Shown here piece by piece: positions 1 through 64,000 of a stretch of 64,000 nucleotides of DNA. Below the pieces are notes generated by a model. It was not told the DNA's origin. It was given only the letters and a program-made list of their open reading frames with translations, and searched no databases. Positions within the stretch are counted from its first letter, which is position 1. The number at the start of each line of letters is the position of its first letter. Made by a program: the position numbers and the translations under genes. Origin of the DNA: Calothrix anomala FACHB-343 (GTDB lineage: Bacteria; Cyanobacteriota; Cyanobacteriia; Cyanobacteriales; Nostocaceae). The stretch covers positions 168,994 through 232,993 of the forward strand of contig NZ_JACJQG010000002.1 in assembly GCF_014696435.1 (NCBI RefSeq). Reading direction: 5' to 3'.

Positions 1-1
1 G

Positions 2-412
2 GCTAGCTATTCTCATAATGACTACATTCGCTTTTTAGCTGAAGAAGGAATTTTAGGATTTAGCCTATTTTTGATTTTTATTTTTGCAGTATTTTTCCGT
101 CTAATTCAACTAGCTTACTCCGTTCCTTCTGGTTCTGCTAAACGCAATCTCTGCTTTGCCATGCTAGCGTTTTTCATATCCATGCTAGTAGGGATGATAG
201 CTGGAAATGTTTGGAGTCACACTACTATGTTCTTCTATTGGTGGACTTTATTAGCAGTTGCTGGCTGGGATTGGGATAAACCTGTAAATGTGGAAGATGA
301 TGCCAGTTCTGCTGCACAAAACCAGTCAAAATTCAATCATCCAAAGCCAAAAGATTTGACTGCTCAAAAAAATTCATTTCGCCGTCAATTACCACGCAGA
401 AGATTAGGTTAA
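2..412 (+). CDS. O-antigen polymerase/ligase family protein, C-terminal part (5' end outside window)
   Basis: The frame is open from the first complete codon and starts before the window, so only about 136 C-terminal residues are visible. They begin with SHNDYIRFLAEEGILG, the loop motif typical of the Wzy polymerase / WaaL ligase (O-antigen_lig) family, in which a periplasmic loop with a conserved His is followed by the last membrane helices. Two hydrophobic stretches follow, roughly LFLIFIFAVFFRL and AMLAFFISMLVGMIAGNV, then a hydrophilic tail rich in Lys, Gln and Arg. The next gene is a Wzx-type flippase on the same strand 90 bp downstream, so the two probably belong to one exopolysaccharide or lipopolysaccharide cluster lying mainly to the left. 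Whether it is a polymerase or a ligase cannot be told from this part. Confidence 0.8.
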   Translation, partial: ASYSHNDYIRFLAEEGILGFSLFLIFIFAVFFRLIQLAYSVPSGSAKRNLCFAMLAFFISMLVGMIAGNVWSHTTMFFYWWTLLAVAGWDWDKPVNVEDDASSAAQNQSKFNHPKPKDLTAQKNSFRRQLPRRRLG

Positions 413-502
413 ATCTTCAAAAAATTTATCAGTTTTTAGCTTTATATTTGTAACCATTAGCACTATGTTCCTTCTGTAAGTAAACAAAATTTTCGATCAT
501 AA

Positions 503-1912
503 ATGTCCCAATCAAAAGATATTAAAGGAAAAATTATTCGGGGTGGTGTCTCCATGACACTTAGGCAATTACTAGTCGCAGCACTTTCAATGGTGAATGT
601 GCTAGTAATTGCCCGAATGTTAGGCCCAGGATTATACGGTGTTGTCACTATTGTTTTAAGTATTTTTTATTTCTTAAACCAAGTCTGTCGCTTTGGATTG
701 CAGGTTTATTTGGTACGCCAGCCAAATCTTACAGATGAAGAGCCGATACAAATCCAAGCATTTTATAACTTTCTTGGCATAGTTATTTGTGCGGCGTTGT
801 TTTGTATTGCTCCGCTTATTGGTTGGTGGACGAAGGAGCAAGAAGTAACTTATGCATTACAAGCCATCTTACCTGCACTCTGGATGGATATGGTCAGTCG
901 GGTGCCAACTAGTATGTTGGAGCGAGAACTGAGTTTTGACAAAGTGGGATTGCTAGAGGCAGTTTCTAAAGTTGTGTTGTATGTTTCGGCAATACCTTTA
1001 GTATTAATCGGCTGGGGTTATTGGGGCCCAATTATTGGCACTGTTTTAGGTTATTTAGTACAGCTGATAATGGCATATTATTACTATCCTGTGCCTTGGC
1101 GCTGGCGCTGGCAATGGAAGGTAGTGAAACCTGCTGTAAATTATGGACTTACCTATTCTGGCTCGGATGCGATTTTAAATCTCCGCAGATTAAGGCTACC
1201 TTTGCTGGTAAGTCGTTTAGGAGGTACAGAAGTCGTTGGTTATATCAGTATTGCGATGCGATTGGCAGAACAGTTGGCAATCCTGCGGTTGGTGGTACGT
1301 CGGATGTCAATTAGTGTGATGGCAAAATTAGTAGATAAGCCAGAGCAAACACGCAATGCTATTAGTAAAGGTATGACATACCAAGCACTTTTAATTGGCC
1401 CAATTTGTGCTGCTTTTTCTTGTACTTCTGCTTGGTTAATTCCGTTGATGTTCTCCAAAGAATGGTTAATCAGTGCCCAAATCTTTCCTTTTATTGCTGT
1501 CGGAGTATTAGTAGGAGCAATTTTTGAATTGCATACATCTAGCTTGTATGCTGTGGGACGTAACTACGAAATTGCTCAACGCAATGCCTGGTATGTAGGT
1601 ATTCTTTGGTTAGCAACTATAATTTTCCTACCTTGGATGGGTTTATGGGGATACGGTTTGTCAGAAATTCTGGCTTTACCTACTTTTTACTTGCTTCATA
1701 CCTCAATTGTGAGGTTGTTCGGTTCTCCTAATTATTGGGATTCTTTTTGGATCACCTTAGTATCGACAATTTGTATGTTTGCAGGGGTTTTCTTACCGCC
1801 AATTGCGGCTGTAGGCTTACTGGTTGTTAGTTATGGGGCAATATTTATTTATTGTCCCGGTATCCGCAAGATTCCTGTGGATCTCTGGGCGGCGAGGAAA
1901 AAAGTTGCTTAA
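503..1912 (+). CDS. Oligosaccharide flippase / polysaccharide export protein (Wzx/PST type)
   Basis: 469 residues, almost entirely hydrophobic with about 12 to 14 predicted membrane helices and no large soluble domain, as in the Wzx/PST branch of the MATE/MVF superfamily. The N-terminus (KIIRGGVSMTLRQLLVAAL) followed by ARMLGPGLYGVVTIVLS is the standard start of these proteins. The family is thought to move lipid-linked oligosaccharide repeat units across the cytoplasmic membrane. The gene follows an O-antigen polymerase/ligase gene on the same strand and ends before a strong hairpin terminator, so it is likely the last gene of the polysaccharide operon. The sugar substrate cannot be inferred. 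Confidence 0.85.
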   Translation: MSQSKDIKGKIIRGGVSMTLRQLLVAALSMVNVLVIARMLGPGLYGVVTIVLSIFYFLNQVCRFGLQVYLVRQPNLTDEEPIQIQAFYNFLGIVICAALFCIAPLIGWWTKEQEVTYALQAILPALWMDMVSRVPTSMLERELSFDKVGLLEAVSKVVLYVSAIPLVLIGWGYWGPIIGTVLGYLVQLIMAYYYYPVPWRWRWQWKVVKPAVNYGLTYSGSDAILNLRRLRLPLLVSRLGGTEVVGYISIAMRLAEQLAILRLVVRRMSISVMAKLVDKPEQTRNAISKGMTYQALLIGPICAAFSCTSAWLIPLMFSKEWLISAQIFPFIAVGVLVGAIFELHTSSLYAVGRNYEIAQRNAWYVGILWLATIIFLPWMGLWGYGLSEILALPTFYLLHTSIVRLFGSPNYWDSFWITLVSTICMFAGVFLPPIAAVGLLVVSYGAIFIYCPGIRKIPVDLWAARKKVA

Positions 1913-1956
1913 ACAAGCTATTCTGCGTTTAAGTTGCACAATCCATCGTGAGGGCT

Positions 1957-1985
1957 GTTGACAGTTAACAGTTAACAGTTAACAG
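1957..1985. repeat. Heptamer tandem repeat, unit GTTAACA
   Basis: One GTTGACA followed by three GTTAACA units head to tail plus one base. This is a short tandemly repeated repetitive (STRR) sequence of the heptamer kind known from Nostocales. It lies between the flippase stop codon and its terminator. Confidence 0.9.
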
Positions 1986-2035
1986 CCCATATAAATAGTT
2001 ATGTAATTTAGATGCGCATCAGCTTAATTTTTGTC

Positions 2036-2067
2036 AAGCCTGCAGGTGTTCAATCTGCAGGCTTTTT
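2036..2067 (+). terminator. Rho-independent terminator after the polysaccharide genes
   Basis: Perfect 9-bp stem AGCCTGCAG / CTGCAGGCT with a 9-nt loop, followed by five T. It lies 125 bp downstream of the flippase stop codon. Confidence 0.8.
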
Positions 2068-2135
2068 CGTTTGAGATTGATGATTAGCGTAGACGCAAAG
2101 CGTTGTTAGCGTGTCGTTAGACATCGCTTGTGCTG

Positions 2136-2359
2136 ATACCAATTTACAGCAGTTTTCACCTATTTGAACCACATCTATCGTAGGGGCACGGTACCGACAA
2201 TCTGTTGGTACATACAATAATTTTACTAATGCCGTGCCCCTACAGCGTGGTCTATTTACCTGAAAATAGCTGTAAGTAGTGTTTGCAGCAGATCAATCAT
2301 AGAGGGCATGGCATTGCCATGCCCCTACCATCTGTCGCATTCTTTTTTCAATTTGGTAT
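2136..2359. mobile_element. Miniature element B, copy 1, interrupted by element A
   Basis: Ends are imperfect inverted repeats ATACCAATTT (2136-2145) and AATTTGGTAT (2350-2359). The right half contains the palindrome GGGCATGGCATTGCCATGCCC and then CATCTGTCGCATTC, both shared with the copies at 6615 and 36002. Compared with 6615, this copy is interrupted right after the left end by the 132-bp element A. No coding capacity. Confidence 0.75.
2144..2275. mobile_element. Miniature element A, copy 1
   Basis: 132 bp. The tips are inverted repeats TTACAGCAGTTTTCA and TGAAAATAGCTGTAA. Inside is a 64-bp core (2180-2243) bounded by perfect 12-bp inverted repeats GTAGGGGCACGG / CCGTGCCCCTAC. Other copies begin at 42733, 44238 and 63887. 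It encodes nothing, so it is MITE-like, dependent on a transposase elsewhere if mobile. It sits inside element B. Confidence 0.85.
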
Positions 2360-2407
2360 GAAAACTAGCTACAATTAAACTTTGAGTGAAAATTAATTGC
2401 TATAACA

Positions 2408-3850
2408 ATGAATCACTCCTACAGAAAAAATGTTGTCATTATTGGCGGAGGCCCTGCGGGATTAGGGGCCGCTTTAATGCTAGCCAAAAGAGGCTGGAAA
2501 GATATTACAGTTATTGAAAAAAGACCATCAGCAGATTACTACGAACCAGATAAATCTTTTAGTTATCAAATTGATGGAAGAGGGCAGAAATTAACCGATT
2601 TATTAGACATAACTACCAAAATTGCCGATTTGAGCGTGCCTAGTAATGACTTTTACTTGACTCTGATTCAAAAAGACGGCAAACGCAAAACAACAAAATT
2701 ACCTATTGTCGATTCTAAACGTAAAATGGCTTATTGGTTGCCAAGAGCGTCTTTTGTTCAAGTACTTTATCAAGAAATTCAACAACATTGGCAAGATGCA
2801 ATTCAGGTTTTATTTAATATTGAATGTATAGAAATTAAACAGAATTTAGATCGGTTAGAGATTATTACACAAAGTAAAAATCAGGAGCAACTAATCTTTG
2901 TTCCTAATCTGTTACTAGGTTGTGATGGATTAAACTCTATTGTGCGTGAAACTCTGCATCAAATGTCAGAGCGATCGCATTTATTTGATATGCAGAAATT
3001 TCCTTCTCCTAGCGCTGGTTTAAAATACAAAGTTCTCAGTTTACCGCCGCAATTTCCTTTATCAGAACAACCAGGAGATATATCGCAATCTACAATGGCT
3101 TATGCCATTAGGTCTAATTTTCAAGGGCTGAAAAAAGCAATTTCTCTTGGTTTATTACCCTTAAAAAATCAGGATTTTCCCAGAACTGCAAATATTATTG
3201 CTTATCCAGATCATCAAATATGGCAGTTAAAAACTAAGGAAGAAGTTGCAGATTTTTTTAAACAAGCATTTCCTCAAATACCTATAGAAAAAATTATTTC
3301 TCCTGAAGAAATAGATAGATTTACATCTAGTGAAGGTGGTAAGTTTCCGATACCGCAATATTGTGAGGGATTGTATAAAATTTTGGGTAACCCTGATAAC
3401 AATGAAGGCACAGCCGTAATTTTATTTGGTGATGCGGTTCATTGTTTTCCCCCTGATATTGGACAAGGAGTAAATTCTGCTTTGGAAGATATTTATGTTT
3501 TTCAGGAAATATTAGCTGATACTCAAGATAATTTATCTCAAGCCCTTCCTCAATATCAAAAAATACGCCAACCGGATGTGCAAGCTTTAATTCGGTTAGT
3601 ACAAATTAGTTATCCTTGGCAATATAATCAAGACCCTTTACAAAAACGTTTATGGAGTCTGAATTTATTTTTGCGTTTAGTTTTGAGTAAGTTGTTACCT
3701 TTTGTATTTCATCCTCATTCTTTTGTACTGATTCAAAATCATGAACTATCTTACTCAGAAATTGTGGCTAAAAGTAACCGCACTACTCAAATTTTGTTAA
3801 TTTTGACAGTTTTGACAATATTAATTTTCATGGGGAGTTTTCTACCTTGA
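2408..3850 (+). CDS. FAD-dependent monooxygenase, kynurenine-3-monooxygenase-like, with C-terminal membrane anchor
   Basis: 480 residues. The N-terminus has the dinucleotide-binding fold VVIIGGGPAGLGAALML (about residues 9-25) followed by an acidic residue ending strand 2 (TVIEKRP). The second FAD motif, LFGDAVHCFPPDIGQGVNSA (about residues 338-357), is the GD motif of the p-hydroxybenzoate hydroxylase / kynurenine monooxygenase family. A hydrophobic C-terminal segment (QILLILTVLTILIFMGSFL) suggests membrane anchoring, as in kynurenine 3-monooxygenases. These enzymes hydroxylate aromatic substrates using NAD(P)H and oxygen. The gene stands alone between two repeat-rich spacers and no pathway partner is adjacent, so the substrate is unknown. 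Confidence 0.75.
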   Translation: MNHSYRKNVVIIGGGPAGLGAALMLAKRGWKDITVIEKRPSADYYEPDKSFSYQIDGRGQKLTDLLDITTKIADLSVPSNDFYLTLIQKDGKRKTTKLPIVDSKRKMAYWLPRASFVQVLYQEIQQHWQDAIQVLFNIECIEIKQNLDRLEIITQSKNQEQLIFVPNLLLGCDGLNSIVRETLHQMSERSHLFDMQKFPSPSAGLKYKVLSLPPQFPLSEQPGDISQSTMAYAIRSNFQGLKKAISLGLLPLKNQDFPRTANIIAYPDHQIWQLKTKEEVADFFKQAFPQIPIEKIISPEEIDRFTSSEGGKFPIPQYCEGLYKILGNPDNNEGTAVILFGDAVHCFPPDIGQGVNSALEDIYVFQEILADTQDNLSQALPQYQKIRQPDVQALIRLVQISYPWQYNQDPLQKRLWSLNLFLRLVLSKLLPFVFHPHSFVLIQNHELSYSEIVAKSNRTTQILLILTVLTILIFMGSFLP

Positions 3851-3855
3851 AAATA

Positions 3856-3887
3856 GGGGCTAGGGGCTAGAGGCTAGGGGCTAGGGG
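3856..3887. repeat. Heptamer tandem repeat, unit GGGGCTA
   Basis: Four heptamers (one with an A for G) immediately after the monooxygenase stop codon. The same unit recurs near 15824-15840 in the opposite sense. Confidence 0.85.
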
Positions 3888-4117
3888 AGAGAGATTTTGA
3901 TATTTGGTTGTGGATTTTACTGTGAGGGGCTGATTTGAAATTCAATTTAATCCTTAGTATTGCGCGATCGCTTGTTCTTCCCCTAATGTTGAATTTGAAA
4001 TCAATAGCAATTTGATTTGCTATGCTCCTCAATTGCAACAAAAGAGGATACATCTGGTGAATGGTAGGTTTGACCCCACAATACCAATACAAACAGTTCT
4101 CTGGCATACCCAATATA

Positions 4118-4210
4118 CCGCCCCCAGGCTGGAAGCCTGGGGCTATCAGTACGAAGCCTGCCAAAGCAGGCTTTGTTTGATTAGCCGCACCCTTCTAGGG
4201 TGACGGCGGG
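4118..4210. repeat. Multi-hairpin palindromic repeat C, copy 1
   Basis: Four nested or successive hairpins: outer CCGCC / GGCGG, then CCCAGGCT / AGCCTGGG, AAGCCTGC / GCAGGCTT and CACCCT / AGGGTG. Related copies lie at 6789, 17497, 17930 and 35812. Such arrays resemble palindromic, transposon-derived repeats of cyanobacteria. The rest of the 3851-4337 spacer holds no credible gene. Confidence 0.75.
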
Positions 4211-4337
4211 ATTCTGGAATCAGCGAGGGGTTGTACTCTAGGTTTAGCAGTAGTATCCTTTAAAAAGTTAGGGATCTGATTTTTCACGAATGATTTAGGG
4301 CTGCTAGGAATTGACCAAAAATCTCTGCTTCTAAAAA

Positions 4338-6020
4338 TTAAATTCCATGACTCTTACCAATCACCCAATTTCTCCGGAAAAATCTTGCTAAGGCAGATTC
4401 TTCTAATGATAAATAAATTGGTCTGCCATGAGGACAGGTGCGAGGGTTACGAGTACGTTGCCATTGATCTAAAAGTGTTTGCATTTCTGGCAAACTCATC
4501 GGTGTACCATTACGAATAGCGCTGCGACAAGCAACTGCTACTTGGGCTGTTTGTAAATCGCCGCCTAAACTTAGTTCTAAAATTGCATCGGCACAATCTT
4601 CTCTATGCTGCAACATTGCAGGTATATTTCTGACTGCCCAAAGTTGTTCGCCAAAGGGTTCTATATCTAAATTTATACGTTGTAATTGTGCTACTTGTTT
4701 TGGTGATAATTGATAAAGAATGATTGCCGGTTCAACAGGAATTAGTTGCCAATCATCGCATAATTGTTCATACAAAACTCTTTCATGGGCAATGTGTTGT
4801 TCTACTAACCAAAGTCCTTGAGGATGTTCCACTACAATATATGTATTGCTAACTTGAGCAACAGCTTTTAAAGAATAAGGATTGCTGATTTCTGCGTTCT
4901 GATTGTTATCGCCTTCACCGGGATTTTTGGGATGAAAATTGTAACCGCCTTTGGCTTCTGCGGCTTTGAGTAATTTACTCACACGCGATATATGAACCGA
5001 CTCTTTAATATTAGCGGAACTGAGGCGGAGGGCTTGCTCAATTGCTTGGTTAACTTGTTCTTGCCAATAGGTGACTTCGTTGAGGTATATTTCTGTTTTG
5101 GCGGGGTTGCGATTCCAGTTAATTTGATCGGGAGCAATGAGCAGATGTAATAAACATACTGGATAGCGATCGCGTGGTAATGTGCGATGAAATGCTGTTA
5201 AAATCGTTTGCTCTAGTTCTGGAGACTTCACCATCCGCCCGTTAAAGGCTACACGTACCCAGTCTGGACGATGGCGATGACAGCGATCTGGCAATCCTAC
5301 CACTAATAAAAGTTCGGAATTCTCCGGTTGGGGTATAGCTAATTTCACCTCTTGCAAATCGGCTGCTTTAACTTGGGGGATAAACTGAGGCAATAATTGT
5401 TTTAGCGATGTCGCCGGATAGATAGCGAACCATTCACGGTCATTTTGGCGAATCTGCCAGTTAACATGGGGATGACATAGAGCGATTTGCTGAATTGTGG
5501 CTTGTACGGCTTTCATTTGCTGGGCTAGGGCTGGTAAACCCTGACGCCGGGCTGGACAATTAGCAAATAAATTGGAGACTGTGACTACTGTACCAGGAGC
5601 GATCGCGGCAATTTCTACTCGTTCTGCTTTCCCGGCTTCACTATAAGTTACCCGCCAGCCAAAATTCTCATTTGCGGGACGACTTAAAATTTCTAAACTT
5701 GCTAAATTGGTCAAACTATGCAGTGCTTCCCCACGGAAACCTAAGCTGCTAATTTTCCATAAGTCTGCACTACTATAAATCTTACTGGTGCTATGTGTAG
5801 TAGCGGCTTTTTCCAAGTCTTCTAAGTTCATTCCGCAACCGTTGTCAGCTACGGTAATTCGCCACTGTTGCGGCCATAAAGAAACGACAATTCGCGTTGC
5901 GCCAGCATCTAAGGAATTTTCTACCAATTCGCGCACGACAGCAGCCAAAGAGTCAATTACCTCTCCGGCGGTAATTAGATATACTACTTCTGTTGGTAAA
6001 GCGTGAATAGTAGATGTCAT
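4338..6020 (-). CDS. mutL: DNA mismatch repair protein MutL
   Basis: 560 residues. The N-terminal GHKL ATPase shows ELVENSLDAGATRI with the catalytic Glu at about residue 31, DNGCG (59-63), THSTSKI and GFRGEAL. The C-terminal dimerisation and endonuclease region has EQHIAHERVLYE, a variant of the metal-binding DQHAxxE-x4-E motif, and the late CPHGRP motif, so this is a MutL with a likely nicking domain, as in bacteria lacking MutH. MutL couples MutS mismatch recognition to strand incision. The gene is transcribed away from the rhodanese gene, and no mutS is in the window. The linker between the domains, about residues 330-390, is short. Confidence 0.95.
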   Translation of the reverse strand: MTSTIHALPTEVVYLITAGEVIDSLAAVVRELVENSLDAGATRIVVSLWPQQWRITVADNGCGMNLEDLEKAATTHSTSKIYSSADLWKISSLGFRGEALHSLTNLASLEILSRPANENFGWRVTYSEAGKAERVEIAAIAPGTVVTVSNLFANCPARRQGLPALAQQMKAVQATIQQIALCHPHVNWQIRQNDREWFAIYPATSLKQLLPQFIPQVKAADLQEVKLAIPQPENSELLLVVGLPDRCHRHRPDWVRVAFNGRMVKSPELEQTILTAFHRTLPRDRYPVCLLHLLIAPDQINWNRNPAKTEIYLNEVTYWQEQVNQAIEQALRLSSANIKESVHISRVSKLLKAAEAKGGYNFHPKNPGEGDNNQNAEISNPYSLKAVAQVSNTYIVVEHPQGLWLVEQHIAHERVLYEQLCDDWQLIPVEPAIILYQLSPKQVAQLQRINLDIEPFGEQLWAVRNIPAMLQHREDCADAILELSLGGDLQTAQVAVACRSAIRNGTPMSLPEMQTLLDQWQRTRNPRTCPHGRPIYLSLEESALARFFRRNWVIGKSHGI

Positions 6021-6172
6021 AAATTACAGTGTAGGCGAATAGCCAACCACTGAATAGAATATGCAATTTTGATTACTACTTTCAAAGAATTTTTATTAAT
6101 TGTAAAGAAATGTCGATTGAAATTAGATTTTTGATAGATTGCTTTTAAGGTTATTAAGCTTATAAGCGGAAA

Positions 6173-6514
6173 ATGCCGATGAGTAACAGTTTAGCCACGG
6201 ATGCCCACGATTTAAAGCTGCGTCTAGAATGGGGACACCCAGCTTTAACAATTATTGATGTACGCGATCGCCAAACATACAATCAAGGCCATATTAGCGG
6301 CGCAATACCCATCCCTTTGAGTGAACTAGCGCAAAGAGCTAAAACTTCTTTGCATACACAACGCCATATCTATGTTTATGGATCTGACGATCAACAATCA
6401 GCTAGTGCTACTCAAACACTCAAAGCGGCTGGGTTTGCAGAAGTTTCTGCTATTCTAGGTGGTCTTGCTGGCTGGAAAGCTGCTGGCGGCGCTACAGAAG
6501 GCCCAGGAGCTTAA
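6173..6514 (+). CDS. Rhodanese-fold protein lacking the catalytic cysteine
   Basis: 113 residues forming a single rhodanese domain: TIIDVRDRQTYNQGHISGAIPIPLSEL, then the active-site loop and the closing GGLAGWKAAGG. The loop that should carry the persulfide Cys (usually YCxxGxRS) reads IYVYGSDDQQSAS, with Gly70 in the Cys position. The fold is clear but sulfurtransferase activity is unlikely; a binding or regulatory role is possible. ATG codons at 6173 and 6179 are both plausible starts. It is divergent from mutL with about 150 bp between them, which probably holds both promoters. Confidence 0.8.
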   Translation: MPMSNSLATDAHDLKLRLEWGHPALTIIDVRDRQTYNQGHISGAIPIPLSELAQRAKTSLHTQRHIYVYGSDDQQSASATQTLKAAGFAEVSAILGGLAGWKAAGGATEGPGA

Positions 6515-6614
6515 TTATTGTTTGTTAATATTGTTTGGTTTCTGTGTACTGTACGTTGTACAGTACAATTTTTTTTCGATATTAAATCACAAAATTATTC
6601 GATCACTCTAAGTA

Positions 6615-6712
6615 ATACCAATTTAAATAATGTTTGCGGCACATCAATATATTCTAAAGGGCATGGCAATACCATGCCCCTAACATCTGTCGCCTTCTTT
6701 TTTCAAATTAAA
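6615..6712. mobile_element. Miniature element B, copy 2 (uninterrupted)
   Basis: Starts ATACCAATTT, then TGTTTGCGGCACATC, the palindromic GGGCATGGCAATACCATGCCC, CATCTGTCGCCTTC, and a decayed right end. This copy lacks element A and serves as the empty-site comparison for the copy at 2136. Confidence 0.7.
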
Positions 6713-6788
6713 GGTTTGTAGTGAGGACTTTAGTTCGCAAATAAGGAATTCAGTCCTAATAACGTTTCTGGATGAAGATACGCTTAAT

Positions 6789-6843
6789 TAGCCTACGAAG
6801 GTAGGCTTTGTTTATGTAGCCCCACCCTTATAGGGTGAGGGCG
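6789..6843. repeat. Palindromic repeat C, copy 2
   Basis: Hairpin TAGCCTACGAAGGTAGGCT followed by CCCCACCCTTATAGGGTGAG. It sits just past the 3' end of the adenosine-deaminase-family gene and could act as its 3' hairpin. Confidence 0.7.
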
Positions 6844-6857
6844 AATATAACGCAACT

Positions 6858-7901
6858 TTACTCTCTCATTGCTAAAACTTTGGGTAATTCCGGCTTTAAC
6901 AATCCATTCAATAATGATGCAGGATGTTCGCTATGAGGCCATGCAAAAGCATGACGAAACGCCGCATCTTGACAAGCTTGCAACTGTTTAAAGTTAATAA
7001 TGTCGTATGTCAAAAGATTTTCATACTCAAATGGCAAACGTACATTATGCAACCCGGCGTTATCAGTACAGATAGCAATATCTACCCCAGTTTCAAAACA
7101 ACGGTCAAAAACTAACTTCAGTTGACGTATATCTTGTAAAGTTCCAGTTTTGAGGTAAGTTGTGGGACAAACTTCTAAACATTGTCCCCTTTGAGCGACA
7201 GATGGTAACAACTCAGGATGCAGTAATGGTATTTGGATTCCGTGACCAATCCGTTTGAGATATGGTAAAAGTTCTGTGTAACAACCGGCGGTGGTTTCAT
7301 AAAGATGTCCTGTAGTGTTAATCCCTAGAGAACAAGCATATTCATACAGGCTAATCCATTCTTCCATGCGCTCGGCATAGTAGCTATCACCGCCAGCGAT
7401 ATCTACGCCACAAACATACTGTTTGTTTTGCGCCGCTAAGTCAACAATTGCTTTATTAACTTCATAGGGTAGGCGCGAGTGCATACAAAGAATTTGGCTA
7501 GTGACAATGGGATATTCTTCTATCTGACTAGCACGCCCTACAACCTCAACAATTTCTGCCATCTTATCAATTCTGGCGGATTGATTTAGATGTTCTGGCG
7601 TGCGGAGATAGGGAGTGTAGCGTAGTTCTAAATAAGCCAAATTCTCAAATATATAAGCACCCCGTAATAGGCGATAAATAAAGTAAGGTAAGGTTTCTAC
7701 AGTCTGTACGCTTTCTACTAGGGTATGCAATTCTAAATACTCATCTAGGGTGTTGCGTGGTCTAGTATAAAAGTCTTCAAATTCTGGATAATCAGCAAAT
7801 CGGGAAATTAACTCTGATGCATGTCTCTCGAAATATCGCCATAACACACGAGGTACTACCGAACCGCCCAAATGCCGATGCAATTCAGCGTATAAAGCCA
7901 T
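6858..7901 (-). CDS. Adenosine deaminase family metal-dependent hydrolase
   Basis: 347 residues from the ATG at 7901. Family landmarks are in order: the metal-binding HxH in ELHRHLGGS (His8, His10), GHLYET in the place of the HAGE motif, the RIGHGI motif, CPTTYLKTG in the place of CPTSN, and ICTDNAG in the place of the late metal-binding TDDP. Together they support a TIM-barrel nucleoside or adenine deaminase fold, but several motif residues differ from true adenosine deaminase, so the substrate is uncertain. The frame stays open 60 codons further upstream, but that extension reads through a TTGGGCA heptamer array (MPNAQCP repeated) and is rejected as coding. Confidence 0.75.
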   Translation of the reverse strand: MALYAELHRHLGGSVVPRVLWRYFERHASELISRFADYPEFEDFYTRPRNTLDEYLELHTLVESVQTVETLPYFIYRLLRGAYIFENLAYLELRYTPYLRTPEHLNQSARIDKMAEIVEVVGRASQIEEYPIVTSQILCMHSRLPYEVNKAIVDLAAQNKQYVCGVDIAGGDSYYAERMEEWISLYEYACSLGINTTGHLYETTAGCYTELLPYLKRIGHGIQIPLLHPELLPSVAQRGQCLEVCPTTYLKTGTLQDIRQLKLVFDRCFETGVDIAICTDNAGLHNVRLPFEYENLLTYDIINFKQLQACQDAAFRHAFAWPHSEHPASLLNGLLKPELPKVLAMRE

Positions 7902-8010
7902 AGTGGTGTTTTCCGGAGAAATTTTAATAATCTTAACAATAGGATAGCGAAAAAAAATCTTTGTCTGTAGGAATATTCGTAAAGGTATTGTTAATTTATG
8001 ACATTGGGTA

Positions 8011-8089
8011 TGGGGCATTGGGCATTGGGCATTGGGCATTGGGCATTGGGCATTGGGCATTGGGCATTGGGCATTGGGCATTGGGCATT
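8011..8089. repeat. Heptamer tandem repeat, unit TTGGGCA
   Basis: About eleven head-to-tail heptamers, the longest such array in the window. It ends directly in an AGAGACGCGAT palindrome. Because 7 is not a multiple of 3, three units make a 7-residue peptide repeat, which creates a spurious open frame on the minus strand. Confidence 0.95.
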
Positions 8090-8119
8090 AGAGACGCGAT
8101 TCATCGCGTCTGTACAATT
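8090..8119. repeat. Palindromic repeat D (GACGCGAT/ATCGCGTC), copy 1
   Basis: Stem AGACGCGAT / ATCGCGTCT with a 1 to 2 nt centre, followed by GTACAATT. The family recurs at 15758 (double), 18086 (degenerate), 21913, 24023, 24919, 26092 and 38708, almost always touching a heptamer array. Confidence 0.85.
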
Positions 8120-8149
8120 TATCGAGGGTGGCGATGAGTATTTTTATGC

Positions 8150-10684
8150 TCAATGAGGAATGTTAATTGCAGTAATTGCTTGTAATAATTCGTTGACGGT
8201 GCAGGGTTTGGATAGAAATGCTCTGACACCCATGTTAGCGATTTCTCTTTTATTGTGATTTGATAACAGTCCGCTCATGACAATGATTTTGATGTGGGGA
8301 TTTATTGCTTTGAGCTGGCGGATTGCGATCGCACCATCCATTGCTGGCATCATCATATCGAGCAATACTATATTTATTTGCTGCTGGTACTGAGCGTAAA
8401 TTGCTACAGCTTCTTCTCCGTCACTGGCTGTTAAAACTCGATAATTATAAGTTTCTAAGGATGATTTGGTAATTTCCCGAATACCGGCTTCATCATCTAC
8501 TAGCAAGATTAATTCGCCATTACCCGCAGTTGTATCCAATTCTTTTGTCTGGACTTGAGGAGTGCGTTCCTCTTTGAGGTTGCCGTAGGCATCGCCTACA
8601 GCAGGTAAGTAAACTTTAAATGTAGTACCTTTGCCAATTTCGCTATCTACATGCACAAAGCCACCGTGATTTTTAATAATACCTAATGCGGTGGAAAGTC
8701 CTAAGCCTGTACCTTTACCTAAATCTTTGGTAGTAAAAAATGGTTCAAAAATTCGCTCTCGGATTTCTGGCGATATCCCTACGCCTGTATCCATGACAGA
8801 AATAACTACGTAGGAACCTGGTTGAAGGTGACTATTGTCTGTAATTACGACATTTTCTAGTAAAATTTTTAATATTCCGCCCTTGGGCATAGCATCGCGA
8901 GCATTTACTACCAAGTTCATGAAAACCTGATGCAATTGGGTGATATTTCCCGATACATACCAGAGATGTTCTGATATCTCTACATTGCAAGTAATAGATT
9001 TAGGAAAGGTTTGGTTGACAATTTGCTCTATTTCTGCTATTATATGCTTCATTGGCACAATTGTGCGCTTACCTTCAATACCCCGTGCAAAAGATAAAAC
9101 TTGTTTGAGCAAATTAGCACCGCGCTTGACATTATTTTCCAGAGTTTGCAGTACTCGTTGACTCTGTTGGTCGTGCAATTTCATCTGCAGTAACTCAACT
9201 GACATTAACACTGGCGCGAGGACATTGTTCAAGTCGTGAGCAATTCCCCCTGCGAGAGTCCCGATACTTTCTAAACGTTGCGATCGCAAAAGCTGCGCTT
9301 CTAGTTGTTTTTTCTCGGTGATTTCTGTACTAACACTAAGGATGGATTTTGGCTGATTTTTCTCATCCCGCATCAATGTCCAACGGCTTTCTACAATAAC
9401 TTCTGCACCATTTTTTGTCAGTTGCTGTAATTCACCCCGCCATTCACCTTTTTGGATGACTTGAAAAAATGCATCTTGTAACTGTGGCGAAGTATTTCTA
9501 TACAAAATATCTACCACATTTTTACCTAAAACTTCCTCTTGCTTCCAACCGTAGAGCCTTTCTGCACCTTGATTCCAAAATAATATTTGATTATGGATAT
9601 TTCTCACTAGAATTGCATCTGTAGCCACATCTAAAAGTGCGGCTTGTTCGCTAATTTTTTGCTGTGCTTGTTGGCGCTGAGTAATATCTCGCGTCACCGC
9701 TAAATGTAAAAATGTCCCGTCAGTTTCATTGCGTAATGGAACTGCATGAGTTTCCAACCAGCGACGAGTACCTTTAAACCCGACAATTTCATACTCTAAA
9801 GTCCCCTTTTCTCCTTGACAAACACGTTTATGTAAATCGGCAAAAGCTTCTCTGTATTCAGGTGCGATCGCGCTATCAATTGCTTTACCAATCAAGCTTT
9901 CAGCCGTTTCCACCTCCAACATCGCCAGTCCGCAAGCATTAATTTCTAGCAATCTACCATCTCTAGCAATTAACTTGATACATTCTGGTTCTGCATCTAT
10001 AATTGCTCGCAGCCGATTTTTACTTTGGCGTAAATCTAGTTCTGTGTGCTGCAATTTGTTGACGTAGCGCCACAACAAATCATATAGCAAAGCAACTATA
10101 ATTAAATCGATAAAAGTTGCCAATAAAAATATCGTAATCGACTTGTTGGTAGTGGCTTGTAATTTTTGACTATGCTGTTGTAATTGATTTTTTTCGGCGG
10201 CGATATGTTTGTCAATTAGCTGTTGAATCTCTAGATTCAGATTTTGCTTTTCATCAGATAAAACTAAATTTTTTACAGCATTCCCACCTTGATTTTGAGC
10301 AACAGAAATTTCTCTTTGGAGAATGTTGAGTTTTTGGGTAATTTTTTCGGTTAATAAGGTAATTAACTGCTGATTTCTTCCAGGGTGATTTAATTGCTGG
10401 ACAATTTCCAGATTTTTCGCAATTTTTTGTCTAGCTTGCAGATAAATAGCTAAATCATCAGGATTGTCCGTGAGTAGGTATTTACGCTGAGTAATTTCCG
10501 CATTTTGAAAGCTGGAATTGAGAGTTGCAAATTGTGTAATCACTTCCTGAGATGATATTGCCCATTGCTGATTGTGTATCAGACTCATAGTGGTGCTATA
10601 GGAAACTACAGCATTAGTAAATAAAACTGCCAAAACTAAAATAAATAATGCTCTCAGCTTTTGAATAACAGACCATTTCATCAT
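8150..10684 (-). CDS. Hybrid sensor histidine kinase (CHASE3-like, PAS, PAS, HisKA, HATPase, receiver)
   Basis: 844 residues. A first membrane helix (about 10-30) and a second (about 183-205) enclose a helical periplasmic region resembling a CHASE3 sensor. Two PAS domains follow (about 220-345 and 347-460, the second with [14 protein letters not shown]). The HisKA box is [13 protein letters not shown] with phospho-acceptor His483. The ATPase shows [17 protein letters not shown] and GKGTGLGLS. The C-terminal receiver has VDDE, phospho-acceptor Asp776 in [12 protein letters not shown], and a late Lys in LSKPC. It is predicted to sense a periplasmic or redox signal and pass phosphate to its own receiver. 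No response regulator is adjacent, so the output is unknown. ATG codons at 10684 and 10681 are both possible starts. Confidence 0.9.
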
Positions 10685-11256
10685 GCGATCGCTCTTTATG
10701 TGGCAGATATCACCTATTAGTTAAAATTCAAGAAGACCAAATAATTACCATAAGTCAACCTTACAGGCAACAGTAGTAACACAGGAGAATCTCTTGTATC
10801 ACCAAGAAATACACTCATATAGTTAATTTTCAGAGAAATTCTTAACTATAACAATTTAAGGTAATTTGGAGACCCTAGATTTCCTCAAAAAGTTCCTTTT
10901 CAAAGCTAAGAATAATTTACATAGCAACTTTATGTCTCTAAAAAATGACATTTTAGCTACATTTATGCACAAAAAGATGTTTATTTAACAAAAATTACTC
11001 TTTAGCAAAGATTACTTTCAATAACTATATTTAGCTGGTAAAAATTGCTATACACAATATTTGAGTTACTGAATTGTTACCAATAAAAATTTCAAAAATA
11101 TGCAATAAATACAGTTGTCAACAATTTGAGTTAAAAATTACACTAACCAAGCAATAATTTACTGCTATGTGCTTAATTTTGGCAAACTAGAAAATAATTC
11201 AACTCCAGTGTCAAGTACAACCAATTAACAAAATCTCTATTCCCAGTCAACAGTCA
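10685..11256. other. Gene-free AT-rich spacer upstream of the kinase
   Basis: AT-rich DNA between the kinase start and purA. I see no frame with coding character, no RNA gene and no repeat in this part; it presumably contains the kinase promoter. The rest of the spacer holds a palindromic element at 11257 and the purA promoter. Confidence 0.5.
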
Positions 11257-11319
11257 GTAGGGGCGGGTTTATTGAGAATTATCGTTGTAAAGTGAGGATA
11301 TTTGTGAACCCGCCCGTAC
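11257..11319. repeat. Palindromic element with GGGCGGGTT arms
   Basis: 63 bp bounded by GTAGGGGCGGGTTT and GAACCCGCCCGTAC, a roughly 10-bp inverted repeat around a unique centre. The design resembles the core of element A, but the sequence differs. Confidence 0.65.
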
Positions 11320-11428
11320 AACCATCAACAACTAAGTCACCTGTTAATAGGTATTTATAAAAATTATTGCATCTGCTTGACATGAATTACATATCATGTT
11401 GATAATGATTGTTTGTGAAAACTTTACC

Positions 11429-12786
<1,358 letters not shown>

Positions 12787-12857
12787 CGCTAGTTATTAGG
12801 CGATTTCACAGAAAAAGATATATCAGACGTTTGGCTTCGGCTTTGTTTAGCCAAAAC

Positions 12858-12885
12858 AGCACCCTGAGCGGAGTCGAAGGGTGCT
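12858..12885. repeat. Palindromic repeat CCCTGAGCGGAGTCGAAGGG
   Basis: Stem AGCACCCT / AGGGTGCT around GAGCGGAGTCGA. A relative with TTGACCCT arms lies at 61786. This is a common interspersed palindrome and might serve as a weak 3' hairpin for purA. Confidence 0.7.
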
Positions 12886-12961
12886 AAATCAAAGGCTGCT
12901 AAGTCAAAGTGTATAATCACGATTGGTAGAATTATCTTCTGGGAAATCTCCAGAGTCATCA

Positions 12962-13012
12962 GTCATTGACAAATGACCAATGACAAATGACCAATGACCA
13001 ATGACAACAAAC
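12962..13012. repeat. Heptamer tandem repeat, units TGACAAA/TGACCAA
   Basis: Alternating TGACAAA and TGACCAA units (the final ones drifting to TGACAAC) run up to 15 bp before the rplY start codon, so the rplY leader is built largely from repeat DNA. Confidence 0.9.
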
Positions 13013-13026
13013 AATTTGTATTTTGT

Positions 13027-13323
13027 ATGGCTATCACACTCGAATCTAAAAAGCGTCCAGAAGGTAGCAAACCCAACGCTTTGCGCCGTTCTGGATTAAT
13101 CCCCGCCAATTTGTACGGACACAACGGTGCTGAATCAATTTCTCTGGTACTTGATGCTAAAGCAGTTGAGCGTCTGCTCAAGCAAGCTGCTGTCAACAAA
13201 ACACAAGTTGAACTCAGCATTCCCGAAATTGAATGGACTGGTAAAACCGTAATCAGAGAAGTTCAGTCTCATCCAGCAAAAGGCACAACTTACCACATCA
13301 GCTTTTTTGCTGCTAAAGCTTAA
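13027..13323 (+). CDS. rplY: 50S ribosomal protein L25
   Basis: 98 residues from the ATG at 13027, giving [20 protein letters not shown], then [14 protein letters not shown], the typical start of the short L25/Ctc family that binds 5S rRNA. The length matches the single-domain cyanobacterial form without the C-terminal TL5/CTC extension. An ATG 33 bp upstream lies in a heptamer array and would add 11 unrelated residues, so it was rejected. A Rho-independent terminator follows 44 bp after the stop codon, so the gene is probably monocistronic. Confidence 0.93.
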
Positions 13324-13367
13324 TTCCACTTAATTAAAACTCAAGTTGGAAATAATTAGCGATCGCG

Positions 13368-13391
13368 CCAGGGGTAACACCCTGGTTTTTT
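13368..13391 (+). terminator. Rho-independent terminator of rplY
   Basis: Stem CCAGGG / CCCTGG with a 6-nt loop followed by six T. Confidence 0.85.
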
Positions 13392-13458
13392 GTTAAGCTA
13401 TCAACGGTCACTAATTTACAAATATAGCTGTAGCCAGATAAATTAGGACATCAAGCTA

Positions 13459-13507
13459 GTCAACAGTCAACAGTCAACAGTCAACAGTCAACAGTCAACA
13501 GTCAACA
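13459..13507. repeat. Heptamer tandem repeat, unit GTCAACA (7 copies)
   Basis: Seven perfect GTCAACA heptamers between the rplY terminator and the APH/P-loop gene. No other feature is seen in the 13392-13680 spacer. Confidence 0.95.
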
Positions 13508-13680
13508 GCTATACAAAAAATCTTATTTCTACATTTGCCAATTGTAGGGGTATATTTATTTTTTGGGATTCCCCAATATCGAAAGTCAAAATTATCCATG
13601 CCGATCAATGCTCATGATTTGAGATAATTATCAGCATTTATTTGTATTCATCAACGGTTATTCCATCTAAATCAGAAATT

Positions 13681-15222
13681 ATGACAGAAGCGACTATTCC
13701 CGCCTTGATTCAGCAAATGTTGCAGCCTGGGTTTTATCCCCATGCAGTCGTAGAACCAATAGAACTGATTCAAACTCACGTTTCTTATGTACTGCTTACA
13801 GGCGATTATGTTTATAAACTGAAAAAACCTGTAAATTTTGGCTTTTTAGACTACTCCACCTTAGAAAAGCGGCAACATTTTTGTCATGAAGAATTGCGGT
13901 TAAATCAGCGCGGTGCTGGAGAACTGTATTTAGAAGTTTTACCCATAACTCAAATTGGCGAACAATACCATCTCGGCGGAACCGGGGAAGCTGTAGAATA
14001 TGTGCTGAAAATGCGCCAATTTCCTCAAGAAGCTTTATTAAGCAGTTTATTTGCCCAAGGTAAGTTAAATGAAGCAGATTTTGAGGAATTAGGAAAAGTT
14101 GTCGCCCAATATCATGCCAAAACTGAAACCAATGATTATATCCGCAGTTTTGGGGAAGTACCAAAAGTTCGCGAGGCTTTTGACGAAAATTATGAGCAAA
14201 CCGACAAATATATCGGCGGGCCGCAAACTCAGCTACAATTTGACGAAACTAAAGCATATACTGAGCGTTTTTTTGCAGAACGCGGCGAATTATTGGCTAA
14301 CAGAATGCAAAATAACTATATCCGCGAATGTCATGGAGATTTACATTTAAGAAATATTGCTCTATGGCATGACAAAATTATGCTGTTCGATTGTATTGAA
14401 TTTAATGAACCGTTTCGCTTTGTCGATGTCATGTTTGATATCGCTTATGCGGTGATGGATTTAGAAGCACAACAGCGTCCAGACTTGAGTAATGCTTATT
14501 TAAATACTTATGTAGAGCAAACTGGCGATTGGGAAGGGTTACAGATTTTACCTATATATTTAATCCGTCAGTCATACGTCAGAGCAAAAGTAACTTCATT
14601 TTTATTAGACGATCCTGGTGTACCCGCAGCCGTTAAGGAAGAAGCCGCAAAAACCGCAGCCAAATATTACACCCTTGCTTGGAATTACACTAAACCCAAA
14701 CAAGGGCAACTAATTTTAATGTCTGGTTTATCTGGTTCTGGTAAAAGTACGACAGCGCGATATTTAGCTCGTCAAATAGGTGCAATTCATATTCGTTCCG
14801 ACGCAGCGCGTAAACACTTAGCCGGAATTCCCTTATTAGAACGGGGTGGAGATGAAATCTATACACCAGAAATGACCCAAAAAACTTATGCTCGACTGTT
14901 GGAATTAGGAATTATACTGGCTAATCAAGGTTTTTCCGTAATTCTGGATGCTAAGTATGACCGACAAGATTTACGCCAAGCAGCAATTGAGCAAGCTAAT
15001 AACCATCAAATACCCCTGCAAATCGTACAATGTACAGCGCCTCTAGAAGTTGTACAAGAGCGTTTGCATAACCGGACTGGGGATATTGCTGATGCTACCG
15101 TTGATTTATTGGCTTCTCAGCTTAAACAATTTGAACAATTTACGGATGCGGAAAAACCCTACGTTAAGATTTGGGATACAACTCAGCCACTAGAGGCACA
15201 ATTAACACTAATCACTAGCTAA
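13681..15222 (+). CDS. Aminoglycoside-phosphotransferase-like domain fused to a P-loop kinase
   Basis: 513 residues from the ATG at 13681; a TTG 39 bp upstream is in frame but less likely. The N-terminal half resembles the APH/choline-kinase fold: YVYKLKKPVNFGF near the start, then the catalytic loop CHGDLHLRNI and the metal loop LFDCIEFNEPFR. The C-terminal third begins with the Walker A GLSGSGKST (residues 349-357) and IRSDAARKHLAG, similar to gluconate-kinase or zeta-type P-loop kinases. Such two-domain proteins are widespread in bacteria, but the substrate is not established to my knowledge. The gene is followed 16 bp later by a membrane protein gene, suggesting co-transcription. It is not evidence of aminoglycoside resistance. 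Confidence 0.8.
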   Translation: MTEATIPALIQQMLQPGFYPHAVVEPIELIQTHVSYVLLTGDYVYKLKKPVNFGFLDYSTLEKRQHFCHEELRLNQRGAGELYLEVLPITQIGEQYHLGGTGEAVEYVLKMRQFPQEALLSSLFAQGKLNEADFEELGKVVAQYHAKTETNDYIRSFGEVPKVREAFDENYEQTDKYIGGPQTQLQFDETKAYTERFFAERGELLANRMQNNYIRECHGDLHLRNIALWHDKIMLFDCIEFNEPFRFVDVMFDIAYAVMDLEAQQRPDLSNAYLNTYVEQTGDWEGLQILPIYLIRQSYVRAKVTSFLLDDPGVPAAVKEEAAKTAAKYYTLAWNYTKPKQGQLILMSGLSGSGKSTTARYLARQIGAIHIRSDAARKHLAGIPLLERGGDEIYTPEMTQKTYARLLELGIILANQGFSVILDAKYDRQDLRQAAIEQANNHQIPLQIVQCTAPLEVVQERLHNRTGDIADATVDLLASQLKQFEQFTDAEKPYVKIWDTTQPLEAQLTLITS

Positions 15223-15238
15223 TAGGCTTGTTGATGTC

Positions 15239-15742
15239 ATGGCACAGAAAAAAGAATTTTTGAATCTTTCGTCTAGTTTCTTATCACAGCTGATATTTGG
15301 GTTAATTTTAATCATTGTATTATCGATGACAGGGTCTTCATTAGCCCTGAGCATCTTTTTAGGAATTATCGGCGCTTTCACCTTAGGTTGGATTACAGCC
15401 GCAGGTAAAAATAGTGCCCAAACCCAGTCTGTAGACTCTTCCGAAGGTATTGATGCAGCCTTGAAATATTGGTTATTGTTCCTAATCGGCTTTAGTTGGT
15501 TAGGATATCCAGCACACATGAGTATTATTTTGGGTGCTTTAGGTGCTATAGGTGGTGGCTGGATGATTGCTTGGTGGAAAAGTACAGAAGAATCTCGAAC
15601 TCAACTACCAATTGATTCAACTGAAGAGGAGGATGAGGAACAAACAAGCACTAGAGGTACTGTTAAGCGCAGACGGAAAGCTACTCGGCGGTTCCGTCGC
15701 ACACCTGGCGCGGGTATCAATTTGAGATTTTGGCAAAGGTAA
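15239..15742 (+). CDS. Hypothetical membrane protein with basic C-terminal tail
   Basis: 167 residues, family not recognised. Four hydrophobic segments, in two pairs (about 16-34, 36-54, 78-92 and 94-110), are followed by an acidic run (EEEDEEQ) and then a strongly basic tail (VKRRRKATRRFRR). The tail could face the cytoplasm and bind nucleic acid or acidic partners; this is inference only. It starts 16 bp after the APH/P-loop kinase gene and is probably in its operon. Confidence 0.65.
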   Translation: MAQKKEFLNLSSSFLSQLIFGLILIIVLSMTGSSLALSIFLGIIGAFTLGWITAAGKNSAQTQSVDSSEGIDAALKYWLLFLIGFSWLGYPAHMSIILGALGAIGGGWMIAWWKSTEESRTQLPIDSTEEEDEEQTSTRGTVKRRRKATRRFRRTPGAGINLRFWQR

Positions 15743-15757
15743 GATTGCTCATTGCTC

Positions 15758-15813
15758 AGAGACGCGATGAATCGCGTCTGTACAATTGGCGATGAATCGC
15801 GTCTGTACAATTG
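15758..15813. repeat. Palindromic repeat D, tandem double copy
   Basis: Two successive units of GCGATGAATCGCGTCTGTACAATTG, the first with a full GACGCGAT/ATCGCGTC stem and the second missing its first bases. It shows that the palindrome and its TGTACAATTG tail duplicate together. Confidence 0.85.
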
Positions 15814-15844
15814 TTATCCTAGCCTCTAGCCCCTAGCCTCTGTT

Positions 15845-16636
15845 ATGTTTTTATATCTTTCTAAGTTACTACCGCTATTTTTCTATCCTTTGGGATTAGC
15901 TTCGATTAGTTTGGTGGTAGCTTTGATTACGTTATGGAAACGACCACGCACCGCAGCTGTTGCTATAGCTGTGGCTTTAATTTTATTGTTATTTTGCAGT
16001 AATGCTTGGGTTTCTCAATGGTTGGTGCGATCGCTTGAATGGCAAAATACTGCAACTAGCCAAATACCTCAAGCACAAGCAATTGTAGTCTTAGGTGGTG
16101 CGACTAAATCGGCTTTTTGGCCGCGTCCTGGTGCGGATTTAAGCGAACAAGGCGATCGCGTAATTTATGCTGCTCAACTCTATCGTCAGCAAAAAGCGCC
16201 TTTAATCATCCTCAGTGGTGGGAGAATCGATTGGCGGGGTAGCGGTGACTCAGAATCAGCAGATATGTCCAATATTCTCACCTCCCTGGGTATACCTGCT
16301 GAGGCGATCGTTCAAGAACCTGATTCGCTGAATACATATCAAAATGCGGTAAATGTCAAGCAGATTTTACAATCCCGCAATATTAATCAAGTATTATTAA
16401 TCACTTCGGCAATGCACATGCCGCGATCGCTCAAAATTTTCCAGCGTCAAGGAATTGCAGCGATTCCTGCACCTACCGACTTTCTTGTCAGTCGTAGCGA
16501 AATGCAAGAACTTGGCAGTAGCCCCAAAGCCGCTATCCTCAATTTATTACCTGATAGCGACAATTTAGACAAATTTACCAGGGCATTAAAAGAATACGTT
16601 GGTCTTTTTATCTATAGCTTGCGCGGTTGGCTTTGA
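15845..16636 (+). CDS. YdcF/SanA family membrane protein (DUF218)
   Basis: 263 residues. Two N-terminal hydrophobic segments (about 9-28 and 35-54) are followed by a soluble domain beginning AQAIVVLGGAT, with GDRVIYAAQLYRQ, IILSGG, SADMSNIL, EPDSLNTYQNAVN and LITSAMHMPRSL. These are the landmarks of the DUF218/YdcF fold, whose members (SanA, YdcF, ElyC) are linked to envelope integrity and envelope precursor metabolism in other bacteria. The exact activity in cyanobacteria is not known. It is preceded by repeat DNA and is probably transcribed alone. Confidence 0.85.
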   Translation: MFLYLSKLLPLFFYPLGLASISLVVALITLWKRPRTAAVAIAVALILLLFCSNAWVSQWLVRSLEWQNTATSQIPQAQAIVVLGGATKSAFWPRPGADLSEQGDRVIYAAQLYRQQKAPLIILSGGRIDWRGSGDSESADMSNILTSLGIPAEAIVQEPDSLNTYQNAVNVKQILQSRNINQVLLITSAMHMPRSLKIFQRQGIAAIPAPTDFLVSRSEMQELGSSPKAAILNLLPDSDNLDKFTRALKEYVGLFIYSLRGWL

Positions 16637-16675
16637 GTTAAGTAAATAAGCTATTACATGCCTAGATCCAATATC

Positions 16676-16764
16676 TTCGCGTTAGGGCTGTCCAGGGTCA
16701 AGAGTCAAAAGTCCAAGGTGACATTTGACCCTTGACTCTGGACTTTTGACAACCTTAACGCGAA
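16676..16764. mobile_element. Palindromic element built of heptamer-like units
   Basis: Perfect 9-bp ends TTCGCGTTA (16676-16684) and TAACGCGAA (16756-16764). Inside, GTCAAAAGTCC (16704-16714) and GGACTTTTGAC (16740-16750) form another perfect pair, and the arms between are GGTCAAG/GTCAAAA-type units. The whole can fold as one long hairpin. It has no coding capacity. Confidence 0.65.
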
Positions 16765-16890
16765 ATATACACTTTAAATGCGAACAGTTTAGTATAGGTA
16801 TTTTGAGAAGTTCAATTTGCAATCGCTATAATTTCAGTAGTTACAGAGTTTTAATTTTAAATTTCTCAGGACTCAGCACTTCCTGACATT

Positions 16891-17112
16891 ATGTCTAAAA
16901 ATTTACCGTATATTGTCCCCGCAACACCCAGCGAAGTTGACGAAACTTTTGCCACGTATCAGACAACTCACCAGTTTTACCATGAAGTTAGGGAGCGCTC
17001 GGAATTTCGGCAGCATTGTGATTGGTATTACACAACAGCAATCCGTCATCGACAAGAACTAGAAAAAATGCGCGGCGAACTAAATATTCTAAGCTGGTTT
17101 CGCCGCTCTTAA
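16891..17112 (+). CDS. Small conserved-looking hypothetical protein
   Basis: 73 residues, soluble, rich in charged and aromatic residues (FYHEVRERSEFRQHCDWYYTT), mostly helical in appearance and without a recognisable motif. It ends five bases before the end of the convergent ftrV gene. Compact gene packing and normal codon use support it as real. Function unknown. Confidence 0.6.
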   Translation: MSKNLPYIVPATPSEVDETFATYQTTHQFYHEVRERSEFRQHCDWYYTTAIRHRQELEKMRGELNILSWFRRS

Positions 17113-17117
17113 AGAAA

Positions 17118-17339
17118 TTAGATGACTTCTAATTCATTTTCACGGAGATGGGCTTTAAACTTTTTACTAAACTGAACTAAGAATGGCAAATTAGCACTAA
17201 CAGGTCTACCTTGCCATTCGGTAACAATAGCTGAAATTTCGCCTTCTGAGCCTTTGAGGTCAAAAGCCTGACCGCGATGTTCAGGATGATGGTAAACTAC
17301 TACCGACTCTTTAACACGAACGCGATCGCCAACTTTCAT
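17118..17339 (-). CDS. ftrV: Ferredoxin-thioredoxin reductase, variable chain
   Basis: 73 residues from the ATG at 17339, giving MKVGDRVRVKESVVVYHHP and AFDLKGSEGEISAIVTEWQG, the SH3-like beta-barrel of the FTR variable subunit. With the catalytic FeS chain, encoded elsewhere, it forms the heterodimer that passes electrons from photosynthetic ferredoxin to thioredoxin. The frame is open for 15 codons upstream (possible start at 17384), but the family starts at MKVGDRV. The downstream neighbour is convergent. Confidence 0.9.
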   Translation of the reverse strand: MKVGDRVRVKESVVVYHHPEHRGQAFDLKGSEGEISAIVTEWQGRPVSANLPFLVQFSKKFKAHLRENELEVI

Positions 17340-17496
17340 AACAACATTTACACCTAGCTTTTCCTTGTCCACAACTATCTCCACAGCCGTCCCTCACTGA
17401 ACTTGCTTTTTTGAAAAATAGACTGCTGTTAACAGTCACGCTGCGCATCTCATCCGCACAGACTGGCTGTTGAGTGCATTCGTAACTGCTATACGA

Positions 17497-17522
17497 ACAA
17501 AGCCTGCCCATGCAGGCTTTGT
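17497..17522. repeat. Palindromic repeat C, single hairpin
   Basis: Perfect 11-bp stem ACAAAGCCTGC / GCAGGCTTTGT with a 4-nt loop. It is the same hairpin motif as in the longer C copies. Confidence 0.75.
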
Positions 17523-17612
17523 AGCTAATCGATTCATAACACTAGATTCACCTAGCGTTTTAGCAACAGGTCTAATCCTTTGACTGTCAATTAACTTTTT
17601 ATCTTCCCATAG

Positions 17613-17643
17613 TTAAACAAACTCTAACAATGAGTTTGTTTAA
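17613..17643. other. Perfect 12-bp hairpin in gene-free spacer
   Basis: Stem TTAAACAAACTC / GAGTTTGTTTAA with a 7-nt loop. No T-tract follows, so it is not an ordinary terminator. Downstream to 17815 are more short pairings (TGATGGT / ACCATCA; CGGGCT...AACCCG). No gene is visible here; a small RNA or relic element is possible. Confidence 0.5.
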
Positions 17644-17907
17644 GATAGGGTTTACCAATATGGCTAGCTGATGGTTAGAAAAACCCTTACCATCATTGAT
17701 TCCTCACTGCACTTGTCCACTTTTAGAGGTGTCTCAGAGGCGCTTTGTTTGAGGATGAGCGGCCTCACGGGCTAGGAAAACCCGTTTTAGCTCTTATAGC
17801 GCGGTTTCACGCCAAGTTCAATTTTACAACAAGATGACACTTTCCCCGCAAGGCGCGTTGTTGTTGCATTAGGGACGCGGGGGGGCAGGGGGACAAGGGG
17901 GAAAATT

Positions 17908-18067
17908 GGGAGCATCCCAATTTTGACGCAATACCCTCAAGGGTATTGCTATACCAACAAAGCCTGCCTTCGCAGGCTATCAAACTTTTAGCCTGCGAAG
18001 GCAGGCTTCGTATTTCTAGCCCCACCCTTATAGGGTGAGGGCGTTTTTTCACATTTGGGATGCTCCC
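17908..18067. mobile_element. 160-bp composite palindromic element containing repeat C
   Basis: Perfect 13-bp inverted ends GGGAGCATCCCAA (17908-17920) and TTGGGATGCTCCC (18055-18067). Inside are ATACCCTCAAGGGTAT, AGCCTGCCTTCGCAGGCT, its mirror TAGCCTGCGAAGGCAGGCT, and CACCCTTATAGGGTG. The matching ends suggest a non-coding mobile unit that carries the C hairpins. Confidence 0.65.
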
Positions 18068-18097
18068 GGAAAATTGTACAGACAAGGGTTCATCGCG

Positions 18098-18145
18098 TCT
18101 CTGCCCCATGCCCAATGCCCAATGCCCAATGCCCAATGCCCAATG
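18098..18145. repeat. Heptamer tandem repeat, unit TGCCCAA
   Basis: About six TGCCCAA/TGCCCCA units, preceded by a degenerate D palindrome (TTCATCGCGTCTCTG). The array stops three bases before the stop codon of the phosphatase gene. Confidence 0.9.
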
Positions 18146-18147
18146 CC

Positions 18148-20064
18148 CTATTCATTATTTGAAGAACATAGAGACTGCAATCCTGGGGGAAGTTGGCGAC
18201 ACATTTGTTGGAATGATTGGGGCTGAAGTTGCCACCACAGTAATAATCCTAATGTTGTGCTACCCAAAACTATCAATAATGCCCCAATGATGACTAAAGA
18301 TTTACGTCGCCTTGGTTGTTGAACTGGGGTTAGTTCTGGTTCTGGAGTAATATCCAAATCGATGAGTACGGGCGAACTTTCCTCTAAAGAGTAGTCTTCT
18401 GGCGTTTCTATTTCAATAATTTCTACTTGAGGCTGTGCATAAGTTAAAGAAACGTAGTATTCGCGGGATACGTTGCACAGAGTCATAACTATTGATGTAT
18501 TATCATAGCCATTTTTCTGATTGGCAAACTTAATCCAACGCTGTACGGCGTCTTCGATATCTAGTTGCTTGTTCAGCACTTTTAAGGCAAAACTTCGCCA
18601 TGATTGTTCAACCCAGTCATGGTCACTTAAGCCATCAGAACACAACAATAATATGCCATCTTCCTCTAATATAAACCGCTTGATTTGCACCCGCAGAGCG
18701 TCTGCATCTCTGGTTCCCAAGGCTTGAGTTAGGGCGGTTGCATCCGATCGCATTAAGGCTTGACGATAAAAATTGCGGGCGTGACGCACTTCTCGCGCGG
18801 CAACATCATCATCTACTGTGAGTAATTGACAGTAATTTGGTGTAATCCAATAAGCACGGCTATTCCCCACACTAGCTAAGTAAAGTTCATGGGTAGTTGC
18901 CGATCCTTTAGCTGATTTGGCGGGGATTCTTTGGGGTATTTGTAACGCCATTACCAAGGTTGTCGCCATACGTTCTCTACCTTGGCGATTTTCGGCGTCG
19001 TTACTGGCACAAATGACGTTATTTACTACCCGCAAGCTAGCTTCTAGTTGATCTATCCACAAATCGGGGGTAGTTAGTTCAGTTTGTGTGGTTAACTCGG
19101 AAAATAAGGCACGAACCTGCAATTTTATTGACTGTACTGCTAATTGACTGGCTACTTCACCGCCTTGATGTCCGCCAATACCATCACAAACAATTGATAA
19201 ATGGGGGATTAATGGATCTTTGAGATCGTCAGAATTCGCTGGAAAGCAAGCATCTTCATTGCGCGTCATGACGATTCCCGCATCGGTTGCGCCTGCTAGT
19301 TCCAAATTTAATGGTAATTCTGCGGCAGATGAGAGTAATAAGGTGTTGAGTTGATTAGCGATTGTTTCAAACTCAACTTCTGGGGTAAACATCTGCTTGA
19401 CGATATTTTGTAAACCTGAAGCGATCGCAGTTTTAGCAGAACTGAGTAAAGGTTGCCAAGATTCACCCAAATCTTTTAAACTCAGGCTTTGTGTAGTCTG
19501 GTGTAGTTCCAAAAGCCGCACGCACCAACCTTGTACCCGCAGGTTGTTAGACATGAGTAAACTGCTGGCTACACCTTGTTCTAATAAAGGTTGCCAAAGT
19601 TGGAGAATTTGCCATAGCCAGTAAACTTGTCTAACCGCCGTGGATTGTTCCCAAGCATTTGCGATCGCTGGATAAAGCTTACCATTCTCGGCTATGGGAA
19701 CGTTTTCTAGCAATAAAATCTCATCCCCATTACCCTCAGCCGCGCGTACATAACCGTAAGCTTGGGGCAAGTGCGATCGCTCATAATATAATCGGAGATA
19801 AGGAATCACAGCCTGTGGTAATTCTGTGGGAATCTCTGGTAGTAGCCCTGGTTGTGTATCTAACCAAATTTGATGAGTAATTACCTCATATCTATTTGCT
19901 ACAGTTGTACCAGGGGCAATTTTTGCGGCTGATGCACCAGTAGCCCACAGATAGCGATGCACTAAGGCTGTTTGGCAATTAGCACAAACACGATTATTCA
20001 AAGGATTAACCGGGTTTGTACAGTCTGGATTGATGCAATAAACGATCCGTTCGGTAGTAATCAT
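18148..20064 (-). CDS. PP2C-type protein phosphatase with N-terminal zinc ribbon and C-terminal membrane helix
   Basis: 638 residues. A four-Cys zinc ribbon opens the protein (CINPDC ... CANC, about residues 10-32), a feature also seen in cyanobacterial Ser/Thr kinases. A poorly conserved middle (about 50-250) may be a degenerate kinase-like domain. The PP2C core (about 255-515) shows TDAGIVMTRNEDA, VCDGIGGHQGGEVAS, ASVGNSRAYWI and LLLCSDGLSDHDWV with the metal-binding Asp residues in place. One hydrophobic helix (about 590-612) then anchors the protein. It is expected to dephosphorylate Ser/Thr proteins, possibly opposing zinc-ribbon kinases. No kinase gene is adjacent. Confidence 0.85.
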   Translation of the reverse strand: MITTERIVYCINPDCTNPVNPLNNRVCANCQTALVHRYLWATGASAAKIAPGTTVANRYEVITHQIWLDTQPGLLPEIPTELPQAVIPYLRLYYERSHLPQAYGYVRAAEGNGDEILLLENVPIAENGKLYPAIANAWEQSTAVRQVYWLWQILQLWQPLLEQGVASSLLMSNNLRVQGWCVRLLELHQTTQSLSLKDLGESWQPLLSSAKTAIASGLQNIVKQMFTPEVEFETIANQLNTLLLSSAAELPLNLELAGATDAGIVMTRNEDACFPANSDDLKDPLIPHLSIVCDGIGGHQGGEVASQLAVQSIKLQVRALFSELTTQTELTTPDLWIDQLEASLRVVNNVICASNDAENRQGRERMATTLVMALQIPQRIPAKSAKGSATTHELYLASVGNSRAYWITPNYCQLLTVDDDVAAREVRHARNFYRQALMRSDATALTQALGTRDADALRVQIKRFILEEDGILLLCSDGLSDHDWVEQSWRSFALKVLNKQLDIEDAVQRWIKFANQKNGYDNTSIVMTLCNVSREYYVSLTYAQPQVEIIEIETPEDYSLEESSPVLIDLDITPEPELTPVQQPRRRKSLVIIGALLIVLGSTTLGLLLWWQLQPQSFQQMCRQLPPGLQSLCSSNNE

Positions 20065-20286
20065 AAACTCATTAATTTCATCACATTAATTTCGATTAAA
20101 TATACCTGGCAAATACTCGAAGGCTAGAATAGACTGTTTCTGTGTACCCTTGGCTACAACTTGTTACTGAAATTCATCAAAATTGATGGTTAAAATACCA
20201 TATTTAGCTTTCCGTAAACACTAAGCCAGAGGGTGGATCTAGTAAGAGAAAGAGATTTACATAAATGTAGTGTCTAGGATGGCGCT

Positions 20287-20721
20287 ATGCCAAGTTATAC
20301 CGTAATCTGGCTCTTAGCAGGATCAGTTTTGTGTTTAATGGAACTGTTCTTACCGTCTGCTTTTGTCGCTTTCATGATGGGAATTAGCGCCTTTATCGTG
20401 GCGCTACTGTCTCGGTTTGTTTTAAGTAGTGTGTGGCTGCAAGTTTTCGCTTGGCTGTTTTTGTCTACATTACTAGTTTTCGGTTCCCGCCGATTTGTGC
20501 AACCGCGACGACGCAACACAAAAATCCAAAATGCAATTACAGCTGAAACTTTAACAGAAATTCCGGCAGGAAAAACAGGGCGAGTATTATACGAAGGAAA
20601 TTCTTGGCAAGCAAGATGTGATGATGACAAACTCAGCATCTCATCCCATCAAAGAGTTTATGTCGTTCGTAGAGAAGGCACAACCTTAATTGTGATGCCG
20701 GAAAATTTGTTGCATTCATAA
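20287..20721 (+). CDS. NfeD family membrane protein
   Basis: 144 residues. Two or three N-terminal helices (about 7-24, 26-50 and 52-66) are followed by a soluble beta domain (about 85-140) containing GKTGRVLYEGNSWQARC and RVYVVRREGTTLIV, the OB-fold pattern of NfeD. This short class lacks the ClpP-like protease domain. NfeD genes usually accompany a stomatin/SPFH gene, and here a paraslipin follows on the same strand 206 bp downstream, the gap being filled with repeats. The pair is thought to organise membrane microdomains. Confidence 0.85.
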   Translation: MPSYTVIWLLAGSVLCLMELFLPSAFVAFMMGISAFIVALLSRFVLSSVWLQVFAWLFLSTLLVFGSRRFVQPRRRNTKIQNAITAETLTEIPAGKTGRVLYEGNSWQARCDDDKLSISSHQRVYVVRREGTTLIVMPENLLHS

Positions 20722-20725
20722 GTAT

Positions 20726-20800
20726 GGGGCATTGGGCATTGGGCATGGGGCATGGGGCATAGAAACAATTTTGGATTTTGGATTTTGGATTTTGGATTAG
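20726..20800. repeat. Heptamer repeats TTGGGCA/TGGGGCA followed by GATTTTG
   Basis: Two abutting arrays of different heptamers (TTGGGCA type, then four GATTTTG-type units) within the nfeD-paraslipin gap. Confidence 0.85.
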
Positions 20801-20927
20801 AATGCAACATCGCAAATCTGTGTTGAAGCCTTATCTCCGAATTGTCGCAAAATCTAAAATTTCTTGTCCTATATGCTCCTGTACCCATCTCTAATTATTT
20901 CAATATTAAAAAGTTAGGAGAATTACA

Positions 20928-21905
20928 ATGCAAGAATTCTTGTTGCTCGTATTTTTGGCACTTGGTGGTTCTGCTTTAGCTGGTTCGGTGAGGGTGATTA
21001 ATCAAGGCGATGAGGCTTTGGTGGAACGATTGGGTAGCTATAACAAAAAGCTAGAACCAGGGCTGAATATAGTAACCCCTTTTCTAGATAAAATTGTCTA
21101 TAAACAAACGATTCGGGAAAAAGTTTTAGATATTCCGCCACAACAATGTATTACCCGTGATAACGTTTCTATCACTGTGGATGCTGTAGTTTACTGGCGG
21201 ATAATGGATATGGAGAAAGCTTATTACAAAGTAGAAAATCTCCAATCAGCAATGGTGAATTTAGTACTAACTCAAATCCGCTCGGAAATGGGACAATTAG
21301 AGTTAGATGAAACCTTTACTGCTCGTTCCCAAATTAATGAGATTCTTTTGCGGGATTTGGATATTGCTACCGATCCTTGGGGTGTGAAAGTCACACGGGT
21401 AGAACTGCGAGATTTGATTCCATCAAAAGCAGTACAGGAATCGATGGAATTACAGATGTCAGCAGAACGGAAAAAAAGAGCATCTATTTTAACCTCAGAA
21501 GGCGATCGCGAATCAGCAGTAAATAGCGCCAGAGGTAAAGCCGAAGCCCAAGTTCTCGACGCAGAAGCCCGTCAAAAATCGGTGATTTTGCAAGCTGAAG
21601 CTGAACAAAAAGCAATTGTTTTGAAAGCACAAGCCGAACGTCAGCAGCAAGTTCTCAAAGCCCAAGCGATCGCTGAATCTGCAGACATTATTGCCCAAAA
21701 AATTAAAACCAACCCCGAAGCCCAAAAAGCCTTAGAAGTTCTATTTGCCTTGGGTTATTTAGATATGGGCACAACAATTGGTAAAAGCGATAGCAGCAAA
21801 GTTATGTTTATCGATCCCCGCACTATTCCTGCCACTCTAGAAGGCATCAAATCTATTGTTGCAGATGGACAGGAGATACCAGGGGTAAATAATCATCGCG
21901 GTTAG
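20928..21905 (+). CDS. SPFH/Band 7 protein (stomatin/paraslipin, QmcA-like)
   Basis: 325 residues. A short N-terminal hydrophobic segment (about 3-18) precedes the Band 7 domain: [52 protein letters not shown] and [14 protein letters not shown] long charged coiled coil follows (about 180-250, Ala/Glu/Gln rich). This is the paraslipin branch of stomatins, which form large oligomeric rings on the membrane. An upstream Shine-Dalgarno-like AGGAG sits 8 bases before the ATG. The NfeD partner lies just upstream. Confidence 0.9.
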
Positions 21906-21912
21906 TCGAAAA

Positions 21913-21986
21913 CAATTGTAGAGACGCGATTAATCGCGTCTCTGCCTCTGCCCAACACCCAATGCCCCATGCCCCATGCCCAATTA
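21913..21986. repeat. Palindrome D plus TGCCCCA-type heptamers
   Basis: CAATTGTAGAGACGCGATTA and ATCGCGTCTCT (21913-21943) are followed by heptamers ending one base before the stop codon of the convergent barrel gene. Confidence 0.85.
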
Positions 21987-23819
21987 TCAAATCCCCCAAT
22001 TAATACTGAAACCAAAGTTAGTACCGTCAGGTTCTGCGGTTAGAGTTCCTAAGCCACTTTGCCCGATTGCATTACCTGCAAATAAATCTAAGCCAAAGCC
22101 AGAACCAGGTAAAAAGCGCAAGCCTGTACTCCAAGTACTTCTTTTGCCATCGAAAACGGGGGTATATTCGCCAATCAATTGCAAATTATCCCCGATGGCT
22201 TGGTTAACTCCTATACCGAAGCCTATACGCTGTGTGTCTCCAAAAAGTGCTGCTTTAGGATTAATTGATAAGGCTGTTTGGGAATTGATTTGATAAGCTA
22301 TTGGTAATTCTACGTACAAAGTCCCGTTGATACCACCTCCTTGCAACTCTGTTTCACTGATGCCGGCTAGCTTCAGACTGAGGGTAAGCCCATCGCCTCG
22401 GATTTGATCGAAGAACTTAAGTTTCATTGCACCCCCAATTTTCACTCCCGGCCCGGATATATCTTCTTCAGAAAAGCGATCGCTTGACGCAAATTGATTT
22501 ACAGTCAGTTCTAGTTGTGAATCATCGGTTAAACCATAAGCTAGAGCAAAACTAGAACTACCACCTGTACCCAACCCTCCTCTAAATTGGAAATGTCCGC
22601 TTGGTAGAGTGTTAGCACTGGAAAGTGTCAACCCATCAAATAGTAAAGAGCGTTGCCTATAGCCGGCGAAGCCATCGCGATCGGAAAGCAATATTGGGGG
22701 ATTATTAGTAAAATTAGCTGCATACCCTTGTCCAAAATCAATCGCGTGTTTGAAGCGAACTCCTAATAATAAATCTTCGCCATCAGGAATAAAGCTTAAC
22801 AAGCCTGTAGTCGGTGTTGCGCCATAACTGTTAGTAGCATAAACCTCTGCTCCCATTCTGGGATTGAGAGCGTAATCTATCCCAACAGTCCAGAGTAATT
22901 TGCTGGTAATCGAACGATTTTTAGCAATAAAAGTATTACCTCCAGGCCCCAAAGGAGTTTGAATATTTGCAAATAAATTTACTCGTTTAGATGTTTGCCA
23001 ACTAAACCCCGTACCAATATTAAAAAATGTCCCAAAAAAATCTCCTCCAGCAACTTTTTCGGGAAATAAAACTACTCCTGGTGTGAGGTGTAATTGCAAA
23101 GTAGGTGAAGCTTTATAAGTAATTGGTAACTGCAAAGCGCCAACTGGTCTGGCAACAAAAAAGGGTTGATTGGGACTATTATTAAAAACTCCAGTATTTG
23201 ACGATATATGTAACAACTGAACTGTACCTGCAACACCTACAGCCCAATGATTATCTCTCACAAGTTGATATTTTAATTTAGTCCCATAACTGACAGTAGT
23301 AAAGTAAGGGCATTCACTTCTAACTGGACATTTAAGATAATCATCAAAAATATCGCCTGTAAAACCTATTTGTAAGTTATCTGTAATTCCCCAATCAATA
23401 TTTAGCTGATAGGTTTGTAAACCTGTACCTGAAATAGAATTATCTGTTGGTAGAACTTGTAAAAAACCGCCTTCTATCTGAACATCACCCTGTCGCAATT
23501 GGTTACCAGTTTCCAAGTTATGCAATTGAGTTGGCGGTGCTTGTAATGGGGAAAGTCTTACTTTTGTTGGTAAAATTTCGCTGAAATCGCCATCAAGCGC
23601 CCGCTTTTGTAGAAGTTCCTCTAATGTTTTTTCTGGAACAGTCAGGAGTAATTCAGACTGCAAATCTTTTGCTTGATTACTAACAGGCGATCGCGTTTGG
23701 GAAAGTTCTTCTGTAGTAACTTCTCTTAAAGAAACAGAATATACCACCTCAGAGGCATAACTTAAACTACCAAAAGATAGATAAAGCAAACCACAAGCAA
23801 GAATTTTAATTTTATGCAT
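21987..23819 (-). CDS. Secreted outer-membrane beta-barrel-like protein, function unknown
   Basis: 610 residues. The N-terminus is a clear signal peptide (KIKILACGLLYLSFGSLSYA, cleavage near residue 22). A polar linker to about residue 110 contains VSNQAKDLQSELLLTVPEKT. The remainder alternates polar and hydrophobic residues with many Gly, Asn and aromatics (for example LQLHLTPGVVLF, VNLFANIQTPLGPGGN, FGFSINWGI), and the last residues end in an aromatic-rich strand, as in outer-membrane barrels. I do not recognise the family. It is upstream of zur on the same strand order (zur starts at 24456), so zinc-linked control is conceivable but not shown. Confidence 0.6.
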   Translation of the reverse strand: MHKIKILACGLLYLSFGSLSYASEVVYSVSLREVTTEELSQTRSPVSNQAKDLQSELLLTVPEKTLEELLQKRALDGDFSEILPTKVRLSPLQAPPTQLHNLETGNQLRQGDVQIEGGFLQVLPTDNSISGTGLQTYQLNIDWGITDNLQIGFTGDIFDDYLKCPVRSECPYFTTVSYGTKLKYQLVRDNHWAVGVAGTVQLLHISSNTGVFNNSPNQPFFVARPVGALQLPITYKASPTLQLHLTPGVVLFPEKVAGGDFFGTFFNIGTGFSWQTSKRVNLFANIQTPLGPGGNTFIAKNRSITSKLLWTVGIDYALNPRMGAEVYATNSYGATPTTGLLSFIPDGEDLLLGVRFKHAIDFGQGYAANFTNNPPILLSDRDGFAGYRQRSLLFDGLTLSSANTLPSGHFQFRGGLGTGGSSSFALAYGLTDDSQLELTVNQFASSDRFSEEDISGPGVKIGGAMKLKFFDQIRGDGLTLSLKLAGISETELQGGGINGTLYVELPIAYQINSQTALSINPKAALFGDTQRIGFGIGVNQAIGDNLQLIGEYTPVFDGKRSTWSTGLRFLPGSGFGLDLFAGNAIGQSGLGTLTAEPDGTNFGFSINWGI

Positions 23820-24022
23820 ATTTATTCTGAGGCGATCGCTCTAATTCCAGATGAAAAACAGTATAAAAAAAATCCCATTTTCTTGCTTTCGCCATTAAAA
23901 AAGCTGACAGCGAAATTTATCGTCGTCAGCGTATTAATCAATACAATCAAGTTATTACCAGGCTTGTTATTTTTCTAATTTCTCCTGTCCCATTTCCATT
24001 TATAAAACAGGAATACAAATAA

Positions 24023-24054
24023 CAATTGTACAGACGCGATTCATCGCGTCTCTA
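24023..24054. repeat. Palindrome D overlapping the zur stop codon
   Basis: CAATTGTACAGACGCGATTC and ATCGCGTCTCTA. The final CTA is the complement of the TAG stop codon of the Fur-family gene, so the repeat supplies the stop codon. Confidence 0.8.
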
Positions 24055-24456
24055 ATGACCAATCTGCGCCGCTTGCTCACTTTGACACTGGTCACACAAT
24101 CCGAAAAACTCCAGAGTATGGTAAAAAATTTTAAACTTATGATTAGCTTCTAACTTATCTTCTAAGTCATGTACTGGACATTGATTAATGGGAATTGAGA
24201 TACCACATTGCAAACAGGTGAGGTGATGTTTATCTTGTTGCGCTAGACTATATAAGGCTTCACCATTAGCTAAAGTCCGTACTTGTACCATTCCTTCTAG
24301 TTTTAAGGCTTCTAAGGAGCGGTAAACTGTTGCTAATCCCATACTTTGATTAAGGTTACGTAATTCCACGTATATATCTTGTGCGGAAATTCCTTGCTTG
24401 ATGGTTTTCAACAGATTTAGAATTCTCTCCTGACTGCGGGTGCGTATAGCTCTCAT
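24052..24456 (-). CDS. zur: Fur family regulator, most likely Zur (FurB)
   Basis: 134 residues. A winged helix with GLATVYRSLEALKLEG (the Fur DNA-recognition helix) is followed by the dimerisation domain: HHLTCLQCG and the second pair CDQC, the structural zinc site, plus His/Glu ligands such as HTLEFFG. Overall wording (MRAIRTRSQERILNLLK at the start) matches my memory of the Nostoc/Anabaena zinc regulator FurB/Zur better than that of FurA or PerR; this is from memory, not a search. It would repress zinc uptake genes when zinc is plentiful. The stop codon lies in a repeat, so the last residues may vary between strains. Confidence 0.8.
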   Translation of the reverse strand: MRAIRTRSQERILNLLKTIKQGISAQDIYVELRNLNQSMGLATVYRSLEALKLEGMVQVRTLANGEALYSLAQQDKHHLTCLQCGISIPINQCPVHDLEDKLEANHKFKIFYHTLEFFGLCDQCQSEQAAQIGH

Positions 24457-24601
24457 AAATAATTTTTTTAATTTAGCGCTTGAGTTGAAGCTCTCATATA
24501 GACTCGCTGAATGAATTAACTATAATCGCTTCATAATCTTATTTTTACTCAGTTGGAACAGAAAGTTATAGTATAGCGATCGCAGCATTTAGCGATCGCC
24601 C

Positions 24602-24880
24602 ATGCAAAGGAAGTATTTAGCCAAAATTTTCGTGACACTCCGTCCTTCTGTTTTAGACCCAGCTGGTGTAGCTGTGCAATCTGGTCTCAAGCAACTAGGA
24701 TACGACAACGTAGAGCAAGTACGGATTGGAAAGTACATTGAATTGACAATTACCTCAACCCAAGAAGCCAAAGCCCGTCAAGACTTGGATCGCATCTGCG
24801 ACCAAATGCTAGCCAATCCAGTCATCGAAAATTATCGTTTTGAACTAATCGAAGTCGAAACACAGACAGGCGTGTTTTAG
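24602..24880 (+). CDS. purS: Phosphoribosylformylglycinamidine synthase subunit PurS
   Basis: 92 residues with the PurS landmarks KIFVTLRPSVLDPAGVAVQ and LGYDNVEQVRIGKYIEL. PurS dimers bridge PurL and PurQ in the ammonia-channelling complex that makes FGAM during purine synthesis. purQ follows 122 bp downstream, separated by repeat DNA, so the two are probably still co-transcribed. It is divergent from zur, with about 145 bp between the start codons. Confidence 0.93.
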   Translation: MQRKYLAKIFVTLRPSVLDPAGVAVQSGLKQLGYDNVEQVRIGKYIELTITSTQEAKARQDLDRICDQMLANPVIENYRFELIEVETQTGVF

Positions 24881-24918
24881 GGACAAGGAGGACAAGGAGG
24901 ACAAAGGGGATGAATGAA

Positions 24919-25008
24919 AATTGTACAGACGCGATTAATCGCGTCTCTAACAAATGACCAATGACTAATGACCATTGACCATTGACCATTGACCATTGAC
25001 AAATGACA
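24919..25008. repeat. Palindrome D and heptamer array running into the purQ start codon
   Basis: A D palindrome (24919-24949) is followed by TGACCAA, TGACTAA, then four TGACCAT units and TGACAAA. The array includes the purQ ATG at 25003, so the start codon and second codon (ATG ACA) are themselves in repeat phase. Confidence 0.9.
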
Positions 25009-25680
25009 AAATTTGGTGTAATTGTTTTTCCCGGTTCTAATTGCGATCGCGATGTTGCCTATGTAACCAGAGACGTACTTGGGCAACCAACTCGCATGGT
25101 ATGGCATCAAGAGACTGATATTGCTGATTTAGATGTGATTGTCATCCCTGGTGGTTTTAGTTACGGGGATTATTTACGTTGTGGTGCGATCGCCCGTTTT
25201 TCGCCAGTTATGCAGCAAGTTGTAGAACATGCCCAAAAGGGTAAGTTTGTTTTGGGGATTTGCAATGGTTTTCAAGTCTTAACAGAAGCAGGCTTGTTAC
25301 CAGGAATTCTCACGAGAAATCAGGATTTACATTTTATTTGCGATCGCCTGCCGTTAAAAGTTGAGCGTACCGATTTACCTTGGACGCAAGGCTACGCAGC
25401 TGGTGAGATTATTACCATACCAGTGGCCCACGGCGAAGGTCGATATTATGCAGATAAAGCCACACTGGCAGAATTAGAAGATAACGGGCAAGTAGTATTC
25501 CGTTACGCAGGTGAAAATCCCAACGGTTCCTTAAATAGCATCGCAGGGATTTGTAACCGCCAAGGCAACGTTTTAGGCATGATGCCCCATCCTGAAAGAG
25601 CATCTGACCCAATTTTAGGCGGTGAAGATGGTTTGCGGATGTTTCAAGGCTTATTAAATAAAGTCGCTGCGATCGCCTAG
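25003..25680 (+). CDS. purQ: Phosphoribosylformylglycinamidine synthase subunit PurQ (glutaminase)
   Basis: 225 residues, a class I glutamine amidotransferase: [11 protein letters not shown] at the start, [18 protein letters not shown], nucleophile Cys in [10 protein letters not shown], and the His-Glu pair in MMPHPER. It releases ammonia from glutamine for PurL, with PurS. The ATG and codon 2 lie inside a heptamer repeat array, and the bases before it (GACCATTGACAA) contain no Shine-Dalgarno sequence, so initiation signals are unusual. The alternative of a downstream start would remove the conserved N-terminal strand and is rejected. Confidence 0.95.
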
Positions 25681-25820
25681 TCATTTTTCTATAAACTTTT
25701 GTTAAGTTCGTAGTAATCACTTTAGTGCCTCAAAATCGAGGATTAAAGTCCTGACTACGGACTTATTTTGTTACATAAATAACAAATGACCATTGACCAT
25801 TGAATATTGACTCATAAAAA

Positions 25821-26072
25821 ATGCCTAAAAAACAGAAATTTCCTTACCTCCTGGGTTCTAAATGGACAGCCCAGCAAAAAGTAGATGGTTGGCGACATTT
25901 CCAAGTTGTCAATCGCAAAAATCAAGGTAATTGGGTTTACGCCGAAATGGTTGCAGCTTGCGATCCAAAAGTTCGCTTCTGGCTCAACGCCAAATTATTA
26001 CAAGATAACTCCCAATGGCAAGCGGGCTGGCAACCACTCAAAGAAATCGCACAACTCGAAGACTTAGCGTAA
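25821..26072 (+). CDS. Trp-rich small protein (TIGR02450 type)
   Basis: 83 residues with seven Trp: LGSKWTAQQKVDGWRHFQVV, GNWVYAEMVAACD, VRFWLNAK, QWQAGWQPL. This matches the small Trp-rich family TIGR02450, conserved in cyanobacteria and some proteobacteria. To my knowledge its function is undetermined. It lies alone between repeat blocks. Confidence 0.8.
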   Translation: MPKKQKFPYLLGSKWTAQQKVDGWRHFQVVNRKNQGNWVYAEMVAACDPKVRFWLNAKLLQDNSQWQAGWQPLKEIAQLEDLA

Positions 26073-26091
26073 GAGCTAGGGGACAAGAGAG

Positions 26092-26162
26092 ACAATTGTA
26101 CAGACGCGATTAATCGCGTCTCTGCCCAATGCCCAATGCCCAATGCCCCATGCCCCATGCCC
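26092..26162. repeat. Palindrome D plus TGCCCAA/TGCCCCA heptamers
   Basis: D stem at 26092-26124 followed by heptamers. The same D-then-heptamer order occurs at 21913 and 24919. Confidence 0.85.
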
Positions 26163-26271
26163 AATACCCACTCACTCAAAATTTAATAATTTGTTGCATA
26201 TAAAAAGCACTTTTACCAAAAATTCCGCGATCGCGATCGCATAACTTGAAAGATTTTTCTCAATAAATCAA

Positions 26272-26321
26272 GCCCGCCTGCTTATGCTGTAACTATTTCA
26301 GCCTAAATAGGCGGGCGTTTT
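26272..26321 (+). terminator. Probable terminator after the Trp-rich gene
   Basis: Perfect 8-bp stem GCCCGCCT / AGGCGGGC with a 29-nt loop that itself contains weak pairing, followed by GTTTTA. The T-tract is weak. Confidence 0.6.
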
Positions 26322-26949
26322 ATCTCTATTTTCAGGTTTCTTCTCTTGCCGAGGTTGCTGGCGAAAATCTCACCTACTATATATATATCTAGGCTTAAGC
26401 GCTATCAAAACAGAATTGAGAACTATCACAATCAATGTAATCTGGGAAAAATATCGTATTTTCTAGCCATAGTCATCATAAATACCTAAATAAGCTTGCT
26501 TTACTATTAATTGCATCTTCAGAGCCTTGCTAAAGCAAATAAATAATCTTTCTGACTTGTATATCTACCAGAACAACGGAAGCAGGGATCTCTTGATATT
26601 GACTTTGAGATAGTCAGATGAGCATCATCCAAACTCATCAAAACTATTGACAAAACTGAATTTAATATTTTTGTGTATTGTAACTCTTTTTATTTTTTAA
26701 ATTTACAAAATAGATAATTTGAGATTTTGAAGACTTTTTGGAATTTTTTAAGGTTTTTTAAATATAAAAATGTATTTTTAAACTCTTATAATTCAATTAG
26801 CACCATTTTGCATATTTAACGACCCTTTATTTTCCGTTGAATTTGGACAATAATGACAAACACAAGACCTCACGCATCGCCATCTCCGGCTAGGTGAAGG
26901 TAAATGTTTCAGCTAAAAGTTTGACAATAAACTATAAGAGGCAAAAGCA
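26322..26949. other. Long AT-rich leader/promoter region of chlL
   Basis: Over 600 bp without a credible reading frame, containing a TATATATATA stretch near 26379 and long A/T tracts. I see no repeat family or RNA signature. It probably holds the chlL promoter and a long 5' leader. Confidence 0.5.
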
Positions 26950-27816
26950 GTGAAACTAGCAGTTTATGGAAAAGGTGGAATCGGCAAATCCACAACAAGC
27001 TGTAACATCTCAGTCGCCCTAGCAAAACGCGGCAAGAAAGTGTTGCAAATTGGCTGCGATCCTAAACATGACAGTACCTTTACCCTCACAGGCTTTTTAA
27101 TTCCCACAATTATTGATACCCTACAAGAAAAGGATTACCACTACGAAGACGTTTGGCCAGAAGACGTAATATATAAAGGATATGGTGGCGTTGATTGTGT
27201 TGAGGCTGGTGGCCCGCCTGCTGGTGCAGGATGTGGTGGTTACGTAGTTGGCGAGACCGTGAAATTACTGAAAGAACTCAACGCCTTTGATGAGTACGAT
27301 GTAATTCTGTTTGATGTATTAGGTGACGTTGTTTGCGGCGGTTTTGCAGCACCACTCAACTATGCTGATTACTGCATGATTGTCACAGATAACGGTTTTG
27401 ATGCTTTATTTGCTGCCAATCGCATTGCTGCATCAGTCAGGGAAAAAGCCAGAACTCACCCATTACGCCTAGCAGGTTTAATTGGTAATCGCACCTCCAA
27501 GCGCGATTTGATTGAGAAATATGTAGAAGCAGTGCCAATGCCAGTTTTAGAAGTTCTACCTTTAATTGAAGATATTCGGGTGTCGCGAGTTAAGGGTAAG
27601 ACTTTATTTGAAATGGCAGAATCCGACCCATCCTTAAACTACGTTTGCGATTATTATCTCAATATTGCCGACCAAATTTTGGCGCGACCAGAAGGAGTTG
27701 TGCCTAACGATGCTCAAGATAGAGAATTGTTCTCTTTGTTATCCGATTTTTATTTAAATCCGAGTAAACCCCAGGTACGTAATCCGGAAGAGGAATTAGA
27801 CTTGATGATTGTATAA
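26950..27816 (+). CDS. chlL: Light-independent protochlorophyllide reductase, iron-sulfur ATP-binding protein ChlL
   Basis: 288 residues, NifH-like. The start is a GTG giving [19 protein letters not shown] with the P-loop; the two cluster ligands are Cys95 (AGAGCGGY) and Cys129 (GDVVCGGF), bridging the dimer's 4Fe-4S cluster. Switch regions are CDPKHDST and DVLGDV. ChlL delivers electrons with ATP hydrolysis to the ChlN-ChlB component, which reduces protochlorophyllide in the dark. chlN lies 0.9 kb downstream with a DUF5331 gene between; chlB is not in this window. The upstream leader is long. Confidence 0.97.
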
Positions 27817-27847
27817 ATCATCAAAATCTCAGGATGGGGAAAATCTC

Positions 27848-28588
27848 ATGACTTTCTTTCATAGCTTTACAGAATCGTTAAAGCAAAAATGGTTACTTTT
27901 TTTCCAGACAAATCGTGACTGGATTACTCTCCACATGCAGGTGGAATCAGTATATACCCCTGATGGAGGGAAACGACCGCCTTCTTACCTCATCCTGGGA
28001 GTTGTTAACGTGCTAGAACCAAAATTAGCGCAGTTAATGCTACCTTTTTCTAAACTGAATCCTGACGCTGATACCCTAATTGAAGTACTGGATTTACATT
28101 TCGACCCAGACATGGCTCTTGGTAACAGCTTTATTCCTAAAGCAGAGCCAGAGAATTACCATAATGATGTAGTAGCCATCATTGATGAAAATCTCCCAGA
28201 AGAAAAGTCAATGAATGCTCATTTTAATAGCTTTGCTGATGCAGCGATCGCTCAAGAGTTTACCATTGTTGATTCAACTTCAACCAAAAATGCACTGAAC
28301 GGACAAAACACAAAAAACGAGTTCCAAAATACATCTAGTGCAGATTTAGAAGATTTTGGCGAAATTTCTTTCGATACAACCGTTGCATCAGAAATCAAGT
28401 TAGATAATGAAGTACTTGAAGAGTTGAACTCAACAGAAGATAACGCCTTTAGCGATGTTTTATCTGATGTCTGGGGCGATGAAACAGCACTACATAAGGG
28501 TGATGATAACAACGAATTTTTAGGGGAAGAACTGCCAGCTGGCGTTTTTGATGACTCCGAAATTGCCCGTCTCTTCCCCAACGCTTAA
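27848..28588 (+). CDS. DUF5331-type protein between chlL and chlN
   Basis: 246 residues from the ATG at 27848, which has GGATGGGG 10 bases upstream; an in-frame TTG at 27809 overlapping the chlL stop is less likely. The first 90 residues (FHSFTESLKQKWLLFFQTN, then RDWITLHM and RPPSYLILGVVNVLEPKL) look like a folded domain, which I recall as DUF5331 of cyanobacteria. The rest is acidic and low complexity, probably disordered, until a short end FDDSEIARLFPNA. The position between the two DPOR genes suggests a supporting role in dark chlorophyll synthesis, but that is inference. Confidence 0.75.
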   Translation: MTFFHSFTESLKQKWLLFFQTNRDWITLHMQVESVYTPDGGKRPPSYLILGVVNVLEPKLAQLMLPFSKLNPDADTLIEVLDLHFDPDMALGNSFIPKAEPENYHNDVVAIIDENLPEEKSMNAHFNSFADAAIAQEFTIVDSTSTKNALNGQNTKNEFQNTSSADLEDFGEISFDTTVASEIKLDNEVLEELNSTEDNAFSDVLSDVWGDETALHKGDDNNEFLGEELPAGVFDDSEIARLFPNA

Positions 28589-28716
28589 ATTATTAGCGTT
28601 CCTGTTGAATTTAGGGATTGCTGGCTGGTGCTATGTGCCATATCACGGGAATTTGGGGAAAGAATTATTCTTTCCCCACATACCTACCCTATGTTCACCT
28701 GCCTTGTTCGCTTTAA

Positions 28717-30144
<1,428 letters not shown>

Positions 30145-30187
30145 GCTTTCCGATGAATTAAGCAACACCATAGCATTATTGGAGAAG

Positions 30188-30213
30188 AGGCGAACATTAA
30201 GTTCGCCTTTTTC
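30188..30213 (+). terminator. Rho-independent terminator of the chl operon
   Basis: Perfect 8-bp stem AGGCGAAC / GTTCGCCT, 5-nt loop, then a T-tract. Confidence 0.9.
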
Positions 30214-30381
30214 ATTGCCAAATGCTAGTGAAAAATCCTTGAGGATGTTTCTTACCGAGTTCAATGATTTTAGATTTTAGTTGCAATAATTATTTGAGCC
30301 AAAATCCAAAATATTAAAAATAACATTCAGTCAGATAAATCCTTACTTAAGGTAAAACATAATCGCTAAAATCTGATATTT

Positions 30382-30624
30382 TTAGCTGCTAGCAACTGCT
30401 TCATCGCGTTGATAATCAACAATAATCTCAAAGGTAGTATTTGGCATTACCTGGCGTAAGTGCCGCATATACCCATCTGCATCAGAACGAGTGCGGAATC
30501 TAGCCACAATCACTGGTTTTGCATCAGGACTAATACGAGTGATTGCCCAAGCATTTAAGCGGTTTCTGTAAGTTTTTGCTTGGTTTTCTGTTGTGGAAGA
30601 ATCGTAATCGGTATTTTGTAGCAT
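30382..30624 (-). CDS. Small hypothetical protein with an SPOR-like pattern
   Basis: 80 residues from the ATG at 30624, which has GTAGGGA upstream; a TTG at 30714 would extend it by 30 residues. The C-terminal part (PVIVARFRTRSDADGYMRHLRQ, then TTFEIIVDY) has the beta-alpha-beta rhythm of SPOR-like or small ferredoxin-fold domains, with the remark that this is pattern impression only. It is convergent to chlN. Function unknown. Confidence 0.55.
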   Translation of the reverse strand: MLQNTDYDSSTTENQAKTYRNRLNAWAITRISPDAKPVIVARFRTRSDADGYMRHLRQVMPNTTFEIIVDYQRDEAVASS

Positions 30625-31205
30625 GGTCGAGATATCCCTACGAGTTAAAGCCAAGGGCGTTAGTAATTCTCTTGGCGGGGATGTTTCACTAACGCCTTTT
30701 AATTCTTGATGCAACCTTATTAATACATTATTTTTAGGTTGTCAACACTTAGTGTTAAATGTTTGGTACAAGCTGAATAATTTTATGTTTACTACTTGCT
30801 AAACTACTGGTAGCAAATAAAGGGTAAGACCCCTCATGAGATTGTCAAAAAAGTGTCTGTGCTTGACTGGGCATTTTTAGGGGTAATCATTGTCAGATAA
30901 CTACTACAATGGGTGTGACCCCCTAGTAGTCAGAGGTATCATTCATGCTTTATTAAGCAGGAATCAATCAAGATTTTGAGTCAATTACTGAATAAATTTG
31001 AGACTAAGACCAGGATTGACAATTGAGTACATAACACTTGAAGATATATGTGTCCGTTTTTCATGCATTTTTAATAAAACTACAAATAAACCTCAACGTA
31101 TCAGAGTACGTTTAGCGAGGATGACCTCTCTGGAATTATTTGTCATGACCAAAGGTTGTCTAAATTTGTAGATTGCCTGCAGTTGCAAACTAATAATTTA
31201 TAAAA
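30625..31205. other. Spacer with a structured segment upstream of the ATP-grasp gene
   Basis: No credible gene. At 30900-30930, ACTACTA / TAGTAGT encloses GGGTGTGACCC, and AGGGGTAA (30880) can pair with flanking C-rich DNA. This could be a leader RNA fold for the ATP-grasp gene 275 bp downstream, but no known riboswitch is recognised. Confidence 0.35.
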
Positions 31206-32195
31206 ATGAAACCACCATTTGTCGTCTCAATACTGCAAAAAGTTGTTGAACAAATCGGAGCGGTATTATTAATCGATCCTGAATGTAAATTTGCTGGTCA
31301 CATTACTTTTAAAAACGGGAAAACTACTGTTTTTCGGTCAACGCAATTCAACATTAATGGTTTTGGTGCGGCAGAAATTGCTAAAGATAAAGGTTGTTCT
31401 AGCTTTTTTCTCAGGCAGTTGGGTTATAGAGTTCCTGAAGGTAAAACATTTTTTAATCAGGAATTGTGTCAAAGAATTAACACTTTAAGAAATATTGATG
31501 AAGGCTTTGAATATGCTAAATATTTAGGATTTCCTGTAATTGTCAAGCCGCTTAATTTGAGTCAAGGTACTTTGGTAACTAAGGTTTATAATAAACGCGA
31601 ATATTATCAGGTAGCTAAGAAAATTTTTCAAGTTACATCAGGTTTGATTGTTGAAAGATTTCATTTGGGTAATGATTACAGAGTTGTAGTCCTAGATGAT
31701 GAAGTATTTATTACCTATCAAAGAATACCTTTATTTATCATTGGTGATGGACAAGCTACTATTAGTGAACTTTTGCAAAAAAAACAGCTTGAATTAAATC
31801 AAAGTGGGAGAAGATTGATTGATTTAGAAGATTTTAGAATCCAAAAAAAGTTAACTAGACAAAAGCTCAATTTTGAGACTGTACTGCCAAAAAATAATAT
31901 TGTTTATCTTTTAGACAATGCAAATTTATCAAGTGGCGGTGAAGCAGTTGATTTAACTGAAAAAATTCATCCAGATTTTCAAGAATTGGCTATTAATATT
32001 ACTAAGGATATGAGTTTACGTTTAGCGGGTGTAGATATTATTACTAGTGATATTACTCAGCCAATGGAAGATTATACTTTAATTGAGGTGAATGGTTCTC
32101 CTGGTTTGCTTAATTATGCTTCGTTTGGTGAGTTACAGATTCAGAGAGTAGAAAATTTATATCTCAAGGTGTTGCAAACTATGGAGAATGAGTAA
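31206..32195 (+). CDS. ATP-grasp carboxylate-amine ligase, cyanophycin/glutathione-synthetase-like
   Basis: 329 residues. The ATP-grasp core is visible: KYLGFPVIVKPLNLSQGTLV (ATP-binding strand and Lys), VERFHLGNDYRVVVLDDEVF, then RIPLFIIGDGQATISELLQKK, and the metal-binding end VDIITSD ... LIEVNGSPGLLNY. This wording is closest to the ATP-grasp module of cyanophycin synthetase (CphA) and GshF-like ligases, but the Mur-ligase half of CphA is absent and the whole protein is only the grasp fold. It should join an amino group to an acyl-phosphate; the substrates are unknown. No partner or precursor peptide gene was identified nearby. A terminator follows at 32411. Confidence 0.75.
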   Translation: MKPPFVVSILQKVVEQIGAVLLIDPECKFAGHITFKNGKTTVFRSTQFNINGFGAAEIAKDKGCSSFFLRQLGYRVPEGKTFFNQELCQRINTLRNIDEGFEYAKYLGFPVIVKPLNLSQGTLVTKVYNKREYYQVAKKIFQVTSGLIVERFHLGNDYRVVVLDDEVFITYQRIPLFIIGDGQATISELLQKKQLELNQSGRRLIDLEDFRIQKKLTRQKLNFETVLPKNNIVYLLDNANLSSGGEAVDLTEKIHPDFQELAINITKDMSLRLAGVDIITSDITQPMEDYTLIEVNGSPGLLNYASFGELQIQRVENLYLKVLQTMENE

Positions 32196-32232
32196 TTGCT
32201 TATTTTGAGTAATATTAATTTACAAAAAATGA

Positions 32233-32262
32233 AAGGGAACAGGGAACAGGGAACAGGGAAAT
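32233..32262. repeat. Heptamer tandem repeat, unit GGGAACA
   Basis: Three full GGGAACA units and a partial fourth after the ATP-grasp gene. Confidence 0.85.
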
Positions 32263-32410
32263 AAGCCAACCACTAGGGGGGATAGTTTCAGTATTGAAGT
32301 CTTGATTAAGAAGAGATTTTATAAAGTTTCTGTAATAAATCTAATTCTTCCCGATTCTACAAAATTGTGATGGATATAGAGATGGTAGATGCACCTTAAT
32401 TTTAAGTTGA

Positions 32411-32439
32411 GTCCTCAGCTTTATGTTGGGGACTTTTTT
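32411..32439 (+). terminator. Probable terminator of the ATP-grasp gene
   Basis: Stem GTCCTCA / TGGGGAC (one G-U pair), 9-nt loop, then six T. Confidence 0.65.
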
Positions 32440-32530
32440 ATTTATGAGGTGTACAAAGATTTGCTTTTTTTAACGCAAAGGTAGGCTAAGGTTAACGCAA
32501 AGGTACGCAGAGGTTTTTCGCTTTTATGTC

Positions 32531-32590
32531 TCAATACGGTTCAGTTAAGGATAAATTATAGGTTGGGCTGAGGAACGAAACCTAACCTAC
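32531..32590. repeat. Interspersed repeat E (GGTTGGG type), copy 1
   Basis: CAATACGGTTCAGTTAAGGA and TAGGTTGGGCTGAGGAACG. Parts recur, some inverted, at 59806-59930. Confidence 0.6.
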
Positions 32591-32641
32591 ACATTTTATG
32601 ACTCATTCGCTACTCAAAAATCAATCAAAAGTGCTTATTCT

Positions 32642-33523
32642 CTAGTTCGGAGGAAGCTCTAAGGGGATTTCGCCGAGTAAACATTTACGATAATCTGTTA
32701 ATAATTGTCTGGCGGCTCTTTCTACATCTCCTTTGTAACGATGTTCGGCTAAAAGGTGTAAATATGCTTCGCCTGTATGGGGTGAAGAATCAAGTTGATA
32801 GCGAGATTCTAAGGGTTTTTTTGGTAATAATTCTGTAGCGACATCTTGCAGATAATTCAGCACATTAACGAGTTCTGCGGCTACTAGTTGATTATCATAA
32901 GACGCTTCGCCAATATCATCACAAATGGCTAATTTTAATGCGGCTTCTTGGTCTTCTAATTTTAGGGGAATGACACCAGGTGCATCTAATAATTCTAATT
33001 GATCGGAAATGCGTACCCAGCGTAATTGACGAGTTACACCCGGACGCGCTGCGCTTTCTACTACCCGTTTTCCTAATAGGCGGTTAATTAAGGCTGATTT
33101 CCCTACATTGGGAAAACCAATGACTACCGCACGTACTGGACGGGGTAACATTCCGCGATCGCGTCTTCTTTGATTTAGTTCTACACCAGCTGCTTGTGCT
33201 GCTTTTAACACAGCCGGCACACCTTGACCATGTTGAGCATTGGTAGAATAGACTACCTCTCCCTGGCGTTTAAAGTAGTCTACCCATAGCGATCGCACTT
33301 GGGGTGAAATCATATCTAGGCGATTCAATATTAACAATCGCGTTTTACTCCCCACCCATTCATCAATTTGCGGATGATGTGTCGCTAAGGGAATCCGCGC
33401 ATCTCTGACTTCTAGTACCACATCTACCCGCTTTAGCTGTTCTTTGAGATTCTTTTCCGCCTTGGCTATGTGGCCGGGATACCATTGAATAACGTTTAAT
33501 TTATAGTTTTGTGTTAGTGACAT
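32642..33523 (-). CDS. rbgA: Ribosome biogenesis GTPase (YlqF/RbgA)
   Basis: 293 residues with circularly permuted GTPase motifs: G4 LNRLD (66-70) precedes G1 GFPNVGKS (136-143) and G3 DAPG (180-183). IQWYPGHIAKAEKNL at the start and GVTRQLRWV after G1 are family hallmarks. RbgA acts in late 50S subunit assembly. The C-terminal helical domain runs to about residue 290. It is transcribed after the VOC gene on the same strand, with a heptamer array between. Confidence 0.92.
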   Translation of the reverse strand: MSLTQNYKLNVIQWYPGHIAKAEKNLKEQLKRVDVVLEVRDARIPLATHHPQIDEWVGSKTRLLILNRLDMISPQVRSLWVDYFKRQGEVVYSTNAQHGQGVPAVLKAAQAAGVELNQRRRDRGMLPRPVRAVVIGFPNVGKSALINRLLGKRVVESAARPGVTRQLRWVRISDQLELLDAPGVIPLKLEDQEAALKLAICDDIGEASYDNQLVAAELVNVLNYLQDVATELLPKKPLESRYQLDSSPHTGEAYLHLLAEHRYKGDVERAARQLLTDYRKCLLGEIPLELPPN

Positions 33524-33539
33524 TTTGTTATTTGTCCTT

Positions 33540-33592
33540 GGTCAATAGTCAATGGTCAATGGTCAATAGTCATTAGTCATTAGTCGTTTGTT
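33540..33592. repeat. Heptamer tandem repeat, units GGTCAAT/AGTCAAT/AGTCATT
   Basis: Array between rbgA and the VOC gene that overlaps the last codons and stop of the VOC gene (33573 onward). Confidence 0.9.
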
Positions 33593-33977
33593 CGGAATAA
33601 CTTTGTTTAGTGGCTTGATGTAAAATTAAACGATTGCCATCAGGATCGTAAGCATAGATTTCTCTACCGTGAGATGCGATCGCAATTTGTCCCGGTGGTG
33701 GATAACCCAAAGATGTGAGATGAGCGATCGCTGTTTCTAAGTTACTCACCTCTAAACACAAACTTATCTTACTTTTGGTTGCACTTTCAAATTCTGCCTC
33801 ATTTGTGCTTTTGGGTTTAAAAATACCTAGCCGCAATCCAGATAACTGAAACTCAGCATACACTTTAGGTATCACAGATATAGGATTTTGCCCTAAAAGC
33901 CTTGTATAGAAGCTCACTACAGCATCCAAGTTAACAGTTGCTATCGTGACAATTGCATCACTATATTGAAAAGTCAT
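33573..33977 (-). CDS. VOC superfamily protein (glyoxalase/bleomycin-resistance fold)
   Basis: 134 residues, two beta-alpha-beta-beta-beta units: ATVNLDAVVSFYTRLLGQNP at the start and IYAYDPDGNRLILHQ at the end, the usual opening and closing of VOC modules. Metal-ligand positions cannot be assigned with certainty. The last residues (TTND) and stop codon fall in a heptamer array, so the true C-terminus may be repeat-derived. Substrate unknown; the name bleomycin resistance is only a fold label. Confidence 0.75.
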   Translation of the reverse strand: MTFQYSDAIVTIATVNLDAVVSFYTRLLGQNPISVIPKVYAEFQLSGLRLGIFKPKSTNEAEFESATKSKISLCLEVSNLETAIAHLTSLGYPPPGQIAIASHGREIYAYDPDGNRLILHQATKQSYSEQTTND

Positions 33978-34026
33978 ATTTTTATTTTATTAATAAAAAT
34001 GCCGCAAGCAAAAAAATAATAAATCA

Positions 34027-34098
34027 CAAATGACAAATGACCATTGACAAATGACCATTGACCATTGACAAATGACCATTGACCATTGACCATTGACC
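34027..34098. repeat. Heptamer tandem repeat, units TGACAAA/TGACCAT
   Basis: About ten units in mixed order. The rest of 33978-34444 shows no gene; it includes the lepB promoter region. Confidence 0.9.
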
Positions 34099-34444
34099 AA
34101 AGAAAAAACCGACTGGCTGTATCGCGCCACCAGTCGGCAACTAGTTTACTTTTCTGAATCAGACAATTAAACGCAGAATGTTATAAAACCTTGCCTTATA
34201 ATTGCAACAGTTAGGTAACAGTATTTTAATTACCTTTTTACTATACCTAATAATTGCCTTGTATCGAGATATACAGGCTATAGGTTAATATCAGCGCTTT
34301 TGCCTATAATTGGTAGATGCGATAGCCCTATATATTAATAATTGTCGGGGTTATTGCTTAAAACCCAGCTTGATTACAAGTATACCTTGAGCATCAAAAT
34401 AATCAAGGTATTTGTTCCACTTTTTTAACTGGCTGAAAAATTCT

Positions 34445-35017
34445 ATGACTACTCACGAAAGTGATGTGAAAGATACTGCAGCGGCGTCAAAAATATGGCG
34501 TAGTTGGCAAGAAAATTTGATTTTGATGGCGATCGCGTTGGTGTTAGCATTTGCGATTCGCACGTTTATTGCCGAACCGCGCTATATCCCTTCTGATTCT
34601 ATGTTACCCACATTACATACAGGCGATCGCTTGGTGGTAGAAAAAATCTCTTACCGTTTTCACCCTCCCCAAACTGGAGATATTGTTGTTTTTCAGCCAC
34701 CAGAAGAACTACAACGGCGCGGATATCCTCAAGACCAAGCTTTTATCAAGCGTGTCATTGGTCAACCAGGAGAAACGGTTAGCGTTGCCGGTGGTAAAGT
34801 TTACTTAGATGGTAAAGCTTTGGCAGAAGATTACATTGCGGAACCAGCAAATAGTCCTTATTCACCCCACACAGTTCCCGAAGGCGAGTTTTTTGTCATG
34901 GGAGACAATCGCAATGATAGTAATGACTCTCGCTACTGGGGTTTTTTACCGCAAAAATATATCATTGGTAGAGCGACATTTCGCTTTTGGCCGCTTAACC
35001 GAATTGGCTTTATTTAA
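34445..35017 (+). CDS. lepB: Signal peptidase I
   Basis: 190 residues from the ATG at 34445; a TTG at 34412 would add 11 residues. One membrane helix (about 25-42) is followed by the catalytic Ser52 in PSDSMLPTL and the general base Lys102 in FIKRVIGQPGE, then MGDNRNDSNDSRYWG. This is a type I signal peptidase that removes signal peptides from exported proteins on the periplasmic or lumenal side. The size is typical of cyanobacterial LepB. A large hairpin follows 33 bp downstream. Confidence 0.93.
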   Translation: MTTHESDVKDTAAASKIWRSWQENLILMAIALVLAFAIRTFIAEPRYIPSDSMLPTLHTGDRLVVEKISYRFHPPQTGDIVVFQPPEELQRRGYPQDQAFIKRVIGQPGETVSVAGGKVYLDGKALAEDYIAEPANSPYSPHTVPEGEFFVMGDNRNDSNDSRYWGFLPQKYIIGRATFRFWPLNRIGFI

Positions 35018-35050
35018 GTAAAAGCGCGATCGCTATCTCTGCGATAAACT

Positions 35051-35140
35051 ACTAGGATTTTCGCAAACAATATTGAATGGTTACTCAGTCAGTACTTTAA
35101 CGCTCTCTTCTGCAATCAAGTACTGACTGAGAATCCTAGT
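35051..35140. terminator. Large bulged hairpin downstream of lepB
   Basis: Outer stem ACTAGGATT / AATCCTAGT (9 bp) and inner stem CTCAGTCAGTACTT / AAGTACTGACTGAG (14 bp, perfect) with a 20-nt loop and a one-sided 24-nt bulge. No T-tract follows, so it may stabilise the lepB mRNA rather than terminate it. Confidence 0.5.
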
Positions 35141-35148
35141 TTATAGCT

Positions 35149-35183
35149 GTTGACTGTTGACTGTTGACTGTTGACTGTTGACT
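35149..35183. repeat. Heptamer tandem repeat, unit GTTGACT
   Basis: Five GTTGACT units. Confidence 0.9.
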
Positions 35184-35275
35184 AGTTTTTACCACACATC
35201 AATTTTAGATGACTTTGGCTATTAGCAAGGAACTTGATTTTCTTGGGGGGAAAAGGCTAAAGTCAATTTTTTTGC

Positions 35276-35636
35276 GCAAAATCCGCCAGCTTTATCATTT
35301 ATACATATTAAATACTCATTTTTAAATTTTTCGTCAACAAAAAAGCATTTCGCTTTCTCATTTATCTCAATCAAGTACTCATTTTCCTATTTTAAGTAAG
35401 CAAAAAGCCATTTCACCTTCTCGTTAAGGCTTAACGAGTTCTCATTATTGTGTTTTCCGCAAGTAAAATACCATTCCACCTACTTAAAAAGCCATATCGC
35501 TTTCTCATTTAGGTAAATCGCGCACTCATTTTAGTGTTTTCCGCAGGTAAAAAGCCATATCACCTACTCATTTAGGTAAATCACGCACTCATTTTAGTGT
35601 TTTCCGCAGATAAAAAAGTATATTGCTTGCTCAAAA
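35276..35636. repeat. Degenerate tandem array with 63-bp period
   Basis: Units begin with AAAAAGCCATAT or variants at 35276, 35339, 35402, 35486, 35549 and 35612, each 63 bp apart except for a truncated 21-bp unit at 35465. The two central units (35486 and 35549) differ at only a few sites; outer ones are decayed. Each unit contains two CTCATTT motifs. All six frames are interrupted within about 40 codons, so the array is not a long protein repeat. It is unlike the heptamer repeats around it. Confidence 0.85.
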
Positions 35637-35778
35637 ATGGCTATGTTTGACAATCAGCTACTGTGTAGCTAGGCTTAATTGTTTTTGGCGATCGCATTTG
35701 TTTTGATAACAAATTGGGTAAATAAAAAACACTAAGACATCATAGATTTCGCTTCAGGGTATGGTAATACCCATTGCT

Positions 35779-36003
35779 GTCAACTTAAGTTCTCTGGCTT
35801 ACCCAACAGATCGCCCACAGGCTGTAAGCCTGGGGCTAACGTTACAAAGCCCACCTTTGTGGGCTAAATTTTCTTAGCCCACAAAGGTGGGCTTTGTTCA
35901 TTTAGCCGCACCCTTCTAGGGTGACGGCGGTTTATTGGGTAAGCGAGGGGTTGAGGGTGAGGGCAAAACTTTCTCAACCAAAAGGGTTTCACGTTAAGTT
36001 GAC
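35779..36003. mobile_element. 225-bp composite palindromic element carrying repeat C
   Basis: Outer inverted repeats GTCAACTTAA (35779-35788) and TTAAGTTGAC (35994-36003), next pair GCTTACCCAA (35797-35806) and TTGGGTAAGC (35935-35944). Inside are a large AAAGCCCACCTTTGTGGGCT palindrome in two opposite copies and CACCCTTCTAGGGTG. No coding capacity. Confidence 0.65.
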
Positions 36004-36059
36004 ACCAATGGGCTTACCATACCCCTACCATGTGTCGCATTCTTTTTTAAAATTGGTAT
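36002..36059. mobile_element. Miniature element B, short degenerate copy 3
   Basis: ACACCAATGGGCTTACCATA, then CCCCTACCATGTGTCGCATT and a perfect right end AATTGGTAT. The left half is deleted. It abuts the composite element to its left. Confidence 0.6.
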
Positions 36060-36276
36060 TAGGCGATAGCAATCCTAAATTGATCGCAAATACTTATCTT
36101 CCTTGTGCTTTTTGTTTACATATTAAATAGGATTGCTATATCAAACTCTAGTTAGAGACTTCCAGAAAATAAATTATCCAATTTCCGAAAGAAGATATTT
36201 TTATTTTTCCCCCTGCTCCCTGCTCCCTGCCCCTCTGCCTACACAGTGATAGTATATTTGTTTAGTTGGAAGTCCC

Positions 36277-37008
36277 TTACTCTGGTAACTCCCCAAATCT
36301 TTCTTTATATCGAGCCAGCATAGCTTCCATTTCTGCAAGCTGCTGTTGTGCTTGTTGGCGTTCTTGTTCAGCTTGTTGGCGCTGTTGCTGTTCCTGCTGT
36401 GCTACTTCTTCCGGTGTGGGTACAAGTTGTCCATCAGCAGTGAAAAAGCGCAATTTCGATTGATGAACGCCTAAATATAGCTCTAATTGCTGACTCCACA
36501 GCAAACCTGCTTCATTTGCTTGTAATGGTTGATAACGACCATCTAATAAATGAAATCCCTTAAATTCTAAACTGTCTGGGTCAAACCAAAAATAATCAGG
36601 AGTCCGCCAAATATCTTGATAAATTTCCTTTTTCAAGCCTCTGTCAGTACTTGCGGTTTTATCAGACAGAATTTCCACAATGACATTTGGGTATTTACCA
36701 TCTTCTTCCCAGACTACCCAACTTTTGCGCGTTTTGCGATCGCTATTTAAAACTACAAAAAAATCAGGGCCTCGAAACTGCTCAGATTTACGCTGACGGG
36801 GACTGTAATATACTGTCATATTACCGCAAGCGTAGAAATCTTGACGCTCTTTCCAGCACCATTCTAAACACTGAATCAACAGCAGTATTTGCCGCAAGTG
36901 CAATTCGGTTTCCAAAGGCGGTTCATCACTGTATAAGTCACCAGGAGGAAATATAACATCTTCTGGTGCATCTTCTGATATCAGTGCTAAATCTTGAGCA
37001 GAAGACAT
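36277..37008 (-). CDS. Uma2 family (DUF820) putative endonuclease-fold protein, copy 1
   Basis: 243 residues. The Uma2/DUF820 domain (about 20-190) shows SDEPPLETELHLRQ, GPDFFVV, SWVVWEEDGKYPNVIVEIL and YQDIWRTPDYFWFDP, a PD-(D/E)XK-type fold expanded in cyanobacteria. Nuclease activity is unproven. From about 200 a Gln/Glu/Ala coiled coil follows. A clear paralogue lies at 56655-57374 with the same order and a different coiled-coil tail. The gene is flanked by repeat DNA on the downstream side. Confidence 0.8.
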   Translation of the reverse strand: MSSAQDLALISEDAPEDVIFPPGDLYSDEPPLETELHLRQILLLIQCLEWCWKERQDFYACGNMTVYYSPRQRKSEQFRGPDFFVVLNSDRKTRKSWVVWEEDGKYPNVIVEILSDKTASTDRGLKKEIYQDIWRTPDYFWFDPDSLEFKGFHLLDGRYQPLQANEAGLLWSQQLELYLGVHQSKLRFFTADGQLVPTPEEVAQQEQQQRQQAEQERQQAQQQLAEMEAMLARYKERFGELPE

Positions 37009-37097
37009 AATTATTTCTGATATGCAACTATTTGAATAAAATATAGCGTTTCCCGACCTTTTAGGGGCTAGGGACTAGCTTGAAAGAGTTATATCTT

Positions 37098-37133
37098 CCT
37101 TGTCTCCCTTGTCTCCCTTGTCTCCCTTGTCTC
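37098..37133. repeat. Nonamer tandem repeat, unit CCTTGTCTC (4 copies)
   Basis: Four perfect 9-bp units, unusual in a window where most such repeats have a 7-bp period. Confidence 0.9.
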
Positions 37134-37245
37134 TCATACATGGCGATCGCAATTTTTTCTTCGAGACGGCCTTTTATTTGCATAGCTACTAGGTCATTCG
37201 CTAGGCTATTGATTAATATTCTAGTCACTCTAAGGCCTGCTATGT

Positions 37246-37731
37246 ATGGATTTTGAAGGTAAAACTACTGCTACCACTGCTACAGATAACATGGAATTGC
37301 CATCTACTGATGCTCGCAAGCCTTTGGAACTGCTGCGAGATACAGAGGCATTACTACGCCGTCCCACAGTAGCAAAACTCTCGCCAATTTTACCACCAAA
37401 GTTAAGTAACAAATTACAAACAGCCTCATCTTTAGCTGATGAATCTTTAAAAGAGTTAGCAGAAATTAACTTAGAGGAAATTGGCGATTTTGATTTACGC
37501 CCTGCGAGGATGCGTGTAGGTTTAAGCTTTGTCGGTTTTGGTGCGTTGATGTTAGTTATATTATTACTGCATTTGAAAACCTTAAATTTTCAAGTAAATT
37601 CAATTGAACAAATGCAGAAATTTTGGTATCAATATGTGTGGTTTGTTTGCTTAGGTGTAGCGGGACTATTTATATTAGGTAGAGAAACCATGCGTCCTAT
37701 TCGCAAAATCCGCAAATTTCCTAAACGCTAA
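37246..37731 (+). CDS. Hypothetical protein with two membrane helices
   Basis: 161 residues, not recognised. A polar N-terminal half (LELLRDTEALLRRPTVAKL) precedes two helices (about 92-110 and 130-145) and a basic end (MRPIRKIRKFPKR). It is followed by the PPK2 gene 87 bp downstream on the same strand. Confidence 0.6.
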   Translation: MDFEGKTTATTATDNMELPSTDARKPLELLRDTEALLRRPTVAKLSPILPPKLSNKLQTASSLADESLKELAEINLEEIGDFDLRPARMRVGLSFVGFGALMLVILLLHLKTLNFQVNSIEQMQKFWYQYVWFVCLGVAGLFILGRETMRPIRKIRKFPKR

Positions 37732-37818
37732 TATTCTCGGCAATTATGATGGCTAGTTTTCATAATTGAATCATGCCAAATATGGCTGGGTAAATGCACC
37801 TTGAGGAGCCATTTTTTT

Positions 37819-38688
37819 ATGAATCATGAGGCTTTTATTGTTAAACCCGGAGCAAAGATTTCTTTACAAAAGCAATACGATCCAGCTTATAAGGCTGATT
37901 ATCACCAAAAAAGTGATGCAGAAGGCAAACTTCAAGCAGATATTCAAAGACTAGCTTATTACCAAGATATTCTTTACGCTCAAAATACCTATGCATTGCT
38001 GATTATTTTTCAAGCAATGGATGCTGCGGGTAAAGATAGCACTATTAAACATGTGATGTCTGGTGTTAATCCTCAAGGTTGTCAAGTATTTAGTTTTAAA
38101 TCTCCCAGCGCCGAAGACTTAGATCATGATTACCTTTGGCGTTCGATGAAAGCTTTACCAGAACGCGGCCGTATTGGCATATTTAATCGCTCATACTATG
38201 AAGAAGTATTAGTAGTGCGCGTACATCCGGGAATTCTCCAAAACCAGCAACTTCCTAAATTTCCTAAAGGAAATCAAATTTGGCAACAACGTTTTGAGGA
38301 AATCAATAATTTTGAAAAGTATTTATTTAATAATGGTATTATTATCCTGAAATTTTTCCTCAACGTTTCTAAAGCCGAACAAAAAAAGCGCTTTTTAGAA
38401 CGCATTGAATCACCAGAAAAGCATTGGAAATTTTCTGCTAATGATGTCCGCGAACGCGCTTTTTGGGATGATTATATGAGTGCTTATGAAGATGCTTTTC
38501 GCCACACTAGCACAGAATGGGCACCTTGGTATATTATTCCCGCCGATCGCAAATGGTTCACACGCCTTGTAGTTGCAGATATAATTTGCACAAAATTGCA
38601 ACAATTAAATTTGCAATACCCAACAGTGAGTGAAGAACATCAGCAGAAATTGTTGCAAGCCAAGCAATTATTAGAAAGTGAAGATTAA
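37819..38688 (+). CDS. Polyphosphate kinase 2 family protein
   Basis: 289 residues from the ATG at 37819; GAGGAG lies 10 bases upstream. Walker A is FQAMDAAGKDSTIKH (64-78), Walker B region RIGIFNRSYYEEVLVVRVHP, and the lid follows with Lys/Arg-rich FLERIESPEKHWKFS. This is the PPK2 fold, which transfers phosphate between polyphosphate and nucleotides. Subclass (NDP or NMP phosphorylating) cannot be fixed by eye; a single-domain protein of this size is usually class I or III. Confidence 0.88.
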   Translation: MNHEAFIVKPGAKISLQKQYDPAYKADYHQKSDAEGKLQADIQRLAYYQDILYAQNTYALLIIFQAMDAAGKDSTIKHVMSGVNPQGCQVFSFKSPSAEDLDHDYLWRSMKALPERGRIGIFNRSYYEEVLVVRVHPGILQNQQLPKFPKGNQIWQQRFEEINNFEKYLFNNGIIILKFFLNVSKAEQKKRFLERIESPEKHWKFSANDVRERAFWDDYMSAYEDAFRHTSTEWAPWYIIPADRKWFTRLVVADIICTKLQQLNLQYPTVSEEHQQKLLQAKQLLESED

Positions 38689-38707
38689 GTCAATGGTCAT
38701 TTGTCAT

Positions 38708-38737
38708 TAGAGACGCGATGAATCGCGTCTGTACAAT
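38708..38737. repeat. Palindrome D, copy near PPK2 end
   Basis: TTAGAGACGCGATGAATCGC and GTCTGTACAAT, flanked by TTGTCAT-type heptamers. Confidence 0.85.
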
Positions 38738-38860
38738 AGTCATTGGTTAAGAGTTATCAATTTTTACTTATCAACTATTGACTTCAGAATATTGATTATA
38801 AGTAAGTCTTTCAAAATATACTAAACTATCTTAAAAACCATCAATACTCCGAAAATCTTT

Positions 38861-38912
38861 ACCAATGACAAATGACTAATGACAAATGACTAATGACAAA
38901 TGACTAATGACT
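38861..38912. repeat. Heptamer tandem repeat, units TGACAAA/TGACTAA
   Basis: Strict alternation of two heptamers, i.e. a 14-bp higher-order unit, ending near the stop codon of the zinc-ribbon gene. Confidence 0.9.
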
Positions 38913-38919
38913 TTATTTA

Positions 38920-39171
38920 TTAAGCGGGGATATCTTGGATACCTATCCACCCGCTACGTCGAATACGTGTATTCGTAGCCAACTCAGCATGATTATTTCT
39001 GCGGTGCGCCACTACTTTGGGTAAATCCTCTGCTACATCTTCCAATAATGCATTGGATTTGATTTCCCCTAATACTGGCATTTCTTGCCAACAACGGCGG
39101 CAAAACCAGTATAGATCTGAACCGCGTACATGTTGTAATAGTAAATCTGAACAACAAGGGCAGTAACTCAT
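38920..39171 (-). CDS. Small zinc-ribbon protein
   Basis: 83 residues. Cys4 and Cys7 (CPCC) with Cys24 and Cys27 (CRRC) form a likely zinc ribbon, followed by a polar tail (PKVVAHRRNNHAELATNTR) of unknown role. I do not recognise the family. It is divergent from ppsA with a 460-bp spacer. Confidence 0.6.
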   Translation of the reverse strand: MSYCPCCSDLLLQHVRGSDLYWFCRRCWQEMPVLGEIKSNALLEDVAEDLPKVVAHRRNNHAELATNTRIRRSGWIGIQDIPA

Positions 39172-39275
39172 ATTTTTGAAATCCTTTTTATAAAATCGAT
39201 TGAAAAATTTAGATCGGGAAATAAATAGTGGGAATAAAAAAACACTCTTGATGAATTCACGATAATTTTCAATTG

Positions 39276-39466
39276 TGAGGAACTTGTGAGGAAAGTTAAT
39301 TTTTTTACCTATTATTCACATTTATATACATTGCTTAACAAATCACTTAAGTGTGTGAACCATAGATAAATAGACTACAAAAAAACAGGATAGTTTGCTT
39401 GTAGTGTTGTCTTTCATTTGCTGGATGAGAGGAAATGCGATCGCCTATTTCCTCACAAGATCCTCA
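39276..39466. promoter_or_regulatory. Widely spaced inverted repeat upstream of ppsA
   Basis: TGAGGAACTTGTGAGGAAA (39276-39294) and, on the other strand, TGAGGATCTTGTGAGGAAA (39448-39466) match at 18 of 19 bases. Each half contains two TGAGGA motifs 11 bp apart. The pair could be a looped operator or a long-range RNA stem. No known regulator site was recognised. The rest of 39172-39630 has no gene. Confidence 0.5.
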
Positions 39467-39630
39467 AATTATCCGCGTATAAACATAAGTGTGGGGTTGA
39501 GGAGCAGAACAATTTGCTACATCCCTTTACTACCAATTGCGGATATAAGATTTTAAATCAAAAATCCTGAGCATTAATACTAGTTTTATCCAATTGGTAC
39601 TAAGTATCTCTATTCAAGGAATTTTTAATC

Positions 39631-42087
39631 ATGCTAGAAATACTGCACGATCAAAACGCCGAACGCCATCTATCCAGAGACGAAGCTTTAGTATTACCTT
39701 TGGGTGAAGTTGGGATTGCAGATATTCCTTTAGTAGGTGGTAAAAACGCTTCTTTGGGAGAAATGATTCAGCAATTGCGGCGCAAAGGGGTGAAAGTTCC
39801 CACAGGATTTGCAACTACTGCTTACGCTTATAGATACTTTATTTCGGCTGCGGGAATAGAAACAAAACTTAGAGAAATTTTTGCAGATTTAAATGTAGAA
39901 GATGTAGATAATTTGCGCCGTTGTGGGAAACAAGCGAGATTGTTGATGCTGCAAACTCCGTTTCCGTTAGCATTACAAGAAGCGATCGCGCGTGCTTATC
40001 AAAGTTTGTGTCAGCAATATGAACCAGATACCGATGTCGCCGTTCGTTCCAGTGCGACTGCGGAAGATTTACCCGACGCCAGTTTTGCGGGACAACAAGA
40101 AACATATTTAAACGTCCACGGATTAGAAGCTGTCTTACAAGCTTGTCACAAATGCTTTGCTTCTATCTTTACCGATCGCGCTATTTCCTATCGTCAAATT
40201 AAAGGTTTTGACCACTTTAATATTGCCCTATCAGTTGGCGTACAAAAAATGGTGCGTTCTGACTTGGCTTGTTCTGGCGTCATGTTCTCCATCGACACAG
40301 AAACCGGTTTTAAAGACGCAGCTTTAATTACAGCTGCTTACGGTTTGGGTGAAAACGTCGTTCAAGGCGCAGTTAACCCAGATGAATATTTAGTATTTAA
40401 ACCCACATTAAAACAGGGATATCATCCAATTCTCAAAAAACGCTTGGGTAGTAAAGAAATCAAGATGATTTATGACCTTGGCGGCTCAAAATTGACCAAA
40501 AACGTTTCCGTCGCCCCTTCAGAACGTAACGTTTATGCACTCAATGATGAGGAAATTTTACAACTAGCTCACTGGGCTTGCATTATTGAAGAACATTATT
40601 CCCAAGTTCGTGGTGTTTACACGCCAATGGATATTGAATGGGCAAAAGATGGTATTAGTAATGAACTGTATATTGTCCAAGCCCGCCCAGAAACAGTCCA
40701 GTCGCAAAAAACAGAAAATGTCCTGCGTAGTTATCACCTCGTATTGGGAGAAAAACCCCTACCAACGCCCTTGGTTACAGGGCGGAGTGTAGGTGAGATG
40801 ATTGGTAATGGTAAAGTCCGAGTCATTTTAGATGTACATCAAATTAACCAATTCCAAGCGGGAGACATCCTAGTCACCAACCGCACCGATCCTGACTGGG
40901 AACCAATTATGAAACGCGCGAGTGCGATCGTCACTAACTCTGGTGGACGCACCTGTCACGCCGCAATTATAGCCAGAGAATTGGGAATTCCTGCGATCGT
41001 TGGTTGTGGTAATGCCACTACATTATTAAAAACTGGACAAGAAATCACCGTTAGTTGTGCAGAAGGCGAAACAGGTAAAGTTTACCCCGGTTTATTATCC
41101 TACGAAGTTCAAGAATTACCGTTAGAAAAATTGCCCCATACTCACACCCAAATTATGATGAATGTGGGCAATCCCGAAGAAGCATTTAGCTTTGCAGCTA
41201 TTCCGAATGATGGTGTAGGATTAGCCAGGATGGAATTTATTATTGCCAACCAAATCAAAGTTCATCCCTTAGCATTACTACACTTTAATGAATTAACAGA
41301 TGAACTGGCTAAATACAAAATTGCCGAATTAACTGCTGAATATGAAAACAAAGCCCAGTTCTTTATTGATAAATTAGCTGAAGGTATTGGTACGATAGCC
41401 GCAGCCTTTTATCCTAAACCTGTAATTGTCCGGTTGTCAGATTTCAAGAGTAACGAATACGCCAATCTTTTAGGTGGAAAACAATTTGAACCAACAGAAG
41501 AAAACCCGATGATTGGCTGGCGTGGTGCTTCTCGTTATTATGACGATCGCTATCGTGAAGGCTTCGCTTTAGAATGTCAAGCCATGAAGCAAGTACGAGA
41601 TAACAAAGGCTTAAGCAATGTCATTTTAATGATACCTTTCTGTCGGACACCAGAAGAAGGTCAACGTGTCTTAGCAGAGATGGCAAAAAACGGTTTAGTC
41701 AGAGGAGAAAACGGTTTACAAGTGTATGTAATGTGCGAATTACCGAGTAACGTTCTCCTAGCAGATGAATTTAGTCAAGTATTTGATGGCTTTTCTATTG
41801 GTTCCAATGATTTAACACAATTAACTCTCGGACTAGATAGAGATTCCGAATTAGTAGCCCATTTATTTGATGAAAGAAATGAAGCTGTGAAGCGAACGAT
41901 CGCCAAAGCAATCAGCACAGTCAAACAGCAAGGAAAGAAAATTGGTATTTGCGGTCAAGCACCCAGCGATTACCCAGAATTTGCTAAGTTTCTCGTAGAA
42001 CAGGGAATTGATTCTATTAGTCTCAACCCCGATTCTGTACTCAAAACCCTGTTAGAAATTGCTACGGCTGAAGCCAATAAGCGATGA
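39631..42087 (+). CDS. ppsA: Phosphoenolpyruvate synthase
   Basis: 818 residues. The N-terminal ATP-grasp domain has VGGKNASLGEMI and DVAVRSSATAEDLPDASFAGQQETYLNV. The central phosphohistidine domain has the catalytic His443 in TNSGGRTCHAAIIARELGIPAI. The C-terminal TIM barrel contains GVGLARMEF, MIGWRGASRY, GSNDLTQLTLGLDRDS and GICGQAPSDYPEF. The enzyme converts pyruvate and ATP to PEP, AMP and phosphate, feeding gluconeogenesis. It is followed 99 bp later by a universal stress protein gene. An inverted repeat lies 165 bp upstream of the ATG. Confidence 0.95.
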   Translation: MLEILHDQNAERHLSRDEALVLPLGEVGIADIPLVGGKNASLGEMIQQLRRKGVKVPTGFATTAYAYRYFISAAGIETKLREIFADLNVEDVDNLRRCGKQARLLMLQTPFPLALQEAIARAYQSLCQQYEPDTDVAVRSSATAEDLPDASFAGQQETYLNVHGLEAVLQACHKCFASIFTDRAISYRQIKGFDHFNIALSVGVQKMVRSDLACSGVMFSIDTETGFKDAALITAAYGLGENVVQGAVNPDEYLVFKPTLKQGYHPILKKRLGSKEIKMIYDLGGSKLTKNVSVAPSERNVYALNDEEILQLAHWACIIEEHYSQVRGVYTPMDIEWAKDGISNELYIVQARPETVQSQKTENVLRSYHLVLGEKPLPTPLVTGRSVGEMIGNGKVRVILDVHQINQFQAGDILVTNRTDPDWEPIMKRASAIVTNSGGRTCHAAIIARELGIPAIVGCGNATTLLKTGQEITVSCAEGETGKVYPGLLSYEVQELPLEKLPHTHTQIMMNVGNPEEAFSFAAIPNDGVGLARMEFIIANQIKVHPLALLHFNELTDELAKYKIAELTAEYENKAQFFIDKLAEGIGTIAAAFYPKPVIVRLSDFKSNEYANLLGGKQFEPTEENPMIGWRGASRYYDDRYREGFALECQAMKQVRDNKGLSNVILMIPFCRTPEEGQRVLAEMAKNGLVRGENGLQVYVMCELPSNVLLADEFSQVFDGFSIGSNDLTQLTLGLDRDSELVAHLFDERNEAVKRTIAKAISTVKQQGKKIGICGQAPSDYPEFAKFLVEQGIDSISLNPDSVLKTLLEIATAEANKR

Positions 42088-42105
42088 GATTGATGGGGAT
42101 AAGGT

Positions 42106-42148
42106 AACTGTTGACTGTTGACTGTTGACTGTTGACTGTTGACTGTTA
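42106..42148. repeat. Heptamer tandem repeat, unit GTTGACT
   Basis: About six GTTGACT units between ppsA and the universal stress protein gene; the same unit as at 35149. Confidence 0.9.
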
Positions 42149-42186
42149 CTTTTTTGAAAAATGGCTATTGATTAAGGACAAAAAAT

Positions 42187-42714
42187 ATGTTTCACAAAAT
42201 TTTAATTGCTGTAAATAACTCAGAAGTTACTCAACAAATTTTTGACCAAGCTTTAGCTTTAGCAAAAGCAACTAATGCTCAACTAATCATCATGTATGTA
42301 CTTTCGCCATTTGATGAGCGCTACCCAACGCCTCCTGGTATAGCTACAGATGGTATTTATCCACCCTTTAGCAGTGATGATATTAACTATTATTTAGGAC
42401 AGTGGGAATCTTTAAAACAAGAAGGAATAGAACTATTAACATTATTAACCAATCAAGCGATCGCTCACGGTGTAAACGCCGAATATACTCAAGAATTTGG
42501 CGATCCTGGTCGGATGATTTGTGAAGTTGCGCGGAAAGCGCAAGCCGATTTGATTATTATCGGTCGTCGGGGATTGACTGGAATCAAAGAGTTTTTCTTA
42601 GGTAGTGTCAGTAATTATGTATTACACCATGCCCATTGCTCCGTGTTAACAGTGCAAGGTGTAATTGAAGATTCTACCTCAACACCTCAAGCAGTAGCAG
42701 TAAAATCAGCTTAA
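42187..42714 (+). CDS. Universal stress protein (UspA family)
   Basis: 175 residues. It starts KILIAVNNSEVTQQIFDQAL and ends in the ATP-binding motif IIIGRRGLTGIKEFFLGSVSNYV followed by CSVLTVQ, the GxxGx10GS pattern. A central loop (RYPTPPGIATDGIYPPFSSDD) is longer than in the shortest members. The family binds ATP and is induced by stress. It follows ppsA on the same strand and may share its transcript. Confidence 0.9.
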   Translation: MFHKILIAVNNSEVTQQIFDQALALAKATNAQLIIMYVLSPFDERYPTPPGIATDGIYPPFSSDDINYYLGQWESLKQEGIELLTLLTNQAIAHGVNAEYTQEFGDPGRMICEVARKAQADLIIIGRRGLTGIKEFFLGSVSNYVLHHAHCSVLTVQGVIEDSTSTPQAVAVKSA

Positions 42715-42732
42715 TTTTATGTAATGCCTAGA

Positions 42733-42864
42733 TTACATCAGTTTTCACCTATTTAAACCACATCTGTCGTAGGGGCACGGCACTAGTAAAATTATTGTAT
42801 ATACCAAAAGATTGTCGGTGCCGTGCCCCTACAGCGTGGTCTATTTATCTGAAAATAGCTGTAA
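42733..42864. mobile_element. Miniature element A, copy 2, core inverted
   Basis: Same 132-bp length and same arms as copies 1 and 3 (left arm CACCTATTTAAACCACATC, right arm AGCGTGGTCTATTTATCTG). The 64-bp core at 42769-42832 reads as the reverse complement of the core in the other copies. Confidence 0.88.
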
Positions 42865-43289
42865 CCCGCTTTTGTCACTTTCCGGGAGGGCGATTGCTAG
42901 AAGCCTTATGAGGCAATTAATACGAGCTTTCCTATTAGAAAAAAATGGGTCTTGTATTTGTGATTAGGAAATAATCGTGCGAACGCTTGCTATACAAAAG
43001 CTCTAGAATTTAGAAATGGCAAATGTTTTCGGAGAGTGACAGAACAGGGGTAATGGTCAATAGTCAATAGTCAATAGATTCTAGATTTTTGACATTTGAC
43101 CATACTGTTTGTTGAACTGCAATCTGACTCAGCTTAAGTACAAAGCGCTACATGAGATTTTAACTATTTGTTAATCTAGAATAGGAAAAATATCCTATAT
43201 TAATTTAGTTTTATTAATTGAAATCATATAAGAATTAGGTTAATATACCAGCCTATGGTGTAATTACAGTCACAAATAATTAAAACTAT
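42865..43289. other. Spacer upstream of a hypothetical gene
   Basis: Contains three AGTCAAT-type heptamers (43055-43077) and a small palindrome ATAGGA / TCCTAT at 43181-43198. No gene is seen. Confidence 0.5.
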
Positions 43290-44018
43290 ATGACTCAGAA
43301 TTTAGAAATTCAAGAATTTGTTATAGCGATCGCAGTTAAACAGCAAAATCCCACAGTATTAACAGCCGATTTTCTCAAATATAGCGGCATCGTCCCTAAT
43401 GAATGGGAATTGGCGCGTCCACCAATCTTAACTAATGCTGCGGCTCAAGTAGTCTATCAAAATGGTGTCAGCGTAGTTGCAGAAGTCAATCGAGTTGTTT
43501 TCTCGGAATTAATCGGGACTAAAGAAGCTCAAGAATTAGCTATTCCCGCGATCGCGCGCAAGTATATTGAAACCTTAACTCAAGTCAGCTATCAAGCAAT
43601 TAGCTTGAATTTCCGGGGTTACGTTATGTTTGAGCAAAACAATAATACACCGCGTAACTACATTTTTGGCAACTTGCTCAAACAAGGGCCTTGGCAAAAT
43701 TTTGGTACAGCACCTGTACAAGCTGGGTTAAGATTTATTTACACTCTCCAAGAAACCCAACTATTTTTAGACATTAATGAAGTTGGATTACAATTACCCG
43801 ATCAATCTTTACTACCAGCAATTTTATTTTCTGCTAATTTTAGCCATCAAATAGCGCAAGAAGATGCGAATAAGCGTCTATCTGACCTAATTCAGGTAAT
43901 TGGTAATTGGGAAAGCGATTTAGAAACTTATAAACAAGTAATTAATAGCAAGTTTTTAACCGCACCCAGCTATCAAGTCAACGTAGCACCCGACGAACCA
44001 TTGATTTTTCCTCGGTAA
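43290..44018 (+). CDS. Conserved-looking hypothetical protein
   Basis: 242 residues, soluble, mixed alpha/beta (FVIAIAVKQQNPTVLTADFL, ELARPPILTNAAAQVVYQNG, FRFIYTL-like strands). The opening phrase about values at -NPTVLTADFLKYSGIVP- and the regular beta pattern resemble cyanobacterial proteins of unknown function that I cannot name. No signal peptide or membrane helix. Stand-alone gene between two miniature elements. Confidence 0.6.
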   Translation: MTQNLEIQEFVIAIAVKQQNPTVLTADFLKYSGIVPNEWELARPPILTNAAAQVVYQNGVSVVAEVNRVVFSELIGTKEAQELAIPAIARKYIETLTQVSYQAISLNFRGYVMFEQNNNTPRNYIFGNLLKQGPWQNFGTAPVQAGLRFIYTLQETQLFLDINEVGLQLPDQSLLPAILFSANFSHQIAQEDANKRLSDLIQVIGNWESDLETYKQVINSKFLTAPSYQVNVAPDEPLIFPR

Positions 44019-44026
44019 ATAATTTT

Positions 44027-44170
44027 AGGACTTACGCAAGTGTCACATTTTTTTCGTTTAGGCTGTCCAGGGTCAAAAGTCCAAAGTCCAAAAAAGCTGA
44101 ATTTTTGACCCTTGACTCTTGACTCTTGACTCTTACACAAGAAAATGTGTGTACCAGTTGCGTAAGTCCT
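44027..44170. mobile_element. Miniature element G with 13-bp terminal inverted repeats
   Basis: Perfect ends AGGACTTACGCAA (44027-44039) and TTGCGTAAGTCCT (44158-44170). Inside are AGTCCAA/GGTCAAA and TTGACTC heptamers in opposite orientations, so the interior also folds back. The end sequence is one often seen at cyanobacterial insertion elements. No coding capacity. Confidence 0.8.
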
Positions 44171-44237
44171 GAATTTGATGACATAGCGCGAAACATCTAT
44201 TTTCCTCTGCGTTCTCTGCAGTGGAAAAATATTTTAT

Positions 44238-44369
44238 TTACAGCAGTTTTCACCTATTTGAACCACATCTATCGTAGGGGCACGGCACCGACAATCTTTT
44301 GGTACATACAATAATTTTACTGATGCCGTGCCCCTACAGCTTGGTCTATTTACCTGAAAATAGCTGTAA
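44238..44369. mobile_element. Miniature element A, copy 3
   Basis: 132 bp with core orientation as in copy 1. Only 67 bp separate it from element G. It is followed by CCACAGAGACACAGAGGACA-type sequence of unknown origin up to the next gene. Confidence 0.85.
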
Positions 44370-44468
44370 CCACAGAGACACAGAGGACACAGAGAAAATA
44401 ACATACATACAAATTTATAGCCGAGAACTTTTATATACCTTGAAAGGACTAGGTATAAGCGTTTCTCC

Positions 44469-44864
44469 CTATCTTTTCTCAGCACAGCCATCTAAAACTC
44501 GATTACCGAGGATAACTGTTGCTGAGTAAGCATAATTTTTATCTGACATCCCGTCGCTACAATTAGCTTGCTTGATAATTAATAAATTATTGCCTCTACC
44601 CGACAATCGATATACCCGCACCAAGTCAGCAGGACGAGCATCAGCTTTTAAAGGTGTGACATAGGGAAACGTTTGTTTTGGCTTGTCTGGTGAAGAATAG
44701 ACAATACCGCGTTTACTGACAGTAATAGTCCAAAATGGCTCTGTACCCCTAGCAATAAATTCCTCGCTAGTAGCAGATTGTGCAACTACAAGATTATTGT
44801 TATTCATCGACAACAAACTTATCCCTAGTCCAAGAATTGCAATAGATGAGATAAAGATTTTCAT
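44469..44864 (-). CDS. COG3650-like secreted protein
   Basis: 131 residues from the ATG at 44864. A signal peptide (ISSIAILGLGISLLS, probable cleavage after VVAQ) is followed by ARGTEPFWTITVSKRGIVYSS and the C-terminal CSDGMSDKNYAYSATVILG with two Cys, typical of the COG3650 family of small envelope proteins, function unknown. The frame continues upstream into the right end of the IsrB element (23 more codons), which is not native coding sequence. The element therefore sits directly in front of this gene and may have replaced its promoter. Confidence 0.75.
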   Translation of the reverse strand: MKIFISSIAILGLGISLLSMNNNNLVVAQSATSEEFIARGTEPFWTITVSKRGIVYSSPDKPKQTFPYVTPLKADARPADLVRVYRLSGRGNNLLIIKQANCSDGMSDKNYAYSATVILGNRVLDGCAEKR

Positions 44865-44925
44865 CAGAAAAATGGGTCTGAAACCCCGTCCTTCAGCGAA
44901 GCGGAGGACGGCTTGACAAATTTGT

Positions 44926-46020
44926 CTAAGCAACTATTAATCCGTTAGAACGACGAATTAATGAGATTTTCTTAGAAAATATCTGCCCAAGTCGTTTCCA
45001 ACCTGCATCGCTGACAGATATTTGTGTTTCGGTGTCTCCTGACACATAGCCAACACCTTTTGGAGATTTAACCAAGTCACCTTTGCGTAATCCATGACGG
45101 GTTGTAGAACCACCATATTTACGCCGCATCCCTCGTTTTGCAGGAAGCATTAGATGAAGTTGGCGACGAGAGTAAGGAGGACGACGAATTACTTTCAATG
45201 GTGCGGGTGTAATTGTTACACTGCCAAACCAATTACCACCATCAACTTTTGTTGTGTGGCACTGGCGATACTCAACAAAGTGCGAAGATGCAATGGCAAC
45301 ACCATCAACCGCATGAGTATTAAACTCAGGCTGAGATTTATCTACCTTGTTTTTGGTTAGCCCTAAGTATTTGCGAGTTGATGCGGTTTGATAGCCTTCA
45401 ACTTTCGCTACTGGGGCAAACTGTTCTAGCTGCTTCAGCATCCATTTTTGTCCGACCATTACAGCAGAGAAACCTTTACCCGATTTTGCTTTTTTCCGCC
45501 CACTGGTGAGGTCTACATCTGCCCGAACATACTCGTACCGAATGGATGAGACTGGATAAATTTTACAGAGTTCAGAAACTACTCTCAGTTCAAGTTGACG
45601 GTTAGCCCGGATTGATGGAGGAAGTTTACCTTGACGGCGATTGTCAAAGCGTTTTTGACGGTGTGCGCGTTTTGAAAAATCAACCTTACGCTTAATCCTT
45701 CTACCTCTGCGACCTCGCCGCATTAACCGTCTTGCGTCCATGCGGTCACGCACTGCTAGCCAAGGCAAAATCAAGTGAGCCGCGTACAGAGTGAATTTAG
45801 CAGACTGAACACCAATGCCAGAAAACTTTTTGCCAGGGTCAACCCCGATCACAATATCTTGGGTTGCTCGTCCAGATGGTTCGCTAGTCAGTTGGACGTA
45901 GAATTGTCCACAATCCGACCAATGTTTTGTCGCTTTACCGGATTCTACCCATTTCCTAGCCCTTGCGGGTGTTGTGGGCATTAGTTGTTGGTGGTCTTTG
46001 TCTACTACAGGTACTCGCAT
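44926..46020 (-). CDS. isrB: IsrB-like RNA-guided nickase (PLMP + split RuvC, no HNH)
   Basis: 364 residues from the ATG at 46020 (an in-frame TTG at 46035 is an alternative). Domains in order: PLMP-type N-terminus MRVPVVDKDHQQLMPTTPAR; RuvC-I with Asp61 in VIGVDPGKKFSGIGV; an arginine-rich bridge helix RRGRRGRRIKRK; RuvC-II with Glu163 in RYEYVRADVD; RuvC-III with His236 and Asp239 in THAVDGVAIAS; then a C-terminal domain RRQLHLMLPAKRGMRRKYGG and HGLRKGDLV. Only about 70 residues separate RuvC-II from RuvC-III, so the HNH domain of IscB is absent. This is the IsrB architecture, shown for characterised members to nick DNA guided by omega-RNA. All expected RuvC residues are present, so it may be active. 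Confidence 0.85.
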   Translation of the reverse strand: MRVPVVDKDHQQLMPTTPARARKWVESGKATKHWSDCGQFYVQLTSEPSGRATQDIVIGVDPGKKFSGIGVQSAKFTLYAAHLILPWLAVRDRMDARRLMRRGRRGRRIKRKVDFSKRAHRQKRFDNRRQGKLPPSIRANRQLELRVVSELCKIYPVSSIRYEYVRADVDLTSGRKKAKSGKGFSAVMVGQKWMLKQLEQFAPVAKVEGYQTASTRKYLGLTKNKVDKSQPEFNTHAVDGVAIASSHFVEYRQCHTTKVDGGNWFGSVTITPAPLKVIRRPPYSRRQLHLMLPAKRGMRRKYGGSTTRHGLRKGDLVKSPKGVGYVSGDTETQISVSDAGWKRLGQIFSKKISLIRRSNGLIVA

Positions 46021-46035
46021 TTTGGTATAACCCAA

Positions 46036-46290
46036 TTACTTGTTGTTAGTCCCTTCCCACAACACAGTTAGAATGTCTTGGTGAGGGGGTCGCAGTCTTG
46101 GCGGTTCCCGTCGATTGCGAACCCCCGAACCCGAAGGGCTTTACCCAACTTCTGAACCAATCAGAATTACAGAGGGCTAAACTAGGGAAGCATTTAGCCG
46201 TGTGTGTCAAACTGTGTCTCAATGTGGTATTCACTTCTTACGTCGGAATAATTGGTTATTCCAATCCCCGCCCTAAAAGTGCGGGGTTAG
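46036..46290 (-). ncRNA. Candidate omega-RNA of IsrB
   Basis: Gene-free, strongly structured DNA directly upstream of isrB. On the minus strand the order is: hairpin with CCCCGC / GCGGGG arms (46266-46286), further pairings including AAATGCTTCCCTAG, then a GC-rich block CCCTTCGGGTTCGGGGGTTC near 46107-46140 with GGGGGTTCGC / GCGACCCCC able to pair across 46090-46125. In IscB/IsrB loci the omega-RNA is encoded just upstream of the protein and its guide comes from sequence at the 5' end, here beyond about 46290. Exact ends and folding were not computed. Confidence 0.6.
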
Positions 46291-46336
46291 TGAAAGAAGT
46301 TGAGGTTTACAATATTATAAAAAACTCGATCGCAAG

Positions 46337-46903
46337 GTGACTCAATCAGCCGTGAATCATCATGGGGTAATGGCACAACGCAGTGAACCGACTTATTACA
46401 CCCTGCTAGGACTGCATCCCTCAGCATCAGTAATCGACATCCGTCGTGCTTACCGAGAACTGAGTAAACGTTATCATCCTGATACTACCGATTTACCTGC
46501 TACTCTCGCCACTGCTAAATTTCAGCAACTCAACGAAGCCTACGCTACCTTGAGCAACCCAGAACGCAGGTTAAGTTACGACCTGAAAATTGGCTATTCT
46601 CGCTTTGGCGTGATTAAAGCACCTGCTGATTTAAATCATCCAGTCACAAATCCTTACGACTGGTCAAAATCAGCTTACCTTGATGCCAGCGATCGCCCTC
46701 TCTCATCCGGTGAAATTTTTGCCTTGTTTATTTTGGTGTTGACTTTTTTAGGCTGTTTAATACTCGCGATCGCAATTGGTTTAACGCGGGGTGAAGCTGC
46801 TTTTCAGACACAAATTACACCACTCAATCCCGTCACTCAACAGCAAATTCAGCAAAATTCCCCATCAGCTAGCCTTTGGGAAATGCAAAATTATTATTAT
46901 TAA
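46337..46903 (+). CDS. J-domain protein with C-terminal membrane helix
   Basis: 188 residues if the GTG at 46337 is used; an ATG at 46370 with GGGG upstream gives 177. The J domain starts TYYTLLGLHPSASVIDIRRAYR, with the HPD motif at 47-49 and FQQLNEAYATLSNPERRLSYD. A linker then leads to one helix (about 126-148, IFALFILVLTFLGCLILAIAIG). It would stimulate an Hsp70 at the membrane. The DUF3143 gene follows 19 bp later. The IsrB element ends within 50 bp of the start, so the 5' region may be element-affected. Confidence 0.85.
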   Translation: MTQSAVNHHGVMAQRSEPTYYTLLGLHPSASVIDIRRAYRELSKRYHPDTTDLPATLATAKFQQLNEAYATLSNPERRLSYDLKIGYSRFGVIKAPADLNHPVTNPYDWSKSAYLDASDRPLSSGEIFALFILVLTFLGCLILAIAIGLTRGEAAFQTQITPLNPVTQQQIQQNSPSASLWEMQNYYY

Positions 46904-46922
46904 GTTGGAATTTTAACTAATT

Positions 46923-47195
46923 ATGGCTTTTCTTCCCCCTGATGCTCCCCTGTATAACCATACCCTGCCGCAAATTGAGCAGTGGCTCAAAGACCAAGGC
47001 TGTAAACAAGATGAAACCGAATTACATTGTTGGCATCTAAAACGGCCTAATTGGCAAGCCGACCTCTCTCTTGATGTCGAGCAACTAACAGTGCGCTACA
47101 TCGAAGCCGGAGAAAATCGCCAAGATATCCAACGCGCGTTTAAATACTCCCTCAGCCGCGAAGATATTGAACAGGCGGTTTTTTCAGGCCCGTAA
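46923..47195 (+). CDS. DUF3143 family protein
   Basis: 90 residues: PLYNHTLPQIEQWLKDQGCKQD and LHCWHLKRPNWQADLSLDVEQL are the DUF3143 signature, with a C-terminal FKYSLSREDIEQAVFSGP. Soluble, small, conserved in cyanobacteria, function unknown. Nineteen bp after the J-domain gene, probably co-transcribed. Confidence 0.85.
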   Translation: MAFLPPDAPLYNHTLPQIEQWLKDQGCKQDETELHCWHLKRPNWQADLSLDVEQLTVRYIEAGENRQDIQRAFKYSLSREDIEQAVFSGP

Positions 47196-47197
47196 AT

Positions 47198-47285
47198 TGG
47201 GCATTGGGCATTGGGCATTGGGCATTGGGCAAAAGTCAAATAGAATTGTTAATTTTGAATTTTGAATTTTGAATTTTGAATTGAT
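47198..47285. repeat. Heptamer arrays TTGGGCA and TTTTGAA with a shared linker
   Basis: TTGGGCA units, then AAAAGTCAAATAGAATT, then TTTTGAA units. The same three-part block occurs at 51168-51262, so the linker and both arrays travel as one unit. Confidence 0.9.
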
Positions 47286-47317
47286 TTTGTCCTCCCTGTC
47301 TCCCTCATACCCAATCC

Positions 47318-48067
47318 CTATACACCCCCATACCGCCGTTCCCGTTGCTGGTAAGCAGATAAGGCGCGAGAAAATTCAACGCGGTCAAAATCAGGCCATA
47401 AAGTATCAGTTATATACATTTCTCCATAAGCCATTTGCCAGAGGAGGAAATTAGATAGGCGCATTTCGCCGCTAGTGCGGATTAATAAATCGGGGTCAGC
47501 AATTCCAGCTGTATATAAATGACGTTCAAATACCGCTTCATCAATTTCATCAGGTTGCAGCAGACCTTGCTGAACTTTTTGAGCGATCGCGCGACAAGCT
47601 TGTAAAATTTCCTGTCTGCCGCCATAGTTGGTAGCGACTGTAAAGCGAATGCTGCGATTATCCTTAGTTTCTGCCATTGAACGGGAAATTTCTTCTTGGA
47701 GCGATCGCGGTAGTGCATTCAAATTGCCGACAAATTGAATTTGCACATTTTCCTCTACCATTTCCCGCAATTCTTGGCGTAATACTCTTTGGAATAAAGT
47801 CATCAAAAAATCTACTTCTTCCTGGGGTCTTTTCCAGTTTTCTGTGGAAAAAGCATAAGCTGTTAACGCCTGAATTCCCCAATCTTTGCAACAACGCAGT
47901 AAATCCTTCAGCGCATCTACTCCCCGTTTATGACCCATAATTCGGGGTAGACCTTGACGTTTAGCCCATCGACCATTGCCATCCATAATCACCGCAACGT
48001 GCTTGGGCAAAAGTTCTCGTTTTAAGCCAGGGGGCAAATCTTGTAATTGAGTTTGTTGTGCTGTCAT
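47318..48067 (-). CDS. uppS: Isoprenyl transferase (undecaprenyl diphosphate synthase)
   Basis: 249 residues. The catalytic Asp29 lies in [16 protein letters not shown], followed by [25 protein letters not shown] and the C-terminal [20 protein letters not shown] and TLWPDFD. A cis-prenyltransferase making C55 lipid carrier for wall and glycan synthesis. The start codon overlaps the cdaA stop codon in an ATGA, so the two are translationally coupled. Confidence 0.95.
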
Positions 48068-48987
48068 TTTTTATCTCGAGACGCGGTCGATGGTAATCCG
48101 AATAACCGTGAAACTAGTGCTAATCCCTTAGTACTAATCTGACGACCCAAGCTTAACAAACCAGGCGCTACTGCTTCCCGATCCACCGCTGGGGATAATA
48201 GAGCTTCTAGTGTCTCTTTTAGTTTCCTAATCGTCAGTGGTCTATTGAGAATTCCTCGCTCCGCTAAGGAAATAGAACCAGTTTCTTCTGATACAACGAC
48301 ACAGATGCAATTTTCGACACGCTCAGTAATTCCCATCGCTGCCCGATGGCGTGTACCCAACTGGCGCGAGGCTGTGCGTCCCGAAAGTGGTAAAATTATA
48401 CCCGATGCCACAATCCGTGAGCCACGTATCAAAGTTGCCCCATCATGCAACAAAGTTTTTGGTTGAAATATTGTTTGGATTAATTCTTTAGTCACCTCAG
48501 CATTTAGCCTTACTCCTGGGACAGAAAAATCTCGCTCATCAATGGGGCCTTTTGTTTCTAAAATTAATAAAGCGCCAATCCGATTTTTGGACAGTTCTTT
48601 GACCGCATCAACAATTTCATCAATGACACTATCGGATTTCGGTACTGCCAAACTGGATGGTTGAAACAACTGCCGGAATTCGCCACGACCCAATTGTTCT
48701 AAAAATCGCCGAAATTCTGACTGTAGCGCCACCGCCATTGCTACCGCACAGCCAATTACTAATTTTTCTAGAACGAAATTTAATAATGGTAGCCCCAACT
48801 TATTACTGAGCGCTGAAGCTAACATCAAAATAATAAATCCCCGTACCATCCATAATGTACGGCGCTCACTAATAATAACCAAGATCATATATGTCAGCGC
48901 CAATACGAAGAAAATATCCAGAGTCCCAAGCAGCAAGGACTGCGACCATCCCAGGTTTGTCAGCCATTGCTTCCACCAATCTCTCAT
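48064..48987 (-). CDS. cdaA: Diadenylate cyclase CdaA (DAC domain)
   Basis: 307 residues from the ATG at 48987; an ATG at 49050 lies in a heptamer array and would add 21 unlikely residues. Three membrane helices (about 22-42, 48-64, 66-88) precede the DAC domain with DGA (182-184, LLHDGATLI) and RHR (213-215, [10 protein letters not shown]), the catalytic signatures. It makes c-di-AMP from two ATP at the membrane. The gene overlaps uppS by 4 bp and follows lysA, linking second-messenger synthesis to wall precursor genes by position. Confidence 0.93.
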
Positions 48988-49030
48988 GACATCTGGATTA
49001 CTATTTTGCCTCGAAATACAGCGATCTAAT

Positions 49031-49137
49031 AGTCCAGAGTCAATAGTCAATAGTCAAGAGTTGATATCGATCAACTCTGGACTTTGAACTTTAGACCTTG
49101 GACTTTGGACTTTGGACTTTGGATTTTAGATTTTAGA
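49031..49137. repeat. Heptamer repeats and palindrome between lysA and cdaA
   Basis: AGTCCAGAGT pairs with ACTCTGGACT, and GAGTTGAT / ATCAACTC form an inner palindrome at 49058-49077. TTGGACT units follow up to the lysA stop codon. A long hairpin here could separate lysA from cdaA-uppS expression. Confidence 0.75.
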
Positions 49138-50523
49138 CTATTTTTTCAGTCTTTCTGGTAGGCAATCTTGTCGGATCAAGTCTTGATATGTTTCGCGCTG
49201 CAAAAACAAATTTGCTTCGCCGTTAGCAACCACAACTGCTGCCGGTCTGGACAAGCGATTATAGTTAGATGCCATACTGTAATTGTAAGCACCTGTTCCC
49301 ATAACTACGAGAATATCCCCTGGTTCCGTTTTTGGTAGTTGGGCATTTTTAATTAAAATATCCCCGGATTCACAATGCTTACCAGCAATTGTGACAGTTT
49401 CTGTTAAGGGAGCAGACATTTTATTAGCTACTACAGCTCGGTATTGTGACTGATAGGTAATTGGTCGGGGATTATCCGACATACCGCCATCAACAGCCAC
49501 GTAGGTACGAATTTCGGGAACAACTTTAACTGAACCAATAGTGTAAGCCGTGACGCAAGCTGTGGCAACTAGCGATCGCCCTGGTTCACATAATAACTTA
49601 GGTAAAGGTAGATTCGCTTGAGTGCAAGCTGTTTGCACTACTTCACAAATCGCTTTCACCCACTCGTCAATGCTAGGAGGATCGTCCGATTCTACGTACC
49701 GGATGCCTAAACCACCTCCGACATTTAACTCTGTCACATTTAAACCATACTTAGCTGCATCTTGCAACCACTGCACCATCACCGCCGCTAAATCTTGATG
49801 GGGTTGACGCTCAAAAATTTGCGAACCAATATGAGCGTGTAAGCCTACGCAGTTCAACGCCGCAGTATGCTGACTGACAAAGGTAAAAACCTCATCTAAA
49901 TCGTTGGGATCGAAACCAAATTTACTGTCTAAGTGCCCTGTACGAATATATTCGTGGGTATGACACTCGATACCTGGTGTCAATCGCAACATAATGCGGA
50001 TAGGCCCAGAGTCGGCTAATTCCACCAAAGTCTTTAACTCATACCAGTTATCCACCACAATAGTGGCACCAGATTCAATCGCTAAAGTTAACTCAGAGCG
50101 AGATTTATTATTACCGTGGAGATAGATTTTTTCCGGGTTCATCCCCGCAGTCAGAGCGGTGTATAATTCTCCCCCAGATACAACATCAATGCCTAAGCCT
50201 TCAGACGCAACAATCGCGCAAATTGCTAGACAATTCCAAGCTTTAGAAGCATAAAGTACCTGAGATTCCCCTTGATAATATTGCTTGAAACCATCTCGAT
50301 ATTGCTGACAAGCCAAACGCAGGGTTTCTTCATCTAAAATATATAAAGGCGAACCAAACTGCTGCACCAGGGTTGTGATATCACACCCACCAATTTCCAA
50401 GCAGCCATGACTATTTACTCTAGCCGTCAAGGGAAGGAGTTCTTGATTGGGCGAAGTGTTACGCCTTAAAGGTAAATATTGACTACCAGCATTTTGAACC
50501 CCAATAGGGTGAGTCGATACCAT
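49138..50523 (-). CDS. lysA: Diaminopimelate decarboxylase
   Basis: 461 residues, PLP-dependent fold-III enzyme. The PLP Lys94 lies in VLYASKAWNC, then LHGNNKS, RLTPGIECHTHEYI, LHAHIGSQI, ELNVGGGLGIRY, CEPGRSLV, GGMSDNPRP and the active-site Cys motif CESGD. It makes lysine from meso-diaminopimelate. The N-terminal 40 residues are an extension common in cyanobacterial LysA. It lies upstream of cdaA and divergent from the GNAT gene 38 bp away. Confidence 0.95.
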   Translation of the reverse strand: MVSTHPIGVQNAGSQYLPLRRNTSPNQELLPLTARVNSHGCLEIGGCDITTLVQQFGSPLYILDEETLRLACQQYRDGFKQYYQGESQVLYASKAWNCLAICAIVASEGLGIDVVSGGELYTALTAGMNPEKIYLHGNNKSRSELTLAIESGATIVVDNWYELKTLVELADSGPIRIMLRLTPGIECHTHEYIRTGHLDSKFGFDPNDLDEVFTFVSQHTAALNCVGLHAHIGSQIFERQPHQDLAAVMVQWLQDAAKYGLNVTELNVGGGLGIRYVESDDPPSIDEWVKAICEVVQTACTQANLPLPKLLCEPGRSLVATACVTAYTIGSVKVVPEIRTYVAVDGGMSDNPRPITYQSQYRAVVANKMSAPLTETVTIAGKHCESGDILIKNAQLPKTEPGDILVVMGTGAYNYSMASNYNRLSRPAAVVVANGEANLFLQRETYQDLIRQDCLPERLKK

Positions 50524-50561
50524 AACTATAAGAGTTGTCCTTGTTCAAATTATGGGCGTGA

Positions 50562-51167
50562 GTGAGTCTCCCGATTCCCAGTTTACAAAGGGTTTGTAAT
50601 CTTATTCAAATAAATGTGATCTTATTAGACTTAAAACTTCAACCACTGACATCAGAAGATCTGAGTGCAGTGCTAGAACTAGATAAAGCCTGTTTTGGCG
50701 GACTTTGGACTTTAGAGGGCTACCAACGAGAGATGGATAGTCCTAACAGCGATTTGCTGGGTTTATTTTCCCCAGTCTCCAGCTTGAAGTTGCTGGGGAT
50801 GGGTTGTTTTTGGTCAATTTTAGAAGAAGCCCACATTACAATTTTGGCAGTACATCCCCAATATCACTATCAAGGTTTGGGACAAGCTTTACTCTATTCC
50901 CTCCTCAAGACAGCTAGCGATCGCGGTTTGGAGCGAGCCACCCTTGAAGTTAGGGCTTCCAATTTAGCGGCTATATCTTTATATCAAAAATTTGGCTTCA
51001 AAACAGCTGGCAGAAGGCGGCGTTACTATCAAGATAATGGCGAAGACGCTTTAATTCTGTGGCGTGGCGATCTCCAACAGCCCGAATTTCAACCCGCTTT
51101 ACAGGAATGGGAAAAAATGGTGAGCGATCGCCTGGCTAAATCCGCTTGGCAGTTGGTATTTGCTTAA
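50562..51167 (+). CDS. rimI: Ribosomal-protein-alanine acetyltransferase-like GNAT protein (RimI)
   Basis: 201 residues from the GTG at 50562; another GTG at 50616 would shorten it by 18 and may be the true start. The GNAT fold shows LQPLTSEDLSAVLELDKACF, the acetyl-CoA loop VHPQYHYQGLGQALL and EVRASNLAAISLYQKFGF, very like RimI. It would acetylate the N-terminal Ala of S18 or a similar substrate. Divergent from lysA with only 38 bp between, so the promoters overlap. Confidence 0.82.
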   Translation: MSLPIPSLQRVCNLIQINVILLDLKLQPLTSEDLSAVLELDKACFGGLWTLEGYQREMDSPNSDLLGLFSPVSSLKLLGMGCFWSILEEAHITILAVHPQYHYQGLGQALLYSLLKTASDRGLERATLEVRASNLAAISLYQKFGFKTAGRRRRYYQDNGEDALILWRGDLQQPEFQPALQEWEKMVSDRLAKSAWQLVFA

Positions 51168-51262
51168 TTGGGCATGGGGCATGGGGCATTGGGCATGGGG
51201 CATAGGGAAAAAGTCAAATAGAATTCTTAATTTTGAATTTTGAATTTTGAATTTTGAATTGT
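51168..51262. repeat. TTGGGCA-type and TTTTGAA-type arrays with shared linker, second copy
   Basis: Same composite as at 47198: GGGCAT heptamers, AAAAGTCAAATAGAATT, then four TTTTGAA units. Confidence 0.9.
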
Positions 51263-51662
51263 TTCCCCCCTACTTCCCTTCAAGCCAGCTTTATCAAAAA
51301 AACACATTTTCTTTAAAGAACTTTCATGAGTATTATTTATTTTTTTAAGATTTTAAATTTAAAAAACAAATAAAATATTCATAATTCTTGACTTAGCTAG
51401 CCATATATGTTAAGAATAAATGTTTGGAAGTGGTTGAAAAACAGACTTCCGGTGTTTTTTGGTGGGAAATTATCGCTAAAAACGCTGGTTATCTTGTTCT
51501 CCTCAGTACAACAGCCACACAAAAGTAGTAAATATTCGGGAATTACACCATCAAATTGGGTGATGTCTCTAGGATGTCTTGATTTTTTGATACAGATATC
51601 CTAAACCTTAGCCTGTGCTAAAATCAGCGTACCGGCACGACGCAGGTGATGGGAAAAATGCC
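51263..51662. other. clpC upstream region
   Basis: About 400 bp, AT-rich at the left. A 65-codon frame at 51407 has no family resemblance and is not called. It probably holds the clpC promoter; no known operator such as a CIRCE element was found. Confidence 0.45.
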
Positions 51663-54131
51663 ATGTTTGAACGCTTCACAGAAAAAGCTATTAAAGTAAT
51701 CATGCTGGCCCAAGAAGAGGCCCGCCGTTTAGGCCACAATTTCGTCGGCACTGAGCAGATCCTCCTGGGTCTGATTGGTGAAGGGACGGGAGTGGCGGCC
51801 AAGGTGCTGAAATCAATGGGCGTCAATCTCAAAGATGCCCGAATTGAAGTAGAAAAAATCATAGGCCGGGGTTCAGGCTTTGTCGCGGTGGAAATTCCAT
51901 TTACACCAAGGGCAAAGCGAGTTCTGGAACTATCCTTAGAAGAAGCGCGCCAATTAGGCCATAACTACATTGGCACCGAGCATCTCCTGTTGGGCCTGAT
52001 CCGGGAAGGGGAAGGTGTAGCAGCTAGGGTGCTAGAAAACCTCGGCGTGGATCTATCTAAGGTAAGAACCCAAGTCATTCGCATGTTGGGAGAAACAGCC
52101 GAAGTTTCGCCGGGTGGATCGTCCAGCCGTACCAAAACCCCAACTTTGGATGAATTTGGCTCAAACCTGACCCAAATGGCAACGGACAACAAACTCGATC
52201 CTGTGGTGGGACGCGCCAAAGAAATCGAGCGAGTTATTCAGATTTTGGGACGCCGGACAAAAAATAACCCAGTGCTGATCGGCGAACCAGGGGTTGGTAA
52301 AACAGCGATCGCGGAAGGTCTAGCGAGCCGCATAGCCAACAAAGATGTCCCCGACATCCTGGAAGATAAGCGCGTAGTCACTCTGGATATTGGCTTGCTG
52401 GTAGCAGGTACCAAGTACCGGGGTGAATTTGAAGAACGCCTGAAGAAAATCATGGACGAAATTCGTCAGGCGGGTAACGTCATTCTCGTGATTGACGAAG
52501 TACACACCCTGATTGGTGCAGGTGCAGCAGAAGGCGCAATCGACGCCGCAAATATCCTCAAGCCAGCCTTGGCTAGAGGTGAATTGCAGTGCATTGGCGC
52601 AACAACCCTCGATGAATACCGCAAACACATCGAGCGCGATGCCGCCTTAGAACGACGCTTCCAACCAGTCATGGTGGGCGAACCCTCAGTTGATGAAACA
52701 ATTGAGATTTTGTACGGTCTGCGCGATCGCTACGAACAACACCACAAGCTGAAAATCTCCGATGAAGCTTTAGTAGCGGCGGCGAAATTATCAGATCGTT
52801 ATATTAGCGATCGCTATCTCCCAGACAAAGCCATCGACTTAATCGATGAAGCAGGTTCCAGAGTCCGGTTGATTAACTCCCAGCTACCACCCGCAGCCAA
52901 AGAGTTAGACAAAGAACTGCGCCAAATCTTAAAAGAAAAAGATGATGCAGTTCGCTCCCAAGACTTTGACCGAGCTGGGGAATTGCGCGATCGCGAAATG
53001 GAAATCAAAGCCGAAATCCGGGCGATCGCTCAAAGCAAAACCAATGCTTCTGGTAACGAAGGTTTAGAACCAGTCGTTACAGAAGAAGACATCGCCCACA
53101 TCGTCGCCTCCTGGACTGGCGTTCCGGTGAATAAACTCACCGAATCCGAATCCGAGAAGCTGTTGCACATGGAAGACACCTTACATCAGCGTCTCATTGG
53201 TCAAGAAGATGCTGTCAAGGCCGTTTCCCGCGCAATTCGCCGCGCTCGTGTCGGTTTGAAGAATCCCAATCGACCAATCGCCAGCTTTGTCTTCTCAGGC
53301 CCCACTGGTGTTGGTAAAACCGAATTGGCAAAATCCTTGGCTTCTTACTTCTTCGGTTCCGAAGAAGCCATGATCCGTTTGGATATGTCCGAATACATGG
53401 AGCGTCACACCGTCAGCAAACTGATCGGTTCACCTCCAGGTTACGTTGGCTACAACGAAGGTGGTCAGCTAACCGAAGCAGTCAGACGCAGACCTTATAC
53501 AGTGGTGCTATTCGACGAAATCGAAAAAGCCCACCCCGATGTCTTTAACATGCTGCTGCAAATTTTAGAAGACGGTCGTTTAACCGATGCTAAAGGTCGC
53601 ACCGTTGACTTTAAGAATACCTTGCTGATTTTGACATCTAACATCGGTTCTAAGGTTATTGAAAAAGGTGGTGGCGGTATCGGCTTCGAGTTTGCTGATG
53701 ATGCTAGCGAATCGCAATACAACCGCATTCGCTCCTTGGTGAACGAAGAACTGAAGCAATACTTCCGTCCAGAATTCCTCAACCGTCTAGACGAAATTAT
53801 CGTCTTCCGTCAGTTGAGCAAAGCCGAAGTTACCGAAATCGCCGACATCATGCTCAAAGAAGTATTTGGTCGCCTGACCGAAAAAGGTATCACCTTAGAA
53901 GTCACCGATCGCTTCAAAGACCGCCTCATTCAAGAAGGCTACAGCCCCAGCTACGGCGCAAGACCATTACGTCGAGCAATTATGCGCTTGTTAGAAGATA
54001 GCTTGGCTGAAGAGATTCTCTCTGGTCGCATTAAAGATGGCGATATAGCGCTGGTTGACGTTGATGAAAACGGTAACGTTCAAGTCAGTTCGCAACAGCG
54101 TCGAGAATTGTTATCTCAAGGCGTTGAGTAA
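51663..54131 (+). CDS. clpC: ATP-dependent Clp protease ATP-binding subunit ClpC
   Basis: 822 residues from the ATG at 51663 ([20 protein letters not shown]); a GTG 48 bp upstream is in frame but adds unrelated residues. Two N-terminal repeats (about 1-145), first AAA+ module with [13 protein letters not shown], a middle UVR-type coiled segment ([20 protein letters not shown]), second AAA+ module with [13 protein letters not shown], and the ClpP-binding loop region around [14 protein letters not shown]. It unfolds substrates for ClpP and is essential in cyanobacteria studied. A strong terminator follows. Codon use is biased as in highly expressed genes. Confidence 0.96.
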
Positions 54132-54179
54132 GATTTAAAATTTCCGATTTGAGATAAAACTCAAATTTAAAAATTCAAG

Positions 54180-54210
54180 CGGTAGAGTATTAATTACTCT
54201 ACCGTTTTTT
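54180..54210 (+). terminator. Rho-independent terminator of clpC
   Basis: Perfect 10-bp stem CGGTAGAGTA / TACTCTACCG, 5-nt loop, six T. Confidence 0.93.
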
Positions 54211-54280
54211 GTTGTTATTACAATTTCTGAAGTGGGAATAGATAAAATAAAGAACAGCCTGGAAATTAAATAAGGTAAAT

Positions 54281-54598
54281 ATGACCAAAACAAAGCCTAT
54301 TCGCCGTCGTCACCAAGGTAGGATTTTTCCAGAATTTCAAATTCCACTAGAAGAATTAGCTAGGCGGGAAGCAGAAAAAAATGCTCGTGGGCAAAAAGCT
54401 CGGATTATTTTTGATCGAGTTTGTCCGCAATTAATAGATGAACATTACAATTGGTTTATTTTAATTGAACCAAACAGTGGTGATTATTTTATTGATCGTG
54501 ATGAGGATGTTGCTGACAAAAAAGCGCGGGAAAAATATCCTAATAGCTGGCTCGTTACATTCCGTCTCAATGAAACAGGCACTTGTGGACGGATATGA
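54281..54598 (+). CDS. Hypothetical protein, first gene of a two-gene module
   Basis: 105 residues, charged (EELARREAEKNARGQKARIIFD), ending in PNSGDYFIDRDEDVADKKAREK and WLVTFRLNETGTCGRI. Not recognised. It overlaps the next gene by 4 bp (ATGA), indicating translational coupling. Size and layout recall toxin-antitoxin pairs but no toxin motif is seen. Confidence 0.6.
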   Translation: MTKTKPIRRRHQGRIFPEFQIPLEELARREAEKNARGQKARIIFDRVCPQLIDEHYNWFILIEPNSGDYFIDRDEDVADKKAREKYPNSWLVTFRLNETGTCGRI

Positions 54599-54963
54599 TT
54601 TCAGGTAGGTTTGGTGAAATTGGGGAGCTAATTTTTGAAATAGAGATTATTTCAGTTGATGGAGATAGCTATCCAATCGAAGTTTTACTAGACACAGGAT
54701 TTACATCTGGTTGGTTGGCGCTGGATATACAAGACGCTGAAAGTATAGAGTGGCGTTTAATTGAACGTAATAGCACTATGCAAATGGTGCGGGGTGAGGC
54801 TTTTTTTGATATCTATGAAGGCAAGGTGAAATTGGATGAGCAGGAGTATATAATTCCTGTTTTAGCTGCCGATGGAATTCCTGAGCCTCTATTAGGTTTA
54901 CAATGGCTGAGAATCTTGCCATTATCTGTAAATTCTTCAACAGGAATTTTGACACTAGGGTAA
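54595..54963 (+). CDS. Retropepsin-like aspartic protease fold protein
   Basis: 122 residues from the ATG at 54595 overlapping the previous stop. VDGDSYPIEVLLDTGFTSGWLAL holds the DTG motif of clan AA proteases, with F in place of the usual A/S after DTG, and a later hydrophobic GLQWLRILP strand equivalent to the flap/ILG region. A single-domain protein that would act as a dimer. Protease activity is unproven. Confidence 0.65.
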   Translation: MISGRFGEIGELIFEIEIISVDGDSYPIEVLLDTGFTSGWLALDIQDAESIEWRLIERNSTMQMVRGEAFFDIYEGKVKLDEQEYIIPVLAADGIPEPLLGLQWLRILPLSVNSSTGILTLG

Positions 54964-55039
54964 AAGTAAGTTGAATTAATTTACCGCAATCATCAACAAT
55001 ATTCCTGATGTTGCTGCTTTGTATCTTAAAATTTAAACA

Positions 55040-55654
55040 ATGTCAATTTACAAAACTATACTTTGGTTCAATAGCTTAAGTTTATTACTAATAATTATTC
55101 TCATATTTGCTACTAAAGCATTTGATATCTCAGCAGGCGGATTATTTTTACCTCCTCCGGCTCCCCAATATCCTAGCGCTGGTTTATTAACACATACTTT
55201 TCAACTATTATGTTGTGTACCTCCGTTAGTATGTGCTTTTAGTTTTGCATTGTTGCAAAAAATAAAACCTAACGGTAAAAACAATAAATTTCTTCTTTTT
55301 TCAGCATTGTTAACAGCAGGATTTTTAATTAATGAGATTTATCGAATTCACATTACTGCTTTACAATTTGGTATTCCTAAGTTAGGAACTGTTTTCATTT
55401 ATGCTACTATTGGCATTGCCTATGGATTAACTTTTAGAAAACAATTAAAATCAACACAATATTTTACACTTATAGCTGGCTTAGGTTTATTAGCTATTGC
55501 TATTACAGTAGACTCACTCAAATTGAGTGGTAATAGTATTCCTAGTCTGCTTGAGGGTATACCTAAGTTATTTAGTGGATTGAATGTGGCGCTTTATTAT
55601 TGGTTTGTCTGCTATCAAGAAGTTCTAAATTCACTACATTTGGAAAAAAAATAA
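55040..55654 (+). CDS. Hypothetical polytopic membrane protein
   Basis: 204 residues with about six hydrophobic helices (about 8-24, 48-68, 81-97, 112-127, 137-154 and 178-192). Not recognised. Its stop is 7 bp from the convergent fdhD stop. Confidence 0.6.
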   Translation: MSIYKTILWFNSLSLLLIIILIFATKAFDISAGGLFLPPPAPQYPSAGLLTHTFQLLCCVPPLVCAFSFALLQKIKPNGKNNKFLLFSALLTAGFLINEIYRIHITALQFGIPKLGTVFIYATIGIAYGLTFRKQLKSTQYFTLIAGLGLLAIAITVDSLKLSGNSIPSLLEGIPKLFSGLNVALYYWFVCYQEVLNSLHLEKK

Positions 55655-55660
55655 CAATTT

Positions 55661-56500
55661 TCAAGCAGTTTTTATCCGTTCCCAACCTGTATATATATTG
55701 AAACGTTCTCCGCGCAGGAATCCAATTAAAGTAATTCCGAATTCTTGAGCGACAGAAACAGCTAAACTGCTAGGAGCAGAAACAGAACAAACAATTGGTA
55801 CTCCCGCAACTGTGGATTTTTGCAAAATCTCAAAGCTAGAGCGACCGCTAACCAAAAGAATATAATTATTTAAGGGTAATTCGTCACTGAGTAATGCTGA
55901 ACCAATTAATTTATCTAAAGCATTATGACGACCAATATCTTCTTGTAAATTTAATAGTTCACCTTGGGTATTAAATACAGCCGCAGCGTGTAAACCGCCT
56001 GTAGCCGTGAAGATACCTTGAGCAGCCCTAAGTTTTTCTGGTAGTTTGTAGATAATTTCTGGTGTAACTATCGGTTCTTGGGGAATTATTGCACAATTTC
56101 GCAAATGCAAAGCTTCTAGGCTGGCTTTACCGCATACACCACAAGCACTATTAGTATAAAAATGGCGTTCTAAGGGTTGTAAATCGGGAATTAATTCTTC
56201 CCGAAGTTCTACATTTACTATGTTTTGACGTTGCTGTCCGTCTATAGATTCGTCTACGCAATAACTCATGCGTTGAATATCTTTTTTAGAATTAATTACG
56301 CCTTCACTAAAAAGGAAACCAGCAGCTAATTCAAAATCTGCACCTGGTGTGCGCATGGTTACAGCTATTGTGCGCTGCTGAGAAATTAGGCGAATTTCTA
56401 ATGGTTCTTCTGTGGTGAGATTATCCAAGCGGGTGCGGATTTTGCCATTTTCTACCACACGAATATTAGCTTTTGTTTTGCTTCCCAAAGGCTTATTCAT
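55661..56500 (-). CDS. fdhD: Formate dehydrogenase accessory sulfurtransferase FdhD
   Basis: 279 residues. EEPLEIRLISQQ and TPGADFELAAGFLFSEGVI open the fold; the sulfur-carrying pair is Cys120 and Cys123 in NSACGVCGKAS; late motifs are GGLHAAAVF, EDIGRHNALDKLIG and LVSGRSSFEILQK. FdhD passes sulfur from a Cys desulfurase to the molybdenum cofactor of formate-dehydrogenase-type enzymes. The likely client, a YdeP-type oxidoreductase, is encoded just upstream on the same strand at 57478-59703, with a Uma2 gene in between. Confidence 0.92.
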   Translation of the reverse strand: MNKPLGSKTKANIRVVENGKIRTRLDNLTTEEPLEIRLISQQRTIAVTMRTPGADFELAAGFLFSEGVINSKKDIQRMSYCVDESIDGQQRQNIVNVELREELIPDLQPLERHFYTNSACGVCGKASLEALHLRNCAIIPQEPIVTPEIIYKLPEKLRAAQGIFTATGGLHAAAVFNTQGELLNLQEDIGRHNALDKLIGSALLSDELPLNNYILLVSGRSSFEILQKSTVAGVPIVCSVSAPSSLAVSVAQEFGITLIGFLRGERFNIYTGWERIKTA

Positions 56501-56654
56501 TAGTAAAATTTTTAGGAATATTATTGAATTTTTTAAATTGATTTAGGATACGTATTAATTAAAGCTTTTGGTGCGTTGCGCTACGCGACAACACACCCTA
56601 CATAACAGATATTTAGTTTTTTGAAGAATTGAATAGGATTGCTACATACTACTT

Positions 56655-57374
56655 TTACAAAGTATCTGGATCAATACCTAATTCTCGCAGTTTTGTGGCT
56701 AGGCGTTCAGCGCGTTGTTTTTCTTGTTCAGCACGTTGTTTTTCTTGTTCAGCTAGTTCCTGTTGTTGTTGTGCAAATTCTTCTGGGGTGGGAATTACCT
56801 GTGCTTCGGCGGTGAAATAGCGCAATTTACTTTCATGGATACCTAAATATAAACTTAGCTGTTGACTCCATAATAAACCTTGGGGATTTGGTTCTATAGG
56901 TTGATATGTTCCACCTAGCAAAATAAATCCAGCAAATTCTAAAGTCTTGGGATCAAACCAAAAATATTCGGGAGTACGAAAGATATCTTGATAAATTTGT
57001 TTTTTTAACCCTTTGTCAACTGATGCAGTTGTCGGTGAAAGTAATTCGATAATTAAATTGGGATATTTACCGTCTTCTTCCCAAACAATCCAACTATTAC
57101 GAATTCGGTTTTCTGTGTTGCAAACGATAAAAAAATCGGGGCCGCGTACATCTTCTGACTTGCGCTGACGTTGGCTGTAATAAATACTAATATTGCCAGC
57201 AGCAAAAAAATCATCAATATGTAAATAGTCTCGCCACCACCATTCTAAGCATTTTAATAACAGCAACATTTGCTGTAAATGTAGATATGTTTCCAAAGGC
57301 GGTTCGTCACTCAATAAATCACTGTTTGGAAATATAACATCTTCTGGTATCGGTAAATCTTTGGCGACGGACAT
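56655..57374 (-). CDS. Uma2 family (DUF820) putative endonuclease-fold protein, copy 2
   Basis: 239 residues, clear paralogue of the gene at 36277: SDEPPLETYLHLQQ, GPDFFIV, SWIVWEEDGKYPNLIIELL, YQDIFRTPEYFWFDP. The C-terminal coiled coil repeats EQEKQRAEQEKQRAERL and is different from copy 1, ending in LRELGIDPDTL. It sits between fdhD and the molybdopterin oxidoreductase without obvious functional connection and may be an inserted gene. Confidence 0.8.
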   Translation of the reverse strand: MSVAKDLPIPEDVIFPNSDLLSDEPPLETYLHLQQMLLLLKCLEWWWRDYLHIDDFFAAGNISIYYSQRQRKSEDVRGPDFFIVCNTENRIRNSWIVWEEDGKYPNLIIELLSPTTASVDKGLKKQIYQDIFRTPEYFWFDPKTLEFAGFILLGGTYQPIEPNPQGLLWSQQLSLYLGIHESKLRYFTAEAQVIPTPEEFAQQQQELAEQEKQRAEQEKQRAERLATKLRELGIDPDTL

Positions 57375-57437
57375 GGTTTTTTTGTTGGGTGATTTAATTT
57401 TATCAACAAAGGCAGAGGGCAGAAGGGGGGCAAGGGG

Positions 57438-57475
57438 GACAAATGACTATTGACTATTGACTATTGACTATTGAC
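57438..57475. repeat. Heptamer tandem repeat, unit TGACTAT
   Basis: Four to five TGACTAT units ending three bases before the stop codon of the oxidoreductase gene. Confidence 0.9.
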
Positions 57476-57477
57476 AC

Positions 57478-59703
57478 CTAATCTCTTTTTTCTAAACGCG
57501 CGATCGCATTATAATCTGGTACTCCTTCTAGGGAACGTTTAGTTTTATCTAGCAGTATGTTTCCTTCAGGCCAATGTACTTGTAAGTTACCTGGTTGAAT
57601 CGGTGCTAAATACACTTTTCCTGGTAACTCGCCTAAATCATTTTTCACAATCACGCGATCGCCATCTTGTAATCCTAATTTTGCCGCATCGTTGGCATTC
57701 ATTAACACTGCTTCTCGGAATGCGCCTGTAATGGCATCTTTCCGTTCTTGTACCATACTATTAAACTGCTTACCTCGACGGGTGGCGACAAAGAAATAAC
57801 CCGGTGGTAATTCTTTTTGCGGTGGCGTTAAAGGTGTAAAGTGCGCTTTTCCATCAGGTGTGGAGAAATTCCAGCCAAAGCACAAATGTGAACCACCATA
57901 TTGAAATTGATCGCCCTGTTGTTTTAAGTGTTGAATTCCGGCATATTGGGGAATAATTTGGGCGATCTCTTGGCGCATGGCGGCTGTATTTGGAAAGGAT
58001 AATTTATCAGCTAAATCTGGTTTGACTCGCCTTGCTAATTCCATAAATACTTCCCATTCTGGAAGCGCTTCGCCAATACGTTGTCCGGGGATTTCGGGAC
58101 TAAAAATTACTCTTCTTTCGGTGCTAGTTTCTGTTACCCCTCCGGGGATTTCATAGCGAGTTGTGGCAGGTAAAAGAACTACTGTATCTGCTGGTTCAAC
58201 TAACATTTGAATAGACAGCACAATATCCATATGTACCCGCAATGGTATTTGTTTTAAAGCAGTTTCTACATAATCGGGTTCTGGAAGTACTTCGAGGAAA
58301 TTACCGCCTACAGAAAACAACACATCTATATTTCCTTGATGGGCTGCATTTATCATTTCTGGTGCAATTAATCCGGGTGTTGTTGGGACTTCAAAACCCC
58401 ATTTTTGGCTTAATTCGGTAGCATTTTCTAAAGTTATCGGCTTACCACCAGGAAACACTGTAGCGTAACATCCCATTTCTGCACCGCCTTGTACCCCAGA
58501 ATGTCCGCGAATTGGCATTAAACCGCAGCCTTCGCGACCGACAAAACCTTTGGTAAGGGCTAAGTTGATGATACTGCGGACGTTATCTTCGCCGCATTCA
58601 TGTTGAGTAATGCCCATACTCCAAACAAATACGGCTTTGTTAGCTTCAGCAACCATTTTCGCAAAAGCATACATGCGATCGCGCCCAGTTCCAGAAAGTT
58701 TTTCTAATTCTTCCCAAGATTGGCTTGCTAGCGCTGTTTTCAGTTCTTCAAAGCCAGCAGTGTAATTTTTAACAAACGACTGATCTAGCCAATCGTTAGC
58801 AATCATGTGCTTAATTGTACCGTTCAAAAATGCCATATCTCCACCCAAGCTGACCAAAAAGAAATCTTCGGCAAACTTGGTACCAAATAAAGCACTTTCC
58901 ACAATGGAAGGTACCCAGTAGCGTTCCATTCCTGGTTCGCGGTAGGTGTTAATTACAACTATTTTTGTGCCAGCTTTTTTGGCATAGTGGAGATATTTGA
59001 CAGTAACAGGCTGATTGTTAGCTACATTTGAACCGATAAAGACTAATAAATCAGTACCAATCCAGTCTTTATAAGAACAAGTAGTAGCCCCTGCACCTAG
59101 AGTAGATTTTAATCCAGCTGTGCTGGGTGAATGACAAATCCGGGCAGCATTATCAATATTATTGCTTCCCATTGCCCGCACGGCTTTCTGGGTAGCATAG
59201 TAAGTTTCGTTAACTGTGCCGCGACTGGTAATGTAAAAGCTGAGGCGGTTTGGTGTGGTTGCACGAATGCGATTAGCAATCACTGTTAATGCTTCATCCC
59301 AAGTGATACGGCGAAAGCCTTTGTCTCCTCGCTGGCGTATCATGGGATAGGGAAGCCTGCCTAAATCCCGTAATTGAGAACTTTTTTGTGTTTGTAAGGG
59401 GGAAATATCCTCTAGTATTTCTGCATCAAAGGCTGGCATAGTATTCATTTGTAATAGTCGCAGCCTGACATTGCAGAGATGAAGCCCATCCAGCGTCCAA
59501 TCTTTCATGCCGGTGGTTCCCAAGGCGCAACCATCACAGACACCTTTATTTAGGATATTCCAAGCGTAGGGTAATTGTTTACGAGATAGCCATATTGCGC
59601 GAAAAACTTCCCAGTAGTTGTTAGGATATTGTTCGCCAATGCCGAAAGGCTTCCAACTAGCCCAGTGTTTAGGTGTCCAAAATTTCGCCGGTTTGGGCAA
59701 CAT
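57478..59703 (-). CDS. FdhF/YdeP-type molybdopterin oxidoreductase
   Basis: 741 residues. The N-terminal cluster motif CDGCALGTTGMKDWTLDGLH...C uses Cys56, Cys59 and Cys77, as in YdeP relatives, then molybdopterin-binding domains with RITWDEALTVIANRIR, RICHSPSTAGLKSTLGAGATT, LLVFIGSNVANNQPVT and the C-terminal beta-barrel (FVATRRGKQFNSM, ANDAAKLGLQDGDRVIV). YdeP-type enzymes are related to formate dehydrogenases but their substrate is not firmly known. The neighbour fdhD supports the need for a sulfurated cofactor. Confidence 0.88.
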   Translation of the reverse strand: MLPKPAKFWTPKHWASWKPFGIGEQYPNNYWEVFRAIWLSRKQLPYAWNILNKGVCDGCALGTTGMKDWTLDGLHLCNVRLRLLQMNTMPAFDAEILEDISPLQTQKSSQLRDLGRLPYPMIRQRGDKGFRRITWDEALTVIANRIRATTPNRLSFYITSRGTVNETYYATQKAVRAMGSNNIDNAARICHSPSTAGLKSTLGAGATTCSYKDWIGTDLLVFIGSNVANNQPVTVKYLHYAKKAGTKIVVINTYREPGMERYWVPSIVESALFGTKFAEDFFLVSLGGDMAFLNGTIKHMIANDWLDQSFVKNYTAGFEELKTALASQSWEELEKLSGTGRDRMYAFAKMVAEANKAVFVWSMGITQHECGEDNVRSIINLALTKGFVGREGCGLMPIRGHSGVQGGAEMGCYATVFPGGKPITLENATELSQKWGFEVPTTPGLIAPEMINAAHQGNIDVLFSVGGNFLEVLPEPDYVETALKQIPLRVHMDIVLSIQMLVEPADTVVLLPATTRYEIPGGVTETSTERRVIFSPEIPGQRIGEALPEWEVFMELARRVKPDLADKLSFPNTAAMRQEIAQIIPQYAGIQHLKQQGDQFQYGGSHLCFGWNFSTPDGKAHFTPLTPPQKELPPGYFFVATRRGKQFNSMVQERKDAITGAFREAVLMNANDAAKLGLQDGDRVIVKNDLGELPGKVYLAPIQPGNLQVHWPEGNILLDKTKRSLEGVPDYNAIARLEKRD

Positions 59704-59805
59704 AGCTAAATTTCATAGGTGAGGATGCTTCTTACAGGCTAACATTTAGGTAAGTGGGTTGGTGTAATTGACGGTTATTTGTTATTTGTCATTTGTTATA
59801 AATCA

Positions 59806-59930
59806 ATACCGTTCAGTTAACGTCAAAAACTTAAACCGCATAGGTTGGGTTTCGTTCCTCAACCCAACCTATGCGGCGATTTGTTGGGTTTCACTTCGTT
59901 CAACCCAACCTACATTTATCCTTAATTAAT
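59806..59930. repeat. Interspersed repeat E, copy 2, with 16-bp hairpin
   Basis: Perfect stem CCGCATAGGTTGGGTT / AACCCAACCTATGCGG (59836-59876) with a 9-nt loop, then a second GTTGGGTTTCACTTCGTTCA unit. It may also serve as 3' hairpin for the gene at 59954. Confidence 0.75.
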
Positions 59931-59953
59931 CACAGCCGTTGTATAGCTTATTT

Positions 59954-60826
59954 TTATTTACGACAGTTTAGTTGCTCTGTTTTATTTTGATAAGTCAATT
60001 TAACAGATGAAGCATCAGTAAATTGATTATAGGGAAGGTTAGCAATACCTACACCTTTGTCACCAATTATTTCTAAATTTAATTTCCCATCATCACCTGA
60101 ACTACCAAGATCGTATATGAGATAGTTTTTACCGTAATATGGAGCAATAAATTTTATGTTACCTACGCGATCTATAATTGGTTGGCAGATTTTGAATGAG
60201 TTAACAATTGTTGTGTAACGATGAAATTCTTTTTCTGCCCATTGTTGGCGAATTTCTGCCGAAGCTGTAACGCCTGGAAAACCGTTGTTATAAACCATCA
60301 TTAATGGTACAGCGATCGCGCAGGGAATTATGGCTCTTAATAATAAAATTAAAATATTGCGAGAAGACTTGCGGCGTTTGAATTTACAAGCAGTATGAAT
60401 TCCCACAACTGATAGAAACAGCGCAATTGGGAATATAGCAAGAATCACGCCTGGGGATAGTATGGAGGTTAAGAAAGATAAATAAAGGTGAATTAGCAAC
60501 CTACCTACTAGTAAACCCATGACACCAGCTAAAACGAGAAAAGAGGGTTCAATATCTAATTCTTGTTTAGAAAGCTGTTGAAATAGTAAAGCAGTAGTGT
60601 AGATACCGAGACAATATAATAATAGAGCGATCGCACTCCACAAACTCAGCAATTCATTAGTCTGCATTTCGCGATAGTTGAGAAAAAAATTAGTACCAAA
60701 CAATGCAGTAACTAAACCTACGCACACCGCCGAGACTGTAATTATATGGTTTCTCATCAGGCGATCGCTCCTCAAAGCATACAGCATATTTGAATATAGC
60801 CGTAGCTGAAAATTTTCATGTCTCAA
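59954..60826 (-). CDS. Hypothetical membrane protein with C-terminal soluble domain
   Basis: 290 residues from the first ATG at 60826; internal ATG codons at 60787 and 60757 are also possible starts. Five hydrophobic helices (about 28-48, 58-80, 92-115, 118-140, 158-178) are followed by a soluble domain (about 195-290) ending in LNLEIIGDKGVGIANLPY, which loosely recalls Coa1-like modules. No neighbour gives a role. Confidence 0.6.
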   Translation of the reverse strand: MRHENFQLRLYSNMLYALRSDRLMRNHIITVSAVCVGLVTALFGTNFFLNYREMQTNELLSLWSAIALLLYCLGIYTTALLFQQLSKQELDIEPSFLVLAGVMGLLVGRLLIHLYLSFLTSILSPGVILAIFPIALFLSVVGIHTACKFKRRKSSRNILILLLRAIIPCAIAVPLMMVYNNGFPGVTASAEIRQQWAEKEFHRYTTIVNSFKICQPIIDRVGNIKFIAPYYGKNYLIYDLGSSGDDGKLNLEIIGDKGVGIANLPYNQFTDASSVKLTYQNKTEQLNCRK

Positions 60827-60907
60827 AATGCCTAATTGCCTGATTATATGGGTATTTTCGGTTATATTAGCGCTTCAACAAAGGATTGCATTTGCTTGTT
60901 TCAACAA

Positions 60908-60930
60908 AAAGCTGACTTTCAGTCAGCTTT
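60908..60930. terminator. Perfect hairpin AAAGCTGACT / AGTCAGCTTT
   Basis: 10-bp stem with a 3-nt loop in the divergent spacer between the genes at 60826 and 61089. It has A and T tails on both sides, like a bidirectional terminator, but no gene ends here, so it may be a relic or a leader structure. Confidence 0.5.
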
Positions 60931-61088
60931 GCTCAATTTCTTGCGCCCTTGTGGCTGACTTTTGATTGTTGCAGTAAATGTTAAAAATTTTTAAGAACAA
61001 ATAAAATTCTATCCCCAGGCAGAAGTTAATTGCTGGAAGTTTTATCAAACTTAAATCTGTGTTTCTCTTGAATTTTTTAAGTAAAGCC

Positions 61089-61322
61089 ATGCAAAATGAC
61101 ACTGCATTATCAAAAGAAGGTAAAAAAATGTTTTTTCATACCGAATTAGTCAGATTTGGTGTGAAGTATGATAGAGCTACACAAGTTGCTAACATCTTAG
61201 CTGCGGAAAAACCAGATGAGCTTTTGACAGAAGAAGAAAAGCAACTTGTAGATGAAGTTTGTAATGAATGGCTGAATAACTATAATCGATATAAGAATAT
61301 ACAAAACTCAGCAAATTTATAA
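61089..61322 (+). CDS. Small hypothetical protein
   Basis: 77 residues from the ATG at 61089; an ATG at 61128 preceded by AGAAGG at good spacing would give 64, and a GTG at 61059 would give 87. Helical, charged (HTELVRFGVKYDRATQVANI, AEKPDELLTEEEKQL). Not recognised. Its end overlaps the convergent coiled-coil gene by 6 bp. Confidence 0.5.
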   Translation: MQNDTALSKEGKKMFFHTELVRFGVKYDRATQVANILAAEKPDELLTEEEKQLVDEVCNEWLNNYNRYKNIQNSANL

Positions 61323-61529
61323 TTCACTGCAACCATTTCTATCTTTTAATATCTTTAATATTTCTGCTAAATCTTCATGCAGAACTTGAGTATTTTCAGT
61401 TTTATCTAAGATTTTATATATAGCTAATTGGTTTTGGATAATAGTATTAGTCACTAATTCTAAATTATCTAATCTTTGGGCTAGAATATTCAAACGTAAC
61501 TTAATTTCGTTAATTTGCGTATCTATCAT
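61317..61529 (-). CDS. Small coiled-coil protein
   Basis: 70 residues with a strong heptad pattern of Ile/Leu (IKLRLNILAQRLDNLELVTN). Not recognised. Convergent and overlapping with its neighbour. Confidence 0.45.
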   Translation of the reverse strand: MIDTQINEIKLRLNILAQRLDNLELVTNTIIQNQLAIYKILDKTENTQVLHEDLAEILKILKDRNGCSEL

Positions 61530-61785
61530 AGAGTTTCTGACTATTTATAAATTATAAATATATACCATTAGATATAGGCATTTATCAGCCTGTAGATAGA
61601 GGTTTTTATTACAAAAAATAGTAACGAGCGCTACATTGAATTTAAAATAATGTTTGCGATACTCAATTATTGTTAAACGAAGAATATAAAAAGGTTAAGT
61701 TAAGACTAAGCAATGTCCGTAATATTATTCTGCCTCTAGCAATTATTCCCATGATTTTTTAATATTGGTATAAGCATATAAAAAA
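61530..61785. other. AT-rich spacer with a decayed element B fragment
   Basis: AATTTAAAATAATGTTTGCG near 61638 matches the left part of the element B copy at 6615. No gene is seen. Confidence 0.45.
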
Positions 61786-61813
61786 TTGACCCTGAGCGAA
61801 GTCGAAGGGTCAA
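61786..61813. repeat. Palindrome TTGACCCTGAGCGAAGTCGA
   Basis: Stem TTGACCCT / AGGGTCAA around GAGCGAAGTCGA; relative of the repeat at 12858. Confidence 0.75.
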
Positions 61814-61854
61814 TCTAGGTGAAAAAATTCATGCCTAAATACGATGTCAATCTG

Positions 61855-61901
61855 TTAAACAGGTAAAGCTTGACGCACTTCGATGGCTTCACCAGTTAAG
61901 C
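61855..61901 (-). pseudogene. Duplicated 3' end of miaB
   Basis: 47 bp matching 62238-62284 at 45 positions. It preserves the last 14 codons and stop of miaB in frame, one synonymous change and one Pro-to-Ala change. It also provides the stop codon of the small gene at 61896. Confidence 0.85.
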
Positions 61902-62138
61902 CGTCTCACTGTTTGGGGTTTGGGGCATTGATTCAATTAATGCGCGTAGTACTTTATTAACAGACTCAGGAGTTTTGAAAACTTTTGCCACATCTTCATC
62001 CAATACGACAACTGTTAGCCTTGGTGTTTCATTATCCCTAGCAAATCGGTTCGGTTTCGCTTTTTGGTAATCAAATTGATACTCATCTAAAAGCTCATCA
62101 TCCGAATTTTGCGCATCTTTAAAAGGTGTTTCGCTCAT
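61896..62138 (-). CDS. Small antitoxin-like protein in a miaB-tail cassette
   Basis: 80 residues: LLDEYQFDYQKAKPNRFARD followed by LTVVVLDEDVAKVFKTPESVNKVLRALIES. The D-E/Y-x-FDY-x-KAKPNRF opening and the later ribbon-helix-like stretch resemble antitoxin-type proteins common in cyanobacteria, but no adjacent toxin gene is visible. The last codon and stop lie in the duplicated miaB tail, so the gene arrived with or within the duplication. Confidence 0.6.
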   Translation of the reverse strand: MSETPFKDAQNSDDELLDEYQFDYQKAKPNRFARDNETPRLTVVVLDEDVAKVFKTPESVNKVLRALIESMPQTPNSETA

Positions 62139-62237
62139 AATCTTCTCGTTCCCTTCGAGTCGCTAAACGAGCAATAACGATCAGAATAGTATTAGATAAG
62201 CCAATACTATCTAATTTGTAATTCAGATATTACATAA

Positions 62238-63602
62238 TTAAACAGGTAAAGCTTGACGGACTTCGATGGGTTCACCAGTTAAGCTAAAAGCACGGACTTC
62301 GGTAATTTTAACTTTTACCAATTGCCCTTTAAGTTCCTTAATATCACCAGTAAAGAAGGTGAGGCGATTACCGCCTGTACGTCCCATTACCTGGGTAGTA
62401 TCTTTGGGATTTTGGTCTTCTACCAACACTTCCTCAATGCGTCCCATGTAACGTTGCGATCGCTCTGCTGCTTTGATGCCCACTAAATGATTTAATCTTT
62501 GTAGGCGATCGCTTTTTACTTCTTCACTCAGTTGATTTTCCCACAAAGCGGCTGGCGTTCCTGGGCGTGGAGAATAAGCAGCTGTATTCAATTGGTCAAA
62601 ACCGATATCTTCTACCAATTTCAAAGTATTCTCAAACTGCGCTTCTGTTTCTCCAGGGAAACCAACAATTGCATCGGCGCTAATCGATGCATCGGGCATA
62701 TAATGGCGAATTGTATCAATTATCCGGCGGTATTTTTCATGGGTATAACCGCGTGCCATTGCCTTCAACAAATCGTTATCCCCTGATTGAAAAGGAATGT
62801 GGAAGTGTTCGCAAATCTTTGGTAATTCGGCACAAGCCTTAATTAAGCGCTCAGTAAAATAACGGGGATGGCTAGTAGCAAAACGTATCCTTTCAACCCC
62901 TGGCACATCATGGACGTAATACAGCAAATCTGTAAAGGTGTGCAGGTGTCGCCCTTCTGGCGTTACTCCTGGTAAATCCCGTCCATAAGCGTCAATATTT
63001 TGACCCAGGAGGGTAATTTCCTTGTAACCTTGCTTACCTAACTCCACCATTTCGGCACGAATGGCTTCGGGTGTACGAGATTGTTCGACACCGCGCACGT
63101 TAGGCACTACGCAATAGGTACAGCGTTCGTTACAGCCGTAAATTACGTTTACCCACGCCGTAACTTTGCTATCCCGTCGCGGCTGGGTAATGTCTTCCAT
63201 AATATGTACTGGTTCGGTAGCGACAACTTGATTGCCTTCAAATACCGATTCCAGCAAATCTTTCAGACGATTGGCATGTTGTGGCCCCATCACCAAATCT
63301 AATTCGGGGACGCGGCGCAATAAACTTTCGCCTTCCTGTTGAGCGACACATCCAGCAACAATCAATGTTAAATCTGGTTGCTCGTGTTTACGCTTGGCTT
63401 GTCTGCCAAGGTAAGAATATACTTTTTGCTCCGCATTATCCCGAATGGTACAGGTATTGTAGAGAATTACATCTGCACTATTGGGATCTTCAGAAAACTC
63501 AAAGCCCATGTCTTCTAATATGCCAGCCATGCGCTCTGAGTCGGCTTTATTCATTTGACAACCAAAAGTAGTGATGTGATAGCGGCGTTTAGAAATGGTC
63601 AT
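62238..63602 (-). CDS. miaB: tRNA-2-methylthio-N6-dimethylallyladenosine synthase MiaB
   Basis: 454 residues from the ATG at 63602 (a TTG two codons upstream is less likely). N-terminal cluster Cys15, Cys51 and Cys85 ([32 protein letters not shown]), radical-SAM triad Cys157, Cys161 and Cys164 (GCNERCTYC), and a C-terminal TRAM domain. It adds a methylthio group to A37 of tRNAs. The final 14 codons and stop are duplicated 383 bp downstream; the gene itself is intact. Confidence 0.96.
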
Positions 63603-63886
63603 GGGCAATTATGCTTAAGCAGTGTTAGTTATTATCTCAGCTTTTTTCCTATTCTATCTAAATGTTGCCAGAGGACTCCCTGTGGATGCGTCAGCTTGCG
63701 TGAGAGATAAATTGCAACCAAGAGAAAACCGAGCGTAGCAAAACTTCTACATACTTTGATAGTCTATGTAGAAAATACTAAAATGATAAAACATTCAAGC
63801 AGTCGAGAGAATGCTCATAAATGCACATGAGCTTTAAACCCTTACCAATGACTAAGGGACTTCCAAATAAAAAAACATCCCAATCA

Positions 63887-64000
63887 TTACAGCAGTTTTC
63901 ACCTATTTGAACCACATCTATCGTAGGGAACACCGACAATCTTTTGGTACATACAATAATTTTACTGATGCCGTGCCCCTACAGCGTGGTCTATTTACAT
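63887..64000. mobile_element. Miniature element A, copy 4 (cut by window end)
   Basis: Left tip TTACAGCAGTTTTCA, core in the same orientation as copy 1 but with a short deletion in the left core repeat (GTAGGGAACACC), so the core's inverted repeat is broken. The right arm runs to the window end. No gene in 63603-63886. Confidence 0.8.

What the first reader, a model, noticed from the sequence alone, without database searches (positions are those of the whole stretch)
44883..46290. IsrB nickase locus with adjacent omega-RNA region and no transposase
The protein has the PLMP start, Asp61, Glu163, His236 and Asp239 of a split RuvC and the conserved C-terminal domain, but no HNH domain. Structured, gene-free DNA lies directly upstream where omega-RNA is expected, and IS200/IS605-like hairpins mark both ends. 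Such HNH-less members are far less studied than IscB. All expected RuvC residues are present, so this may be an active, compact RNA-guided nickase.
Basis: partly seen in the sequence, partly recalled or inferred. Interest (0 to 1): 0.75.

Follow-up and report, generated by a model that had tools for sequence, protein, structure and literature searches.

The report
RNA-guided nickase element at start codon
A cyanobacterium carries a small mobile element that encodes a compact RNA-guided DNA-nicking enzyme of a known family (IsrB) and its guide RNA; it has landed exactly in front of a host gene's start codon, as have many of its relatives in front of unrelated genes.

Summary
Confirmed: 44865-46294 (-) is a 1430-bp IS200/IS605-type element with an intact HNH-less IsrB and, upstream, a real HEARO/omega-RNA. 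IsrB aligns full-length to DtIsrB (E 1e-41); all RuvC residues are kept; the RNA shows changes on both sides at 38 of 44 pairs. No transposase lies in the element. Cyanobacterial IsrBs with NTG TAMs are already published (PMC9581776), so the locus is a new member of a known kind.

(1) Congeners show the empty site: in the nearest one the element sits exactly between leader and ATG of a host gene, without duplication or loss; the TAM position reads ATGA. Of 141 relatives' loci, 92 had an ATGA junction definable by rule; 67 of 92 open an ORF of 60 codons or more (ATGA in general: 509 of 2701). Among non-disruptive sites 36 of 53 are gene starts (null 83 of 486). The 67 ORFs form 63 families. (2) The genome has four ORF-less elements with the same RNA type but other guides.

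Guide transcription from the host promoter, use of guides in trans, and retention as cause of the start bias are inference. No transcript or activity was tested.

The parts
44865..46294 (-). whole element, 1430 bp, left end at 46294, right end at 44865
   Evidence: empty site of G448 (L273) gives both ends to the base
44926..46020 (-). isrB, 364 aa from ATG (or 44926-46035 from TTG), RuvC without HNH
46043..46294 (-). omega-RNA scaffold (HEARO type)
   Evidence: Rfam RF02033 44.8 bits, E 2e-7; covariation; own model R1 174.8 bits, with the window in its training set
46295..46314 (-). predicted guide: last 20 nt of the host leader, outside the element
   Evidence: inference from position; sequence next to the left end shown; no transcript seen
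46314..46319 (-). TATAAT, possible -10 box of the host promoter; a start 6-8 nt downstream would leave only about 12-14 nt of guide
   Evidence: read from the sequence; hexamer test not discriminating
46266..46286 (-). left-end hairpin CCCCGC...GCGGGG, part of the omega-RNA
   Evidence: sequence; helix 2 of the consensus
44888..44909 (-). right-end hairpin GTCCTCCGC...GAAGGAC
   Evidence: sequence; similar right ends in relatives
46082..46138 (-). 57-nt GC-rich insert inside the omega-RNA
   Evidence: only the window and L042, of 42 aligned RNAs, have letters here
44861..44864 (-). ATGA: predicted TAM at the empty site and start codon of the host gene
44469..44864 (-). host gene directly behind the right end, 131 aa, frame intact, no Pfam family
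   Evidence: (searched as the longer frame 44472-44933)

Best explanation
An IsrB-type OMEGA element that inserted in this lineage directly before a host start codon. Shown: an intact HNH-less IsrB with its RuvC residues, an upstream omega-RNA with strong covariation, exact ends, an empty site in congeners, and ATGA directly behind the guide-matching leader at that site. Inferred: transcription beginning in the host leader gives an omega-RNA whose guide is the end of that leader; IsrB with this RNA recognises the empty allele (leader followed by ATGA) and nicks its non-target strand; repair from the copy that has the element restores it, so that the element is kept. Movement would need a TnpA acting in trans. 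Relatives of the ATGA type stand at start codons so often because such sites spare the coding sequence and give the guide RNA a host promoter. The four ORF-less elements could use the same IsrB with other guides.
For: Full-length match to DtIsrB, best structural match 8dmb (modest model). RuvC residues kept. DtIsrB's TAM-reading R323 and Q326 (PMC9581776) map, by my reading of the alignment, to R348 (129 of 129) and Q351 (124 of 129). HEARO match, covariation. Clean empty site in G448; further congeners G433, G381, G359 also lack the element there. Start bias: 67 of 92 junctions against 509 of 2701; 36 of 53 non-disruptive sites against 83 of 486 or 69 of 379 for ATGA followed by A, C or G. 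Four stand-alone RNAs of the same type.
Against: No transcript, nick or movement was seen. The TATAAT at 46314-46319 would leave only about 12-14 nt of guide, less than the 20 nt used with DtIsrB. A -10 hexamer is no commoner before elements at starts (18 of 39) than before ordinary start-like ATGA (85 of 184). No TnpA with matching ends was found in the eight TnpA loci scanned. In one stand-alone insertion (L210) 14-15 nt of leader present in two congeners are missing, so the site there is not clean. 25 of 92 junctions do not open an ORF of 60 codons.
Confidence: 0.65

Rival explanations
1. The start-codon position is survival bias alone: insertion before any ATGA is random, insertions that break genes are lost, and IsrB and its guide play no part.
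For: ATGA followed by A, C or G is the only clear target letter preference (1 of 92 has T at +5, against 922 of 3116 ATGA in the null; left flank without clear consensus). 8 of 61 sites still lie inside called genes.
Against: Among sites that break no gene, starts are 36 of 53 against 83 of 486 and 69 of 379 with the fifth base restricted (odds ratio 9.5). Sites are treated as independent and the gene caller is simple.
Confidence: 0.2
2. A passenger no longer active: IsrB and RNA are intact by chance of recent arrival, nothing is transcribed or nicked.
For: Single IsrB copy in the genome; no transposase in the element; no expression data.
Against: Catalytic and TAM residues kept across 129 proteins, RNA structure kept by compensatory change, recent insertion.
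Confidence: 0.12
3. The element has become a regulator of the gene behind it (domesticated), acting through its position or through IsrB binding.
For: It stands between leader and start codon; the frame behind it stays open; 10 of 34 more distant relatives bring a Shine-Dalgarno-like core in their right end.
Against: Not conserved in position: four congeners have the empty site and relatives stand before unrelated genes. The window's right end has no such core, as in 57 of 58 close relatives' junctions including the window.
Confidence: 0.03

Closest known systems
DtIsrB of Desulfovirgula thermocuniculi (PDB 8dmb; PMC9581776, passages and one section seen)
   Same: HNH-less RuvC protein with PLMP and C-terminal TAM domain, aligned over residues 6-366; omega-RNA upstream; TAM NTGA fits ATGA here
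   Different: Different sequence (32% identity in the structural match); no activity shown here
CwIsrB (Crocosphaera) and DsIsrB (Dolichospermum), PMC9581776
   Same: IsrBs named there after two genera that I know as cyanobacteria, NTG TAM, DNA cleavage shown
   Different: Start codons are not named in that paper's main text (0 occurrences); sequences not compared here
HEARO RNA and element (Rfam RF02033)
   Same: End-to-end match of the RNA model. That HEARO elements sit before ATGA or GTGA is recalled from Weinberg 2009, not seen
   Different: Score below Rfam's gathering threshold; protein without HNH
IscB with stand-alone omega-RNAs (Altae-Tran 2021, as cited in PMC9581776)
   Same: ORF-less elements with their own guides beside a protein-coding copy
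   Different: Here of IsrB type; use in trans not tested
TnpB of IS200/IS605 elements as a retention device (PMC11870625, passages seen)
   Same: RNA-guided cut of the empty site that helps keep the element
   Different: TnpB, not IsrB; for a nickase this is inference

Membership tests
IsrB | RuvC nuclease with catalytic D, E, H, D and bridge-helix region | tested here: met
   D66, E168, D244 in 129 of 129 and H241 in 128 of 129 proteins; alignment to DtIsrB
IsrB | no HNH domain | tested here: met
   Pfam RRXRR only; 73 residues between RuvC-II E and RuvC-III H
IsrB | N-terminal PLMP-type motif and C-terminal TAM-interacting domain | tested here: met
   LMPT motif, P in 127 of 129; R348 and Q351 conserved
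IsrB | omega-RNA directly upstream of the gene | tested here: met
IsrB | RNA-guided nicking of the non-target strand | not testable with these tools
   needs biochemistry
HEARO RNA (Rfam RF02033) | score at or above Rfam's gathering threshold | tested here: not met
   44.8 bits against 83; 10 of 16 relatives' loci also match at E up to 0.01, all below 83
IS200/IS605-type element | hairpin ends and insertion without target duplication | tested here: met
IS200/IS605-type element | TnpA (Y1) transposase in the element, or a TnpA in the genome with matching ends | tested here: not met
   none in the element; nine Y1_Tnp matches elsewhere; motif scan of eight of these loci found only chance-like short hits. 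A non-autonomous element remains possible
IscB | HNH domain inserted in RuvC | tested here: not met
Stand-alone omega-RNAs acting in trans | ORF-less RNA copies used by a protein encoded elsewhere | tested here: inconclusive
   four ORF-less copies present; use by this IsrB untested

The most novel reading that the evidence does not exclude
Cyanobacterial IsrB elements of the ATGA type are start-codon dwellers: TAM and host start codon are the same letters, the guide is the host gene's own leader read from the host promoter, and ORF-less companions with the same RNA and ends spread over many genes, so that one small nickase guards a set of start sites. In part of the family the right end brings its own ribosome-binding site.
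Probability: 0.4. Interest if true: 0.75.

Novelty: new member of a known kind. Interest (0 to 1): 0.55.

Why it matters
What IsrB nickases do for their elements is, to my knowledge, open. Exact ends, an empty site and a start-codon bias give a concrete, testable answer: guide = host leader, target = empty allele, TAM = start codon. It also says where to look for the guide's promoter, which under this model lies outside the element. Several natural guides beside one compact nickase are of practical interest too.

Tried and rejected
Rfam at gathering threshold found nothing; the permissive scan did, with one chance-like second hit. The AlphaFold model is modest (mean pLDDT 61.4, pTM 0.55; TM-score to 8dmb 0.42) and serves only as support. 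That the right end donates a Shine-Dalgarno site holds for 10 of 34 more distant relatives but 1 of 58 close ones, not for the window; two rules gave the same figures; ordinary start-like ATGA have such a core in 12 of 184. The -10 hexamer test was not discriminating. Eight TnpA loci were scanned for matching ends without success.

Limits of the site counts. The 141 loci had identical ones removed, but near-identical ones remain (for example L028 and L150). The junction rule takes the first ATGA behind a right-end motif; some calls may be off (L053, L055, L188). It dropped 49 of 141 loci, among them several with a visible ATGA junction (L155, L174, L203) and distant relatives whose ends look like TTGA; these TTGA types were not tested as a group. 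The gene caller is a simple longest-ORF rule used alike for sites and null; p-values treat sites as independent. The 42 RNAs of the alignment are 38 of the 51 listed plus four stand-alones; the consensus structure was derived from the same alignment, which favours it in the controls. The stand-alone loci were partly chosen by hand.

Papers: PMC9581776 passages and section 8; PMC9755519 passages; PMC11870625 passages; PMC6847405 abstract and outline; others only as search listings. Weinberg 2009, Altae-Tran 2021, Kapitonov 2015 and a 2023 paper on transposon-encoded nucleases are not held; what I say of them is recalled or as cited by others. In the listings I saw no title or abstract start that describes the start-codon bias, but the founding papers are not in the library.

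Full report
The ORF at 44926-46035 (-) matches DtIsrB over its length (E 1e-41) and Pfam RRXRR; no HNH domain is found. A structure prediction of modest quality (mean pLDDT 61.4) has 8dmb, the DtIsrB complex, as best match (E 1.8e-20, TM-score 0.42). In 129 relatives' proteins RuvC D66, E168 and D244 are invariant and H241 is kept in 128. PMC9581776 names R323 and Q326 as reading the TAM in DtIsrB; by my mapping through the alignment they correspond to R348 (129 of 129) and Q351 (124 of 129).

The upstream region is an omega-RNA. Rfam's HEARO model matches 46043-46294 (-) from end to end, E 2e-7, below the gathering score; ten of 16 relatives' loci give HEARO matches at E up to 0.01, all below that score, and six give none. 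An alignment of 42 such RNAs (38 upstream of IsrB genes, four stand-alone) folds into 44 pairs, 38 with changes on both sides. Of the cells 97.6% pair, and none of five measures is reached by any of 500 shuffles or by slid partners; the structure comes from the same alignment, and shuffles do not keep relatedness.

The ends are exact. The same-genus genome G448, whose contig length equals that of Calothrix brevissima NIES-22, has the uninterrupted site: leader ...TGTAAACCTCAACTTCT followed at once by ATGAAAATC. The element, 44865-46294, stands between leader and start codon of a 131-residue host protein, without duplication or loss. Congeners G433, G381 and G359 also have the site without the element. 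Three further insertions in this genome (before L128's gene, which looks like ndhD by eye, and those of L130 and L216) are equally clean against congeners; L128 and L130 are IscB-type HEARO elements. One (L210) lacks 14-15 nt of leader found in two congeners. For L132 the nearest congener shares the insertion, and for L211 the relatives' genes are too distant to judge.

Relatives show the same habit. Loci came from 388 genomes of the order, 161 with a match, from 80 loci of genome contigs and from 60 more stretches. After removal of identical ones 141 could be read. In 92 an ATGA junction could be defined by a rule blind to ORFs; 49 were dropped. At 67 of 92 the ATGA opens an ORF of at least 60 codons, against 509 of 2701 ATGA sites in flanking DNA and the window; where the left end was found, 39 of 62 are start-like against 187 of 2701. 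With a simple gene caller, 61 of these 62 sites fall into 36 starts, 17 intergenic and 8 inside genes (one too short), against 83, 403 and 1298 in the null. Among non-disruptive sites the odds ratio is 9.5 when the null is limited to ATGA followed by A, C or G (69 starts, 310 intergenic). The 67 ORFs form 63 families by BLASTP at 1e-5; by eye, not by search, they include dapB-, gshB-, galK- and pheS-like genes.

The genome holds more guide RNAs than proteins. The protein search finds the window's IsrB and one distant RRXRR protein, an IscB whose HNH-like stretch I read by eye. The HEARO model finds nine places, seven above threshold: the window, the IscB locus L129 and seven others without an adjacent RRXRR frame seen. 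A pattern for the window's right end finds 13 places, nine of them with ATGA; six of these nine open an ORF of 60 codons or more, and three do not. Four of the nine are ORF-less elements of 291-295 bp with an IsrB-type RNA. A model built from the IsrB-type RNAs finds five places: the window and these four, all in its training set. In the family 55 of 118 genomes have such RNAs. Of 29 stand-alone RNA loci examined, 24 had a definable junction, and 14 of these are start-like.

How it probably works. Since the scaffold begins with the element's first base, a guide 5' of it must come from host DNA. The interrupted leader is thus guide and, at the empty allele, target, with ATGA as TAM. [quoted passage not shown] A nick at the empty allele could lead to repair from a copy with the element; this step, the host promoter and a TnpA in trans are inference. 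The start bias would follow if only copies with a promoter in front make guides and are kept. A TATAAT stands at 46314-46319 but would leave only about 12-14 nt of guide, and such hexamers are no commoner before elements at starts (18 of 39) than before ordinary start-like ATGA (85 of 184). Rivals are survival bias, a dead passenger and a domesticated regulator.

What is known. HNH-less IsrBs, their RNAs and NTG-type TAMs are published, also for Crocosphaera and Dolichospermum, and stand-alone omega-RNAs are known for IscB. The locus is a new member of a known kind. The start-codon bias and IsrB-type stand-alone RNAs I did not see in the searches named in Tried and rejected; the founding papers could not be read.

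Noticed in passing
L126, L127, L128, L130, L131, L132, L133 (own genome): Seven HEARO-type RNAs without an adjacent RRXRR frame, six above Rfam's threshold; at least L128, L130 and L132 stand before start codons, and the L128 right end has GGAGG before the ATG.
   Followed up: partly
L136, L139, L141, L142 (own genome): Right ends much like the window's but followed by GATAA instead of GATGA; perhaps a related element type with another target.
   Followed up: no
L062, L074, L077, L081, L084: More distant IsrB relatives whose right ends seem to stop before TTGA rather than ATGA (by eye).
   Followed up: no
L012:198-444: Cobalamin riboswitch above threshold upstream of an IsrB element.
   Followed up: no
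window 46082-46138: 57-nt GC-rich insert in the omega-RNA, in the same place only in L042 among 42 RNAs; perhaps a small dispersed repeat.
   Followed up: no
window 39631-42087, 42187-42714, 47318-48067, 48064-49050, 49138-50523: Ordinary neighbours: pyruvate phosphate dikinase-type enzyme, universal stress protein, prenyltransferase, DisA_N-type protein, pyridoxal-dependent decarboxylase.
   Followed up: no
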